Part shown: piece by piece, positions 1-64,000 of the stretch
Numbering within the stretch: position 1 is the first letter of the stretch
Layout of the letters: each line of letters begins with the position of its first letter
Assembly: GCA_021299095.1 (NCBI GenBank)
Contig: JAJTFW010000003.1
Span: 1-64,000, forward strand
Length of the DNA stretch: 64,000 nt
Reading direction: 5' to 3'
Source of the DNA: Sphingobacteriales bacterium
Lineage (GTDB): Bacteria; Bacteroidota; Bacteroidia; AKYH767-A; OLB10
Translations under genes and position numbers: made by a program
Notes under the pieces: generated by a model
Database searches by the model: none
Told to the model about the DNA's origin: nothing
What the model saw: the letters and a program-made list of their open reading frames with translations, nothing else

Positions 1-1772
1 GGATTGATTGCTCCGTTGGTATCGTTGCAATCGCCAGCCACAGTTGAACTTGATGCTGGCTGTACGCAAGCGAGGAAGGAAGCACCGGCACCATAGCCAT
101 CGTTATCCGAGTCGGTGTAATATGTTCCCTGACCGGTCACCGATGCATCGTTATCATCGCTCTGTCCGTCGCAGTCGTTGTCTACGCCATTGTCGCAGAC
201 TTCAACTGCAAGGGGATTGATGAGATCGTTCGAGTCGTCGCAATCCTCATCAATTGTGACAAAGCCGCTACCGGGAGCTTGGCAGAGTGTGATACCAGGA
301 CCACCACCATAACCATCGTCATCAGCATCTTCATAATAGGTAATGAATTGCAGGCCGTCGTCGGTCATTCCATCGCAATCATCATCGATGGTATTGCATT
401 GTTCAGCGATTGAAGGGTTAATGGAGGCATTAGAATCGTTGCAATCTCCAACAACCGCAACATAGCCTACAGGCTGGTTGCAGGACATACTATCATCACT
501 TAGTATTCCAAATCCATCGCCATCTGCGTCTTTATAATACGTGGTATAAATCAGGTTTGACCCATCTACAAGCCCATCGCAGTTATCATCGATTCCATTG
601 CACACTTCAGGCGCCAGGGGTTTTATGGCGGGATTATTATCGTTGCAATCGTTGTCGTTAGTTACGTAGCCGGACGGCTGAAAACAGGAAAGCTGCGTTG
701 TGGCCGGGTCGCCATAATTATCCCCATCATTGTCCCTGTAAAAAAGTGTCAGCGGGCCTTCGTCCGTAGCACCGTCGCAATCATCGTCAATCAGGTTACA
801 GGTCTCTGTCTGCCATGGATTCATTGCAGGATTCGCATCGTTGCAATCGCCGGGTGCCGAAGCGTAACCGGAGGGCGGAGTTCCACTGCATGAGTTGATA
901 GACGCAGCCGTCAAACCGAAACCATCTCCATCGGTGTCCAAGAAATACGCGTGAACAGGCAACAGTTCGTCGCTCTGCCCATCGCAGTCGTCATCGATTG
1001 AATTGCACACCTCGGTCGCAGCTGGATTGACGGCTGATGCATTGTCGTTGCAATCCAGCGCATTGGCCACATAGCCTGCGGGAATGGTAGATCCGGTAAC
1101 GGTCTGGCTGTTGGATGCGTTACCGTATCCGTCCACATCGTTATCAGCGTACACTAAAAACGTACTGCTGATCGCGAGCGAAAGGTCGTCGATTCTCCAG
1201 TTGGCTGCTCCGGGGGTTACCGTACCAACGCCTCCAAATCCATAAATCCGGTACGTTACTGGGGTGGATGGAGGCGAAGTCAGTGCGAGACCATTGGTCG
1301 ACTGAAGATTCCAGGTGGAGGTGTTTAGTAATGCTCCTGTCACCAGATTACTGGAAAACCCATCCACACTCCAACGCAGACACCAGGTTTGAGGGCCGGT
1401 GGCTGTTGATCGTGATCCGAATTGGAAGGAGCTCAGCACCATCCCGCTACCCGGAGCCGGATTGAGGCTGAACTCGAAAAAGGCGCTGCCGGATGCGCCT
1501 AAAAGCAGTCCGCCGGACCGGGCGGCTGCGCCGGCATTGAATAGTCCGGATGCTCCAACATATCCTGTGCTGGAGGAAGTTGTAGTAAGCAGCGTTGTGC
1601 TACCGTTGTTGTTGCCACAACTGATTTGAGATACAATCAGTTGCGGATAAGGAGTCAGGGATGGCAGGGCTTGGGCATTGCCAGTACCGAAATCCCAGGT
1701 CAGAGACTGTGCGGCAAGAATCTGAGCGAACAGTACGAGGGCAGTCGTCAGCAGATAACGGAAAGGGTTCAT
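1..1772 (-). CDS. Secreted protein with tandem MopE-type putative metal-binding repeats (partial, runs off left edge)
   Basis: Not in the ORF track because it is open at the edge. Manual reverse translation from ATG at 1770-1772: MNPFRYLLTTALVLFAQILAAQSLTWDF..., then repeats such as DNDGDNYGDPATTQLSCFQPSGYVTNDNDCNDNNPAIKPLAPEVCNGIDDNCDG. Confidence 0.85.
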   Translation of the reverse strand, partial: MNPFRYLLTTALVLFAQILAAQSLTWDFGTGNAQALPSLTPYPQLIVSQISCGNNNGSTTLLTTTSSSTGYVGASGLFNAGAAARSGGLLLGASGSAFFEFSLNPAPGSGMVLSSFQFGSRSTATGPQTWCLRWSVDGFSSNLVTGALLNTSTWNLQSTNGLALTSPPSTPVTYRIYGFGGVGTVTPGAANWRIDDLSLAISSTFLVYADNDVDGYGNASNSQTVTGSTIPAGYVANALDCNDNASAVNPAATEVCNSIDDDCDGQSDELLPVHAYFLDTDGDGFGLTAASINSCSGTPPSGYASAPGDCNDANPAMNPWQTETCNLIDDDCDGATDEGPLTLFYRDNDGDNYGDPATTQLSCFQPSGYVTNDNDCNDNNPAIKPLAPEVCNGIDDNCDGLVDGSNLIYTTYYKDADGDGFGILSDDSMSCNQPVGYVAVVGDCNDSNASINPSIAEQCNTIDDDCDGMTDDGLQFITYYEDADDDGYGGGPGITLCQAPGSGFVTIDEDCDDSNDLINPLAVEVCDNGVDNDCDGQSDDNDASVTGQGTYYTDSDNDGYGAGASFLACVQPASSSTVAGDCNDTNGAIN

Positions 1773-2063
1773 GGTTTGATTGATTGTTAACGAATAGGGT
1801 TCGATTAAATATCTGTCAAGAGTACGACCAATAGTGGAGCGTTGTCCGGCCAAAACTATTTAGATGTAAACACCCTGTTGTGTGATATTGAGAAGCCTGC
1901 GACGTGAGAAAAGTCATGGGGTTTGCTTTTCAAAAACGGGGTTGCGCCAAACAGCAATAAAACATCCTCAAGACGTTTCGGTTTATACTGTTTATTAACC
2001 ATAACCGGTTAATGGATTATCCTCCACCCGGAACTAACCGGTTGTATAATTGATTGTTGGTTT

Positions 2064-3083
2064 TCACCGGAGTACCCGGTTGAGTGTCCTTTTCAGTCGC
2101 GGACCGGCGGTGAAGCGGCGCACATAGTTGATGCGGACATTGCCCGTGTTGATGGAAACACTGTTCGTCTCCCCTGATGATAGGGAAACGCGGCTGTTGG
2201 TGAACGTCACTGTCAAGGCACTCCGGGCTGAATTGTATCCGGCATACACACGGAAAAGCGAGTTTGGGCTGAGTCCTTGTTGCAGTGTACCGCCCGAACC
2301 GTCCAGGTACTCGGTTCGGTTATAGTCCATGCTGATTGAAAGGGATGCAGTCAGGAAATAACGGCGTGCAAGCACTAGCGTATACGCATAGCCAAAATTA
2401 GGACCGAATTCGATGAAACGAAGTCGGTTTACATCGGGAACGCTATCGCCGGCGAGCAGTACGGGATAGATGCTGCTGTCGGCCTGAGTACGGCCCGTGA
2501 AGAACTCCGCTCCAAGCAGGAACGTCCCTGCGGATCTGTACTGCCATTCGTTTTGCAAAGCGGCGGCGCGGTAGGAAAAACGGCGGTGGTTGAATATGTA
2601 CTGGTAGGATGCGCCGAATTCACGAAGGATGAGGTCGGGTCGTACATAGTAGGTGCTGTCGTTGGTGCCGGCACCTTTCGGTTGCAGGTAAAATCCGTTG
2701 TAGAACTGCCCGAACAGGTCAATCGTTGATTTGCGTCCGTACAGGTGAGCTTGTAAATCAAGGTATCGGGTTTTACCCCGACCCTCATCGGGATTCAGAA
2801 ACGGAAAACCATAGGCCAAATTCAGGGTGAAGCTGCGGTATGTGGCCCCAATACCCATGTTGAGCGTGGTGTTGGGTCGATAGTCCAACTCCACTCCGCG
2901 ACCGGCATCCTGCACAAGCAAACCGGTGTACTTGCGGCTGAAATAAAACCGCCCTGTCACCAGTTCATCATGGGCTACATAACGGGCACTGTCGGACTGG
3001 GCTTCTGCGCTGCGCGGGATCAGGACACCTAATACGACAAACGGGATACAAACGAAAATGAACACACATAGCTTTTGCTTCAT
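2064..3083 (-). CDS. Putative outer-membrane beta-barrel protein with signal peptide
   Basis: MKQKLCVFIFVCIPFVVLGVLIPRSAEAQ signal peptide followed by alternating aromatic beta-strand-like sequence; start trimmed from the 3203 ORF start. Confidence 0.6.
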   Translation of the reverse strand: MKQKLCVFIFVCIPFVVLGVLIPRSAEAQSDSARYVAHDELVTGRFYFSRKYTGLLVQDAGRGVELDYRPNTTLNMGIGATYRSFTLNLAYGFPFLNPDEGRGKTRYLDLQAHLYGRKSTIDLFGQFYNGFYLQPKGAGTNDSTYYVRPDLILREFGASYQYIFNHRRFSYRAAALQNEWQYRSAGTFLLGAEFFTGRTQADSSIYPVLLAGDSVPDVNRLRFIEFGPNFGYAYTLVLARRYFLTASLSISMDYNRTEYLDGSGGTLQQGLSPNSLFRVYAGYNSARSALTVTFTNSRVSLSSGETNSVSINTGNVRINYVRRFTAGPRLKRTLNRVLR

Positions 3084-3272
3084 TGATTTCCCGCTGGAAC
3101 TTAAAAAATCGATTGGGAAACAGGCCTTCATCTGCATTCGGCTGATTGATACTATCAATAGTGACTGGACTTCGGACCGGGTTACCCGGGTATGACTTGA
3201 CACGTCCCATCCGGAAGTCGTAACTTACTGGGCAAACATAGCAGATTGTTCCACAGCTGATCGTTAATCCTC

Positions 3273-4904
3273 ATGCCATCATCCAAATCGCCACTCCTGC
3301 GTCTCATCCGGAAAGCCTTTGTACTGTCGGAAATCAACCGTCAGCCCCACTCACCCGGATTGGATAAACTCATTGAACAGACCCAGCAGGTCCGTAATGA
3401 ATACAACCGCAGACGATTCATCGGCGATGTGACCAAAGCAGCCCTCTTCTCGGGTCTGGCCATGATGTTACCGGCTTGCAGTAAAGACGATTTACTGCAG
3501 GAACAGGAGGATGTCGGAATGCGAAAACCAGGTCAGCAACCGCAAATTACCATCATCGGGGCGGGCTTGGCCGGACTTAATTGTGCATATCAACTGAAAA
3601 AGCGCGGTATTTCCGCCACTGTGTTCGAAGGTTCGAACAGAGTTGGTGGACGTGTACTGACGCGCCAGAATTTTATCTCACAGGGAAACTACACCGAGTG
3701 CGGAGGAGAGTTTATCGATACGGGACACCGGACCATGCGCAGCCTTGCTGCCGAATTCGGCCTGAGCTTGCTCGACACCAACGATCCCGATGAATCGGCA
3801 TACCTCAACGACACCTTTTACATCGACGGGCAACATTACACGGAGGCACAGGTGATTCAGGCCTTCAGTCCATACGCATCCATCATCGCGGGCGATATCC
3901 AGTCGCTGCCTACCAATTTTTCATACAGCAATTACACAACCGCTGTTCAGCAATTCGATTCCATCAGCATCAGTCAATACTTCGACCAGATCGGAATGCC
4001 ACCGACCCTCTTTCTACGAAAAGGTCTCGAACAGGCATACAACACCGAATATGGTCGTGAAGTCAACGATCAGTCGGCCATCAATTTCCTGTTCCTCTTC
4101 ACCATCAATCCGGGCAACAGCAGCTACGACATCTTCGGTCTCAGCGACGAGCGCTTCAAGGTGCAGGGGGGCAACCAGCAGATCACCGATGCGCTGGCAG
4201 CCGCCATACCGGGACAAATCCGCCTTCAGCACAAACTCATCCGCATATCGACCAATGCAACCGGGCAATACGTGTTGCGTTTCCAGGGCATTCAACCGCT
4301 TGTGGCCGATATCTGCGTGATCACACTGCCGTTCACCCTGTTAAGGCAGGTGAACCTAAACGACCTCAATTTGCCTTCTTGGAAAACGAATGCCATTCAG
4401 AACCTGGGATACGGCACCAACGCCAAATTGCTGCTGGGCTTTACGGGACGCAAGTGGCGCGACTACGGTCATTCGGGTGGCGTGTTCACCAATGGTTCTC
4501 CCGCACAACCCTTCGAGTTCATCCAGACCGGCTGGGACAACACCCGATTACAGGGATCTTCGGGAGGCGGATACACCGTTTACCAAGGGGGTACGCAGGG
4601 TGTGAACCTGAGTTTATCCCAAACCCAAACGATGCTGAACCAGCTGGATGCCATGTGGCCGGGAACGGCTGCCCAGTACAACGGAAACGCAAAACTGATT
4701 CACTGGCCTTCACACCCCTGGTCGGAAGGCAGTTATGCCTGCTGGCGCGTGGGACAGGTAACCACCATGATGGGCGCAGAAGGTGAAAAAGTAGGCAACC
4801 TCTATTTTGCCGGAGAACACACCAGCTTATGGTACCAGGGCTACATGGAAGGAGCAGCCGAAACGGGCGCATCAGTAGCAAAGGCGATTGCCCTCGCTGT
4901 TTGA
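3273..4904 (+). CDS. Flavin monoamine oxidase-like FAD-dependent oxidoreductase
   Basis: ITIIGAGLAGLNCAYQLKKRGISATVFEGSNRVGGRV dinucleotide-binding motif; C-terminal YFAGEHTSLWYQGYMEGAAETGASVAKAI; RRRFIGD...LPAC Tat/lipobox-like N-terminal region. Confidence 0.9.
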   Translation: MPSSKSPLLRLIRKAFVLSEINRQPHSPGLDKLIEQTQQVRNEYNRRRFIGDVTKAALFSGLAMMLPACSKDDLLQEQEDVGMRKPGQQPQITIIGAGLAGLNCAYQLKKRGISATVFEGSNRVGGRVLTRQNFISQGNYTECGGEFIDTGHRTMRSLAAEFGLSLLDTNDPDESAYLNDTFYIDGQHYTEAQVIQAFSPYASIIAGDIQSLPTNFSYSNYTTAVQQFDSISISQYFDQIGMPPTLFLRKGLEQAYNTEYGREVNDQSAINFLFLFTINPGNSSYDIFGLSDERFKVQGGNQQITDALAAAIPGQIRLQHKLIRISTNATGQYVLRFQGIQPLVADICVITLPFTLLRQVNLNDLNLPSWKTNAIQNLGYGTNAKLLLGFTGRKWRDYGHSGGVFTNGSPAQPFEFIQTGWDNTRLQGSSGGGYTVYQGGTQGVNLSLSQTQTMLNQLDAMWPGTAAQYNGNAKLIHWPSHPWSEGSYACWRVGQVTTMMGAEGEKVGNLYFAGEHTSLWYQGYMEGAAETGASVAKAIALAV

Positions 4905-4924
4905 GTAGGAGGCTTACTGCCTGA

Positions 4925-5998
4925 TCAGCTTCCGGTTGTTCCGGAAGCGGAAACATAGGACAGGTTCAATTCATGCTGAAAAGGATTCGGCCAGATGTTG
5001 ACACGCTGATCGTCTGTTGTACCCTCTCGCAACGCAGGATTCACGAGCCACAGCGTTGCGTTCAGCAGGATGCGTCTGTGGTCGCCGTTCACCTCGGCAG
5101 ACCAGCCGTTGTAGAGCTGATCGTTGGTATCGCCTGTTCCGTCATCGGGAGGAGAACTATCGCCAATAGCCGCAACTTTTCCATTACCATATCGTGCCTG
5201 AGCAAACATCACATTGCTTGTACCTGTGGTGGCTGCACCGGTTTTATACACCAAGCCCGTAACTGTCGAATTGGCGGTTTTATTCAGCGTCATGGAGGTT
5301 CCCGAACTATACTTCATCTGCAGGGGTGTTCCGGCTGCGCCTTGTAGAATCGGATTCCCGGTGATTACAGCGAAGTTTGAAGTTGTCTGACTGAAACTGA
5401 CCAGGTCGAAGGTGATTCCGAAAGGATTCACCTTAATTCCATTGCTCGACATCAGATCATTCCAGATGGCAGGAGCATCCCAGGAGTCATTGTTTCGGTC
5501 AGAACCCTTGTGATTTCCAACCATGAACAATCCTCCACCATTCTGAACAAACTGGATGATGGCTGTCTTTTCTGCGGTAGTGAAACGGATATTGGGCTCA
5601 ACACAGATAAAGACTTTATAGTTACTGAGGTCCTGTACATTGCTGGTGTTACCATAGGTGAGAGAAACAGTGTAGGGCAGTGTCTCAATCGTATATCCGC
5701 GCTTTGCCAGCTCAACGCCCCAAGCGGACATTGCACCCTTCCAATACGTTTCCGTTGTGGTCGAGGTAATGCCACTTTGTGCCGGCGTGGGGATGCGCTG
5801 CGGATTGGCTTCATTTCCTTTTCCTGTTTGCATCACCCCTCCGGTTCCGGTCCCAATATTGTACAGATCGGCATCCACCACCCAATCGGCATTCCCTGCC
5901 ATCTGTGCTTTACGGGCATCGAACAGGATTTTTACGCCGGTTTGGGCGTACGCCGAAACCGTAAAGAATACACAGACAAGGAGTAGCGCTTTTTTCAT
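4925..5998 (-). CDS. Secreted protein with truncated/frameshifted T9SS C-terminal sorting domain
   Basis: Signal peptide MKKALLLVCVFFTVSAYAQ; CTD start VNIWPNPFQHELNLSYV then an early stop; the next frame encodes FRNNRKLIRQ* ending at 4914. Confidence 0.7.
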   Translation of the reverse strand: MKKALLLVCVFFTVSAYAQTGVKILFDARKAQMAGNADWVVDADLYNIGTGTGGVMQTGKGNEANPQRIPTPAQSGITSTTTETYWKGAMSAWGVELAKRGYTIETLPYTVSLTYGNTSNVQDLSNYKVFICVEPNIRFTTAEKTAIIQFVQNGGGLFMVGNHKGSDRNNDSWDAPAIWNDLMSSNGIKVNPFGITFDLVSFSQTTSNFAVITGNPILQGAAGTPLQMKYSSGTSMTLNKTANSTVTGLVYKTGAATTGTSNVMFAQARYGNGKVAAIGDSSPPDDGTGDTNDQLYNGWSAEVNGDHRRILLNATLWLVNPALREGTTDDQRVNIWPNPFQHELNLSYVSASGTTGS

Positions 5999-6263
5999 GC
6001 TGGGGTGATAGTTGCTAATGAACCTGCAAGGTAAAAAAAACCGGGATTATTCCTTTCGGTTAAGTCAACTATACTGCACGAAAATAGCATGAGCGCCAGG
6101 TAATAGTCCGCTCACAACCATTGGTTAAAACACCGGAATGCTAATGCACGAACTTACTGCTTGCTCAAGAAACACCCTCGGAAAGTCGGGCAAAAAATAA
6201 ATTTACCACCCTGCGCACGTTTGAACTGAATATAACCCAGGTTGGTCAATAAATGGGGATTTG

Positions 6264-6335
6264 TGGTCTCAGCGGGAATCGAACCCACATCAAAAGTTTA
6301 GGAAACTTCTATTCTATCCGTTGAACTATGAGACC
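6264..6335 (-). tRNA. tRNA-Arg(CCT)
   Basis: Reverse complement GGTCTCATAGTTCAACGGATAGAATAGAAGTTTCCTAAACTTTTGATGTGGGTTCGATTCCCGCTGAGACCA folds as a cloverleaf with anticodon loop TTCCTAA. Confidence 0.95.
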
Positions 6336-6463
6336 GGCATAAACCTCTAATCACACATTATCAATGTGTTATGTTTTGCAAAAGTAATAATTCAGGATGA
6401 AAGCGGAGGGAGAATCTGCTTTCAATTGGCACACATGACCCTAACCTCAACCCGATAGTGGGA

Positions 6464-6943
6464 TTAGGGTACAGGTTGCCGCAAATACAAAAGCGCCGCA
6501 AATAGGGTAAAGAAAAGGATGACCATCAGGCTGGTGGCCAGGTTTACCATTACAAAGGGTTGTATGAGCTCCCGTCTTCTTGTTTTGTCTTTTATGGCAA
6601 TTCGTGTGATGGGGTATTCGGTAAGCAGGGTAATGGCGATAGCGGCACATGCCTTCAGCAGGAAATCCCACGCCGTAATTCCATGAAGTTCCTCCATTGA
6701 AAACAGCCAATCGGGGAAACTGATTGTAAAGCCGCTCGCATAGGGAAGCACGTGAAAGGCTACGAAAACCGATAGAAAATTGGCCAGCAAGATTAGACCG
6801 TACCGGGATTCAAAACCCAAACGTCGAAACATGCGCTTCTCTACCCACGCGAGGATGAGATTCATAATAATGAGGTCAACTATGCCGTCAATAAGAAGCA
6901 AGCCGATTGCATTGGCAATGACAACGTGAATGACCAGAACCAT
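6464..6943 (-). CDS. Multi-pass membrane protein, hypothetical
   Basis: 159 aa ORF with several hydrophobic segments. Confidence 0.6.
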   Translation of the reverse strand: MVLVIHVVIANAIGLLLIDGIVDLIIMNLILAWVEKRMFRRLGFESRYGLILLANFLSVFVAFHVLPYASGFTISFPDWLFSMEELHGITAWDFLLKACAAIAITLLTEYPITRIAIKDKTRRRELIQPFVMVNLATSLMVILFFTLFAALLYLRQPVP

Positions 6944-7128
6944 GAGGTGCGTTGTATTCTCAGTTTAAGATGGCTGCTGCTGCGCGTATTTGAATCCCAA
7001 ACCTACATAAACCCTTCACATCGCTTACAAAGTTCCTTTACGATTCATCTTTCCTAGCCGACTGATTGAAGTCATCGTCGAGGTTTTTACCGTTGCAAGC
7101 CACTCCGATGTATGGGGTAAAAACACAA

Positions 7129-7150
7129 AGGCCGCCCAAACGGGCGGCCC
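7129..7150 (-). terminator. Intrinsic terminator for the fasciclin gene
   Basis: Minus strand GGGCCGCCCGTTTGGGCGGCC followed by TTTGTGTTTTT, 27 nt after the stop codon. Confidence 0.85.
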
Positions 7151-7176
7151 TTCTGTAAACCGATGGTTTAGTTCGC

Positions 7177-7779
7177 TTAGTTGATCGGCAGGATTACCGC
7201 GTCGATAACGTGGATGATACCGTTTGAAGCAGAGATGTTGGCAGTAGTGATGTTCGCGGTGTTACCAACAGCTGTAATTTGACCTTGGTTGTCGACTGTG
7301 AAATCAACGCCAAGCAGCGTGCTGATGTTGCGGTTGCCATTGCGTGGTACAACACTGTTGGCAGCACGACGACCATCAACTACGTGGTACAACAATACAT
7401 CGCGTACCAGGGTGGGAGGAAGATCGCTGATGCCGCTAACTCCGAGGGCTGTATAGAGATCGTTGAATGCGTCGTTGGTCGGAGCGAAAACGGTGTATTG
7501 GTCAGTACCGTTCAGGAACAAATTCACCAGTCCGGCATTAAGTGAATCATCTACATAAGTGAGTGCACCTACTAGCTCACTGAATCCAGCATTGATGGCG
7601 ATTGCAGCAATCGGATCGGTTCCAGGAGCCGGAGCACCGTTGCGATTTTGAATGTCAGTTACCTGAACAGAGTTGGCAGGGTTCATCCCCTCTTCCTTGC
7701 TACAGCCTACCATAAAGACGGCGATTCCCATTACCGCGCTAAAAGCAAGAATTTTCGAATTCAACATAAGGTTTTTCAT
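7177..7779 (-). CDS. Fasciclin (FAS1) domain lipoprotein
   Basis: YTVFAPTNDAFNDL ... LLYHVVDGRR ... GIIHVIDAVILP motifs; MVGCSKEE lipobox. Confidence 0.92.
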   Translation of the reverse strand: MKNLMLNSKILAFSAVMGIAVFMVGCSKEEGMNPANSVQVTDIQNRNGAPAPGTDPIAAIAINAGFSELVGALTYVDDSLNAGLVNLFLNGTDQYTVFAPTNDAFNDLYTALGVSGISDLPPTLVRDVLLYHVVDGRRAANSVVPRNGNRNISTLLGVDFTVDNQGQITAVGNTANITTANISASNGIIHVIDAVILPIN

Positions 7780-8077
7780 GATGTTAAGTTTTTTTGTTTT
7801 GTTGGAGGTAAAACAGCGTGTAGACGGGTGTGGTTTTCGAGTTCATCGTTTTTTTGATAAAAAACCTGATTTTCAGTGGTTTTAATTTACACCATTAACC
7901 AATTTATATCCTTCGTTTACCAATAAGAAGCCCGTGGTGTCATATGTACGTCATGGAAACCCTCGAATAGGCGCGTATATCGGTACGTGTAAAACCCCGA
8001 ACAAGCTTAAGGCCGATTCACTCTTCCTGTCGGATTAGGCCACGAAACAGTATTTTTAATTTCCAGAACCTCGATCC

Positions 8078-9409
8078 ATGAACCTACGCCTACGCATTAC
8101 CTGTCTCAGCTCTCTGCTTTTCTGTTCTTTGATTGCAACCGCCCAGTGGTCCACCGCCACACTCTCCATAGGGCGTACCCAGTTGGCCGGAGCATCGGCA
8201 AACGGGATAGCGGTATTTGCAGGTGGAATCGGATTCATCAGCCAACCGCCGGGTGTGTTTGACCAGTACAATGTGAATACAAATGCCTGGACATCGGGTA
8301 ATTTTTCGCCCGCACGGTGTAAGCTAAGCGCCGTTTCGTGCGGCAGCTATCTTTTGTTCGCTGGCGGAGCCAACGACTGGATACTCTCCGACTACGACAA
8401 CGTGAACATCTATAACACCACCCAGAACACCTGGTCGGTTGCAAATGCCCTATCGGCCGCACGTTCATACACCGCTGGAGCATCGGCCGGAAGCAAGGCG
8501 GTATTTGCAGGTGGCGAATCGGGTATGTTCGGCCTGTATTTCAACAATGCAGATGTGTACGATACCCTCACACAAACCTGGTCACAGTCGGCTCTATCAG
8601 CTGCACGATCGCGGCTGGCAGCTGCAGGCTCCGGCACGAAAATCCTCTTCGCAGGGGGTAAAAATGCAGGAAGCACCTTCAATACGGTCGACATATACGA
8701 CGTGATCGGAAACAGTTGGTCCACCGATTCCCTCTCCATCGCCAGAAGCGGTTTATGCGGAGTTGCAAGCGGCAACAAGATCTATTTCGCTGGTGGTGTC
8801 ACCGCACTTAATCAGCCCTCTAACCGAATCGATGTATACGATGTTACGACTGGAACCTGGAGTATTGATTCCCTATCACAGGCAAGGCAGCGCATTGCGG
8901 CTGCATCCGTTGATAACCTGGTTTTCTTCGCCGGAGGATGCAATGCAGGCGGAACCACAGCATACACCACCGTTGATATCCTCAACACCGCTACGGGTAC
9001 CTGGTCGGTGGCCAATCTCAGCAACGCCCGACAGGAAGCAGCGGCCACAGCGATTGGCAATCGGTTTATCATTGCGGGAGGAGCAGGCAGTAGTGGTGCG
9101 CCCACCCCATCGGTAGAAATCTACACCGTAACCAGCACCGGCCTGATCCAGACTCAAGAAAATGAACGTCTAACTGTTTATCCAAACCCAGTCATCGGAT
9201 CTGCAACCGTTGAGCTACTGCACAACACATCCGGAACCGGGCGGATCGAACTAATCGACTGTACTGGTCGCTTGGTCCTGCAGGATCGTGTTAGTAGTGG
9301 ACAAACAAACTATACCCTAAAAACAGAAACCCTTCCAAAAGGCCTGTACACGCTCGGTTTTTATCCATCGGATGGCGAAGTCCTAAAGCGCCGGATTGTG
9401 GTCGAGTAA
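8078..9409 (+). CDS. Kelch-repeat protein with T9SS C-terminal sorting domain
   Basis: Repeated (I/V)FFAGG...N.VDIYD..T.TWS..SLS.AR units; C-terminal LTVYPNPVIGSATVEL...LPKGLYTLGF. Confidence 0.88.
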   Translation: MNLRLRITCLSSLLFCSLIATAQWSTATLSIGRTQLAGASANGIAVFAGGIGFISQPPGVFDQYNVNTNAWTSGNFSPARCKLSAVSCGSYLLFAGGANDWILSDYDNVNIYNTTQNTWSVANALSAARSYTAGASAGSKAVFAGGESGMFGLYFNNADVYDTLTQTWSQSALSAARSRLAAAGSGTKILFAGGKNAGSTFNTVDIYDVIGNSWSTDSLSIARSGLCGVASGNKIYFAGGVTALNQPSNRIDVYDVTTGTWSIDSLSQARQRIAAASVDNLVFFAGGCNAGGTTAYTTVDILNTATGTWSVANLSNARQEAAATAIGNRFIIAGGAGSSGAPTPSVEIYTVTSTGLIQTQENERLTVYPNPVIGSATVELLHNTSGTGRIELIDCTGRLVLQDRVSSGQTNYTLKTETLPKGLYTLGFYPSDGEVLKRRIVVE

Positions 9410-9420
9410 GTGCTTTGGCT

Positions 9421-11433
9421 TCAGGAAGTTTCGGATGGGCGCACCCGATAGAACTGGTGCATGCTCAGCACATGGGGTATGCTTAGGCAGGAAAGCAGAA
9501 TAAAGAAGATTCCCGCATACTGATCTGCCCCTGCCACCATGAACAAGGCCATGAACACAGCAGCGGCCAAGCTGAACGGGAGGGATTTCAGGAGCAACGG
9601 CTTATAGCTCTGGTTCAGGCCGCGCCGTAACTGCCGCCAGCCATTTACACTGTGCTGGGCCACAAAATAAATACCAAAGGAGATCAGCAAGGGCAAGAAG
9701 CCTGTTAGCACCAAGTAGAACAAGGTCAGGAGCATGCGCTTCGAGCGCAGGTGAAAGGACATCGCCAATCCGAATAGTGCACAAACGGCCGACATCTGTA
9801 ATCCAATCTCTTTACTGAATGCAGGCAACCCCGACAGGGATTGTAGGCTGTAGATTTGATTAACAACCCACTGCGTTTCATCCGGGTGCGAAAACAGCAT
9901 CAACATTAAGAGCGAAAGTCCCCACATAAAGGATTTCCAACCCTGAGGTATTCCCCACTCCCCAAAATCAGCCTGACCGAAATGCCAGGCCGAATAAAGT
10001 ATGAATAAGGCCAATGCTAAGCTGGGAAAGAATATCCATACAATTCCCAACAGCAATCCCTTGGCCACATATACGGCAATGAAGCGCAGTAAAGAAGATG
10101 TGTTCCGAACAGCAGAATCGGTTAGGTGGTCGAGTGCGCCGTGCGTTAGCCCCACGAACAGAAATCCGATACCAAGAATTATCCACGATACGCCATGCGC
10201 ATGAACAAGCGAAAACAAGAGGAACAGGATGGTAAGGCTGAAACCGTAACTAGCGGTAGGCCAGTTAGAAGCCCGATGCATCAAATCTTTAAACGCCGCT
10301 TTGATAAAAAGAACAACCGGTAGACCGGCGAACATCTTCAGCTCATCCGATAGACCGGACTTCTCAGTCAAAAAGCGTAGAACTTTAGAGATCGGGGTGT
10401 TTCGGAATAGCGACTCGAATATCCGTTTGCCTTGTTCTGGTTGTTGCTCCAGAATTTTAAGCAACAAACGATCATAGAATGCGAAACGATTGGAGGATTT
10501 CGACTCTGCGAGCACTTCGCCAGAGTTCGACTCGGCCGTTTTTCGCATGGCATCTTTGGCCATGGCGAGAAATGCATAGCCCGTACTTGCTTTGAGCAAG
10601 TTTGCACGGGTCCCTGTATTAATCCAGGCACTACCATAATCGCGATAATCCGTCGGGCAAGTCGACATCGGGATGGCACCGGACTCCAGCGCTTCGATTT
10701 CAAACGAGGTACTCAATTGTTCGGTATAGGTTTTCAATATGGGCCTTGCCTCCTCATCGGAAAGCACCTGTTTGCCGAACCGCGTCAACTCAACCAGGGC
10801 TTTTTGGGAAGAGAAGGGCAATACATACATGAATTGTGTTGTGCCGTTCTGCGGGACATTGAAATCCATCAACACCATCTTGTTTTGGTCAAATACGGGT
10901 TCGGTTGTATTAATAACCCATCCTTGAAAAGACTGCAACAGGTGTGCCTGGTGTTGTTTCGGTGCTGCGAATTCCGGCGGTCGGCTATCGAATACCCGAA
11001 GCGCATGGATTGTACCGAAAGCTGTTGGAATTGCAAAACCCGCAGGGTGTGCCGATGGATCAGCCTCTACACGCGACTCGATGAAGCGTGTACCATGCTG
11101 CTGCAAGGCTTGTACAGCATTGAGGCGAACGGCTGAACCGGGGATATGATAATACTGAAGCGGAGCAATACACTCGCTGGCGATTCCGGGGACATCCACT
11201 GTTTGCCAGGAATGCGTAATCAAACTTTTCAGTTGCAGACCCTCAATTTCAGCAGGAGTACTCCAAAAACAAAATGTGCGATCGAGTGGTGCAAAGGCTG
11301 CTGGCTCAATCACCGCAATCGACTTCCCCTTGAGCTGGCCCGACTCACCAAGCCGAAGAGCCAACAGACTGTTTGCTGCTCCGAGGCCAATGAAGACCAC
11401 ATCGTAACTAGGGCTCGTGGTGATTGATTCCAT
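9421..11433 (-). CDS. crtY-blh: Fusion protein: lycopene beta-cyclase (CrtY-like) N-terminal and Brp/Blh beta-carotene 15,15'-dioxygenase C-terminal
   Basis: aa 1-388: YDVVFIGLGAANSLLALRL...DRTFCFWS, cyclase-like. aa 395-670: FVGLTHGALDHL, AWHFGQADF, FVAQHSVNGWRQL, IPHVLSMHQFYR, the His-containing membrane motifs of Brp/Blh. Confidence 0.88.
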   Translation of the reverse strand: MESITTSPSYDVVFIGLGAANSLLALRLGESGQLKGKSIAVIEPAAFAPLDRTFCFWSTPAEIEGLQLKSLITHSWQTVDVPGIASECIAPLQYYHIPGSAVRLNAVQALQQHGTRFIESRVEADPSAHPAGFAIPTAFGTIHALRVFDSRPPEFAAPKQHQAHLLQSFQGWVINTTEPVFDQNKMVLMDFNVPQNGTTQFMYVLPFSSQKALVELTRFGKQVLSDEEARPILKTYTEQLSTSFEIEALESGAIPMSTCPTDYRDYGSAWINTGTRANLLKASTGYAFLAMAKDAMRKTAESNSGEVLAESKSSNRFAFYDRLLLKILEQQPEQGKRIFESLFRNTPISKVLRFLTEKSGLSDELKMFAGLPVVLFIKAAFKDLMHRASNWPTASYGFSLTILFLLFSLVHAHGVSWIILGIGFLFVGLTHGALDHLTDSAVRNTSSLLRFIAVYVAKGLLLGIVWIFFPSLALALFILYSAWHFGQADFGEWGIPQGWKSFMWGLSLLMLMLFSHPDETQWVVNQIYSLQSLSGLPAFSKEIGLQMSAVCALFGLAMSFHLRSKRMLLTLFYLVLTGFLPLLISFGIYFVAQHSVNGWRQLRRGLNQSYKPLLLKSLPFSLAAAVFMALFMVAGADQYAGIFFILLSCLSIPHVLSMHQFYRVRPSETS

Positions 11434-11465
11434 CTTAGTACCGACAGCGGCTTGATTGAAAAGGA

Positions 11466-11500
11466 AAAAGGGAAGGGCGAATCCGTTTCACCCTTCCCTT
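11466..11500 (-). terminator. Hairpin between rhodopsin and crtY-blh (terminator/attenuator-like)
   Basis: Minus strand AAGGGAAGGGTGAA-ACGGA-TTCGCCCTTCCCTT followed by TTTCCTTTT. Confidence 0.7.
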
Positions 11501-11518
11501 CCCCTATATAAAAGATGA

Positions 11519-12244
11519 TTAGTCTTCTGAATTGCGGCTCAGAGCGTAAATCACCAGGCCGAATCCGATTTTGTTGATAGCATCAGCGATGTTGTACACA
11601 ATGTCCATGGCGTGGCTAGCCGCGGCGGGATCGCTTACAAGCTGCATACCGAACAATCCACCGGGTGTTCCGAGGATATAACCCAAGGGATAGATAGCCC
11701 AACCTACGAGTACAAACCAGGCAAGTACACGCGTTGCTTTGGCAACCTGCGGACCAGCTGATTGAGCCAGGTTGGCCACTTCGCCAAACCAAATCAGGTA
11801 TACGATGTAGAAGTAAGCGGCACCTGAAACAACACCCCACATGACACTGTTGTCACGGTCGATGGTCTCACCGAAGTAACCGGTCACCAACATTACAAGT
11901 GAAGCGAAGATCAATTTCCAGAGCAGGGCGATTTTCGCACCAGCCTTGCGGGTGATCAGATAGAACTCAACACACATCAGGGGAACAGTCAGGATCCAGT
12001 CCACATAACGGAAGAATGTGGGTGATTCGCCTGTTTCCAGGTTATATCCCCGCATGTAGTAATAGTGCACTGCGGCGATAAAGGTGATGAGTCCGGATAC
12101 CAGCACAGATGTCCTCCACTTCGCCGCTGTATTGTTCAGCTCGAAGAAGAAGAACACGGAGGCGGCCATCATGGCCATGGTTCCGATAAAGAAGGTGAAC
12201 GCAACGTAGTTGTCGCTCGCAATCGTAAGGTGTTCCATATTCAT
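11519..12244 (-). CDS. Proteorhodopsin-type light-driven proton pump
   Basis: 241 aa, seven TM; RYVDWILTVPLMCVEFYLI (D82/T86/E93 = DTE), H60 in AAVHYYYMRG, retinal Schiff-base lysine K225 in NIADAINKIGFG. Confidence 0.97.
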   Translation of the reverse strand: MNMEHLTIASDNYVAFTFFIGTMAMMAASVFFFFELNNTAAKWRTSVLVSGLITFIAAVHYYYMRGYNLETGESPTFFRYVDWILTVPLMCVEFYLITRKAGAKIALLWKLIFASLVMLVTGYFGETIDRDNSVMWGVVSGAAYFYIVYLIWFGEVANLAQSAGPQVAKATRVLAWFVLVGWAIYPLGYILGTPGGLFGMQLVSDPAAASHAMDIVYNIADAINKIGFGLVIYALSRNSED

Positions 12245-12553
12245 TAGGATTAGTTGGTTAGTGAATAATCAACATCTCAATTATCGTTTGGTTAAGGATT
12301 TGGGGTGATTTTCTGCATGCAATAGGCATAAATAGTGTTTAACTGGTTGTTTTTCAGTTATTTAATTTTTTGTGTTTTAGGGCCTTTTCGGGCTAATTGC
12401 TTGTCAAAATCTGACGGAAAACAGCCTGATAATCCAACCAAAGATGTGTTTATCCGAAAAATCGCCGGGTTTAGCTTTGGTTGTGTTTTGTTACATCGTC
12501 GGTAACGCTATCGGGTCACCCGCACATTTCGCTACCTTTAGACGCGCTGTTAT

Positions 12554-13408
12554 ATGCTTTCGTCCTTTAAACCGATTCTTCGCTCCGTTTACCGCGGTCT
12601 TCCGCTGAAACGTCAGTTCTATTCTCTGCTGCGTTCGGTATGGTCACCGCCCGAACCAATTTACCGTCATTTGCATTTTACCGGTCCGTTCACGGTGGCC
12701 GTCGATTCCGAACGCATTTTTCGGATGCAACATTTCGGTAACCAGATCGAGAATGAAGTGTTCTGGTCCGGCTTAAGGAGCAGCTGGGAGCGAGAGTCCA
12801 TGCAACTATGGATCCGCTTATGCGAACACGCCCACACCATTATTGACGTTGGAGCGAACTCGGGCATTTACGCGCTTGTAGCCAAAACCATTCAGCCGAA
12901 TGCACGTGTTTTAGCCTTTGAGCCACATCCCTTGTTTTATGAAATGCTTGAGACAAACGTGAGACTCAATCGCATCGATATTACATCTGTGGAGAAAGCG
13001 GTGTCTGATCAAAACGAAAATGTCATCATCGAGGATTATTCCGGAAAGAGCGAGCACATCACAGTGGCTTGTACCACCCTTGATGCCGTTGTAAAGGCAT
13101 ATTCACTCGACCATATCGACCTGATTAAAATCGATGTGGAACAACACGAGCCACAGGTATTGGCCGGATTCAAACAACACCTCGCTGCATTTAAACCGAC
13201 CTTGCTGATTGAAATATTGACTGAATCTGTCGCCGATCAGGTTTATGAATCCGTGAAGGACTTAGGATATCTCTACTACAACATCGATGAGACAAAGGGC
13301 GTCCGCAGAACAGAGAGGCTTGAAAAAAGCGATTACTACAATTACCTGCTTTGCAGTCCGGAAACCGCACAGATGCTTGGGCTGGAACTTCCGCAAAACG
13401 GATTGTAA
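12554..13408 (+). CDS. FkbM family methyltransferase
   Basis: IIDVGANSGIYALVAKTIQPNARVLAFEPHP; DLIKIDVEQHEPQVLAGF. Confidence 0.9.
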   Translation: MLSSFKPILRSVYRGLPLKRQFYSLLRSVWSPPEPIYRHLHFTGPFTVAVDSERIFRMQHFGNQIENEVFWSGLRSSWERESMQLWIRLCEHAHTIIDVGANSGIYALVAKTIQPNARVLAFEPHPLFYEMLETNVRLNRIDITSVEKAVSDQNENVIIEDYSGKSEHITVACTTLDAVVKAYSLDHIDLIKIDVEQHEPQVLAGFKQHLAAFKPTLLIEILTESVADQVYESVKDLGYLYYNIDETKGVRRTERLEKSDYYNYLLCSPETAQMLGLELPQNGL

Positions 13409-13454
13409 AGACCCCATTGCTTTTTTGTGGATTTTTACGTCCGTATTTTAACCT

Positions 13455-14171
13455 ATGGGTATCCGTATCTCCAGATCGAAACCACGCAGCCTCTTGCTGT
13501 CGTGCCTATACCGGGCTCAGAAATTTTTACCATTGAGTACTGCGGCGCGTTTCCGGCTTTTCCTGAACCTGGAATGGATTTTCGACCGGCTTGCACACGA
13601 ATACTCCTTTGGCGCCTATTCCGTAGAAAACCATCCGGTACGACGACACTCACGCACATTCCTGCTAAAATTCATCCACGAAAACGATTCCGTGCTGGAT
13701 CTGGGCTGCAATACCGGTGATATCAGTCGCGCCGTGGCGCAGAAGGCAAAGCGGGTAGTGGGCATCGACTACAATGCTGATGCAATCGTGCGAGCGGGTA
13801 CATTCAACAACCCTCCAAACCTACGCTTCGTCAGCAGTGAGGCCTTGGATTACCTGCAGAAAAACACCGAGCCGTTCGATGTATTGCTGCTCTCCCATAT
13901 TCTTGAACACCTCGACGATCCAAAATCATTCATCAAGCGTTTTAAAGATTATTTCCGCAACCTGTATATCGAAGTGCCGGATTTCGACCGCAGCTATCTA
14001 AACCAGTACCGACAGGATCAGCAGTTGCCGCTGATCTATACCGATCTGGATCACGTATCGGAATTTGACCGCGATGAATTGACTGCTTTGCTGGAATCCT
14101 GTGATATTGAAGTCATTTCTGCTGAATACCGTTTCGGTGTTCAGAAATTGTGGTGCCGCGTAAAAAAATGA
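13455..14171 (+). CDS. Class I SAM-dependent methyltransferase
   Basis: VLDLGCNTGDISRAVAQKAKRVVGIDYNADAI; LLSHILEHLDDP. Confidence 0.88.
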   Translation: MGIRISRSKPRSLLLSCLYRAQKFLPLSTAARFRLFLNLEWIFDRLAHEYSFGAYSVENHPVRRHSRTFLLKFIHENDSVLDLGCNTGDISRAVAQKAKRVVGIDYNADAIVRAGTFNNPPNLRFVSSEALDYLQKNTEPFDVLLLSHILEHLDDPKSFIKRFKDYFRNLYIEVPDFDRSYLNQYRQDQQLPLIYTDLDHVSEFDRDELTALLESCDIEVISAEYRFGVQKLWCRVKK

Positions 14172-14202
14172 TGGGGGCTACCAATTTGTGTCCGGTTGTT
14201 TT

Positions 14203-15075
14203 TTATTTTACTAACCGGTAGTAAATCCAGCGGATCAAATAGTTTACACAATCCGTGTACTTGCTCAGCCTGCGGGCCATTCCTGCCAAAATGTAGTAAT
14301 TGATGGCCAAGACGTATGAACGAATGCCGATAGGAATGAGTCCACCTTCTATCAACAGTTGAACATAGCGCTGATCCTCCGCATAAATTCCGGGAGTCAG
14401 GCGGTACGACATGCTTGCGGAATGCACACGGTAATACAATGGCGATCCGGGTATATAAGCGCATCGCAAACCCCGACTTGCAGCACTCACCAGAAAAAAT
14501 TTATCGGCCAGACTGCTTAGTCGTTCCTCAAAAAGCAATCTCTTTTCTCGCAAAGCCGAAACGCGATACATCATATTTCCAGGAACTGATGATATACTTG
14601 TATCATACGTCAGAATTTCATGCAACAAGTCTTGGCCTGGCGCATGTGTACCCGTCGGTGTACGAATCCCTGATTCACTAAGCTGTTCAATATCGCTTCC
14701 GCACAAATCGAACTCCGGATGTGCGTCAAGAAATGTCATGCGCGAGCGTAGAAAGCCCGAAGAAAGCACATCATCCGCATCCAGAAATACGACATGCCTC
14801 CCTTTCGCTTCGTGCAGACCCGTATTTCGGGTATCCGAAACACCAGTATTTGTTTTCCGGATGATTTTAATGCGATGATCTCCATGTGCAAGTTCGGCTG
14901 CAACCGAAACCGTATCGTCCGTGCTGCCATCATCCACAAGGATCACCTCCAGTGCCGCGACATCCTGTTCCATAACGGAACGCAGTGTTTCAGCAATCCA
15001 GGCGGACGCATTGAACGCGGGAATCACAACACTGATATCGATCACGGACGACAAATGGCAAACTGGGTTATACAA
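14203..15075 (-). CDS. Glycosyltransferase family 2
   Basis: ISVVIPAFNASAWIAETLRSVMEQDVAALEVILVDDGSTDDT; VVFLDADDVL. Confidence 0.93.
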   Translation of the reverse strand: MYNPVCHLSSVIDISVVIPAFNASAWIAETLRSVMEQDVAALEVILVDDGSTDDTVSVAAELAHGDHRIKIIRKTNTGVSDTRNTGLHEAKGRHVVFLDADDVLSSGFLRSRMTFLDAHPEFDLCGSDIEQLSESGIRTPTGTHAPGQDLLHEILTYDTSISSVPGNMMYRVSALREKRLLFEERLSSLADKFFLVSAASRGLRCAYIPGSPLYYRVHSASMSYRLTPGIYAEDQRYVQLLIEGGLIPIGIRSYVLAINYYILAGMARRLSKYTDCVNYLIRWIYYRLVK

Positions 15076-15797
15076 GATTCACGCAAGACCTGAAAATCAC
15101 CGTTCATCCGGTAATCCTCCACATCGGGATACTGGCCCTTACCAATGAGTCCATGCATGAAGGCATTTTGAATCGAAAGGGGGACTTTGCGTATTCCACG
15201 GCAGTACTGCAGCTTTTCAAGTACAGCACCGGCTTTCCACCGTAGACCGGATCGGTTTTTATAGCGAATGTATTCCTGCCCGTATAACTGAACCGAAGCA
15301 AAGCGCTTCTTTAACAGAACACTAAATTCGTCCGGAGTAAATTCCTGTGTATGATAGGGGTTGTGAATAATACCATCGGGACTTTGAACCAGCCTGTTGG
15401 GCGTAGAAACAAAAAAACGGCCGCTGGGACTGAGTACGCGCCTGAACTCATCCAGCATGGCTTCAAAATCCCGTGTGTGCTCAATCGTCTCGAACGAAAC
15501 AACCACATCGAACGTACCGTCACTGAACGGAAGTTTTGTTCCGTCCATCACTTCAAAACGGACCTTGGGGTTCTTCTTGAGTGATGGATCAATCATCGCG
15601 ATCGCCTCAGCATCCACATCGCCGCCAATCACCTCAACAGCGCGCCCAGCGAGAACGGCGGTTCCATAGCCGGTTCCACAGGCAAGATCAAGAACGCGCT
15701 CAGTTCCCTTTAAAACAGACAATACTTCCCTGTAGCGGTGAACGTGTTCAGCCCACCAAGGTGAAGCGTTTGCGTGCAGGAGGCGCTCGGAGGACAT
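15042..15797 (-). CDS. Class I SAM-dependent methyltransferase
   Basis: VLDLACGTGYGTAVLAGRAVEVIGGDVDAEAI; FDVVVSFETIEHTRD. Confidence 0.92.
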   Translation of the reverse strand: MSSERLLHANASPWWAEHVHRYREVLSVLKGTERVLDLACGTGYGTAVLAGRAVEVIGGDVDAEAIAMIDPSLKKNPKVRFEVMDGTKLPFSDGTFDVVVSFETIEHTRDFEAMLDEFRRVLSPSGRFFVSTPNRLVQSPDGIIHNPYHTQEFTPDEFSVLLKKRFASVQLYGQEYIRYKNRSGLRWKAGAVLEKLQYCRGIRKVPLSIQNAFMHGLIGKGQYPDVEDYRMNGDFQVLRESCITQFAICRP

Positions 15798-15841
15798 ATA
15801 GAATTGTGGAAGGCAAAGGTGCGGCTTTCTGCGTAACTGGC

Positions 15842-17299
15842 CTACAATGAAGCCGTAGGTGTGAGAAGCTGCAGAAGTTCCTTAGCCTGTCTGATCACAA
15901 AGGGCAGGCGCATCAGCCCAAATACCAGATTTATTCCCAAGAGGACGCCAACGGAGATTGAAAAAGCAGGGTTAAATGCCAGAAGCAACAAAACCGCCAA
16001 GATGTTCAACACAGCTAATGTTGTGAGCGTATGTTCCTGTAAACGGAGGTCCTTGTAGACGTATAGATGAACAACCACTCCGGTTATTGTGGCTGCAAAA
16101 AAACTGGCACTGGCGATTCCACAAAGCCCAAATGGAAGCACAAGGATACTGTTCCCGAGTACATTGAGTGCCGCTGTTAAAAACGGAAGGAAAGAGAGCA
16201 TTCTCACCTGCCTTCGGGCGAGCATGTATGGTGCATAGGCAATGATGTTTGCAAAGGAAAAGACCGCAGAGATCATCAACAGTAAAAGAGGAAGCGCGAA
16301 GACGGCTGATTCGACCTGATAAAACAACACAAGTATACCCGAAACCACAAGATAAGCTGGAATGGCCAGAGCGGCGAATGCAAGGGTGGCTCCAGGCAGA
16401 AGTTCTCCGAAAAAGCGTTGTACCGCGTGAGTATTGTTTTCTTCCAGTGTAGAGCTGATCCAATTTAGCAAGAGACCGGACAACACGGTGGGGATTTGCA
16501 GAAACATTCCATAAAACTGGTACAGCAGAAAATAATCGACAAAATCGGCTTCACGCAGATACAGGCGAATAAAGAACTGATCTAGGGCTCCGGTTGTCAA
16601 AAAGGCCACAGCCATGGAGCCGATCAACGGAAAAGAGGTTCGGATATGGCGCCATTGATCACGAAGGGGGAAATCGGGTCGAATGTACCTGCGTAGTGAA
16701 AACAGGCCGAATGCGATGGCGCAGACGTTTCCCATCACCAATGCCATCAATGCCGTTTCGAAGCGAAGGGCCGATAACCACCAAAGCACGCCGACAGAAA
16801 TAAGCGTCAACGCTTTATCGATCACTAACATGCTACCCAATGCACCAACAAGTTTTACGCTCTGCAGGGAATTGTGCACATGCCAGAATGGAATCTGCAC
16901 CAGGAAAAACGCCAGGGCCATTCGAATCATTCCCGGACTGCTGTTGAGCAATCCGGCTAGGGGAGCAGACCAAAGTCCGGAACTGAACCAAACCAACAAT
17001 CCGATACCCAGTGAAAACGCGAGTCGCGAAAGAAAAAGACTACTTAGTTGCTGGCTACGGCTGTATGCCGAAAGTCCTTCGCGGATGTACAGGGGTTGTG
17101 TCCAGTGAACAAAAACCAGAAGCAACTGATTCACGGTTATACACAGCACCAGTTGTCCAAGGCGTCCGTCGCTATCGACTTTTTTCAGCCACCAGAACAG
17201 CAGAGCGGATAAAAGCGCCGTCAGAATTTGTGCACCACCGAGTGTGATGCTGTTTCGAAGAAAATTCAACCTATCCCAGCGGGACGACGACCTGCTCAT
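15842..17299 (-). CDS. Polysaccharide biosynthesis/oligosaccharide flippase-like membrane protein
   Basis: About 12-14 hydrophobic helices, Wzx/MATE-like pattern, in a glycan-type neighbourhood; start trimmed to MSRSSSRWDRLNF. Confidence 0.75.
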   Translation of the reverse strand: MSRSSSRWDRLNFLRNSITLGGAQILTALLSALLFWWLKKVDSDGRLGQLVLCITVNQLLLVFVHWTQPLYIREGLSAYSRSQQLSSLFLSRLAFSLGIGLLVWFSSGLWSAPLAGLLNSSPGMIRMALAFFLVQIPFWHVHNSLQSVKLVGALGSMLVIDKALTLISVGVLWWLSALRFETALMALVMGNVCAIAFGLFSLRRYIRPDFPLRDQWRHIRTSFPLIGSMAVAFLTTGALDQFFIRLYLREADFVDYFLLYQFYGMFLQIPTVLSGLLLNWISSTLEENNTHAVQRFFGELLPGATLAFAALAIPAYLVVSGILVLFYQVESAVFALPLLLLMISAVFSFANIIAYAPYMLARRQVRMLSFLPFLTAALNVLGNSILVLPFGLCGIASASFFAATITGVVVHLYVYKDLRLQEHTLTTLAVLNILAVLLLLAFNPAFSISVGVLLGINLVFGLMRLPFVIRQAKELLQLLTPTASL

Positions 17300-17447
17300 A
17301 CGACTATTGGTTCCGAAACCCGTGTCCGAATCCGAATAAAAATAGGGGTTCCGGAGCAAACCGGAGAATCAGGAAAAACCGCGGCTTCAAAGTACTTGTT
17401 CCTGTTTCCTTTTTTTACCAACTTTAACCTACCCTAACCAACCAGCC

Positions 17448-18398
17448 ATGAAAAAACTGTTTCGTTTCCTGGTAATCACCATTGGTGTGACAGTAGGTGT
17501 CGCGGCGGCAGCTGCAGCTTTCGTCTATGTTAGAGGGGTCCCAACGTACGAGCCCGAAAAATCGAATTTTGTCCATGTCAGTTCGCCGGCCAGCATCGAG
17601 CGTGGGCGTAAGCTCAGCTCCATGTTGTGCGCCAACTGCCACTTGGATGACCAAACCGGGAAGCTTTCGGGTAAACGAATGCTCGATGCTCCGCCGGAAT
17701 TCGGCATTGCAAATTCGGCAAACATCACCCGCGACGAGGAGTTTGGTATCGGGAATTATACCGATGGCGAGCTCGTGGTGCTTCTTCGTACAGGTGTCAA
17801 GCGAAACGGACAATATGCTCCGCCGTACATGGCCAAACTACCACACCTGTCCGACGAGGATATGAATGCTATTATCTCGTTTTTGCGCTCCGATGATCCC
17901 TGGGTACAAGCCGTACATACGCCTGCTCCACCCTGCGAACCCTCCCTGCTGACCAAATTCCTTTGCAACACGGCCTTCAAACCCTTGCCGATGCCAAAGC
18001 AATCCATCGCTTCGCCCGACACCAGTAATAGGGTTGAACTAGGCCGCTATCTGGCGCATAACTTGGATTGTTATGCCTGCCACTCGGGCGATTTTACCAA
18101 GATGGACATCCTCCGCCCTGAAAATAGTTTCCGGTATTTCGGTGGGGGGAATCTTCCGCTGAATTTCGAAGGAAAACCGGTCATGACCTCGAACATCACC
18201 CCCGACAAGGAAACGGGGATAGGCCTGTGGTCGGAGGATACGTTTGTCAGGGCCTTGAAATACGGTATTTTGGATGGCCAGGATGCCTTGCGATACCCAA
18301 TGGTGCCTTACGTGCAGCTCAGCGATTACGAGGCAGGAGCCATCTATGCTTACCTGATGACTATACCCCCGATTCATAACTCCATCCCGCGCAACTGA
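17448..18398 (+). CDS. Di-heme cytochrome c family protein
   Basis: Two CxxCH motifs (LCANCH, CYACH) after an N-terminal signal/anchor. Confidence 0.88.
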   Translation: MKKLFRFLVITIGVTVGVAAAAAAFVYVRGVPTYEPEKSNFVHVSSPASIERGRKLSSMLCANCHLDDQTGKLSGKRMLDAPPEFGIANSANITRDEEFGIGNYTDGELVVLLRTGVKRNGQYAPPYMAKLPHLSDEDMNAIISFLRSDDPWVQAVHTPAPPCEPSLLTKFLCNTAFKPLPMPKQSIASPDTSNRVELGRYLAHNLDCYACHSGDFTKMDILRPENSFRYFGGGNLPLNFEGKPVMTSNITPDKETGIGLWSEDTFVRALKYGILDGQDALRYPMVPYVQLSDYEAGAIYAYLMTIPPIHNSIPRN

Positions 18399-18416
18399 CC
18401 TCAAACTTTATACAGC

Positions 18417-18755
18417 ATGGAATCACAAAAAGTCGACATGTTCCTGATGGCGAACAGCAAATTCTTCGAAAGCCATCACCTCCCGATGATACGCGAACGC
18501 CTGCTCCAGCTTGATGATAGCCGCTGGGTTATCATTCAAACCCTGCAGTTCAAAGACCCGACAACAATTCTGATTGTTTCTTTGTTAGGCGGATACCTGG
18601 GAATTGACCGTTTCATCATCGGTGATACAGGACTTGGTATCGGTAAGCTGCTCACTTGCGGTGGACTCGGCATTTGGACCATCGTCGACTGGTTCATGAT
18701 TCAGGGCGTGACACGCGAAAAGAACATGGCCACACTCCAGCAACATCTCTACTGA
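18417..18755 (+). CDS. TM2 domain-containing protein
   Basis: ILIVSLLGGYLGIDRFIIGDTGLGIGKLLTCGGLGIWTIVDWFMI. Confidence 0.9.
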   Translation: MESQKVDMFLMANSKFFESHHLPMIRERLLQLDDSRWVIIQTLQFKDPTTILIVSLLGGYLGIDRFIIGDTGLGIGKLLTCGGLGIWTIVDWFMIQGVTREKNMATLQQHLY

Positions 18756-18760
18756 GGTAC

Positions 18761-19153
18761 ATGCGCAATTCCTCACGGTTTATACGCTTTCTGATTCCTG
18801 CGGGGTTGATCTGGGTTGTCCTCAATGGAATTGGGGTCATCTCGTTCAGTCCTTGCCTATTCCATCTGATAACCGGATTACCCTGCCCTTCGTGCGGTAC
18901 CACCCGGGCGATTCTCGCCCTGTTTGAAGGTAATTGGGCAGGTTCGCTCCGAATCAATCCGCTTGGATTATTAAGCGTTGGATTGTTTACATCGGGGGCG
19001 CTTATTATCCTGCTTGAGCGTACGATCCGAAAGCCATTGCTTAAACACGTTGTTAACCGTTGTGTTTTTTTAGTACAACAAAAACACGTGGCGGCACCAC
19101 TTGTTTTATTGCTTTTGGTGAACTGGTTCTGGAACATCAGCAAAGGACTTTGA
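18761..19153 (+). CDS. DUF2752-like membrane protein
   Basis: FSPCLFHLITGLPCPSCGTTRAILALFEGNWAGSLRINPLG; start trimmed to MRNSSRF. Confidence 0.85.
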   Translation: MRNSSRFIRFLIPAGLIWVVLNGIGVISFSPCLFHLITGLPCPSCGTTRAILALFEGNWAGSLRINPLGLLSVGLFTSGALIILLERTIRKPLLKHVVNRCVFLVQQKHVAAPLVLLLLVNWFWNISKGL

Positions 19154-19578
19154 TGGCACATACATTTCCCTATTCACCGGGTGAACACGAGACTGAAAAG
19201 GCCTCGAACAGTTACCTGATGTCGTTGGTGGCAGTCATTGCCGGACTCCCTTTACCCATCATCAACCTCCTGGCAACGCTGTTTTTCTTCTTGGCCAACC
19301 GTAAAGGAACATATTTCGTCCGCTGGCATTGTACACAAGCACTCCTGTCACAAGCCTCACTGTTGTTCATCAACAGTTTCGGATTTTGGTGGACCATCGA
19401 TATTATTTTCGGTGACGAAGTCATCAGCAACCGCTATGTCGGGTATCTGATTGCCGCAGGTATTCTGAATCTGACCGAACTTATTGCCACCATACATGCT
19501 GCCATTCAAACCCGAAAGGGTCGGCATATAAAGTGGTGGTTTTACGGAACACTAACCGATCTGGTTTGCCGGCCATGA
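19153..19578 (+). CDS. DUF4870-like membrane protein
   Basis: MAHTFPYSPGEHETEKASNSYLMSLVAVIAGLPLPIINLL; ATGA overlap with the preceding stop codon. Confidence 0.7.
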   Translation: MAHTFPYSPGEHETEKASNSYLMSLVAVIAGLPLPIINLLATLFFFLANRKGTYFVRWHCTQALLSQASLLFINSFGFWWTIDIIFGDEVISNRYVGYLIAAGILNLTELIATIHAAIQTRKGRHIKWWFYGTLTDLVCRP

Positions 19579-20366
19579 AGCAAACGTACACTGTTCTGTT
19601 GCAGGGGCTATTGTTGTTGATAGCCGTACTCCTCCTCTTCGTACTCCTGATGGGAACCGACTGGGCTGGATTGACCAACGCGGAGGAAAGGAGTGAGCAA
19701 ACTGCACAACGAGTTGGGGAGTTGATGTATGACTTCATCAACGAAACGGAGGAAGTGGCGACCGATACGGCACTGACAAATCCGGTTCATCAACTTATCC
19801 AGAAGCTCTGCCGCGATAACGGGATTGACTACTCTTCCGTCACGTTTCACGTACTACTGAACGATGAGGTAAATGCCTTCGCTTTACCCGGTCGCCAATT
19901 GGTGGTCTATACCGGTTTATTGGACGAATGCCGGAATGAATCTGAATTGGCGGGTGTGCTGGCCCACGAATTGGCCCACATTGAACAAGACCACGTGATG
20001 AAAAAACTGGCCAAAGAACTGGGCTTCTCCATGCTATCGACCCTGACCAATGACGGGGAGACCCTCGGATTGGTGTTCGAGACCTTGGGTTCATCCGCTT
20101 ATGACCGAGAACTGGAGATTGCCGCTGACATGGCTGCAGTAGAATACCTCGAGGTCGCCGGCCTGAATCCGAGGGCATTTGCCGATATACTCTACCGGAT
20201 TGACGGAATGCAGGATTCTTCGCCCGAGTTCCTCGACTGGATTAGCACGCACCCGGATGCCCAGTCGAGGGCTGAAGCAGTTATGGACGCGGTGGATTCC
20301 GAACTTCCGATACCAGAGCCGGTTTTACCCTCAGCCATGTGGGATGACATGAAAGCCGCTTTGTAA
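19575..20366 (+). CDS. M48 family metallopeptidase
   Basis: HELAHIEQDH zinc motif; E...ELEIAADMAAVEYL; N-terminal TM; ATGA overlap with upstream gene. Confidence 0.92.
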   Translation: MKQTYTVLLQGLLLLIAVLLLFVLLMGTDWAGLTNAEERSEQTAQRVGELMYDFINETEEVATDTALTNPVHQLIQKLCRDNGIDYSSVTFHVLLNDEVNAFALPGRQLVVYTGLLDECRNESELAGVLAHELAHIEQDHVMKKLAKELGFSMLSTLTNDGETLGLVFETLGSSAYDRELEIAADMAAVEYLEVAGLNPRAFADILYRIDGMQDSSPEFLDWISTHPDAQSRAEAVMDAVDSELPIPEPVLPSAMWDDMKAAL

Positions 20367-20436
20367 GGTTTTGGCAGATTTTTAACAGAAAAACACGCAG
20401 ATTCTGCGTACACCATACATTCTAAATCCATTCAGC

Positions 20437-22107
20437 ATGTGCGGAATCGTAGCCGTATTCGAACTCCAGTCGGACCCGCAAAGCCTGCGTCCGCAGGTTC
20501 TTGAGCAATCACGAAAAATCAGGCATCGCGGCCCCGATTGGTCGGGCATGTACTGCAGCCCCAAAGCCCTACTTGCTCACGAGCGCCTGGCGATTGTGGA
20601 CCCCCGTTCGGGAGGTCAACCCTTGTTCAGTGCCGATGGCCAAGTCGTGCTTGCTGTGAACGGAGAAATCTATAACCACCGCGAATTGCGTGCAAAATTT
20701 CCGGACTATCCCTTCCGTACAGAGTCCGATTGCGAAGTGATTCTGGCACTTTACGAACGACATGGTTCCGATTTTCTGGAACAACTCAACGGCATTTTCG
20801 CGTTCGCACTTTGGGATGAATCCCGGCAACGCTACCTCATCGGACGCGACCATATGGGCATTATCCCGCTCTACACCGGTAGGGATCAGCATGGGAATTT
20901 TTATGTGGCGTCCGAACTCAAGGCACTGGAGGGTATCTGCAATCGTCTCGAAGAATTTCCGCCAGGCCATGTCCTGTGTAGTGACGAGCATGAAAAGCCG
21001 GTAGCCTGGTACGAACGCGAATGGAAAACTTTTGCTGCGGTGAGTAATAATCCCACAGACATCAAACAACTCCGTAACGCGCTCGAAGGAGCCGTGCACC
21101 GCCAGTTGATGAGCGATGTGCCTTACGGTGTTCTGCTTTCGGGTGGACTCGATTCGTCCATCATCGCCGCGGTTACAGCGCGTTTCGCTCCAAACCGAAT
21201 CGAGAGCGGAGACAAACATGCGGCCTGGTATCCGCGCCTGCATTCGTTTGCCGTAGGCTTAAAGGATTCTCCTGACCTGGCCGCTGCACGGGTTGTGGCA
21301 GAACACATCAACTCGGTCCACCACGAAGTGAACTTTACTGTTCAGGAAGGCCTTGATGCCATCAGCGATGTGATCTACCACCTCGAAACCTACGACGTCA
21401 CCACTGTTCGCGCTTCCACGCCCATGTACCTCCTTGCCCGCGTAATCAAAAGCATGGGGATAAAAATGGTGCTCTCGGGTGAAGGTTCAGACGAGTTGTT
21501 CGGAGGATATCTCTATTTCCACAAAGCGCCCAATGCACAAGCATTTCACGAGGAGACGGTACGTAAACTGGGCAAACTACACCTCTACGACTGCCTGCGG
21601 GCCAACAAGTCGCTGGCCGCCTGGGGGGTTGAAGGACGCGTTCCCTTCCTCGACAAAGAATTCATGGATGTGGCGATGCGCATCAACCCATCCGATAAAA
21701 TGACGGGTGAAGGAAAAATTGAAAAACACGTGCTGCGCAAGGCGTTCGAAGACCTGCTGCCCGAGGCCATCGCCTGGAGGCAGAAAGAACAATTCAGCGA
21801 CGGCGTAGGGTACAGCTGGATCGACACCCTGAAAGCCCGTGCAAACGAGCAGGTGAGCGATGAGGATCTCGCGAAGGCACACTTCCGCTTTCCGGTTAAT
21901 CCACCCCAAACAAAGGAAGAATACGTTTACCGCAGCATATTCAGCCGACACTTCCCCTCTGAGGCAGCGGCCTCTTGTGTGCCCTCCGTCAAATCGGTGG
22001 CCTGCAGTACGCCGGAAGCGCTTGCCTGGGATGCCTCCTTCAGAAACCTGAACGATCCCTCCGGCAGAGCTGTGCAGTCTGTCCACCGCAACGGACTTCA
22101 ATCCTAA
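20437..22107 (+). CDS. asnB: Asparagine synthase B (glutamine-hydrolysing)
   Basis: MCGIVAVFE glutaminase N-terminus; RHRGPDWSG; GVLLSGGLDSSIIAA; VLSGEGSDELFGGYLY. Confidence 0.96.
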   Translation: MCGIVAVFELQSDPQSLRPQVLEQSRKIRHRGPDWSGMYCSPKALLAHERLAIVDPRSGGQPLFSADGQVVLAVNGEIYNHRELRAKFPDYPFRTESDCEVILALYERHGSDFLEQLNGIFAFALWDESRQRYLIGRDHMGIIPLYTGRDQHGNFYVASELKALEGICNRLEEFPPGHVLCSDEHEKPVAWYEREWKTFAAVSNNPTDIKQLRNALEGAVHRQLMSDVPYGVLLSGGLDSSIIAAVTARFAPNRIESGDKHAAWYPRLHSFAVGLKDSPDLAAARVVAEHINSVHHEVNFTVQEGLDAISDVIYHLETYDVTTVRASTPMYLLARVIKSMGIKMVLSGEGSDELFGGYLYFHKAPNAQAFHEETVRKLGKLHLYDCLRANKSLAAWGVEGRVPFLDKEFMDVAMRINPSDKMTGEGKIEKHVLRKAFEDLLPEAIAWRQKEQFSDGVGYSWIDTLKARANEQVSDEDLAKAHFRFPVNPPQTKEEYVYRSIFSRHFPSEAAASCVPSVKSVACSTPEALAWDASFRNLNDPSGRAVQSVHRNGLQS

Positions 22108-22177
22108 AGAGGCAAACCGATTTACGCTAACCCGAATCAACCGGGGCTTTCTACCTTTGGGTTCAGAAACAGAACCT

Positions 22178-22894
22178 ATGAGATACCTCAGCCTTTGCGT
22201 AGCCCTACTCTTCTCGGGCCTTGTTGCTTCCTGTCAGTCGACCGGCACAAAAACCGCTTCCAAACCTGAATTACTCAGTGTGGAAGCTTTTGAAGCGAAA
22301 ATGAACAGCTTGGGAGATGAACAGCTGATTGATGTACGAACACCCGAAGAATTCCTTGCCGGACATTTGACCGGTGCCGTAAACATCAACATTTACGATG
22401 CTGACTTCGCTCAACGTATAGCACAACTCGATAAAAACAGACCCGTATTGGTCTACTGCAAGGCCGGAGGGCGCAGCAAGGATGCGGCAGGACAACTGGC
22501 AGCACTGGGATACACCGTAAGTGAACTTCAGGGTGGGACACTGGCTTGGGCCAACGCCGGGAAAGCACTGGAAACGGCGGGTCCGGAGAAAGCTACGGGC
22601 ATGACCCTGGAACAGTACGAACAGGCCGTAGCTGCACAGCCCATGGTGTTGGTTGACTTTAAAGCCACCTGGTGTAAACCGTGTAAGATGCTGGCCCCTA
22701 TCCTCGACGAATTGGTGAAGAAGCAAGAAGGAAAACTCACCCTGATCAAAATCGATGCAGATGAGAATCCGGCCCTGATGCAGGCAAAACAGATCAACAG
22801 CATTCCCTACCTCGAATTGTATAAAGACGGGAAACGGGTGTGGACACACATGGGCCTGACCGACGAAGCCACGATTGCTGCGCAGTTGAAGTAA
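22178..22894 (+). CDS. Lipoprotein with fused rhodanese and thioredoxin domains
   Basis: LVASCQS lipobox; rhodanese IDVRTPEEFLAGHLTGAVNI...VYCKAGGRS; thioredoxin VDFKATWCKPCKMLAPILDEL. Confidence 0.93.
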   Translation: MRYLSLCVALLFSGLVASCQSTGTKTASKPELLSVEAFEAKMNSLGDEQLIDVRTPEEFLAGHLTGAVNINIYDADFAQRIAQLDKNRPVLVYCKAGGRSKDAAGQLAALGYTVSELQGGTLAWANAGKALETAGPEKATGMTLEQYEQAVAAQPMVLVDFKATWCKPCKMLAPILDELVKKQEGKLTLIKIDADENPALMQAKQINSIPYLELYKDGKRVWTHMGLTDEATIAAQLK

Positions 22895-22940
22895 GCCCTC
22901 TTGATCGGGTGATAAATGGCATTGCCCTGGGTAGCTCCAG

Positions 22941-23423
22941 GTGATTGCCCTTGAAACCAACCTGGGGTTAAACACCGTGTCAGTCTACCTGCGAACAACA
23001 GCCATGGATATACGCCTTCAACGCCGTATGCTCAACGCCCTGGTCATTTTCACCTCCTTGTTTGGCTTTCTGGAATGGGGCGGCAACAATGAGGCTTTTC
23101 TCTATGAAACGGAAATCGAGGTGATATCGCGTATGCTGAAGGATCCTCTTGCGGTCATTCACCCTTTGACTTTGTTGCCAATGGCTGGCCAAGCACTGCT
23201 CTTGATCACCTTGTTTCAGCACGACCCAAGTCAACGGCTAACTTATTGGGGAGTTACGGGCTTGGGGCTGCTGATCGCATTGATGTTTGTAATCGGTTTA
23301 ATCAGCTTGAGCCTGAAAATTGTAGCATCCACTACCCCCTTTCTAATCATGGCTTTTCTGGCTTTGTACAGCATTAAAATACAGAAACACCTAGCAAGTC
23401 AGCATTCCTCCTCTGAGGTGTGA
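22941..23423 (+). CDS. Membrane protein, hypothetical
   Basis: 160 aa with about four hydrophobic segments. Confidence 0.6.
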   Translation: MIALETNLGLNTVSVYLRTTAMDIRLQRRMLNALVIFTSLFGFLEWGGNNEAFLYETEIEVISRMLKDPLAVIHPLTLLPMAGQALLLITLFQHDPSQRLTYWGVTGLGLLIALMFVIGLISLSLKIVASTTPFLIMAFLALYSIKIQKHLASQHSSSEV

Positions 23424-23460
23424 ACGACTCCAACTTTTTATTTTAATTCCCGAATTGACA

Positions 23461-23883
23461 ATGGGCGAGCAATCAACAAATAAAATTAAGGTTACGGTTA
23501 CGGTTAATGTTCAGCGCGACAAGGCATGGATGTTCTACACCCTTCCTGAACACATTACCCAGTGGAATTTTGCTCACCCAAGCTGGCATTGTCCCTCGGC
23601 TTCAAACGATGTACGTGTGGGAGGAAAATATGTAGCAAGGATGGAAGCACGGGACGGAAGTTCCGGATTCGATTTTGAAGCAGTTTATGTTGATGTGAAT
23701 GATCCCGCAGAGCTAGCATATGAATTCGGCGGCCGCCTGGCCCGGGTGACATTCGGAGAGCAAAATGGTCAAACAACGGTGACCATCGTGTTCGATCCGG
23801 AAACAGAAAATCCGATCGAGCTGCAACGACAAGGCTGGCAGGCTATTCTGGATAGTTACAAATGCTACACGGAATCAAATTAA
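23461..23883 (+). CDS. SRPBCC/AHSA1-type domain protein
   Basis: AWMFYTLPEHITQWNFAHPSWHCPSASNDVRVGGKYVARMEARDGSSGFDFEAVY. Confidence 0.85.
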   Translation: MGEQSTNKIKVTVTVNVQRDKAWMFYTLPEHITQWNFAHPSWHCPSASNDVRVGGKYVARMEARDGSSGFDFEAVYVDVNDPAELAYEFGGRLARVTFGEQNGQTTVTIVFDPETENPIELQRQGWQAILDSYKCYTESN

Positions 23884-23909
23884 CCGGTATCAGGTCTTAC
23901 CCACATCCG

Positions 23910-24866
23910 ATGCGTCTAGCTAGCCTCACCTCCTTCGCTGTGTTCATCCTCTGTCTTTCCGCGGCTTTCATTTCGTGCGGCAGACCCAATGAGCGAACAG
24001 AAGCGGCGCCGTCAGTGCAAACGCAATCCACTTCTTTAGGCGATACGGTAAATGATCTCAGCAAGAACATCGATTGCATTTTCCAGGATCAGCAGGGGAA
24101 CCACTGGTTTGCCAGCAACGGCGGAGGGGTATACCGTTACAATGGAAAGGTGCTGGTGAATTACACTACACGTGATGGCCTGGTCAGCAATTACGTGTGG
24201 ACCATCCAACAGGATGTGCATGGAATAATGTGGTTCTCTACTCGCGACGGATTCAGCTCATTCGATGGAAAGACCTTTACCAACAGGACGTTCGCAATTG
24301 AAAACGCATTTACCGGCAATTTTAAACCCCATGCGACTGGTTTGTTATTTCCACACAAAAAAGGGGTGTGTTACTACAACGGGAAGTCTTTTATCAACTT
24401 CACCATTCATCCCGCATCGTATACACTTCCCCCGAATGAAGCCAGCGGCCCTTACTTTGTTTATTCAACACTGATCGACCGCTCAGGAGTTGCATGGTTC
24501 GGTACACAATCAGAAGGTGTTTGCCGATACGATGGTGAAACGATCTCATACCTTTCCGATAAAGATCTGGCAGGGCCTGCGGTAAGGACCATTTACCAGG
24601 ATAAGCGAGGCTTGCTGTGGTTCGGCAACAACGGTGGTGGACTATTCCGATACGATGGAAAGCAACTCTCCAACATCACAGCCGATAAGAACCTCGGGAA
24701 TATGAAGTTTCTAAGAGAAAAAAAGCCGGTCGATATGCCGGGGTCGCTTGCCCGCGTATGGGCCATCAACGAGGACAATGCCGGCAAGCTCTTGATTGGC
24801 ACCATCGATTCCGGACTTTGGACATTCGACGGTACCACGTTGAGCAACCTGACCACCAGCGACTGA
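23910..24866 (+). CDS. Two-component-regulator-propeller-type lipoprotein, interrupted by an in-frame TGA
   Basis: Repeats I.QD..G..WF....G..RYDG; same frame continues to 24986 after TGA 24864-24866. Confidence 0.8.
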   Translation: MRLASLTSFAVFILCLSAAFISCGRPNERTEAAPSVQTQSTSLGDTVNDLSKNIDCIFQDQQGNHWFASNGGGVYRYNGKVLVNYTTRDGLVSNYVWTIQQDVHGIMWFSTRDGFSSFDGKTFTNRTFAIENAFTGNFKPHATGLLFPHKKGVCYYNGKSFINFTIHPASYTLPPNEASGPYFVYSTLIDRSGVAWFGTQSEGVCRYDGETISYLSDKDLAGPAVRTIYQDKRGLLWFGNNGGGLFRYDGKQLSNITADKNLGNMKFLREKKPVDMPGSLARVWAINEDNAGKLLIGTIDSGLWTFDGTTLSNLTTSD

Positions 24867-25031
24867 CTACCCGGCAATTCCATCTGGGTGATATACAAAG
24901 ACCGGGACGGAAAGATGTGGATGGTAACCAACGGTGAAACGGTTTGCCAATACGACGGGAAGAAGTTCGTTAAAGTGGAATTTTGATTTTAAAAGATCAC
25001 CGAATGGTTGAATAACGAAGTTATAGAGGCC

Positions 25032-25057
25032 GCTGGTTGAGCGGAGTCGAAACCAGC
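25032..25057. repeat. Short palindromic REP-like element
   Basis: GCTGGTTGAGCGGAGTCGAAACCAGC; 7-bp perfect arms around GAGCGGAGTCGA. Confidence 0.55.
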
Positions 25058-25256
25058 TTGCGTTCAAGGAAAGATGCCATAACGAACGATTGCATAACAG
25101 ATGAACGTTTTCTGATTTTGCACTAGAATGGCCAAAGCTTTTGCCCAGTTCATGGGCTATTCTTCACGGGATAGTCATGGAACTAGGTGATTGTTATCGT
25201 TTATCACATCCGAGACTTGATTCACTTTTACAGCATCGTAATCTTGAAAAAAGTCA

Positions 25257-25916
25257 TTGGACATGAAAACAACCCCTTCACCTGTTGGTCTCCTGCTGAC
25301 GCAGGGAATAGTGGTCTTATTTCTCCCTTCCTGCGCACCGGTTTTCAGTGAGATGCAAAGTGCACGCATGATTGGAGAAAACCAATTCGAGTTAGCCGGT
25401 TCCTATTCATCGGTCAGTTTTTCGGATGATGGTGAACAGGAGCAGGTACAAACAAATACCGGCGTACAGGTGGGCTATGGTATTTCGGATAAGGTGGATA
25501 TCCGCGGTCGCTTCGAACACATCAAGGTGAATGATTTTGATGAGAACGTGAACGTGATCGGTTTGGGTCCGAAATTCCGTTTGATTGATCGATATATGTC
25601 TTTTTATATCCCTGTTGGAAATGGCTTAGGGGATTACAATGACAACTGGCAAGTACATCCCACCATGCTGTTTACATTTCCCCTAGCCAAGGATATCCTC
25701 GAGATTACGGTTGCCCCGAAATACCTCCTCACCTTCTGCGAGGGTTGCAACGACGGGTTTGCACTAAATGCGGGATTGGCCATTGGCGAATTGGATCGAT
25801 TTGCTGTCCGGCTCGAATACGGCTTATTGAAAAGCACCGATGACTTCGATGCGGGTCAATACAATCACATCAGTGTAGGCGCAGCCATTACCCTGGGCAA
25901 ACAAGCAAAAAAATGA
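25257..25916 (+). CDS. Putative outer-membrane beta-barrel lipoprotein
   Basis: Lipobox-like FLPSC near the N-terminus; barrel-like strands to the C-terminus. Confidence 0.6.
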   Translation: MDMKTTPSPVGLLLTQGIVVLFLPSCAPVFSEMQSARMIGENQFELAGSYSSVSFSDDGEQEQVQTNTGVQVGYGISDKVDIRGRFEHIKVNDFDENVNVIGLGPKFRLIDRYMSFYIPVGNGLGDYNDNWQVHPTMLFTFPLAKDILEITVAPKYLLTFCEGCNDGFALNAGLAIGELDRFAVRLEYGLLKSTDDFDAGQYNHISVGAAITLGKQAKK

Positions 25917-25973
25917 TGCGCGACAGCGTCCTTAAAACAGTTAGGTCAATATGATAAAACGCTGAACACCGTA

Positions 25974-26432
25974 TTATTTTCTGCCCGACTCGGAACGGAA
26001 CGCAGCCAACTCTCGGCCTTTTCCGGAAAGGATCAGCGTGTGGATTTTGAAATCCCCTTCGCGTTTGACTTCGAGCGAATAGCTTTCCGTTTCCCTGAGT
26101 ATTGCCAGATAGCGCTGCTCCAACTCCATGTGTTCGGTGCAAACCATTTCCGTCACCTGCAAGGGCAGCAGTTTCATCATCTCCTCGTGGACTGTCCACA
26201 TCCCGGCGTAGCTGTTGCATCCGGCTCCGCCCGACATCCTGTTGTCGTCGGATTCGAAGGTGATGTGGATGAGGCCTGGAGGCGCCTTGATGGCCACACC
26301 GTCCATTCGGATCAAACTGAAACGGAGGCCGTACAAATCCGGATTCTTTCCGAAATGGGGTGAGCCGGGTTTAGTGCTATGGCAGGAGCTCTGTAAAACA
26401 GCAAACAAGAAAAAGAAGGCAAGGATGCGCAT
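25974..26432 (-). CDS. META/HslJ-like domain lipoprotein
   Basis: GLRFSLIRMDG...ITFESDDNRMSGGAGCNSYAGMW...MVCTEHMELEQRYLAIL; lipobox LQSSC. Confidence 0.8.
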   Translation of the reverse strand: MRILAFFFLFAVLQSSCHSTKPGSPHFGKNPDLYGLRFSLIRMDGVAIKAPPGLIHITFESDDNRMSGGAGCNSYAGMWTVHEEMMKLLPLQVTEMVCTEHMELEQRYLAILRETESYSLEVKREGDFKIHTLILSGKGRELAAFRSESGRK

Positions 26433-26506
26433 AGGTAATTCTGTAAAGTACCAAGGTACGGATTTGTCCTTTAGCCAAATTCCTAAAGGTTGATTACCTT
26501 TCGGAT

Positions 26507-28438
26507 ATGAGAAGCCTTGTGCATCTGACGCTTCTGTTAATTCTGGTTTTATGCGCACCGGTTTCTGAGGGAGCTGTTTTCAGGCCGGACAGTATGGCCC
26601 TGCAGGAAGGTTTCCACGCTTCGTTGGTATACCTGAAGGGGTCGGAGAAGCCCATCCGAGATACTCCTCAATCAAGTGACTTTGATCCTCCACAGTATGC
26701 TCGTCCTTGGCGCGAAGCACTTTACCTGAGTCCAGGTTCTGAGGAGGAAGCCTGGTTGTATTTCGAATCAAACAACCACGCTGACACCTCCATACGTCTG
26801 TTTTTTTTCTTCGGGAATTACACGAAAATCCGTGTATATCGTCATGACCGGGTTAGTGGTCATACCCTGAGTCTACAGCCACTCAGCTCCAGAAGCCCGA
26901 TCGGTAATGGCATATTTCCGCTGGTGTTTGCTCCCGGTTCCCGTGAACGGATTTGGATTTACACCGGAAAAAGTTCGCGGGCGGTGCAAAGCCCTGTATT
27001 CGCGTACTGTGCTGCCAACCAGTCGGGGGTCTTGCAGGCGATCAGGGCCGACGCCTTTGCGGGTCAAGTCGAGAACATGAGTTACCACATGGCTGTGTTT
27101 ATCTTGTCGGGTTTGATTTTAGGCCTACTCTGCTATGCCTTGTTCAACTACCGGCAGCGTGGCGAAATTGTTTTCTTGCTTTACGCAGCATACCTGTTCA
27201 GCATACTTCTGTATTCCCTACACCGCTCGGCCGAACTCTGGTCGGTTTGTCTGTTCCTTGACACAATAGGGCCACTGAAAGACGTGTGGTGGCAGCCGCT
27301 CTCATTCGTTTTTTATTTCGCATTCGCCCTACACTTCATCGATTTTCGGAAACTGAGCCCATCCCTACACAGCGCTATGCGTGTTGCCATCGCCGCACTA
27401 ATCCTGTATCTGCTTATCGACCTTGTACTGATGCTAACAGGTTATCAGGATATTCGAAACCGGAATTATGCCTTGCTAAGACCACTGACCGGCGCGCTTT
27501 CGCTGGTTGTTATTTTGCGCACCTTTTTTATTCCTGACCGGCTCGCAAGAATACTATCTTGGGGAAGCCTGATGATGGTTGGCGGTGCTTTGGCAGCTTT
27601 CACCATCGCCATGTTTCCATCGTTTTTCCCCGATGCGCTTTATCGACACCACATGTTGCTGATGTTCGGTGGAGTGGGTCTTGAGATCATTTTCTTCACC
27701 GCCGGCTTGAGCATTAAATCGAAACTTCAGCACGAAGAACGGCTGGCGCTTGAGCTTGCCCTGCGTACCGAACGTGAGGAAGCTGCGCTGGCTATGCAAC
27801 GCACCGAACACCAGACGCGCGAAAGGGAAAGGGACCGTGTTGCACAGGAGCTACACGATGACCTGGGATCAGGACTGACGTCCATCCGTTTTTTGAGCGA
27901 CATGATCGGCAGAGACCCTGCGAGGCGCGAAATCCCCGGCAAAATCGCCGGTATCAGTACCGAACTGATTGGAAACATGCGACAGATTGTATGGACCATG
28001 AAATCGGAAGCACGCACCTTTCCGTCATTTGTGAGTTTTGTAAAAGAACAAGTGTCCGACACACTCGATCAACACACCATCGCATCGGCCTTCAGCATCC
28101 ACGATGAAAACCCTTCAACGCAGGTGATTCTGGAGCATCAGCTGGTACGTCAAATGTGGTTGTGCATCAAAGAGTGCGTTCACAATGCCATTCGCCATTC
28201 GGAGGCAAGCCGCGTGGATATATCGTTCCACAAATCTGCCGATTGGATTGAAATCGGTATTCACGACAACGGGAAGGGGGTCCGCCCGGAGGATCTGGGC
28301 TCATCGCGTGGCATAGCTCACATTCGCCAACGTATGGAGAGCCTTGGTGGAAGCATGAGTATACACGGCGGAGACGGAACCAGCATCCGCCTGCATGGGC
28401 CTCTGACAAAAACTGGGGCATATACTACAAAGGGGTAA
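26507..28438 (+). CDS. 7TMR-DISM-type sensor histidine kinase (HisKA_3/HATPase)
   Basis: RDRVAQELHDDLGSGLTSIRF phosphoacceptor region; HDNGKGV ATPase motif; extracellular domain plus seven-TM-like segment. Confidence 0.9.
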   Translation: MRSLVHLTLLLILVLCAPVSEGAVFRPDSMALQEGFHASLVYLKGSEKPIRDTPQSSDFDPPQYARPWREALYLSPGSEEEAWLYFESNNHADTSIRLFFFFGNYTKIRVYRHDRVSGHTLSLQPLSSRSPIGNGIFPLVFAPGSRERIWIYTGKSSRAVQSPVFAYCAANQSGVLQAIRADAFAGQVENMSYHMAVFILSGLILGLLCYALFNYRQRGEIVFLLYAAYLFSILLYSLHRSAELWSVCLFLDTIGPLKDVWWQPLSFVFYFAFALHFIDFRKLSPSLHSAMRVAIAALILYLLIDLVLMLTGYQDIRNRNYALLRPLTGALSLVVILRTFFIPDRLARILSWGSLMMVGGALAAFTIAMFPSFFPDALYRHHMLLMFGGVGLEIIFFTAGLSIKSKLQHEERLALELALRTEREEAALAMQRTEHQTRERERDRVAQELHDDLGSGLTSIRFLSDMIGRDPARREIPGKIAGISTELIGNMRQIVWTMKSEARTFPSFVSFVKEQVSDTLDQHTIASAFSIHDENPSTQVILEHQLVRQMWLCIKECVHNAIRHSEASRVDISFHKSADWIEIGIHDNGKGVRPEDLGSSRGIAHIRQRMESLGGSMSIHGGDGTSIRLHGPLTKTGAYTTKG

Positions 28439-28477
28439 TGCCGACACAAGGTTCAGACTCCTACATTCGTAAGTATA

Positions 28478-29119
28478 ATGGAACAGACAATCTGCATCAC
28501 CGTTGTGGAAGACAACGATGTCATCCGCGAAGGGCTTTGTGAACTTATCGCCACTGCGCCCGACTTTCGGTTGTGCGGAAGCTTTTCATCGGCCGATGCC
28601 TTCCTCGCCGCAATTCCGGGAGCAGAAGCACCCGAGTTGGTGTTGCTGGATGTACACCTTCCGGGTCGCAGTGGGATCGAGGCTTTGCCTGAAATCAAGA
28701 ATCTCTTGCCCGACACCTTGCTGATGATGTACACGGTGTTTGAAGACGATGAGTCGGTGTTTAATGCGTTGAGCAGGGGTGCAAGTGGTTATCTCCTCAA
28801 GAAAACGGCACCCGAACAAATCCTGAGTGCACTGCGTGAATTACGCAACGGTGGCTCTCCCATGAGCGCCGAGATCGCCCGGAAAGTGGTGAACTCGTTC
28901 CAGCGTCCGAACTATGGACCGGAAGCAGGAAATCTGACCGAACGCGAACTGGAAATCGTAAGCCTGTTGGCATTGGGTTACCTGTATAAGGAAATCGCCG
29001 ACCGCCTCGACCTATCCGTGAATACCGTGAAGAAACACCTGTACAATGTATACGAGAAGCTGCATGTGCAAAACCGTACCGAAGCAGTCAACAAGGTGTT
29101 TCAACGTAGCCAAGCATAA
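28478..29119 (+). CDS. NarL/LuxR-family response regulator
   Basis: Receiver LVLLDVHLPGRSGIEALPEI; HTH LTERELEIVSLLALGYLYKEIADRLDLSVNTVKKHLYNVYEKLHV. Confidence 0.95.
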   Translation: MEQTICITVVEDNDVIREGLCELIATAPDFRLCGSFSSADAFLAAIPGAEAPELVLLDVHLPGRSGIEALPEIKNLLPDTLLMMYTVFEDDESVFNALSRGASGYLLKKTAPEQILSALRELRNGGSPMSAEIARKVVNSFQRPNYGPEAGNLTERELEIVSLLALGYLYKEIADRLDLSVNTVKKHLYNVYEKLHVQNRTEAVNKVFQRSQA

Positions 29120-29334
29120 AAAAAGCCCCGGAAATCCAGGGCTTGAAAAACGGGTTACTCCACAGCCACAGGTCTGGGATAGACCTTAGGCCGTTGTAAA
29201 GGTCGATGCATTCATCAAACCGGACAATACTCCTTTTGTAGTAGAAGAATGTGTTGATTTTCGGTGATTCAATCCCAGCATTGTGAACTTTTCGGCCCAA
29301 AGGCTGTTACTTTGTACATACATCGGTTACCCTC

Positions 29335-29799
29335 ATGGAATTGCTATTCAATGCACTGATTGTCGTGGCCACCTTCTTTGCCATGGAATTCGTGGCTTGG
29401 TTCACCCACAAGTATGTGATGCATGGTCTTTTGTGGATTTTACACAAGGATCACCACCAGACCGAGCCGGGATTCTTCGAAAAAAATGATGCCTTCTTTC
29501 TGATTTTCGCGGTTCCAAGTGCCATTCTGATTATGCTCGGTATGATGAATGGAAACGATTTCCGGCTCTATATCGGAATCGGTATTGCTGTGTATGGCCT
29601 GGCTTATTTTCTCGTCCACGATATTTTCATTCATCAGCGTTTTCGGATTTTCCGTCGCACCGACAACACGTATATGCGGGCTATCCGCAAAGCACACAAA
29701 GTGCATCACAAGCACCTGGGGAAAGAAGAGGGTGAATGCTTCGGTATGCTGCTCGTACCGATGAAGTATTACTTCGAAGCCAAACGCAGCCAAGATTAA
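29335..29799 (+). CDS. crtZ: Beta-carotene hydroxylase-like protein (fatty acid hydroxylase superfamily)
   Basis: His motifs HKYVMH, HKDHH, HDIFIHQR, HKVHHKH. Confidence 0.88.
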   Translation: MELLFNALIVVATFFAMEFVAWFTHKYVMHGLLWILHKDHHQTEPGFFEKNDAFFLIFAVPSAILIMLGMMNGNDFRLYIGIGIAVYGLAYFLVHDIFIHQRFRIFRRTDNTYMRAIRKAHKVHHKHLGKEEGECFGMLLVPMKYYFEAKRSQD

Positions 29800-30698
29800 G
29801 TCTTCCTGTTTCCGCTAATTGTCATTCCGCGGTTCACCAGGTAAACGCCCGTAAAAATCACAGCCATCGCAAGTAGCATTTGGCTTGTTACGGGTTCGTG
29901 CATCCAATAGGCTCCTATCAGTAAAGCAATTACCGGATTTACATAGGCATAAACGGAAACCTGTTGAGCGGGTAGATGACGGATTGCATAGACGAAGAGA
30001 CTGTAACCGATCACCGAACCGACGAAAACCAGGTAGAGCAATGCCATCCACGCCTTCGGGTCTGAAGGCAGTTGATGTCCCTCCCCACTCATCCATCCGA
30101 AAAGTGCAACCGGAATTCCGCAAAAAAGCATTTGCCAGCCTGCAGCCTGTACGGGCTCCATTGCCACAGGATACTTGCGCATATAGACGCTTGCAAAAGA
30201 GCCGCTGAGCAATCCGGCCAGGATAAGCAGTAGTCCGCCCGGAGTCGCAATCACGTGTGCATCATTCCAATGACCCCCGATGATCAACCACTGTCCAAGC
30301 AACCCTATCAGTATACCGAGCCAAACCTGAGTTGGTGTCTGCTCGGAAGGATTCCACGCACGGGTGATGAGTACCACCCAAAAAGGATATGCTGCATTCA
30401 ACAAGGAGGCAATGCCACCACCAACTGTTTGTTGTCCGTATACCATGAGCAGATTCCCGGCGATAAAAAAGAAAAATCCGCTAATCAACATTCGTCTTAC
30501 ATCTTTCAAATCCGGAACACGGAGCTTCTGTGACAAAGCAAAATAAGCCAAGAGCGCGGCGCCGGCGAACAGGTAACGGAACGCTGAGAAGAGCACAGGA
30601 GGGAATCCGGTTGTCATTCCCAGGCGAATAGCTCCGTAGGTCGTACCCCATACAACGCAAATAACCGTCAACGCCCAATAGGGTCCAGTCCTGTTCAT
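29796..30698 (-). CDS. EamA/DMT-family transporter
   Basis: Ten-TM duplicated pattern; VVWGTTYGAIRLG, PVIALLIGAYWMHEPVT. Confidence 0.9.
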   Translation of the reverse strand: MNRTGPYWALTVICVVWGTTYGAIRLGMTTGFPPVLFSAFRYLFAGAALLAYFALSQKLRVPDLKDVRRMLISGFFFFIAGNLLMVYGQQTVGGGIASLLNAAYPFWVVLITRAWNPSEQTPTQVWLGILIGLLGQWLIIGGHWNDAHVIATPGGLLLILAGLLSGSFASVYMRKYPVAMEPVQAAGWQMLFCGIPVALFGWMSGEGHQLPSDPKAWMALLYLVFVGSVIGYSLFVYAIRHLPAQQVSVYAYVNPVIALLIGAYWMHEPVTSQMLLAMAVIFTGVYLVNRGMTISGNRKT

Positions 30699-30719
30699 AT
30701 TGAATTTAGTTGTCTGAAT

Positions 30720-31970
30720 TTACACCTGATGATTGACAAGGTGCGGGTCAGACAGTCGGCGAACCAGGGTTTGTGAAACAAGAAAGGAAGCAATGAAACC
30801 GATGGCAGTTGCAATCAGGAACACCAGCAAGAAGTCGGAGGCCATCATCCGCACGGGATACGCCTCCGTCACAAACCCTTGTCCTTGACCCAGTGTAATG
30901 AAACCAAATGTGCCTTGCAATTGACAGACAATGGCTCCAATCGTCAGCCCTGCGAGTGTTCCGGCAAGGGAGATCAGTAAGCCCTCGATTAAAAACACGC
31001 GACGGGTCAGATTCCAGTCGGCACCCATACTCTGTAAAATGCGGATATCCCGCTTTTTCTCGAGAATGAGCATCGACAAAGTCCCGAACAGGTTGAAGGC
31101 AGCGATGACTAGAATGAATCCAAGAATCAGGTATACGGCAAGCTTCTCACCTTTCAAGATCTTATAGAGGAATGCATGTTGCATGAGGCGGTCCTGAACG
31201 GAGAAGTCTTCCCCCATTGCAGTTGCCAGCCGTTCGCGCACGACATCCGAATCAGCACCGGTACGAAGTTTGACTTCATATGCCGTTATCTCACGATCGC
31301 GACCGCTGATCTGACGCATGAATCGCAACGGAACAAGTGCATACTTGGAATCGAAATCCTGTTGTATTTCAAACACACCTGATGCATTCAGGCGTTCCTC
31401 CGAAAATGCAGCAGACGGATCGAGAGTTGAAGCCTGTAAATCGGCACCGCGCTTGGGCATGATCACTTCCACCCGATGAAAGGGGTCGTCTATTCGTAAA
31501 CCGAGTTTATACGCGATGAAAGACCCCGGGATGATATGATTGGAGGATCCCTCCTGTAAAACCGCACTTCCGTACTTTACAGCAGATGCGACACCTGTTG
31601 TATTGAAATACTTTTCATCAACACCACGAAGCGTTACCACCATTTGCTGATCACGGTAACGCAGCAAGGCCAATTGATCCAAAACAGGCGCCACCGAAGC
31701 CACGTCTGGATCATTGAGCAAAATCCTACGTTGCGTGGAATCAGCAATAAAGGGTCTTCCACCGGGCGCTTCAATCCGGATGTCGGGATCAAAGGTGTCG
31801 TACAGCGATAAAACCAGCGAACCGAAACCGTTGAACACAGATAGGACCACGATCAGTCCGAACGTACCAACGGCCACACCAGCCACACTCACCCAGCTCA
31901 CCAGATTCACCAGCTGATGCGACTTGCGGGCGAATAGGTAGCGGCGGGCGATCAGCAGCACCGTCGACAT
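30720..31970 (-). CDS. ABC transporter permease, LolC/LolE/FtsX-like
   Basis: N-terminal IARRYLFARKSHQLVNLVSWVSVAGVAVGTFGLIVVLSVFNGF and C-terminal three-TM FtsX region. Confidence 0.9.
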   Translation of the reverse strand: MSTVLLIARRYLFARKSHQLVNLVSWVSVAGVAVGTFGLIVVLSVFNGFGSLVLSLYDTFDPDIRIEAPGGRPFIADSTQRRILLNDPDVASVAPVLDQLALLRYRDQQMVVTLRGVDEKYFNTTGVASAVKYGSAVLQEGSSNHIIPGSFIAYKLGLRIDDPFHRVEVIMPKRGADLQASTLDPSAAFSEERLNASGVFEIQQDFDSKYALVPLRFMRQISGRDREITAYEVKLRTGADSDVVRERLATAMGEDFSVQDRLMQHAFLYKILKGEKLAVYLILGFILVIAAFNLFGTLSMLILEKKRDIRILQSMGADWNLTRRVFLIEGLLISLAGTLAGLTIGAIVCQLQGTFGFITLGQGQGFVTEAYPVRMMASDFLLVFLIATAIGFIASFLVSQTLVRRLSDPHLVNHQV

Positions 31971-31978
31971 GGACTGGG

Positions 31979-32788
31979 TTATTTACGGGCGTTGACGATA
32001 AGTCCGGTGCCGGTCGGATGTGTCATTGAAACATCCAATGCATTCAACACGGCACAAAAGGGATATACAATGAGATAGTACAATGGCAGTATCAGGTAAA
32101 ACAACTTTGTTGCGCCCAACATGAGGATTGGGTACTTCATGGAAAGTCTCCAGGAAATTTTTCCGGGAGCGCCATACTGGTATCGGACATGCACCTCGCT
32201 GAATCCGGCGCTGCGCAGCTTATCCTCGATTTCGCGGATGTTATACCCATCACGCACATGTTCTTCAATAAAGGATCCTTCGCCCTCATCGTGCACATCG
32301 CTTCCTCCCTGATCACTCGGTGTGGAAATAATGAGTAAACCACCGGGCTTAAGCGAAGCATGGATGTTTTTAAAGACTTCGACATCCTCCAGAATATGTT
32401 CCATCACATCCACCGATAGCGCCAGATCAAATTGTGCAGGATTCCGATACTTCGTCAAGTCCTCAACTGCAAAGCGTACCCGCTCACCCATACCCAGGTC
32501 CGAAAAAAACCGGTTGCAATCCGCCACTTGTTCCTCTTTCACATCAACAGCCAGAATGTGCGCCTGTGGTAAGCGGCGGCTAAGCCAAAAGGAGTGTTGT
32601 CCATAGCCGGCACCGGCATCCAGGATGGATGCGTTCGGTGGTGCGTTGCGCAACCATTGTTTCAATTCCCGGTGCACATGCCATGCCCTAAGCAGCAAGA
32701 GGTCGAGCAGGCGGTAAAAGAGTTTACGGAGAAAAGGCGTGCGGTTAAATACGTTGCCAAGGCCCCGTTTGATGGGATCATACTGCAT
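31979..32788 (-). CDS. Class I SAM-dependent methyltransferase
   Basis: ILDAGAGYGQHSFWLSRRLPQAHILAVDVKEE; LSVDVMEHILED. Confidence 0.9.
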   Translation of the reverse strand: MQYDPIKRGLGNVFNRTPFLRKLFYRLLDLLLLRAWHVHRELKQWLRNAPPNASILDAGAGYGQHSFWLSRRLPQAHILAVDVKEEQVADCNRFFSDLGMGERVRFAVEDLTKYRNPAQFDLALSVDVMEHILEDVEVFKNIHASLKPGGLLIISTPSDQGGSDVHDEGEGSFIEEHVRDGYNIREIEDKLRSAGFSEVHVRYQYGAPGKISWRLSMKYPILMLGATKLFYLILPLYYLIVYPFCAVLNALDVSMTHPTGTGLIVNARK

Positions 32789-32821
32789 GGTGCACGAAGG
32801 TAATCAAAAGGGAGCCCGGGC

Positions 32822-33193
32822 TCAGGACTCAGGGGTATCAGCAGGCGGGATGTGCAGGTTCTTGAAAATCGCATCCATGCGCTCAGCGTAGTCCAGGCTG
32901 TCATCAATGAAGAACTCCAGCTCGGGGATTATCCTTGCCTGCTTGCCGATGCGCCGGCCCAATTGCAGACGCACTTCGGTCTTGTGCTGTCGCAAGGCCT
33001 TGAGGATTTCGGCGGGCTTGGGAGCTTTGAATACACTGATGTGTACGCGGGCAAGACCCAAGTCGGGCGTCACGCGAACGCCGGTCACAGTCACGAAATT
33101 CGGTCCATACCAGCCAGAACCTTCGCGCTGGAACAACTCGCCGAGTTCCTTCTGAATGAGCTTGGCGTATTTCTGCTGACGTACCGAATCCAT
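32822..33193 (-). CDS. rbfA: 30S ribosome-binding factor RbfA
   Basis: RQQKYAKLIQKELGELFQRE...VTGVRVTPDLGLARVHISVF...IPELEFFIDDSLDYAERMDAIF. Confidence 0.92.
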   Translation of the reverse strand: MDSVRQQKYAKLIQKELGELFQREGSGWYGPNFVTVTGVRVTPDLGLARVHISVFKAPKPAEILKALRQHKTEVRLQLGRRIGKQARIIPELEFFIDDSLDYAERMDAIFKNLHIPPADTPES

Positions 33194-33230
33194 ACCCCAA
33201 AGATACGGTCCGAGTCGCGATTCCGCGTCA

Positions 33231-36200
33231 TCAACGGAGAATCAACCTCAGCACCCGCTGTCCGGCACCGGAATCCAGCCGGATGAAATACACGCCGGCC
33301 TCGGCTTGACTCAGGTCGAAACTGCGGGTCCCGATGGCCTCGGTCGCAAACCAGGGTATGCCAATCGTGCGTCCCGTGGCATCCGTGAGTTGTACGGAAG
33401 TTCCAGGCTTCAATCCGGACCAAGTCAATGTAAACTGACCTTCGGTGGGATTCGGATATAGATAAACGTTAGCCTGAGACATGCCATCAGCAAAGCCGGT
33501 AACTGCGTCGATGTTGATGTTATCGACAAACAGGTTATTCCCGTATCCGTTGAGGTTCACAAAGTTGATCAGGATGCTCTGTCCATTCCATACGGATAGG
33601 TCTACAGTGTCCTTGCGCCAGTCACTGGTACCGGAAGGATAGAATTCGGCCGTGTTATCGGGAACTGTAGCCAGATCGGTTCCGGTCTTGAGGTAACCGG
33701 AGGGAATCCAGGTCAGTCCACAATCGGTCGATACATCGATGCGAAGACCATCCGTATAAGCAGCACTGTATCGTGCGTGAGCGACATCAAAGGTCATGCG
33801 GGACGATACCGCTGCATTGAGGTCCACCTCGAAGGTGTGCAAGCCGTCCTCAGCACCTACGTTGTTGTAGTCGAAATTATCCATGAAGGAAGCTGAAGTC
33901 GTGGTTCCGGAAGCACCGTTGATCCCACTTGCTGAAGCCCAAGTGATAGAACCTCCTGCAGAGAGCAGAGTCCATCCACTTGGTGGATAGGATACCGACT
34001 GGAAGTCTTCGGTCAGCGGCACTGCTGCGGGTGCAAGAATCGAAATCAAGGATGTCTGAGATGCCGTTCCGGATCCGTTGGGACTGGATGCTACCAATGT
34101 GACATCGTATGTTCCGGTGGCATTAAACACCACTTGTGGATTCTGGGAGTTGGCACTGGTTCCGTTCACGAAGGAAACCGTTGATGGTGTGAATGTCCAG
34201 TTCCATTGCGTTGGAGCGTTTAGGCTTTGATCGGTGAACGTGAATGTTTTTCCTGTGCAACCGCTTGAAGAACTTGCGGTGAAGGCAGCCACAGGCGGAC
34301 CGCTGGATTCCAGAATGCTGATATCATCCAGTGCAATATCGGAAGTGGCTCCGCCTCCTGTAACGCCGCGGAAACGGACATTGATACGTTTACCGACCCA
34401 GGGTGCCAGGTTAACCACACCTTGCTTCCACAAGTTCCCCTGGTTACCACTGAATGGAGGGATCGCATCGTTGCTCCAAGCTCCATCACCGAATACATCT
34501 ACATGCAATTCGCCCGTGTTTGAGCCATAGAGGTGATACCAGAACAGCAGCTGAGGTGTTTGTGAACTTGTCAGGTCTATACACGGTGAGAGAAGAACCG
34601 CTTCATTATTGAAACAGGTGGATGCTTCGAGATAAATGTATTTTCCAGTTGCCGTACCAGTGGTGTGGTCGGTGTCAGGGCCAGTGCTGGCGCTGGGTGT
34701 AGCACCTGAATGAACACGGAAATCAATCTGGTCAGCATCGCCATTGACAGCATTGATCCAGTTATTAGGCAAAGCGCAAACTGTGCTGGCACAATTGCTG
34801 ATGGTCGGACAATTCGTTGCTGTCTCAAAGTCTTCAATAAGGGGTAGTTGTGCGAGTGATCCACTGATGACCTGTATGGCGTATGTAACCGAATCATTGA
34901 AGGCATTCAGGTCGCCGGGTAAGGTGATCCAACATTGCATGGTATAATTACCCAAAACCGATAGGTCAACGGGAAGACTGAACACAAAGAGGGTATCGGC
35001 GCCGGGGGCAAGCGTACCGGCAAGAGGTTCACTTACAACAGCTGCCCCATTCAGGGAGTAATTGATGGTCATTCCGCTAAGCGGACCGGTTCCGGCATTG
35101 GACAAGCGTAAACTCACAGGCACAGCGCTGTTATCCTGGCAGCTTTGAATGATGCCCACCGCAGGCGTCACAGGTTGAACCAGGGACAGGTCGCTGGCCA
35201 GTGGACAATTGAAAATACCGGGGGCCTTTCTGACGGCATTGGCCCTAAGACCAATGTTGCCCTGGGGTGTTACAGCAGCAACACTGAACCAATCCTCCAC
35301 CGTGGGGTTTATACCGTAAATCACCGCACTGGTCGTACCTGTGACGGCAACGGGTTCCATGAACTTTTGTCCGAGACGATACACCACATAAGCGCTTGCT
35401 CCAGCAGCGGGCTGCCATGAAATCTGTATGGAATCCGGGCAAGCCCAGTCGTAGGTGATGGTCGATGGCCGGGCAATGAGGGCGAAAGAAGTGTCGCTTT
35501 CGTCCGTAAACCCATTGCGGCTAACGCGTACACGGGCTGAACCTGTAACAGTGTTGGGAACCGTCCAGGTATATTGCTGTATGTTTTGTGCCACTGTTGC
35601 GATGGTGTTCCAGGTCAGGCCATCGTCGGCGGTATAAGCGAGTTCAACACTTCCCTGATCACGTTCACTGTCCCAGCGCAACACTTCGGATTGTCCGGGC
35701 ACGAATCCCTCTCCTCCGTTTGGATAGGTCATGGTCAATTCCTGCGAGCGGAACTCCCACACAATGTAATACCGCTGCTGGCCGAAGGGAATTGCGGAAC
35801 CGTTCACGGTAAGGGTATAGGTGCCGGGAGCGGGATTGGATACGACCACCTGCTCCATGTTGTTTAATGAATCAACACCCCGGACTGCAGGAGCGGAAAG
35901 GCTTGCAGCCAGCGGTGTGGCATCCAATACCCAGGGATTCCAGATGGAGGTGGAAAGATCCGAAACCGTGAAGTCGAGGTTATTTACCAGGGATACGGCG
36001 GCAGCGGGCGTACCACCCGGATCGGCCCAGTACAGCATGGCCCGCAGCGCGGTTGTGCCGGCAGGTACGGTAATGCTGTGCGTGTTCTGACCTCCCTGAG
36101 CGATGCTATCGCTGAGATACCGTGACTCCTCCAGTGTACGAAGCGCCCTAAGTGCGTTCACTCGGCCCCAGCCGTAGGTGAAATCGGGACCCGGATTACC

Positions 36201-37619
36201 AATGTCTTCCGCTGTATTGAGCAAACTCGCTTTAAGCAGAGGCGCCGGCGCCGTAGTGGTTCCGTTCAGTGACTTATAAGCCTGGTACAGTTGTGCGAAT
36301 ATACCAGCGATTCCCGGCGACGCGGCCGATGTCCCTCCACCGACTTGATAGGTGTTGTTCTCATTGGTACTCATCTGGTCGCGTCCATTGGCACAGATAT
36401 CCGGTTTAATGCGTCCGTCGGCGGAGGGACCACGGCTGCTGCTGGGGTCCAATACTTCCAGCGCATCGAGGTTTCCGCAGGCGATCACGTTCTTTCCCTG
36501 CTTGTAGCCACCGGTGATATTCCCCCAGCCGCTGCCGGCGCCATAGCCGCAATCGGCCGCGCCATTATTGCCACCTGAAAACACAAATTGGAGGTATGGG
36601 TTTTCAAACAGGAACTGGTCACCAAACTGGGTGTCGGACGTGTATTCGTTGCAGCCCTGCGAGTAGGATGTAGAGGCAACTACCACTCCATAAGTCGTAT
36701 AATTTCCCAGTGCATTCACCACCTGAGGGTACCCGGAAATGTCAAAGGTGACCAGATCGGCACCGCTGGCCATTCCGCGAATCGAAGGGTTGAGATTGCC
36801 GGCACCGACTGCGATTCCGCAGGTCATGTCGCCATGTGTACCACCCGTCACGGTAGCCAATTGGGTCATACGTCCGCTGAAATCGATGTGCGGACCGACC
36901 GCTCCGTCATCTGCGATGGCAACGGCGACTCCACTGCCATCGTAATGACGTCCACTGGCATAGTCGCTGTTAATCACATTCGATCGGTGCAGGCTACGTC
37001 CTTTGGTATCGTCCTTCACAGAGGGGGCTGCAATCGTATTTACATAAAACACCCAGGGTTCGGAGGCCAGAACCCGGACCTGATTGTCGGGTATGCGGAC
37101 CGTTAGAGTGTGGTTTGCGTCGTGTCGGCCCAGTAGTGTTCCATACGCCTCCACAAGAGGGAGTATTGCATCAAGGTTCAGCGCTTGCTGAATCTGAATG
37201 TCCAGGTCGACCGTGCCGGGCGCATTCACCGCCCAAGCCTGAGCGCCCCCGATCAGGTTGCGGCTGATTTTCTGCTCAACCGCTGGTTGGAAAACGGAAA
37301 CGATGCCCAAACCGCGCAAGCGTGTCTTGTCAAGCGTTACAGGGATCGCCGCCATAAAGGTGTTGTGCGGGATGTACGCCGAAAGGCGGATACCCAGTTC
37401 TACCATTCCGGCTTTCTGTGCCTGATTCGGTATCTGTTCGAACTGCAGGTAACGAAACTGGTATCCACCCACTGGTTCAGCAACCTGTAGTTCACCGATG
37501 AAGGTTTCCAGGTTCGCAGGGGGTAGTACGCTTCCGCTTTGAAACTGAACGGGGCGCGTTTGGGCCTGAATGAAGCTATGAAGCAGAACCAGGCAGATCA
37601 GGGAGTACAGGTGTTTCAT
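33231..37619 (-). CDS. S8 family serine peptidase with T9SS C-terminal sorting domain
   Basis: Catalytic Asp in GVAVAIADDGAVG, His in GGTHGDMTCGIAVG, Ser in GGGTSAASPGIAG; PKD/jellyroll-like domains; C-terminal VYLYPNPTEGQFTLTW...AGVYFIRL. Confidence 0.92.
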   Translation of the reverse strand: MKHLYSLICLVLLHSFIQAQTRPVQFQSGSVLPPANLETFIGELQVAEPVGGYQFRYLQFEQIPNQAQKAGMVELGIRLSAYIPHNTFMAAIPVTLDKTRLRGLGIVSVFQPAVEQKISRNLIGGAQAWAVNAPGTVDLDIQIQQALNLDAILPLVEAYGTLLGRHDANHTLTVRIPDNQVRVLASEPWVFYVNTIAAPSVKDDTKGRSLHRSNVINSDYASGRHYDGSGVAVAIADDGAVGPHIDFSGRMTQLATVTGGTHGDMTCGIAVGAGNLNPSIRGMASGADLVTFDISGYPQVVNALGNYTTYGVVVASTSYSQGCNEYTSDTQFGDQFLFENPYLQFVFSGGNNGAADCGYGAGSGWGNITGGYKQGKNVIACGNLDALEVLDPSSSRGPSADGRIKPDICANGRDQMSTNENNTYQVGGGTSAASPGIAGIFAQLYQAYKSLNGTTTAPAPLLKASLLNTAEDIGNPGPDFTYGWGRVNALRALRTLEESRYLSDSIAQGGQNTHSITVPAGTTALRAMLYWADPGGTPAAAVSLVNNLDFTVSDLSTSIWNPWVLDATPLAASLSAPAVRGVDSLNNMEQVVVSNPAPGTYTLTVNGSAIPFGQQRYYIVWEFRSQELTMTYPNGGEGFVPGQSEVLRWDSERDQGSVELAYTADDGLTWNTIATVAQNIQQYTWTVPNTVTGSARVRVSRNGFTDESDTSFALIARPSTITYDWACPDSIQISWQPAAGASAYVVYRLGQKFMEPVAVTGTTSAVIYGINPTVEDWFSVAAVTPQGNIGLRANAVRKAPGIFNCPLASDLSLVQPVTPAVGIIQSCQDNSAVPVSLRLSNAGTGPLSGMTINYSLNGAAVVSEPLAGTLAPGADTLFVFSLPVDLSVLGNYTMQCWITLPGDLNAFNDSVTYAIQVISGSLAQLPLIEDFETATNCPTISNCASTVCALPNNWINAVNGDADQIDFRVHSGATPSASTGPDTDHTTGTATGKYIYLEASTCFNNEAVLLSPCIDLTSSQTPQLLFWYHLYGSNTGELHVDVFGDGAWSNDAIPPFSGNQGNLWKQGVVNLAPWVGKRINVRFRGVTGGGATSDIALDDISILESSGPPVAAFTASSSSGCTGKTFTFTDQSLNAPTQWNWTFTPSTVSFVNGTSANSQNPQVVFNATGTYDVTLVASSPNGSGTASQTSLISILAPAAVPLTEDFQSVSYPPSGWTLLSAGGSITWASASGINGASGTTTSASFMDNFDYNNVGAEDGLHTFEVDLNAAVSSRMTFDVAHARYSAAYTDGLRIDVSTDCGLTWIPSGYLKTGTDLATVPDNTAEFYPSGTSDWRKDTVDLSVWNGQSILINFVNLNGYGNNLFVDNINIDAVTGFADGMSQANVYLYPNPTEGQFTLTWSGLKPGTSVQLTDATGRTIGIPWFATEAIGTRSFDLSQAEAGVYFIRLDSGAGQRVLRLILR

Positions 37620-37713
37620 CGTTTTCGGTGGCAGGTGCATGAACCTGCAGAACGAATATACCGCAATCGGCATTGCTGTGCGAATGCCAAGGCTTTTTAT
37701 GCACTTTTGCCCT

Positions 37714-38385
37714 ATGCTGACCCTTGTTCCCGGACCCATTGGCAATCTGCAGGACATAACCCTGCGGGCACTGGAAGTACTCAAAAACGCTGATGTGATT
37801 TTGGCAGAAGATACGCGTACCAGCAGGGTTTTATTGGATCATTTCGGTATACAGAAGCGTTTGCTGGCACATCACCAGCACAACGAACACCAGGCGGTAG
37901 CCGAAATCATCCGCATGCTGGAATCAGGTCAGCACATCGCCTTGCTGAGCGACGCTGGAACACCGGGTGTCAGCGATCCCGGGTTTCTACTGGTGAGGGC
38001 CTGCGTGCAGGCAGGCATTGCGGTTTCCTGTTTACCCGGCCCAACGGCATTCGTACCTGCATTGGTCATGAGCGGGTTACCCTGCGATCGCTTCGTATTT
38101 GAAGGCTTCCTGCCCCAGAAAAAAGGGCGACAAAGTCGATGGCTCGCACTTCGCGAAGAAACACGCACGATGGTTTTTTACGAATCACCCTACAGGCTGC
38201 TCAAATTGCTTCAGGAGGGGATTCAACATCTTGGTGCTGATCGCAAAGCAAGTATCAGTCGGGAAATTTCGAAGGTGTATGAAGAGACTGTACGCGGGAC
38301 ATTGGCTGAATTACTAACTCATTTTTCGGAAAAGGGCGTTAAAGGTGAAATTGTTGTAATCGTAAGTGGCTTGGAGCCAGTTTGA
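37714..38385 (+). CDS. rsmI: 16S rRNA (cytidine(1402)-2'-O)-methyltransferase
   Basis: MLTLVPGPIGNLQDITLRALEVLKNADVILAEDTRTSRVLLDHFGI; LLSDAGTPGVSDPG. Confidence 0.96.
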   Translation: MLTLVPGPIGNLQDITLRALEVLKNADVILAEDTRTSRVLLDHFGIQKRLLAHHQHNEHQAVAEIIRMLESGQHIALLSDAGTPGVSDPGFLLVRACVQAGIAVSCLPGPTAFVPALVMSGLPCDRFVFEGFLPQKKGRQSRWLALREETRTMVFYESPYRLLKLLQEGIQHLGADRKASISREISKVYEETVRGTLAELLTHFSEKGVKGEIVVIVSGLEPV

Positions 38386-38615
38386 ATACGCAGTCCTCAC
38401 GGGCAATGGGAAAAACGATTGTGCCGTTATCCAAAATGTTGTCTTGGTCCTCTCAACTAGAATTTTAATTATCATTGGTTGCGAAAACCATATCTCCGGA
38501 TTTCAGCGAGCGTCCCAATTCCACTTCTATAAATGCATTTCTAAGCCGACATATTGGCTTTTATCGGAGTGTTTCGTGGCATCAACACACCTTACGTCGA
38601 ACTTATTCTACCTTA

Positions 38616-39530
38616 ATGATGAAAAAACTTGATTGGATATTCGACAAGCTACTCTCGAACCAAACACGGATTAAAACTGAGCGGGTTTTTCTAGTTATTG
38701 CATTGCTAAGTTTCATACTTCACCTGACGCTAATTTATCTCGTCAAGTTCGATTTGGTGTTTTTGAATGAGGAATCTGCTTTACTCACAAATCCTATTTC
38801 GGCGATTTACACTCCTTTTTCCTTCATTCTTGTCTATGAGGTTTATCTGCTCATCTATTTCTTGCCCAAATCCTTGACGACTTATATCAATAAGCAATAT
38901 GAGATCATCCTGCTTATCATCATACGGCGTTTATTCAAAGATTTGTCGAATATTAAAATCTCGTCTGATTGGTTCGTAATCAAGAATGATCTGCAATTCA
39001 CATTCGATATTATAACCTCACTTGTGTTGTTTTTTCTTATTTTCCATTTCTATAAACAAAGTAGTCGAAAAACCCCGGTGTCTGATTCTGATGATTCAAT
39101 ACTTGAGAAAACCAGAAGGTATTTGAAAATAAAAAGCGCTATTGCTTCTTCACTCGTTCCCGTCGTTTTGGTATTGGCTATTTTTTCCTTTTTAAACTGG
39201 TTAACCACGGCAGTATTTGCACCAGTAGGTCCAGCCGCATCATTTACCAATATCAATAATATATTTTTTGAAGAGTTCTTTACAATTCTGGTGCTGGTAG
39301 ACATTGTGCTACTCCTTGTGTCCTTCTTTTACACCGATAAGTTTCACCTGATTATTCGAAACTCAGGCTTTATAATCTCCACGATTCTAATCAGACTTTC
39401 GTTTTCTACTGAAGGGCTCATGAACAATATATTGGTTGTGGTGGCCGTCCTTTTTGGTCTTGCCATACTTAACATTTACAATAAGTTTGAAAAAACAATG
39501 GTATCCAGCGGACAAGACAAGATGGAATAA
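38616..39530 (+). CDS. Multi-pass membrane protein, hypothetical
   Basis: 305 aa from MMKKLDWIFDKLL; many hydrophobic helices; AT-rich composition. Confidence 0.65.
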   Translation: MMKKLDWIFDKLLSNQTRIKTERVFLVIALLSFILHLTLIYLVKFDLVFLNEESALLTNPISAIYTPFSFILVYEVYLLIYFLPKSLTTYINKQYEIILLIIIRRLFKDLSNIKISSDWFVIKNDLQFTFDIITSLVLFFLIFHFYKQSSRKTPVSDSDDSILEKTRRYLKIKSAIASSLVPVVLVLAIFSFLNWLTTAVFAPVGPAASFTNINNIFFEEFFTILVLVDIVLLLVSFFYTDKFHLIIRNSGFIISTILIRLSFSTEGLMNNILVVVAVLFGLAILNIYNKFEKTMVSSGQDKME

Positions 39531-39729
39531 TGGATTTCATTTCTGGATATCCCTATTTAAAAATTTTTTCATCACCTTCAGGAATCCGTTCCTCACGTGA
39601 TTACGGATGTCTTGCTGTTTTTTGATTGCGAACGCCAGCAATTGGAAAGGATTTGAATTCTATTTCGATGGTTGGGCGATTTACATTCCAATATGATTAT
39701 CTTTAACAAGAACTTCAAATTCAAAAACA

Positions 39730-39903
39730 ATGTTTAACAAGTTTACTGTTTCCGACAAACTGCTGTTTGTTGCCGCTCTTCTTTCATTGATATTCTCCGA
39801 GATTCTTTACTTCCAGGGAAACAAGGAGGATGGCACATTCATAGGGTTATGGGTTCCCTCTATTCTAGCATTTGGTATTTATCTGAAATTAATCAACAAG
39901 TAA
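39730..39903 (+). CDS. Small membrane protein (57 aa)
   Basis: Below ORF-track cutoff: MFNKFTVSDKLLFVAALLSLIFSEILYFQGNKEDGTFIGLWVPSILAFGIYLKLINK*; two hydrophobic segments. Confidence 0.65.
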   Translation: MFNKFTVSDKLLFVAALLSLIFSEILYFQGNKEDGTFIGLWVPSILAFGIYLKLINK

Positions 39904-39907
39904 CACC

Positions 39908-40000
39908 ATGACTGAATACATACCTCAATTCGCTGGACTAATCACCTTGTTGTTCGGCATTGGTTTTGCGTTAGCGATTACACAATCTGATAAAAAATAG
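39908..40000 (+). CDS. Membrane microprotein (30 aa)
   Basis: MTEYIPQFAGLITLLFGIGFALAITQSDKK*, starting 5 nt after the preceding small ORF stop; single hydrophobic helix. Confidence 0.5.
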   Translation: MTEYIPQFAGLITLLFGIGFALAITQSDKK

Positions 40001-40190
40001 CTTTGATTTTATCCTTTTAGTACACTGTGCTGATAAGGATTTTAATTCCGAACCCATCGGTTCAAATAGTATTTTGTGAGAAGCTCCACTATACTATCCG
40101 AAAAGTACATCAATGTATTTTGGATACTTTTCACCAGTTAGTATTTATTGCTTTTTGTTGTCGATGCTTTTCCTCCAGCTTGACAAAAAA

Positions 40191-40220
40191 AGAACAGCCA
40201 CCCTTTAGAGTGGCTGTTCT
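40191..40220 (-). terminator. Strong intrinsic terminator
   Basis: Minus strand AGAACAGCCACTCTAAAGGGTGGCTGTTCT followed by TTTTTTGTC. Confidence 0.92.
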
Positions 40221-40239
40221 GGTAAATTGATTTAAGCGC

Positions 40240-42042
40240 TTACATCTTAACCACCTTGGCCTGTCCGGCGAAACCGTTCAGCGCCACCTTCACCACATAG
40301 GTGCCGGCAGAGAAGGCAGATGCGTCAAGGAAGATGGTGTTTTCGCCCGAAGCTGTTGCAGCGTTGCGGGTTAGCACGAGGCGTCCACTCAGGTCATATA
40401 CGTCGAGCATAGCCACTCCTCCGGTATTGGTCTCGAAGCGAAGTTCGAGTTGCTCCGCTACGATGCGGGTGCGGATGGGCAGTGATGCGTTCACCTCGTT
40501 AAGTCCGGTGCCAGAACACTGTGGATCTGCTGGATCGAGAACAGCTACCGCAACAGACGTTCCGGTCAATGTGCACGAGGGGTCCAGCTGAAGGTCGCCC
40601 AAGAAGGTAGGTGGATTGGTAGCCGCGATGGCGTTACCGAACACCACGGGGGTCCAGTAATAGGTTCCGTAAGGCACGTTGGTGCCATTAATTAGGGTAC
40701 CATTATTGACAAACTGACGAAGACTGGTAGCTGGAGCCGGGAAGTTGAAAGTATAGGAAGCAACCAGGCTTGGTTCTGTCAAAGGACTTGAACTTCCACT
40801 GATATCAGCAGAGGTGATCACCCAAGAAACACCTGCATAAGCACCTACGGTTGGAGCAAACACCCCGCTTGCCGTAAACTCCGCAGTATCACCACCGCAA
40901 AGCTGTACCGCCGACGCGATGACCGAGGTACCAGCACTAACGCCTGCCGTTGTGCATGTTACCGTTGGAATAATCTGATACTTATAAATCCCATCGCTGG
41001 TGGATGAGGTGGTGAATCCACCAGCCCACATGTGATCAGCATCGGCAATACCGAGTGCAGTGCGCTGAGCGGTTGCCTCGATGGTAGTCCAGTTCAGTCC
41101 ACCATCATCGCTGTAAGAAGAGCCCACGAATCCTGTTGCAGCTCCGGTGCTCACCATACGTGCACTACCTGGTACATTTTTCACATCCGACCCGAAGAAG
41201 TTTCCAGTCGGTGTGGCTGCGGTCCAAGTGGTTCCGCCATCCGTGGTGATGCGCATGGAGTTACCTCCGGTTGTTGCATTATACAAACGGGCAAGGCCAT
41301 TGCTTGCACTGGTGAAACAGATATCAATGGCTCCGTTGGCAGGCACAGTGATACCGGTACTGCTAACAGTCCAGTTCAGTCCGCGGTCGATGGAGCGGTA
41401 AACACGACCCTTATTGGTGTCAAACCACATGGTGTCGCCGATCACGCTATAGTGACCCACGATTCCGTACTCACCTGAAAGCGGAGCCGGAATGTTGGCA
41501 GAGGGAACGCGGGTCCAAGTAGCACCACCATCGTTAGTGGTGTGTATTTCAAACCAGGTGGCCGGAGTCGGGTCACCCATCACCATACCATTATTGGCAT
41601 CCCAGAAGTGAACCACATTGGGAAATGAAAGGCTACCTGCAAAAATGCTTCCCACACCCTGTTGTGACCAGGTGGAGCCACCATCACTGGTCTTCCACAA
41701 GCCGCCGCCTGCAGCAGCCGTATTGTACAACATGGCCCAGGCCGTATTGGCATCCAGACCATAAATCATTGACCAATCAAGAGTAGCAGCTGCGCCGGGA
41801 ATGAGGCCTGCGGCCCAGGTAGCACCTCCATCGGTGGTGCGGGAATAGTCCTGACGGTTGGCAGCACCGCCGGATCCGTCGTAGGAGCAAATCCAAACAG
41901 TGTTTGTGTCAACCACGCTGACGTGTCGAACGCCACTGGATAGATCTGAAAAGCCGGTGGCCTGGCTGACCCAAGTACCACCCTGTGCGAACAACCCGAG
42001 GGATGCCGCCATTAAAAGTGAAAGCAAGTAGATTTTCTTCAT
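40240..42042 (-). CDS. BNR/YCF48-type repeat protein with T9SS C-terminal sorting domain
   Basis: Repeated TTDGGATW, TSDGGSTW, TNDGGATW motifs; C-terminal LDVYDLSGRLVLTRN...FSAGTYVVKVALNGFAGQAKVVKM. Confidence 0.9.
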   Translation of the reverse strand: MKKIYLLSLLMAASLGLFAQGGTWVSQATGFSDLSSGVRHVSVVDTNTVWICSYDGSGGAANRQDYSRTTDGGATWAAGLIPGAAATLDWSMIYGLDANTAWAMLYNTAAAGGGLWKTSDGGSTWSQQGVGSIFAGSLSFPNVVHFWDANNGMVMGDPTPATWFEIHTTNDGGATWTRVPSANIPAPLSGEYGIVGHYSVIGDTMWFDTNKGRVYRSIDRGLNWTVSSTGITVPANGAIDICFTSASNGLARLYNATTGGNSMRITTDGGTTWTAATPTGNFFGSDVKNVPGSARMVSTGAATGFVGSSYSDDGGLNWTTIEATAQRTALGIADADHMWAGGFTTSSTSDGIYKYQIIPTVTCTTAGVSAGTSVIASAVQLCGGDTAEFTASGVFAPTVGAYAGVSWVITSADISGSSSPLTEPSLVASYTFNFPAPATSLRQFVNNGTLINGTNVPYGTYYWTPVVFGNAIAATNPPTFLGDLQLDPSCTLTGTSVAVAVLDPADPQCSGTGLNEVNASLPIRTRIVAEQLELRFETNTGGVAMLDVYDLSGRLVLTRNAATASGENTIFLDASAFSAGTYVVKVALNGFAGQAKVVKM

Positions 42043-42196
42043 TGTTTACGGTTTTGTTGTGACCAAAAATAGGGATTTGAGTGCTTGGGCTAACCCATTG
42101 ATTGTGTTCAACTTGTATGAAAAGGAACTTTAAGGGTATAGTTCCGTACAAGGCCTGTATTCCCGACCTGGTATCGGGGCTTAAAACCGTCAGCAC

Positions 42197-43264
42197 ATGA
42201 GAACTTTTCGTTTTATCCTGGCCACAGCGATTGGCCTCTGTCTTAACAACCCGGGACATGCTCAGTATGCCTGCCCAGGGTTTCGTACGTATCCGCAAGG
42301 TGTCTGGGGCGCAAACCCTGTCAAAAACAATCCTGCCGCCTGGTTGGAAGAAGAGTTCAATGCGGCATTTCCCGGCGGCATTGAAATCGGATGCAAGGAC
42401 GCATTGGATTTGATGAGCCCCGAAGCAGTCCGCAAGTTCTTGCCCCAAGGTGGTGTTGCAGCAGAATTGCCCTTCGGACTCTTGACAGATCCTGACAATG
42501 AAGGGTACAACAATGTACTCGCAGGGCATCTGGTCGCCTTAACCATCAATGTCGCATTTGATCTGCACGATCCGGGTTTTTCTCCGTCGGACCAAACTCT
42601 GGCCGAATTGCTGATCAGCGAAGGTCCGTTAAAGGGTTTGTCTGTGGAGCGTTTTCTGGAACGAGCCAACCAGCGTATTGGAGGATGTATCGATGACAGT
42701 ATTTCACTGCGCACCTATAGTCAGATTGCTGCAACCATCAACCGCAGTTATACAGACGGAATTCTGCGTGACGAGTTTCTGGTTTGCCCTGTTCAGGTAC
42801 GCGGTGAGGCAACTGCAGTGCGCTGTCCCGGCGGAAGCGACGGAACAGTTCGGCTTCACGTTGAGGGTGGTGTCGGTCCGTTTACATTCAAATGGAACAA
42901 CGATCAAGACACCCGTGACCTGGAAGGCGTAAACGCAGGTGAATATCGTGTTACTGTTACGGATGCTGGGTTGGGTACTTCCATCGAAAAGCGATTTACA
43001 ATTGAACAACCTTCCATCACAGAAATCAATGCAAGGATTAATCCCACAGCTGGTGGTTACTCCGTATCAATGAGTGGAAGCGGAGGTACTGAGCCTTACA
43101 CATTCATTTGGGAAGACGGAGATAAATCGAATCCACGTAGCCCGATGGCTCCTGGTATATATCGCCTGTCGGCTTACGATGCGCGGCAATGCCGAACGCA
43201 GACCACAGTCGAGGTAAAAGAGTCGGCATTGGTATCACTTCCCAACTCCACCGTTCGTCCCTAG
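42197..43264 (+). CDS. SprB-repeat-like secreted protein
   Basis: CPGGSDGTVRLHVEGGVGPFTFKWNNDQDTRDLEGVNAGEYRVTVTDAG SprB-type repeat. Confidence 0.8.
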   Translation: MRTFRFILATAIGLCLNNPGHAQYACPGFRTYPQGVWGANPVKNNPAAWLEEEFNAAFPGGIEIGCKDALDLMSPEAVRKFLPQGGVAAELPFGLLTDPDNEGYNNVLAGHLVALTINVAFDLHDPGFSPSDQTLAELLISEGPLKGLSVERFLERANQRIGGCIDDSISLRTYSQIAATINRSYTDGILRDEFLVCPVQVRGEATAVRCPGGSDGTVRLHVEGGVGPFTFKWNNDQDTRDLEGVNAGEYRVTVTDAGLGTSIEKRFTIEQPSITEINARINPTAGGYSVSMSGSGGTEPYTFIWEDGDKSNPRSPMAPGIYRLSAYDARQCRTQTTVEVKESALVSLPNSTVRP

Positions 43265-43366
43265 TTGCGCGCGGGCACCTCGTAATCCATCGAAATAGCA
43301 CGAGCGTTTTTCATGATACGCATCAGGGGTCGATCATACGAACTCCTGGTGAATTACCTTCGTGTC

Positions 43367-44974
43367 ATGCGCATGTTTCTCTGTTCCTGCTTTCTTGTCC
43401 TGCTTGCTACTGTATCTCAGGCGCAATCTGTATTGGTCGAGCGGGTGCTGGAAGATGCATCGCCAATCGGATATGGCCTTAAAACCAACCACAGCATACC
43501 GGATGCAATTGGAGGCCTGTACCTGGTGGGGTCAGAAGGGGATGCCCGTGGCCTGATCTTTCGAACCGATTCGACTGGAACACCGGTTTGGGCGAAACAC
43601 TATACCGGTGGTGCCTATCCGAATATTTTTCCCGATATAAATTTCGCTTCGGTCATCCAGCTTCCGGATAAGGACCTTGTTTTATCCGGAATGTTGGTCG
43701 ATACGGCTATAAACACCCTTTGTGCCCTCATCATGCGGTGTGATTCGACAGGTGCGGTACGGTGGGCCAGAAAACTGGATGCTCCCGGACTTTATTCACG
43801 ATTCAACAGCATCACGGTGTGTCCTGATGGAGGGTTTCTCTGCACGGGTGGTATCGAGCCGGTGCCAACCCAAGCAGGTCGGCTCTTGGTTTGTAAAACA
43901 GATAGCACCGGTCAACTGATGTGGTGTAAGGCCTACGATGGACTGAACTTCGTCAATGTTGGACGAGGGGCTGCGGTGTTAAGCGACGGAAGTTATATCG
44001 TAACCGGATTTTCCGAAAATTTAAACCCATTCGAAGGAGCTGCATCCCTGATGCACATAAGCCCCAATGGAGCGGTATTAAAGTCGCAACGGATTCGGTC
44101 TATAACATCGACCTACTGCGCCGGTAGTGCCATTCATGTAGAGGGGGCAAGCTGTTATGTGTATGTATACCAAAGCGATGGTGTCTCCTTGTTACGCGGC
44201 GACACTTCACTGACAACCTGGACAATTTATCCGTTTCAGATCGGTGGTTTCTCGGCTGGACTTGCTCCCACCTATTATCCAAGCTTCCGCATGGTCAAAG
44301 ACGGTTCAAATGGTTTTTTGTTTACAACACAACATGCATTCGGTGGGAGTGTATTCCGGTCTGACACCTCAGGAACGATTCAGTGGAGTCGTGATGTTGT
44401 GATGCAGGCTACGGATGCACATCGTTTAGCAGATGGAAGACTGGCGTTTGTCGGAGGAGGACCGCTTATTGGTGTTCTTGCGCCGCAACAGAACACCGCA
44501 GGATTTCAGCCGGAAATTGGTTTGGTTTTCACAGACAGCAACGCACTGGCTGGATCCTGCATAGTTCCTGGGCTCCCATCACCCACACCTTTTGTTCAAT
44601 TCCAATTCGACAGCGTCACAATCAACACAAGTCCGGTAGGAACTCTTTCAGCAGTTGTTGTCCAGGATGCCAACCAGAGCATTTCAAACCGAATCGGTTG
44701 TGTAAGTACTACCGGGGGTATAACCGATACAGAAAACGGTCTATCCGTGAATATCAACCCGAACCCTGCTAACGATCGGTTCGAAGTCCGTATCGGTGAA
44801 TCATCCACCTGCCTGCTTGAGGTTTTCCAACTAGACGGAAAACGTGTTTTTACAAGTGAATTCGGTGAAGGGCGACTAACGATTTTCACCAACACCTGGG
44901 ATGCCGGCATATACCTTGTGCGCTGCCAATCGGGAAACCGGAACACAACAGTCCGTGTTGTGGTGATGCACTGA
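43367..44974 (+). CDS. T9SS C-terminal sorting domain protein
   Basis: Signal peptide MRMFLCSCFLVLLATVSQAQ; C-terminal VNINPNPANDRFEVRI...WDAGIYLVRCQSG. Confidence 0.85.
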   Translation: MRMFLCSCFLVLLATVSQAQSVLVERVLEDASPIGYGLKTNHSIPDAIGGLYLVGSEGDARGLIFRTDSTGTPVWAKHYTGGAYPNIFPDINFASVIQLPDKDLVLSGMLVDTAINTLCALIMRCDSTGAVRWARKLDAPGLYSRFNSITVCPDGGFLCTGGIEPVPTQAGRLLVCKTDSTGQLMWCKAYDGLNFVNVGRGAAVLSDGSYIVTGFSENLNPFEGAASLMHISPNGAVLKSQRIRSITSTYCAGSAIHVEGASCYVYVYQSDGVSLLRGDTSLTTWTIYPFQIGGFSAGLAPTYYPSFRMVKDGSNGFLFTTQHAFGGSVFRSDTSGTIQWSRDVVMQATDAHRLADGRLAFVGGGPLIGVLAPQQNTAGFQPEIGLVFTDSNALAGSCIVPGLPSPTPFVQFQFDSVTINTSPVGTLSAVVVQDANQSISNRIGCVSTTGGITDTENGLSVNINPNPANDRFEVRIGESSTCLLEVFQLDGKRVFTSEFGEGRLTIFTNTWDAGIYLVRCQSGNRNTTVRVVVMH

Positions 44975-45883
44975 TCAGGGCTGAAGGAAGCGCATGACTT
45001 TACGGTGCAGTGCGGCCTTCAGGCGATGATCGCCCACGATGCTTACTTCGTCAAGAAAACCCAGTAAAAAGCGGGTGACCGGTTTCAGGCTGTATACCTC
45101 ACCGGAAAACACATACGTTTTATTCTTCTTGTCATACTGCACCAAAGCGGAGGTCATGGGGTATTCCTCGCGCAGTAAAACGGCCACACGAAGCGACATC
45201 CTCCACGCAACCGTATACGTTCTGCCTGTTTCAGAAAAACCAAACACATCGGGGGCCTGATAGCGGTGCTTGTCACGGAACCGGAATGCCGTTTTACGAA
45301 CCTCTACTGCAGAAATACGCTCAATTTTGAATAACTTGTTGATGCCCGTCGCCGGCTCATAGGCCACAAGTCCCTGGTAGTTGTCGGTAAACCGGATGGG
45401 CTCAACCCGGCGATCGCTAATCTTGTTCGAATTGACACTGTGGTACTTCTTTAACACCACTTGCCGCCCATTGTGAATTGCTTCAGAAATTTTTTCAATG
45501 GTCTGAGCAAGATGAGCCGCCAGTAATTGTCCGTTGTATGCCGGTGCATCACCTTCGGGTCGCACCTTTTCCAGAATAGCCGATGCCAGTCGGTTCTTTT
45601 TTCCTGTAGCTAGTAGGAGGCGATGTAAATAAGCCGCCTCTTCGGGAGTGAAACGAACAGGCGACTTTCCGGTTTCATGTGGAATAAAACACCGATTCTC
45701 ATCATCCCGGCCAATATTAAATCCGATCTCTGTCAGCAAGTCAAGGTACCGATACACGGTACGCTCTGTGGTTTGAAGTTGATCGGCTAAAAAGCGGATG
45801 TTCTTGGGTGGTTTCGCCTCAAGCAGGGCTGCCAGTCGGAGTACCCGCAGAATTTTATGTCCGTTGTTCGATTCTTGGGGCAT
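44975..45883 (-). CDS. HTH + WYL domain transcriptional regulator
   Basis: RVLRLAALLEAKPPKNIRFLADQLQTTERTVYRYLDLLTEIGF HTH; WYL-like region VEPIRFTDNYQGLVAYEPATGINKLFKIERISAVE. Confidence 0.85.
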   Translation of the reverse strand: MPQESNNGHKILRVLRLAALLEAKPPKNIRFLADQLQTTERTVYRYLDLLTEIGFNIGRDDENRCFIPHETGKSPVRFTPEEAAYLHRLLLATGKKNRLASAILEKVRPEGDAPAYNGQLLAAHLAQTIEKISEAIHNGRQVVLKKYHSVNSNKISDRRVEPIRFTDNYQGLVAYEPATGINKLFKIERISAVEVRKTAFRFRDKHRYQAPDVFGFSETGRTYTVAWRMSLRVAVLLREEYPMTSALVQYDKKNKTYVFSGEVYSLKPVTRFLLGFLDEVSIVGDHRLKAALHRKVMRFLQP

Positions 45884-45925
45884 AGGTCGACAAAGATAGT
45901 CCTGAGTTGTGATACATCAACGCAC

Positions 45926-47044
45926 CTAATCCTCATGCACAACCAAGACGCGGGGTAGTGCAATACTCTTTCGACCTCCATTGGGTCCTTTAATACAATA
46001 GGAGTCGGCCAGCTCGTCGCCCAGTAAATCGACGAATTTCCTTCGAATCTTCGACATTTTCTCGCTCAGTGCATTGCTGAGTGGCCTACACAACTCATCC
46101 ACCCCTTGTTCGATTACCTGTGGATCATCGCGGCGGCTCATCCGTCCCATAAGCGCGATAAGCTCGGCCCGGTAATCGGACAAGTGACTGACCGGAATCC
46201 CTTCCGGGTGGTTTAAAAACAAGAGGTAGACTGCACGCTCGGTCGGGGACAAGTTTACCGGAAGCATGCCGAGGTCGGGTAAATACAACTTTCGATTCCA
46301 CCCTTTCACCATCAGACGGGACTCCTGCCTTAGCATCCCGTAACGCTCACGGTAAAGCAATTGCCTGCGGATGTCATCGAACAAGGCGAGTGTGTAGCGC
46401 AAAACCGCATGAGGCACATTACGGTGCTGTACGATCTTCTGACAATCGGCACAGATATCGGCAGTTCGCAACTTAAGAACGATCTCGCGCTTATCTTCAC
46501 AAAAATCCATCATGCATCCCTTGCTGTGCTTGTGAACAGAGGCCAACATTTCGGAGGGCCTGCTGAACATCATCTGCTTCAGCAACAGTGATACCACCTG
46601 ATAGGCGATTGGATACCGGCTGTCACCTTCGGTGTACATTTCCCAGTGTTCGGTGTGAATGAAAAAATTGCGGGCCTGTTCATCGTAGCCGGTAAACCAA
46701 TTTGGATGGTTGCCATAATCTGTCAGGAGTATGACAGTGTCCTCTTCACTGATCTTTTTCTTAATGCGGTGCTTCCTGCATATATCGAACAACGCGTCCC
46801 AAGAAAGTGCTCGGATCGGTTCGGAACTGTAGTCCAAGGTCATTTCACATAGAACGGCACGCTCCTGGCGCATATAGCGCTCGTCGTCCGGGAGAATCAG
46901 GCGAATCTCTTCGGCGATATCGGGCTCACGCGGCTCACGCGGCGTGTGAAACATATACGGGCCCGGAATGCTTTGCAAAAACGCTGCGACGGCATAAAAC
47001 AACTCATCGTCAACCCCCTTGGTTCGGATCAGGTGTACATTCAT
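45926..47044 (-). CDS. Uncharacterised Cys-containing protein with C-terminal winged-helix-like domain
   Basis: HSKGCMMDFCEDKREIVLKLRTADICADCQK (four Cys); C-terminal LSPTERAVYLLFLNHPEGIPVSHLSDYRAELIALMGRMSRR...IRRKFVDLLGDELADSYCIKGPNGGRKSIALPR. Confidence 0.7.
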   Translation of the reverse strand: MNVHLIRTKGVDDELFYAVAAFLQSIPGPYMFHTPREPREPDIAEEIRLILPDDERYMRQERAVLCEMTLDYSSEPIRALSWDALFDICRKHRIKKKISEEDTVILLTDYGNHPNWFTGYDEQARNFFIHTEHWEMYTEGDSRYPIAYQVVSLLLKQMMFSRPSEMLASVHKHSKGCMMDFCEDKREIVLKLRTADICADCQKIVQHRNVPHAVLRYTLALFDDIRRQLLYRERYGMLRQESRLMVKGWNRKLYLPDLGMLPVNLSPTERAVYLLFLNHPEGIPVSHLSDYRAELIALMGRMSRRDDPQVIEQGVDELCRPLSNALSEKMSKIRRKFVDLLGDELADSYCIKGPNGGRKSIALPRVLVVHED

Positions 47045-47125
47045 GTGTTCTAAAGATAAGGCTTTGTTCCACAAGCGCCGACTCCTGAAAATCCAGGAAC
47101 CGGCGCTTCGTTTTGGTTGTGTGGT

Positions 47126-47761
47126 TCAGGATTTACTGTCCTGATCATCGCGTTTGAACAGCCCTTTCTTTTTCATTCCGGCCTCCTTGGAATGGACAAA
47201 CTCGCTCACGCATTCATTGACTTCCATCATGGCCTGGCGCAGGTCCGATTTGCGCGTAAAGCGTACTTCATCGCGGTCAATGTTGAGCTGACGGGCCACG
47301 TTCCATGAATCGAAATCGGCTCCCAAAAAACTAAATGTCCAATGTCCGCTTTCTTTCTTCTCACTAATCCGACGTGCCACCTGTTGTGAAGTATAAAACT
47401 GAGATGCGTTTTCCGCTCCATCTGTCACAACCACCATCACCACATCGTCGTAAGGTGTGATGCTTTTCGAGATTTCCTCCATGCGCTGACCCAATGCGTC
47501 CAATAGTGCCGTGCTCCCGTTTGTACGGTATTGTGAAAGTTCCAGAATTGGTGCTTGGTCGGGATGAAGGGATGAGTACACGCTGCGGGTATCCGAATTG
47601 AAAAAACACAGGGATACGAGTATTTCCTGTTCCTTCACTTCATTTGCAAGACTCCGGATGGATAGGATTTGGCTGTTGATGGACTCAAGTGTTTCGCTGC
47701 GTACATCCGACATGCTTCCGCTGGCATCAACCAGCAATTGATAAATGGTTTTTGTTTTCAT
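47126..47761 (-). CDS. von Willebrand factor A domain protein
   Basis: YQLLVDASGSMSD MIDAS; TNGSTALLDALGQRM; VVMVVVTDGAENAS. Confidence 0.9.
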   Translation of the reverse strand: MKTKTIYQLLVDASGSMSDVRSETLESINSQILSIRSLANEVKEQEILVSLCFFNSDTRSVYSSLHPDQAPILELSQYRTNGSTALLDALGQRMEEISKSITPYDDVVMVVVTDGAENASQFYTSQQVARRISEKKESGHWTFSFLGADFDSWNVARQLNIDRDEVRFTRKSDLRQAMMEVNECVSEFVHSKEAGMKKKGLFKRDDQDSKS

Positions 47762-47919
47762 GGCTTTATCCTTGTTTTGATGGATCAAAGGTGCGGTCGG
47801 GTGCCTTCGATTTTTCAAAACTGACAAGCTTGTTATCTTTTATGGCATTGTAAATAAGCTTATTAATTCAATGGGGGCTGCTTGTTGTTTTGTTTAACCG
47901 AGCGTACATTTGATACACC

Positions 47920-48261
47920 ATGATACCCGGTTTTCGTCTTTTCCTGCTTTTTCTCCTGCTCAATACCGCATCCGCCTCAGCCCAAAAGGTATTTTCGGTT
48001 GATTATGCCTCACAGGCCGATGTGAAAGTCTTTGTGACGGATTACGCCTCACAGGCCGACCTCCTCGTATTCAAGGTGTCGTACGAAAGCCAGGCAGGGA
48101 AAAACGATGGCCTTTGGTTTTTCACCAAGCATGCCTCGCAAGCTGGCCACAAGGTGTTTTTCACCGAGTATGCCTCACAAGCAGATGTACTGATTCATTT
48201 TGTGAAGTACGAAAGCCAAGCCGGTTGGAAGAAGAAAGAAAAACAGGCCTTCTTTTATTGA
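47920..48261 (+). CDS. DUF6150-like secreted short-repeat protein
   Basis: Signal peptide then six (Y/H)(A/E)SQA(D/G) units: YASQAD, YASQAD, YESQAG, HASQAG, YASQAD, YESQAG. Confidence 0.8.
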   Translation: MIPGFRLFLLFLLLNTASASAQKVFSVDYASQADVKVFVTDYASQADLLVFKVSYESQAGKNDGLWFFTKHASQAGHKVFFTEYASQADVLIHFVKYESQAGWKKKEKQAFFY

Positions 48262-48455
48262 AAAAGCCCCGCCTCTTCCGAAGAAAAGACGGGGCGACCG
48301 CTAAAAAGGGTAGGCCCGATCCGAATTAAAATCCGGCAAAAGTTTCCGGGTGTTTCGCTCATTAATCGGCTCGGGAGATACTTTGTAACCCGAGAATAGG
48401 GTGTGTTGGTTTATCTCATTGGTTATCAGTGATATTATTATTGTAATGTCGTAGT

Positions 48456-49010
48456 ATGAACGGCTATTTCGTATCATTGAGCATGGTCAACGAGCAGGTA
48501 TATTTTGAGTTGTACCGCAATTGCAGGGCTGACTTCCTGCGTTGGTCCACATTCAGCTACAATCTCTCCTCCGAGGATGCCCGCGACCTCTACCAAGAGA
48601 CTTTTCTGCGCATTTGGGACAACCTTCAAAAAGGCAAGTTGCAGGCCTTCTCGTCCTCAGGTCGCACCTATGTGTTCGCCGTGGGCAAACACGTCGTTTT
48701 GGATTTTTTGTCGAAACAGCAGCGACTGGTTCCACATTCTGATTTAAGTGCCCTTGAACAGGGCGAAGACCTGCTACAGGATCAACACAATTCAGACCAT
48801 ACAAGCCATGTGATTCAATCCGGCCTAAACCAGTTGGAACAGAGGGAGCGTTCCTTAATCGAGTTGTTTTATTTTAAACGGCTCGATATGCATTCAATTG
48901 CTGAGCAACTGGGTTATAAAAACGCAGATGTGGCTAAAAAACGCAAGTACGAAGTATTCCGAAAGCTGTGTAACCTTGTGAATAGCCGGATTAAATCGCC
49001 GGTTTCCTGA
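48456..49010 (+). CDS. Sigma-70 family (ECF-like) RNA polymerase sigma factor
   Basis: LSSEDARDLYQETFLRIWDNLQKGKLQAFSSSGRTYVFAVGKHVVLDFLSKQ; C-terminal HTH DMHSIAEQLGYKNADVAKKRKYEVFRKL. Confidence 0.88.
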   Translation: MNGYFVSLSMVNEQVYFELYRNCRADFLRWSTFSYNLSSEDARDLYQETFLRIWDNLQKGKLQAFSSSGRTYVFAVGKHVVLDFLSKQQRLVPHSDLSALEQGEDLLQDQHNSDHTSHVIQSGLNQLEQRERSLIELFYFKRLDMHSIAEQLGYKNADVAKKRKYEVFRKLCNLVNSRIKSPVS

Positions 49011-49014
49011 TTGA

Positions 49015-49746
49015 ATGGATATCAGACCGGAAGATTTTGAGCGTTTTGAGGCCTATTGGTCAGGTGAAATGCTTGAGCCCAATCGACAACAACTCGAGAT
49101 AGACTTGCTGGTAGATCCACTCCTTCAACAACGCTTTGCTGAATACAAGCGTATACGCGAAGGGTTGGACCAGCTCGCGCGGAAAGAGGTGCACAAGCAA
49201 CTGAAAGCCCTCGATCAGAGTCTTGATGCCATTCCACAACATCGGCACCAAAAAGTAAAATCCAAAACAAGGGTCTTGTTCCTGTTCGGTGGGCTTGCTG
49301 CTTGTCTTTCACTTGGCTGGTTATTTTATCCAGAGGGATACTCCGTTGACAATTTGCCACACGAGGAAGGTATTCCGCTTTTAATGGCGGATCAGGATAA
49401 TCGCGTGTTCGACTCGGCCATGTCGTCGTATCGTTCTGTCGATTTTTCGGAAGCAGCAAGGGCCTTTTCGGGTCTTCCCGATATGGAGGAGAATGATACC
49501 ATCCTGTTCTACCTCGCCAACGCCGAACTGCGATCGGGGAATTCGGCGATAGCACTAAAGCACTTCAAGGCATTGACGGACCGCAGAGAGTCTGTTTTTT
49601 ACGACAAAGCGCGTTACTACGTGGCCATGGCTCACTGGTCGGCAGGAAACGACCGGGAGGCATTTGGCTTATTACGTCAGATTGCGAAAGAACCGAAACA
49701 CCCCTACCGCCATCAGGCGCAAGCTGCGGTGGAACAAATGGAATGA
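49015..49746 (+). CDS. Single-TM protein with TPR-like C-terminal region (anti-sigma-like topology)
   Basis: About 85 aa N-terminal region, TM TRVLFLFGGLAACLSLGWLFY, then helical repeats; 4 nt after the sigma gene. Confidence 0.7.
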   Translation: MDIRPEDFERFEAYWSGEMLEPNRQQLEIDLLVDPLLQQRFAEYKRIREGLDQLARKEVHKQLKALDQSLDAIPQHRHQKVKSKTRVLFLFGGLAACLSLGWLFYPEGYSVDNLPHEEGIPLLMADQDNRVFDSAMSSYRSVDFSEAARAFSGLPDMEENDTILFYLANAELRSGNSAIALKHFKALTDRRESVFYDKARYYVAMAHWSAGNDREAFGLLRQIAKEPKHPYRHQAQAAVEQME

Positions 49747-52331
49747 TTCGTGCCTGGGCTTTTTGCATCTTGTTTGTCGCCGGACTGTTTTGTGGAGTAG
49801 CAGGTGCGACCGGATCCACAACATTCCGACAGTTGATCGAAGGGGGTGACAGCCTGATGCGCATCCCCGACTATGCGAACGCCTTCCGTAACTACCGCCT
49901 AGCCGACAGTTTACATCCGAATAGCGCTGAAGCAGCCGTAAAACTGGCACTGATTGACAATATTTTCACACGAAGTCGCGAGGCCATTTTCAGACTTGAT
50001 GCGGCAAAGAAAAATCTTGCAACATCCAATATCATTACGCAGGTAAGCTGGTACCAACAACGGGGTCGCGCATACGAAGATATCGGCGATATAGAACAGG
50101 CTGGACGGGATTACCGTACAGGATTAAATAAAGCACAACAAGCATTCGGCATACAAAGCATTCATACTGCATATGCCCTGATGTTTATGGCGCGCTATCA
50201 CAGTTTTCGCAAGGAGAACGATTCATCGTATGGGTATTCGAATCGGGCTTATTCGATCTGGAAAGAATCCGGTACAAGTCGCCAACTCATCCGACAGGCC
50301 GAACTTCTGCTACAACATGCGTTCGATACCAAGAACAGAGCATTACTTAGTGGCAGGGCCCGTGTAGCCCAGTACGATTCCGTCAGGACACTTTACACAC
50401 AAACTTTGCGTTTGATCAAACAACTCTATTCAAATCCCTCAGCAGAAGAGGCTGCTGTGTACCAGGGATTGGCTAACACCTACAACGATCTGCTCCAGGA
50501 AGAGATGTCGATTAGCAAACAGCGCGGAGAGGTGTGCTGGAATTCCGGTATTTCATACTACGACAAGTCGATAGCGACGAAGGAAGCCTTGTTTGGACCC
50601 GTGCACCGTTCTGTTGCGGTCAGTTATTATACGCGTGGTCTTATGTTCGATATTCATCCCGACACGGCCCGGATGAAACAAGGTTTATGGGAATACCAAA
50701 AAGCCATGAGGGCGGCGGTAGTTGATTATTCACCCACGAATGGTTTCTCATTGCCTGAACGCTGTCGGGTTGTTTTTCCGTACCAATTGAACGTTGTTCT
50801 GACTCAATACAATTACCTGGCTCGGAAACTCCATTCTAAAACAGGAGATAACCGGTACCTGGAAGCAGCACACCGGGCCAATCTCTACCGCTTGTCGGTT
50901 TTTGACGAAATAGTATCACAATTTTCGAGCAACTCATCGGGAAATACCATCTGGATATGGGTCAACGCACTTTTTGAAGAATCAGTCGAAACCGGCTACG
51001 ATCTGTATGTAACCACGGGCGACAAACGCTACCTGGAGCAGGTGTTCAATGCAATCGAACGGGGCCGTAACAATGACTTTGCGGAACAAATCGTACGTCA
51101 GCACAATTCAGGTAAGGGTGTTGTTTATTCAAACAGCGGGCTTAGTCTATACCGAACCTGTACACCGCTTGATTCACTGCAGCGGGCCCTCAAGTCCACT
51201 AGTGCCTACATTGCCCTGGTGGGTTGGTCTAGGGCCTGGAAAGGCAGAAGTTTTGCATTAGCGGTTACCAACAAAAACTGTATTGTGATCGAGTTGCCGC
51301 AACCCGGATCTGTCGATAGCCTGCGAACTGCCTTGTTTACGGCTATGCGGAAAAACCAAGCGTATGATTATGCACGAGCAGCGAGATTGATTTATGCCAA
51401 AAGCCTGGAGTCGGTACTCAACAAATTGGATTCCGGCATAACTGAGCTCATCCTATCGGTCAACGGGGTTTACAGCGACATTCCTTTCGATGCCCTGGTG
51501 AAAAAAAAGCCGGGCCTCGATTGTGATTTTACAACACTCCCGTATCTGATGGACCAATACACCATCCGTTACTGTCTGAGTGCAACGCAATTGGTTCAAT
51601 ACTCCAATGAAAATTCCACTCACACCCGCCTAACGGGTTTTACACCAGAATTCACGTCCCATTCAGCCCTCGTTTTTTCAGCGCGTAGCGCAAAAGTTCT
51701 CCAACACCGGTTTGCCGGAAAGTGGTTTTCGGGCTCCCAGGCAACAAGCACGCATTTCCTGGAAGCATTGGGTGAACACAACATCGTTCATATTGCCAGC
51801 CACGCCGATGTAAATCCTACCGACGCCGACGCTAGCTCCCTTTTACTAAAAAGTGATTCGGGCGAGGAACGCTTGTTTTTACACCAATTGCTTGGACTTC
51901 GGGTTCACGCTCCCCTCGTGGTAGTGGCCGCCTGCGAAACAGCGGCCGGTAAAGAGCAGTATGCCGAGGGGTCCAGAACCTTCGCACGGGGTTTACTTTT
52001 TGCGGGAGCAGGCTCCACCATAGGGACACTATGGCGAGTCGATGATAAATCCACCGCTGCGCTACTTGAACATTTTTACAACGCACTTGCAGCAGGGCAG
52101 GGAACGGCCGAGGCCCTGAGAACAGCCCGACAACAGTATAGATCGGCGAGTGCGTCCCCAGAAGCAGCAAATCCATTTTTCTGGGCCGGACTTGTCCTGA
52201 CGGGTGCCGACCAAGCGTTGTTGCTGCACCGAAACGATACACATTGGCCCTTTTGGCTGATAGGAGCCGGTGGGATAGCTGTGATCATTGTGTGGAGGGT
52301 TGTCAAAAAAAGAAGGTTGAAACAAGGCTGA
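49743..52331 (+). CDS. TPR-CHAT domain protease with signal peptide and C-terminal TM
   Basis: CHAT motifs HIASHADV and VVVAACETAAGKEQYAEGSRTFARGLLFAGAGSTIGTLWRVDD; C-terminal TM WPFWLIGAGGIAVIIVWRVVKKRR; ATGA overlap with upstream gene. Confidence 0.92.
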   Translation: MIRAWAFCILFVAGLFCGVAGATGSTTFRQLIEGGDSLMRIPDYANAFRNYRLADSLHPNSAEAAVKLALIDNIFTRSREAIFRLDAAKKNLATSNIITQVSWYQQRGRAYEDIGDIEQAGRDYRTGLNKAQQAFGIQSIHTAYALMFMARYHSFRKENDSSYGYSNRAYSIWKESGTSRQLIRQAELLLQHAFDTKNRALLSGRARVAQYDSVRTLYTQTLRLIKQLYSNPSAEEAAVYQGLANTYNDLLQEEMSISKQRGEVCWNSGISYYDKSIATKEALFGPVHRSVAVSYYTRGLMFDIHPDTARMKQGLWEYQKAMRAAVVDYSPTNGFSLPERCRVVFPYQLNVVLTQYNYLARKLHSKTGDNRYLEAAHRANLYRLSVFDEIVSQFSSNSSGNTIWIWVNALFEESVETGYDLYVTTGDKRYLEQVFNAIERGRNNDFAEQIVRQHNSGKGVVYSNSGLSLYRTCTPLDSLQRALKSTSAYIALVGWSRAWKGRSFALAVTNKNCIVIELPQPGSVDSLRTALFTAMRKNQAYDYARAARLIYAKSLESVLNKLDSGITELILSVNGVYSDIPFDALVKKKPGLDCDFTTLPYLMDQYTIRYCLSATQLVQYSNENSTHTRLTGFTPEFTSHSALVFSARSAKVLQHRFAGKWFSGSQATSTHFLEALGEHNIVHIASHADVNPTDADASSLLLKSDSGEERLFLHQLLGLRVHAPLVVVAACETAAGKEQYAEGSRTFARGLLFAGAGSTIGTLWRVDDKSTAALLEHFYNALAAGQGTAEALRTARQQYRSASASPEAANPFFWAGLVLTGADQALLLHRNDTHWPFWLIGAGGIAVIIVWRVVKKRRLKQG

Positions 52332-52368
52332 AGAGTGGCTGGAGCGTGTATCTTTTGGGCGCACGGCC

Positions 52369-55300
52369 ATGACCTTCTCTAAAACATTAATTGACAAAAA
52401 CCGTCAATCCTGGATCGCACGACTGATCGATACGACCCGACGGAACAACCTCCTCTTTTTCGCACCGGAACCTACTGAACGGGTGTTCCCACTCAATCGC
52501 CTCGGAAGTGATGCGCTCGAGCGATTGATGCGCTTTGAATCACTTAGTCCGAACAAGTTGCTGAAAGAGGATGGCGAAAAGAAAACTCTATCGTCACTGA
52601 AGCAGATTGCTCGCCGGTCGAAAAGCAACGAAGAGGAGCGTAGCATCAAAACCTTGTATCTGGCAAGAGGCCTTTTTCGCTGGCCTGCCGGCGATGGTGG
52701 AAAGGACTTTTGTGCACCCGCCCTGCTCCTCGCGCTGGATTTGCGTAAATCGGATGGAGCCGGAAGAGAATTTAAAATACAACTGGAAGGCGAGGTTGAA
52801 CTTAACCGTCCCCTTGCGGTTTACTGGAGCCGTGAATTGGGTATTGATTTGTCCGACATCGAACCGGCTATTGAAGCATTGGATCCTGATGCTGTGAACG
52901 ATGGCTGGAAATTGGCGGTGGAGAATGTGCTTGAAACACTGAAGGGAAAAGGGGCTGCTGTCGCCGGTATGCAATTCGAAGATGGCGGATGGATCTCCAA
53001 TTTCTCCTTCCAAAAACTGGGGCTTGTTCAGGATCTGGAGGCGTTTCGCGAACATGCTTATACGCACCCGCTCGTAGCGGCTCTGTGTGGGGATGAACAG
53101 GCCAGAGCTGCGCTGCAGGAAGTACCGCCCGATTTCCTTCCGGAAAACATTGATTCATTACCGGCCGAGGATGACTTCACTTTTTTGCCTTGCGATAGTT
53201 CACAGTTTACGGTCATCCGCAACGTGATACAAGGTAAAAGCGGTGTGATACAAGGCCCGCCGGGAACCGGAAAATCGCAGGTAATCGCCAACCTAATCGC
53301 CGAACTGGTAGCCAGAGGGAAAAGAGTCCTGTTCGTAGCGGAGAAAAAAGCTGCGCTCGATGTGGTATACGACCGTCTTCATAAAGCGGGTCTGAGTGAA
53401 ATGGTCTTGAACCTGCACAGTGGGGATATGCGTGGACGTAAGTTAGCCGAACAACTGGCTCAAGGGCTTCAGGTGTTGCGTAGCCCGGCCGTAGCTCCCC
53501 AAGATGGAACACTGGGTGAATGGGAGCGGATACGCCATGAGTTAGTAGAGCACATCGACATCCTGCATAAACCCTGGAAACCCTGGAACCTGAGTGCCTA
53601 TGCCTGTATGGAATGGTTGATGGACCACCCGGGTATTCCCGCTTCCGGTCTACGTATTGCTGCAACGACACTGGATCAGATCGGATCGGATCAAAAGTCC
53701 GCATGGATGCTATTGTTGGACGAGCTTGCACGTACCGAGGCGAGAATGATTCAGACCGGTGCAGTGGGTTGGCGCATGGCCGACAAAAATCCCGGGGAAG
53801 CCGTTGGTGATTTGCTTGAAAAACTGGAAGACCTTCTAGCAGCCATTCAAAAACTACGGGAAGCATACACGAAAACACCTGAAGGGTGTGGCAGTGTTCT
53901 GCCCGAAGATTCGGATCGGTTGAATACGGACATCGAATGGTTGAAATCGTTCGCGGCGCTGCATCCCAAACTGACATCGCCGGCCAAACACGATTGGCTT
54001 GAGGCTGATATCCGTTTGCTTCAGGAAAAGAAAAACCAGACGGTAGGCCGCTGGGCATCCAGCCTATTCTCCTCGAGCTATAATGCCGCCGTGCGAAGGG
54101 TGAACGATCTGTTCCGCGAAAAAGATGACCTCTTCGATGTGCTACTTCCTTTGGCCGAACAATGGTTGAAGGTGCAAAGCACCTGGAAAGGTGAAATCCC
54201 CTCCGCACCCCTTGACCTATCAGCGTTTTTCTCCGCATACGATTCGTTCTCAGCCTCACGGGCACGACTCGCTGAATTCATTCCCTGGTTCTCAAGCGAA
54301 AAAAACATCAATAACCTCACAGACGGTACAAAAGCCTTACTCTCAAGCCGCGATCAGGCCTTTCTGGTTCCGAAACTTGCCGGGATACGTAGTGAAATGA
54401 ACGCCAACGGACTCGATCTGTTTGTACAGCAATGTGATCAGGCCGGAATTGTAGCCGAACAGCGCGCAGCAGCATTTGACTTGCTTTTCCACCATAGTGT
54501 TCTTTCCCTCATGAAAAGCCGCGACCCGCGCATCGCCGCTGTTGATGGCCGCAGACAGGATGAAAAACGAAGCCTGTTTCGTGAGCTCGATATTAAACGG
54601 CAATCACTCGCCGTGACGCGAATCCGTCGTACACATGCCGAGCGAATGACCGCACTGCTGAACCGTTTCCCGAGTCAGGAAAACGCCATTCGCGCTCAAT
54701 CACAGCGAAAACATCCACAACCGTTCAAACGCATTTTTCGGTCAGCACCAGACGTACTGCTGGGCGTTTTTCCTTGCTGGATGGCCTCTCCGCTCACCGT
54801 CACACAATTCCTGGGCGCTGGTGATGCACCGTTTGATGTCGTGTTTTTCGACGAAGCCAGCCAGGTACAGCCGGAAGATGCCATCTCCTCCATTCTGCGT
54901 GGAAAACAACTGGTTGTATCCGGTGACACCCGACAACTTCCCCCTACCAGCTTCTTTGCCGATGGCGGGGGGAATGGTGAGGATACCGACACCACAGGGG
55001 GCCCAAACACCGCAGGGTATGAAAGCCTGCTGCACCTCATGCTCGGAGCACTTCCCGGACTGGGACCTGCCGGGGATGGATGGTTCCTGCAATGGCACTA
55101 CCGCAGCCGCGATGAGTCGCTGATCGCCTTCAGTAACACGCACATCTACAACGGCCGAATGGTGACATTTCCACGGCCAAGTACAGCACAGGCAGTCCAC
55201 TTTGTGCATGTCCGACCGGAAGTGCAGACCGATGTCGGCCAGGAAAGCAGCAGCGCCGAGGTATTGCGCGTGGTAGAACTGGCTAAAAGCCTTTCGCGCG

Positions 55301-56385
55301 AGCACCCGACAAAAAGCCTGGGCATCATCGCACTGGGTGTCGAACACGCGCAGCGGCTGGAAGAAGCGATTGACACCATGCTGGAATCGGCGAGTGATTC
55401 AGAGCGTGAATTCTTTTCGGAGAGCCGCAAAGAACCCTTCTTTGTCAAAAACCTGGAGCGTGTTCAAGGAGATGAACGGGATATGATCATCCTGTCCATC
55501 GGATATGGACAAAATCGGTCCGGTGTTCTTTCACACAACTTCGGTCCGATTAACCAGGAGGGCGGAGAAAGACGGCTCAATGTGGCCATTACACGCTCCC
55601 GCGAGCAGATGTGGGTCGTAGCGTCTTTTGATCCCGCCGAGCTCAATCCGGAACGGACGAAGGGAGAGGGTCCAGGACTACTGAGGAAATATCTGCTCTA
55701 TGCGCAAAGCGGTGGTCGCAACCTGGGACTGGAACGTCCGACTCACATGATGGAGAATGCCTTTGAACGGGACATACGTCAGGCATTGGAAGCGAAGGGA
55801 ATGCAGATCACATCCCAATACGGTGTTTCGGGTTACCGCATCGATCTGGTTGTGCATCACCCCGAACGGCCGGGTGAGTTCGTCATGGCGGTAGAGTGCG
55901 ATGGAGCTGCCTATCACAGTGCGCCTTGTGCACGCGACCGCGACCGCCTGCGCCAGGAGTTTTTGGAAAGCATGGGCTGGAACTTCCACCGCATCTGGAG
56001 CACCGACTGGTTCACCAACCGTGAAGAAGAAATAGAACGGGCCGTGAACAGTTACCGCAGGTTTGTGGAGGAATCCAAAACCCGACGAGAAAGCAAGCCG
56101 CCGGTTCCAGCAGTAGATAAAACGGTTCGGGATAACAGTGCCTCATCCAATCCGGTTTCGTCAAAGAAAAGGGGAGAGCGCCCTCCGATCCCGCAATACG
56201 ACAGCATCAGTGATTATCAGGACAGAGAGTTATTCCTGTTGGCCCAGTGGATCCTTAGCGATGGTGAATTACGTACCGACCAGGTGTTGTTTGAAGATCT
56301 CTTTGACGAGTTGGGCTACAAGCGCAAAGGGTCAACAATCACGGCACGGTTAAACGATATCATCCAACGGATGAAAAACGTGTGA
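52369..56385 (+). CDS. DUF4011-type superfamily 1 helicase with C-terminal Vsr/MTES_1575-like nuclease domain
   Basis: Walker A VIQGPPGTGKSQVIANL; Walker B FDVVFFDEASQ; GDTRQLPP; RLNVAITRSREQMWVV; nuclease-like FERDIRQALEAKGMQITSQYGVSGYRIDLVVHHPERPGEFVMAVECDGAAYHS...LESMGWNFHRIWSTDWF. Confidence 0.9.
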   Translation: MTFSKTLIDKNRQSWIARLIDTTRRNNLLFFAPEPTERVFPLNRLGSDALERLMRFESLSPNKLLKEDGEKKTLSSLKQIARRSKSNEEERSIKTLYLARGLFRWPAGDGGKDFCAPALLLALDLRKSDGAGREFKIQLEGEVELNRPLAVYWSRELGIDLSDIEPAIEALDPDAVNDGWKLAVENVLETLKGKGAAVAGMQFEDGGWISNFSFQKLGLVQDLEAFREHAYTHPLVAALCGDEQARAALQEVPPDFLPENIDSLPAEDDFTFLPCDSSQFTVIRNVIQGKSGVIQGPPGTGKSQVIANLIAELVARGKRVLFVAEKKAALDVVYDRLHKAGLSEMVLNLHSGDMRGRKLAEQLAQGLQVLRSPAVAPQDGTLGEWERIRHELVEHIDILHKPWKPWNLSAYACMEWLMDHPGIPASGLRIAATTLDQIGSDQKSAWMLLLDELARTEARMIQTGAVGWRMADKNPGEAVGDLLEKLEDLLAAIQKLREAYTKTPEGCGSVLPEDSDRLNTDIEWLKSFAALHPKLTSPAKHDWLEADIRLLQEKKNQTVGRWASSLFSSSYNAAVRRVNDLFREKDDLFDVLLPLAEQWLKVQSTWKGEIPSAPLDLSAFFSAYDSFSASRARLAEFIPWFSSEKNINNLTDGTKALLSSRDQAFLVPKLAGIRSEMNANGLDLFVQQCDQAGIVAEQRAAAFDLLFHHSVLSLMKSRDPRIAAVDGRRQDEKRSLFRELDIKRQSLAVTRIRRTHAERMTALLNRFPSQENAIRAQSQRKHPQPFKRIFRSAPDVLLGVFPCWMASPLTVTQFLGAGDAPFDVVFFDEASQVQPEDAISSILRGKQLVVSGDTRQLPPTSFFADGGGNGEDTDTTGGPNTAGYESLLHLMLGALPGLGPAGDGWFLQWHYRSRDESLIAFSNTHIYNGRMVTFPRPSTAQAVHFVHVRPEVQTDVGQESSSAEVLRVVELAKSLSREHPTKSLGIIALGVEHAQRLEEAIDTMLESASDSEREFFSESRKEPFFVKNLERVQGDERDMIILSIGYGQNRSGVLSHNFGPINQEGGERRLNVAITRSREQMWVVASFDPAELNPERTKGEGPGLLRKYLLYAQSGGRNLGLERPTHMMENAFERDIRQALEAKGMQITSQYGVSGYRIDLVVHHPERPGEFVMAVECDGAAYHSAPCARDRDRLRQEFLESMGWNFHRIWSTDWFTNREEEIERAVNSYRRFVEESKTRRESKPPVPAVDKTVRDNSASSNPVSSKKRGERPPIPQYDSISDYQDRELFLLAQWILSDGELRTDQVLFEDLFDELGYKRKGSTITARLNDIIQRMKNV

Positions 56386-56439
56386 TCCGGTCTTCGGTTT
56401 TTCTTTGATTTACAAAACAGAGAGTGATTTGACAGGAGC

Positions 56440-57276
56440 CTATCGTAATTGGATCACGGCCGATTGTCCGTTCACTGTAACGCGGGCAAGGTTGTCGCGG
56501 CCTCCGTTTACGTATCCGTAATCAATGTTTCGCGTGGAAAGTGTTCCGGGAGTAAACTGCAAGACGCCTTGTGTGAAATGTCGGAACCCGATTTCCTTGC
56601 GCAAGGGGCTTTGGGTGTTCATGGTGTAGGGTGTTCCGTTACGTGAAACACCGGACGCATTTCCACTGATGAGGTAAACATCGTCGAGCCAAGTCGGTGT
56701 GGTGTAGCCGGAAATCCAAACGCGGGTACGTGTTGAGTTGTGTGTGCTGGTTCCACCACCTCCAAAACTTTGAGGCGACCACGTGACCGAACCATTTACC
56801 TGAACTGAAAAAGAAGGATTTCCCGCTGCTGTTGTTCCGTTATTGGTGACTGTTTTGGTACCGGCAATGCCGTTATCGTTTACGGAGTAATTTAAAAAAC
56901 CAATGGTGTGGACCGATCCTGAATCGCGGTAAGGTCCGGTCCAGGTAACCAGAATGATTCCCCTGCGGTAATTTCCATCGGCGCACAGGCAATTTGTCGA
57001 TCCGAAATCAATGCTCATGGTGCGCGGTGATGCATTGGTGTCGATTGCAATGCTTGCACAGGCACTCAATGTGGGGCTTGCTGCGCGGAAGGTTTCCAAA
57101 TTACCCGAATAGGCTTCATCGGCGATGCCCGACACATCGGTATAGGCCTGATCGGCCAAGGAGTACTCGATCAATATGTCGGTGTCTAGGCTCTCCTCAC
57201 GTTCCTTACGGCAGGATGCCAAAACCAGAAAGAGTATGGCAAATAACAGCGTGATAGTAATATGCAGGGCTTTCAT
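56440..57276 (-). CDS. Lipoprotein, hypothetical
   Basis: MKALHITITLLFAILFLVLASCRKE lipobox. Confidence 0.7.
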   Translation of the reverse strand: MKALHITITLLFAILFLVLASCRKEREESLDTDILIEYSLADQAYTDVSGIADEAYSGNLETFRAASPTLSACASIAIDTNASPRTMSIDFGSTNCLCADGNYRRGIILVTWTGPYRDSGSVHTIGFLNYSVNDNGIAGTKTVTNNGTTAAGNPSFSVQVNGSVTWSPQSFGGGGTSTHNSTRTRVWISGYTTPTWLDDVYLISGNASGVSRNGTPYTMNTQSPLRKEIGFRHFTQGVLQFTPGTLSTRNIDYGYVNGGRDNLARVTVNGQSAVIQLR

Positions 57277-57374
57277 GGCTTTTTGTTTCGGGTTTGGATG
57301 TTACTCCGAATTTTCGGTTTAATACGCTAGACCAATAACGCGAGCGGATGGATTTTCGTATTCGGGCGCAAGAG

Positions 57375-57878
57375 TCAGTTGGGGTTCATCCAAAACGCAT
57401 CATGCCACACATTAGGGGTATCAGGCGTTTTTGTCGGGCAAGACACTGATCCTGGGCGACGATGTTGAACCGCGTTCAATACTTCCTGGGACAAATCTTC
57501 CTGCATCAGCTCAAACAACTCCCTCTCCTCAAATCGGATATGGGCTTCAAGGCTACGTTCCAGCAACTGAATGGTCTCGTCGTCGTGAGGTGTTTTTAAA
57601 AACAACATTTCGATTTTTTCATGCTCCTTCAGGGCACGTCGCACCATGGGGTGGTTTGTGCCGATCAGGGGAAACAGCTCCTCTTCTTCTGAGCGGAAAT
57701 GAGTTTGAATGCTGTTTTCCCAGGTCCAGATCAGATAGGCGCTTATCCGGGCGGGTTCCACGTGACGCGCCAAACCCTGTCGAATCTTCAGGCAGAACAT
57801 CAATGTATCGTGATGTTCACGACTCCAGCCTTGTAGTGCAGTATGTCTTCGCAAGGGTTTTCGGGCTTCCATCGTCAT
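57375..57878 (-). CDS. Hemerythrin-like domain protein
   Basis: LQGWSREHHDTLMFCLKI...HFRSEEEELFPLIG...EHEKIEMLF...HIRFEERELFELMQ. Confidence 0.88.
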   Translation of the reverse strand: MTMEARKPLRRHTALQGWSREHHDTLMFCLKIRQGLARHVEPARISAYLIWTWENSIQTHFRSEEEELFPLIGTNHPMVRRALKEHEKIEMLFLKTPHDDETIQLLERSLEAHIRFEERELFELMQEDLSQEVLNAVQHRRPGSVSCPTKTPDTPNVWHDAFWMNPN

Positions 57879-58765
57879 TCGCGGTGTTTGAAAATGTAGA
57901 GCAGGGAGGAGTTTAAGTTCGTTTGTTTTCGCGCGCGCCAGGTGGTTTGCGTTCCACGGTAAACAGCCTGTAGGGGACGAAAACCTCCATGAAGGTATCG
58001 CTCACTCAGCAGGCTTATATAAAAGGGATCAAAAAACATTCCTTCAACCGAAACGCAAGCCAATCCATGCTGTTGCATCAGTCGAATCATACTGTCCTGC
58101 GTGAAATGGTACAGATGTCGAGGGACATCGTATGCAGCCCAATGTTCGCCATAGTGTTGCACCTCGTCAGCTTGTGCATTGGGGACTGCAATGATCATGA
58201 CACCATTGCTGGCCAGACAACGCTTGAGCTGTGACACGGTTTCCTGAAGTTCATGTACGTGTTCCAGTACATGCCAAAGCGTAATGGCGCCAAATTGACC
58301 GTCGGGTAAGGCCTTAAGCCCTGAGGGATCCTCCACATTAAGACGGTGATTATGACGTGCCTGTTCGCGCGCTCCGGGATCGGGTTCCAATCCGGCGCCC
58401 ACCCAACCGGACTGTACAGCTGCCGCTAAAAATTCACCCGTTCCGCAACCATAGTCCAATAAGGTCTTTGGACCCTTTGCAACCGTATTCAACAAACCAA
58501 GCTTCGAGCGGATGGCCCGTTTGCGCGCCCATTGATAGACGGTATTCAGGAGTCCCTTTTTACTATTGGTATGGCTGATGTATTCTTCCGATTGATAATA
58601 CGGAGCAATTTCGGATGGGCCTGGCCGTGGATTCGTAAAGAGAAAGGAACACTCTAGGCACCGTTGAACCTGAAATGTTTCATGTGAAACACTGTGGTCC
58701 TTGACGTGCAGTGCACGCTGAAGCCTGGTTCCGGAACAAATCGGGCAGGAAAGGAGTTCTTGCAT
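57875..58765 (-). CDS. Class I SAM-dependent methyltransferase with N-terminal Cys pairs
   Basis: CPICSGTRL...CLECSFLFTNPRP; LLDYGCGTGEFLAAAVQSGW; LWHVLEHVHE. Confidence 0.9.
   Translation of the reverse strand: MQELLSCPICSGTRLQRALHVKDHSVSHETFQVQRCLECSFLFTNPRPGPSEIAPYYQSEEYISHTNSKKGLLNTVYQWARKRAIRSKLGLLNTVAKGPKTLLDYGCGTGEFLAAAVQSGWVGAGLEPDPGAREQARHNHRLNVEDPSGLKALPDGQFGAITLWHVLEHVHELQETVSQLKRCLASNGVMIIAVPNAQADEVQHYGEHWAAYDVPRHLYHFTQDSMIRLMQQHGLACVSVEGMFFDPFYISLLSERYLHGGFRPLQAVYRGTQTTWRARKQTNLNSSLLYIFKHRE
58676..58691. other. parS-like 16-mer TGTTTCATGTGAAACA
   Basis: One mismatch from the palindromic ParB site TGTTTCACGTGAAACA. Confidence 0.6.
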
Positions 58766-58928
58766 GGTTATTCGGATAGACTATCCTTTGGTGTGGTTTT
58801 GATTGATTTTTTATTGTATATGATTGATATTCAGACTTTTATCCATTTATAGAGATGTGTCATAGCAACACACTAACTATTCGCCGGCAATTAAATATCG
58901 TGAATAGATGGCATTTTTCTAACGGTTA

Positions 58929-58944
58929 GGTTTCACGTGGAACA
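58929..58944. other. parS-like 16-mer GGTTTCACGTGGAACA
   Basis: Reverse complement TGTTCCACGTGAAACC; contains GTTNCACGTGAAAC core; 6 nt beyond the mnmG stop. Confidence 0.75.
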
Positions 58945-58950
58945 CAGGGT

Positions 58951-60822
58951 TTAACGACCGATAAACACCATTAATACAGATATATCAGCAGGATTAACAC
59001 CCGATATACGGCTCGCTTGTCCGAGCGTTTCGGGTTTAAGTTGATTCAGTTTCTGTCTGGCTTCCATACTGAGGCTTGGTATTGCCAAATAATCCAAATC
59101 GATTGGTAAACGAACATGCTCCAGACGATTCATCTTTGACGCTAATTCCAATTCACGCTCAATATATCCGGCATACTTAATGTTGATCTCTGCCTGTTCC
59201 AATGCATCTACCGAAACATTGAGTTGGTCTACCAGGGATTGAACGGTAGGTAACTTCTCAATCATCGATTTCAAGTCGACCTGGGGTCTTCCTAAAATGG
59301 AGACCATTTTCAATTTCTGACGAATAGGATCTGTACCAAGAATTTCAAGCCAGGGATTCACTTCACTGGGTTCTATGGAAGTATCACCCAGTTTTTTCAT
59401 AACTAATTGATAATCAATAGTTTTGGCTTTTACAGCCTGGAATCGAGCCTCATCGGCCAATCCAATCTCATAGCCCAACGGTGTTAATCGGATATCCGCA
59501 TTATCTTGGCGGAGCAAGGTTCTAAACTCAGCACGACTCGTAAACATGCGATAGGGCTCATCCGTACCCTTGGTAATCAAATCATCTATTAGGACACCGA
59601 TATAGGCATCCGATCGATCCAGAACGACTGGAGCTTGAGCATTGACTTTACGGTGAGCGTTAATCCCAGCCATTAAGCCCTGACAAGCGGCTTCTTCATA
59701 ACCGGTAGTACCATTAATCTGACCAGCGAAAAAGAGACCCTCCATAAGCTTGGTTTCAAGCGAATGCTTAAGCTGAACTGGGGGGAAATAGTCGTATTCG
59801 ATGGCATAACCCGGCCGAAACATCTTGCAGTTTTCAAAACCCGGAATTAAACGTAGGGCCCGGTATTGAACATCCTCTGGCAAGGATGATGAAAACCCAT
59901 TCACATAAATCTCAACAGTATCCCATCCCTCAGGCTCAACGAACAACTGATGCCGATCGCGATCCGAAAAACGAGAGATTTTGTCCTCGATGGAAGGACA
60001 ATAACGCGGTCCCAGCCCCTGAATACGCCCCGTAAACATGGGGCTTTGTTCGAATCCAGTCCGTAAAATGTCATGAACCTGCTCGTTGGTGTAGGTGATA
60101 TGGCAGGGTCGCTGTTTACTTATCCGTGGTGTATCCTTATAGCTGAACTTACCCGGATTCTCATCTCCTTCCTGGACCTCCATCTTGGTATAATCCAGGG
60201 ACCGACCATCAATACGGGGCGGCGTACCGGTCTTCATTCGACCACTTTCAAAACCGAATTGCACCAATTGTTCAGTGATACCTGTAGCAGCTTTTTCTCC
60301 AGTCCTTCCTCCTCCAAACTGCTTCTCACCAATGTGAATAATCCCATTCAGAAAGGTGCCGTTGGTAAGCACTACAGCCTTGCACCGGAACGTTAATCCC
60401 ATGGAGGTAATCACACCAGCCAAACGATTATGTTCCACGTGGAGCCCTACTGCCATGTCTTGCCAGAAATCCACATTCGGCGTCTGCTCCAAAAGCTTCC
60501 TCCATTCTGCAGCGAAAAGCATGCGATCATTCTGCGTACGGGGACTCCACATAGCAGGACCTTTACTGCGGTTAAGCATCCGAAACTGAAGGGCACTACG
60601 GTCGCTGACGATACCAGAGTATCCACCCATGGCATCAATTTCACGCACAATCTGACCCTTTGCAATACCGCCCATCGCAGGGTTACAACTCATTTGAGCT
60701 ATGGTTTGCATGTTCATGGTCATCAACAAGACCCTTGAACCCATGTTGGCTGCAGCTGCCGCTGCTTCACATCCGGCATGACCGGCACCAACCACTATAA
60801 CATCATAATCTGGGAACTGCAT
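58951..60822 (-). CDS. mnmG: tRNA uridine-5-carboxymethylaminomethyl(34) synthesis enzyme MnmG (GidA)
   Basis: DYDVIVVGAGHAGCEAAAAAANMGSRVLLMTMNMQTIAQMSCNPAMGGIAKGQIVREIDAMGG; C-terminal SRISGVNPADISVLMVFI. Confidence 0.98.
   Translation of the reverse strand: MQFPDYDVIVVGAGHAGCEAAAAAANMGSRVLLMTMNMQTIAQMSCNPAMGGIAKGQIVREIDAMGGYSGIVSDRSALQFRMLNRSKGPAMWSPRTQNDRMLFAAEWRKLLEQTPNVDFWQDMAVGLHVEHNRLAGVITSMGLTFRCKAVVLTNGTFLNGIIHIGEKQFGGGRTGEKAATGITEQLVQFGFESGRMKTGTPPRIDGRSLDYTKMEVQEGDENPGKFSYKDTPRISKQRPCHITYTNEQVHDILRTGFEQSPMFTGRIQGLGPRYCPSIEDKISRFSDRDRHQLFVEPEGWDTVEIYVNGFSSSLPEDVQYRALRLIPGFENCKMFRPGYAIEYDYFPPVQLKHSLETKLMEGLFFAGQINGTTGYEEAACQGLMAGINAHRKVNAQAPVVLDRSDAYIGVLIDDLITKGTDEPYRMFTSRAEFRTLLRQDNADIRLTPLGYEIGLADEARFQAVKAKTIDYQLVMKKLGDTSIEPSEVNPWLEILGTDPIRQKLKMVSILGRPQVDLKSMIEKLPTVQSLVDQLNVSVDALEQAEINIKYAGYIERELELASKMNRLEHVRLPIDLDYLAIPSLSMEARQKLNQLKPETLGQASRISGVNPADISVLMVFIGR
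60431..60446. other. parS-like 16-mer TGTTCCACGTGGAGCC
   Basis: One mismatch from TGTTCCACGTGGAACC-type ParB sites; inside mnmG. Confidence 0.55.
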
Positions 60823-60838
60823 GGTTTCACGTGGAACG
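60823..60838. other. parS-like 16-mer GGTTTCACGTGGAACG
   Basis: Reverse complement CGTTCCACGTGAAACC; abuts the mnmG start codon (CAT at 60820-60822). Confidence 0.75.
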
Positions 60839-61114
60839 TTCTGAACAAGCTGTGGATTGCTAACAAATATATTGTTTATCAATGCGTTAAGCAAATTTAT
60901 TCATCAACAATTAACGGAGTTATTAACAAAAAATGGCCATAGATTGGGCTCTCGGCACCTCACTTACCCAGAAGGATATAGATGGAACGAGTACGCCAAG
61001 GTAGATCCGATATAAGCCAAATATTGCCTATAAATACAACTATTCGGTTTAAACACATAAACAGGGTCTTGGTCCGATTAGGGACAAATCCGGCACGTGG
61101 AACCCAATGGGGGA

Positions 61115-61534
61115 TTAAAAATTGCGCTTAGCCAGGCTGGAGTCCTCTAAGCTCCTCATCCGCTGTTGCTCCCGAGGGCTCTTATCGCCATGTCCACAGA
61201 GGTGTAGAAGTCCGTGAACCATAACACGGTGTAGTTCATCGCGTACACTTACATCCAGGGAACGGGCATTTTCGCGAACCCGTTCAATGCTGATGTAACA
61301 CTCCCCTTCGATGGGACCGGAGGCGGGGCGGTGATCAAAGGTGATGATGTCGGTGTAGGTGCGATGGGCCAGAAAGCGCACATTCATGGCATAGAGATAC
61401 TCGTCGCTGCAAAAAATGTAGTCTAAGGACGCGATTCGCTGCTTTTGCCCTCGGGCTATACGCTCCAGCCAGTTCCGAACAAGGGTTCTATCGCGCAGTT
61501 GATAGGAAACATCGGCCGTTGAGAACCGGATCAT
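61115..61534 (-). CDS. ybeY: rRNA maturation RNase YbeY
   Basis: HRVMVHGLLHLCGHGDKSPREQQRMRSLED metal-binding motif. Confidence 0.95.
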   Translation of the reverse strand: MIRFSTADVSYQLRDRTLVRNWLERIARGQKQRIASLDYIFCSDEYLYAMNVRFLAHRTYTDIITFDHRPASGPIEGECYISIERVRENARSLDVSVRDELHRVMVHGLLHLCGHGDKSPREQQRMRSLEDSSLAKRNF

Positions 61535-61546
61535 ATACAGGAGCCT

Positions 61547-61972
61547 TTAGCTCATGTGGACATTGGTCCGGAAGTAAAGCTCGACCACACGTCCATTTTC
61601 GGAAAAGATGATCTGATCGGCCAGGTGCTTCATCAAAAAGACCCCACGGCCGGTAGGCTTTTCGAGGTTTTCGGGATCGGTCGGATCGGGAAGATTTAGG
61701 TAATCGAAGCCGGTACCCTGGTCGCTGATGGTAAAGGAAATCTGATCCAACTCCACTTCGTAGGACACATCCACCAGTTTAGCAGCATCGTATTTATTGC
61801 CATGGCCAATGGCATTGTTGACAGCCTCAGTGACGGCGACAAGCATATTGCCGTAACATTCCTCGTTGACCTTGTGGTCGGATTTTAAGTCGTCGATGAG
61901 TTTCTCAATGACGTGAATGCTCTCCGGCTTGGAAGGGATCTGCAACTTAATGGTCTGTGGAGGAGTGGTCAT
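61547..61972 (-). CDS. RsbW/anti-sigma-regulatory-type ATP-binding protein
   Basis: AVTEAVNNAIGHGNKYD N-box; ISDQGTGFDY; GRGVFLMKHLAD. Confidence 0.9.
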   Translation of the reverse strand: MTTPPQTIKLQIPSKPESIHVIEKLIDDLKSDHKVNEECYGNMLVAVTEAVNNAIGHGNKYDAAKLVDVSYEVELDQISFTISDQGTGFDYLNLPDPTDPENLEKPTGRGVFLMKHLADQIIFSENGRVVELYFRTNVHMS

Positions 61973-62091
61973 GGCACGAAAGGGAAGCGGTAGCAAAAAT
62001 AGGACTGCGACCGGTCATTACGAATGTAGGTGATTTATGGTGAATGAATGGAAGGTAAACCTGGATTTACCAACGGTAGTCTGTGTACGAA

Positions 62092-64000
62092 TCAGGGTGT
62101 TTGGAGGTTCTGATAATAGGAATCAACCAGCTTGCGGTAAAACCCGGTGAATCCAGGTGGAATGGTCTTGAGTAATTCGGTTTCACGCGCATGCTGTCGC
62201 TTGAATTCCTCAAACTGGGGAGTTGAGCGGTAAATGTCACGTGCCTCGTTCGACTCGCGGCGTTCTTCCTGTTCGCGTTCCTTCTCGGCCTTTTCCGCTT
62301 CAAGCAGACGGGTTAATATTTCCTGTTGCCGCTTCAGGGTCAGTTCGGTGATGCGCTTGTTGACGATGTCTTTTTCGTTCTGCTCCATTTGTTCGGCCAG
62401 CTTACCCAAATCACCCATCTTTCCCTGTCCGTCCTTGTTTTCCTGTTGGTTGAGCTGGTTGAGTGCATTGCGCAAAGCTTCTTGCTGAGCGGCCATACGG
62501 GCCAATTCTTCGCTCATACCTTGTCCGGGCTTTCCTCCAGGCTTTTGGCCCTTCTCCATTTTCTCCTTCATCTCCTTCATCTGCTGGCTCAGCTTTTCCT
62601 GCATGCGTTTGATGTCGCCGGCATTCGGACCCGGCTTGGGTTTACCCTGACCGGGCTTACTGCAACTCGAGTTACTTTGCTGCTGCTGGTCCTTTTGCAT
62701 CTGGTCGAGGCTTTCGCTTAGCAAGAGGGCCAGGTTGTTCACGGCGGTCATGACAAACTGCTGGTTTGACCGGGCCTGGGGTACAAAGCGATCCTGAAGG
62801 TTAAACAGGGATTTCTCAATGTTATCGTTGATGTCGGTGATTTGTTCGTTGACCGCCGAACTGATTTGGGCAACCCGCTTACTTAAGGCCAAAAGGGAGT
62901 CTTCTAGTATTCGGGCATCATCCTTGAGTTTGCGCTGCTCCTGGGCCATTTTCAGGTACTGCGGATTGTTTACATCCATCGTTTTCAGGCGTTCCATCAG
63001 GGATTCCTGGTCAAAACTGAAACGAAGCAGGTTTTCGAGCAGGGCACGTAACGCCTGCATATCTTCTTCGGCTTGTTCCTGCTGTTGTTTCTGTTGTTGC
63101 TGACTGATTTTTTGGCTGAGTTCCTTCATCTGCTCAGCCGCTTTTTTCTGGCTCTTCTTGGCGTTTTTCTTCTGCCCCTCCGACAAAGACTGTTCACTTT
63201 GTTCCATCTGCTCGGAAATCTCCTTTTGCTCCTGGTCAAAGTTGTCCATCTCCTGTGAATATTCGAGCTCTTTGTTTTTCTGCTCGATTTCATCCAGGTC
63301 TTTTTTCACTTCATCAAACTGTTTGTTGAGTTCCTGCTGTTCTTTATTAAGCTCCTTGGAGTCCGTGTTTTTCTCGTCGTTCTTTTCAGCCAGTTTCTCC
63401 TGGTCCTTACTCAGTTTATCGAGGTTTTCAACGGTCTCTTTCATTTTCTGTTCAAGCTCCAGTTGTTTGAACAGTTCGAGTGTACGGTCAAGTTGTTTCT
63501 CGAGATCCTTGCTGTCGAGCTTCATCTTGTCCATCATCTCCTGCAGCTTCTTCTTATCGAGTTCAGCCATCATCTTTTCGAGCTGACGCATCATTTCCTT
63601 CATTTCAGGATTCATGAGTTTATCGAACAGTTCCTGAAGCTGCTGTTGTTTTTCGGCCAGTTCGGGATCAGGAGCGCTGAGTTCCTGTTGCTGCTGTGTA
63701 TTGCTTTGCTGGTCCTTGCGGATCTCCTGTACCTGGCGTTCCAATTCCTGCTGCTGCTTGAGCAAGTCGGAGGCTTTTTTACGGTCCTCGTAATCGAGGG
63801 CTTTTTTATTGAGCAAGTCTTTTTGTAAGGCGTTCAGGTCTTTTTGTAAGGCCTTGGCTTTACGAATGGCCGCATTGAGGTCTTCCTTCAGCGCTTTGTT
63901 ACGTGAATCGTTTTCCTTGGCCAGTTCGCGCAGATCGGGAGCCTTAAAGAGTCCGGAAGCGGAGCGCACACTCTTGGGTCCCTGTACACCATCGTTATCC
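62092..64000 (-). CDS. DUF4175-like coiled-coil protein (partial, runs off right edge)
   Basis: Frame remains open past the 63969 ATG: DNDGVQGPKSVRSASGLFKAPDLREL; long Lys/Glu/Gln-rich coiled coil. Confidence 0.85.
   Translation of the reverse strand, partial: DNDGVQGPKSVRSASGLFKAPDLRELAKENDSRNKALKEDLNAAIRKAKALQKDLNALQKDLLNKKALDYEDRKKASDLLKQQQELERQVQEIRKDQQSNTQQQQELSAPDPELAEKQQQLQELFDKLMNPEMKEMMRQLEKMMAELDKKKLQEMMDKMKLDSKDLEKQLDRTLELFKQLELEQKMKETVENLDKLSKDQEKLAEKNDEKNTDSKELNKEQQELNKQFDEVKKDLDEIEQKNKELEYSQEMDNFDQEQKEISEQMEQSEQSLSEGQKKNAKKSQKKAAEQMKELSQKISQQQQKQQQEQAEEDMQALRALLENLLRFSFDQESLMERLKTMDVNNPQYLKMAQEQRKLKDDARILEDSLLALSKRVAQISSAVNEQITDINDNIEKSLFNLQDRFVPQARSNQQFVMTAVNNLALLLSESLDQMQKDQQQQSNSSCSKPGQGKPKPGPNAGDIKRMQEKLSQQMKEMKEKMEKGQKPGGKPGQGMSEELARMAAQQEALRNALNQLNQQENKDGQGKMGDLGKLAEQMEQNEKDIVNKRITELTLKRQQEILTRLLEAEKAEKEREQEERRESNEARDIYRSTPQFEEFKRQHARETELLKTIPPGFTGFYRKLVDSYYQNLQTP

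Follow-up and report, generated by a model that had tools for sequence, protein, structure and literature searches.

In bacteria that carry proteorhodopsin, the last two steps to retinal, from lycopene to beta-carotene and from beta-carotene to retinal, can be carried out by the products of separate crtY and blh genes, which are associated with the rhodopsin. The two enzymes belong to the CrtY-type lycopene beta-cyclases (PF05834) and to the Brp/Blh dioxygenases (PF15461, TIGR03753), respectively. In the Blh of 66A03, mutagenesis identified H21, H78, H188 and H192 as essential (PMC9227343). A cyclase and a Blh within one polypeptide have been described in the protist Thecamonas trahens, which encodes a four-domain CrtI-CrtB-CrtYcd-Blh fusion, and its authors proposed direct cleavage of beta-carotene to retinal (PMC10016063). 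For a bacterial CrtY-Blh fusion we found no published description; our search ran mostly outside subscription journals, so such a protein may already have been described.

Here we analyzed a stretch of 64,000 nucleotides from a Sphingobacteriales bacterium (contig JAJTFW010000003.1; hereafter the window), in which a crtY-blh fusion gene lies just downstream of a proteorhodopsin gene. Its predicted product would catalyze the same two reactions as the separate enzymes and shares their association with rhodopsin, but as one polypeptide instead of two. It resembles the Thecamonas protein in combining a cyclase with a Blh, whereas the latter is eukaryotic, contains CrtI and CrtB as well, and uses the unrelated CrtYcd cyclase rather than CrtY in a two-domain protein.

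The fusion gene occupies 9421..11433 on the minus strand and encodes 670 aa in a frame without internal stops. Pfam assigned Lycopene_cycl (PF05834) to aa 11-375 (10309..11403, minus strand; 154 bits, cut-off 23.4, covering profile positions 1-374 of 380) and BCD (PF15461) to aa 423-658 (9460..10167, minus strand; 112 bits, cut-off 28 bits), so that both domains are full-length and above cut-off, and it found no further domain in the protein. Among the NCBIfam models, blh_monoox (TIGR03753) matched the C-terminal half with 121.6 bits against a cut-off of 95.25, and none of the narrower lycopene cyclase models exceeded its cut-off for the N-terminal half (62 bits against 215 for the narrower equivalog TIGR01789). 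The N-terminal half is thus a full-length CrtY family member with an FAD-binding fold and a conserved glutamate, which differs from CrtY by its added C-terminal dioxygenase and by falling below the narrower cut-offs. The C-terminal half is a full Brp/Blh member with the conserved histidines, which differs from a standalone Blh in being joined to the enzyme that makes its substrate. The initial annotation, made from the letters alone, had described one uninterrupted CrtY-Brp/Blh frame; the frame and the Pfam and NCBIfam matches agree with that description, and both halves were assigned far above the Pfam cut-offs.

An AlphaFold2 model, computed from an alignment of 26 fused relatives, had high confidence along almost the entire protein (mean pLDDT 89.7, pTM 0.80). 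In this model, aa 373-389 form the last helix of the cyclase and aa 393-409 the first of the dioxygenase, which places the junction of the halves at about aa 390-392, or nt 10258-10266, where the initial annotation had put it (near nt 10263). We assign the join between the two domains to 10168..10308 (minus strand) from the secondary structure of the model and from the spacing between the two profile matches, which is 27-35 residues across 102 distinct fused sequences; no conserved start codon occurs at the join in these sequences. Foldseek showed that the flavoprotein half resembles geranylgeranyl reductases and hydroxylases, and the matches listed include no solved structure related to the dioxygenase half. 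A profile search of PDB sequences gave no match for either half.

The 102 fused sequences are diverged and come from many assemblies. G16 and G18, the G-x-G of the dinucleotide- or FAD-binding loop, and E215, which we take to be the catalytic glutamate of the cyclase half from work on Pantoea CrtY, are present in at least 101 of the 102. The dioxygenase half keeps its four histidines (H431, H484, H594 and H654) in essentially all sequences, and the absences of H654 and G16 fall solely at alignment gaps. Judged by motif and spacing rather than by alignment to 66A03, H431, H484 and H594 would correspond to H21, H78 and H188 of that enzyme, and the fourth invariant histidine is H654. Unlike 66A03 Blh, the fusion lacks a histidine four residues after H594: the counterpart of H192 by spacing, position 598, is a glycine here and glycine, serine or alanine in fused relatives, and unfused Blh proteins of the same class, Bacteroidia, likewise have no histidine there. 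Fourfold-degenerate sites are near random, yet E215 and the four histidines stay conserved across the 102 sequences; therefore, both halves are under selection.

The BCD domain was found in 69 of 388 genomes of the class, and 30 of these 69 carry an intact fusion, with frames of 650-718 aa; in the loci retrieved, our own profiles placed the two domains within a single frame. The assumption in the initial annotation that the two genes are normally separate therefore fails for this group, and the search it suggested for the architecture across Bacteroidota was productive, yielding these 30 genomes and the 102 distinct sequences. An alignment-based contig scan kept 80 loci, all with the fusion and a few of them cut by contig ends; scanning contigs with a single fusion sequence as query gave no match. 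The scan loci are labeled as metagenome-assembled genomes (MAGs) of Flavobacteriales, Cryomorphaceae, Crocinitomicaceae, Chitinophagaceae, Saprospirales and others, and many of these labels look rough. Three genomes of another class of the same phylum also carry the fusion, phage records contain no relative of the protein, and the full fusion is absent from the searched relatives within the window's own family. The fused protein is a real two-domain protein, built from two known families and widespread in aquatic Bacteroidota, and surveys that treat the two genes as separate will give wrong counts for these bacteria. At one locus (L083, 3529-5663, in G319), a frame shift interrupts the fusion close to where the cyclase half ends, representing either a sequencing error or a real split; this genome also has a separate CrtY. 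A contig binned with a betaproteobacterial Methylotenera MAG (L102) carries a fusion and a rhodopsin nearly like those of Bacteroidota, and is likely misbinned or else reflects a very recent transfer. In G603, a genome from another class of the phylum, a 958-aa frame matched BCD; we rejected it as a fusion, since it is a chance frame overlapped by a CrtYcd gene in another frame. In that genome the CrtYcd gene directly adjoins blh (L194), so members of the unrelated cyclase family, too, can be linked to blh.

The most interesting result, and the one new here, is the association of the fusion with a second lycopene cyclase. Such a second, separate cyclase is present in 28 of the 30 genomes with an intact fusion. 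In 23 of them it is of the CrtYcd type (TIGR03462), assigned by profile alone; this enzyme could make another ring type, and in 11 fusion genomes its gene is next to a CrtZ-like one. Five others, including the window's genome, in which TIGR03462 had no match, have a separate CrtY. The exceptions are G337 (77% complete) and G380, which lack a separate cyclase of either type. An earlier reading of the fusion as the sole lycopene cyclase in 25 of the 30 genomes was overturned by the CrtYcd profile search. Among the 37 genomes with an unfused Blh, tallied by hand from tables, crtY lies directly beside blh in seven, and all seven have another cyclase. The remaining 30, with blh but no linked crtY, have one cyclase in 29 cases and two in one (G400). 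The contrast between 28/30 and 1/30 is significant without correction for kinship (Fisher p ~2e-13), and it recurs inside genus g79 (G103 and G342 fused, G276 not) and inside families f1, f37 and f57. The presence of another cyclase in 28/30 and 7/7 genomes indicates that the cyclase tied to blh is an addition rather than the general cyclase. In the window's genome, the separate crtY adjoins crtI on another contig (C89). As assembled, this genome has a carotenoid pathway without its first step: phytoene synthase (PF00494) is absent from the assembly and present in three congeners, and the absence is probably an assembly gap.

The gene upstream of the fusion (11519..12244, minus strand) encodes a proteorhodopsin of 241 aa, identified by the Bac_rhodopsin profile (PF01036, 144 bits) and a D-T-E motif in helix C; its best PDB matches are the solved proteorhodopsins 9jov and 9jou, and the methionine at the spectral tuning position suggests that it is probably green-absorbing. 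The link to a rhodopsin gene noted in the initial annotation is supported: 29 of the 30 genomes with an intact fusion have a rhodopsin, often directly adjacent. The adjacent rhodopsins of the window's type are on average 90% identical to that of the window, and the fused enzymes 39%; fourfold-degenerate sites are near random for both (33% and 25%, respectively), which indicates that the pairing is old and that the rhodopsin is far more constrained. These sites also rule out recent transfer as the cause of the rhodopsin identity of about 90%, so that the pump appears to be under unusually strong constraint.

A terminator-like hairpin followed by a T run lies between the rhodopsin stop and the fusion start (11464..11504, minus strand), found by pattern scan and by the folding energy of the gap (-31.9 kcal/mol, z -4.05). 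Of the 44 rhodopsin-fusion gaps compared, 43 contain such a hairpin, whereas it occurs in 1.7 of 44 gaps after shuffling, 4 of 41 gaps of the same length after the fusion and none of 42 before the rhodopsin; its sequence varies from locus to locus. This likely reflects conserved partial termination, with a high output of rhodopsin and a low output of the enzyme; the fusion gene may also have its own promoter. Several loci at which blh is a gene of its own (L011, L017, L020, L028, L031, L040 and L042) have the hairpin too.

Our preferred reading, in which we have moderate confidence, is that the fusion encodes a bifunctional cyclase-dioxygenase that serves retinal alone, beside the general carotenoid pathway and behind a leaky terminator. 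The N-terminal flavoprotein half would convert lycopene to beta-carotene by cyclizing both ends, and the C-terminal membrane half would cleave beta-carotene into two retinal molecules for the rhodopsin whose gene lies immediately upstream. This retinal-only branch on one protein would run parallel to the route from lycopene through beta-carotene to xanthophylls, for which the other lycopene cyclase would supply the beta-carotene that CrtZ turns into xanthophylls. The leaky terminator would probably keep rhodopsin transcripts far more abundant than those of the enzyme. From sequence and predicted structure, we infer both activities, the hand-over of beta-carotene between the two sites, the shielding from CrtZ and the read-through of the terminator. 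The window itself encodes a CrtZ-like beta-carotene hydroxylase of 154 aa (29335..29799, plus strand; PF04116, 48 bits, with histidine-rich motifs in the translation), which likely competes for beta-carotene. Since beta-carotene hydroxylated by CrtZ is lost to retinal synthesis, a private cyclase tethered to the dioxygenase would protect the supply and secure some retinal. The fused cyclase is thus probably an extra copy dedicated to retinal that shields its product from hydroxylation. The channeling of beta-carotene proposed in the initial annotation is better motivated because the fused cyclase is the extra one in 28 of 30 genomes; it is not necessary for retinal synthesis, given that in 29 of 30 genomes an unlinked blh evidently manages with a single, shared cyclase. 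More tentatively, we suggest two pools of beta-carotene, one within a channeling, retinal-only enzyme and one from the general cyclase for xanthophylls and perhaps a rhodopsin antenna. Genomes that link a cyclase to blh have a further cyclase as a rule, which suggests a dedicated branch, and how a xanthophyll-making cell secures retinal for its rhodopsin becomes a testable question. The fusion enzyme is, moreover, a ready-made candidate for making retinal in engineered laboratory hosts.

The main rival to a retinal-only branch is plain co-expression, in which the fusion provides coordinated synthesis and a 1:1 stoichiometry only, and beta-carotene is released to the membrane and shared, with no private pool. 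We consider this less likely, while regarding it as the strongest competitor. The cyclases nearest to the fused ones in the CrtY tree (L036, L039 and L047) each lie directly upstream of a separate blh, from which fusion is a short step, and the single cyclase that suffices for unlinked blh fits a shared pool. However, co-expression leaves unexplained why genomes with a blh-linked cyclase almost always have another (28/30 and 7/7) and why the spacing of 27-35 residues is near-constant in 102 diverged sequences.

The same trees bear on the origin of the fusion. In the CrtY tree, all fused rows fall on one side of one branch, with 84% bootstrap when the divergent L059 is included and support of 100/99 when it is omitted, and the fused CrtYs group apart from general CrtYs, including the second CrtY of the window's genome. 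The Blh tree unites the fused domains in one group (SH-aLRT 99) that also contains four unfused Blh proteins, namely L011, L017, L043 and the long-branched L014, whose placement is doubtful. L011 and L017 belong to the window's own family; at both loci (L011/L086 in G021 and L017/L087 in G019) a separate Blh directly follows the rhodopsin, nested in the fused clade, and both genomes have a general CrtY elsewhere. The cyclase half thus seems to have been lost in L011/L017 and in L043, and the fusion was apparently undone in two or more lineages. These trees are most simply read as a single ancient joining of a crtY-blh pair, followed by a few splits. L059 (in G137) is the most divergent fused protein; its grouping with the fused cyclases is weakly supported, and it may represent an independent fusion event. 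In L086, a photolyase/cryptochrome-like gene follows.

The families of the fusion genomes are dispersed through the tree, and the full fusion is otherwise missing from the searched relatives in the window's family, which indicates horizontal transfer. The extra cyclase might then be a by-product of transfer: a rhodopsin-fusion cassette moved, the hosts kept their own cyclase by inertia, and the fused cyclase half is redundant or decaying in some of them, as the apparent losses in L011/L017 and L043 and the frame shift in L083 would suggest. Nevertheless, the cyclase invariants are kept in 102 sequences at saturated synonymous divergence, so the half is maintained nearly everywhere, and we regard this explanation as improbable. 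An artefact joining two neighboring genes, conceivable for a window from a fragmented assembly of 93 contigs, can be dismissed, as the junction is common to 102 distinct, diverged sequences from many assemblies.

Two further observations concern the rhodopsins of fusion loci. At one locus (L129), two rhodopsin genes (553-1293 and 3946-4674) flank a single fusion gene on the same strand. In the window's rhodopsin, helix E contains the motif MWGVVSG with a glycine at what we take to be the Trp138 position, counted from bacteriorhodopsin numbering rather than from an alignment to xanthorhodopsin. Xanthorhodopsins carry the glycine of the carotenoid-antenna fenestration at that position of helix E (PMC13093654). 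By analogy, and given crtZ in the genome, a zeaxanthin antenna on the window's rhodopsin is possible.
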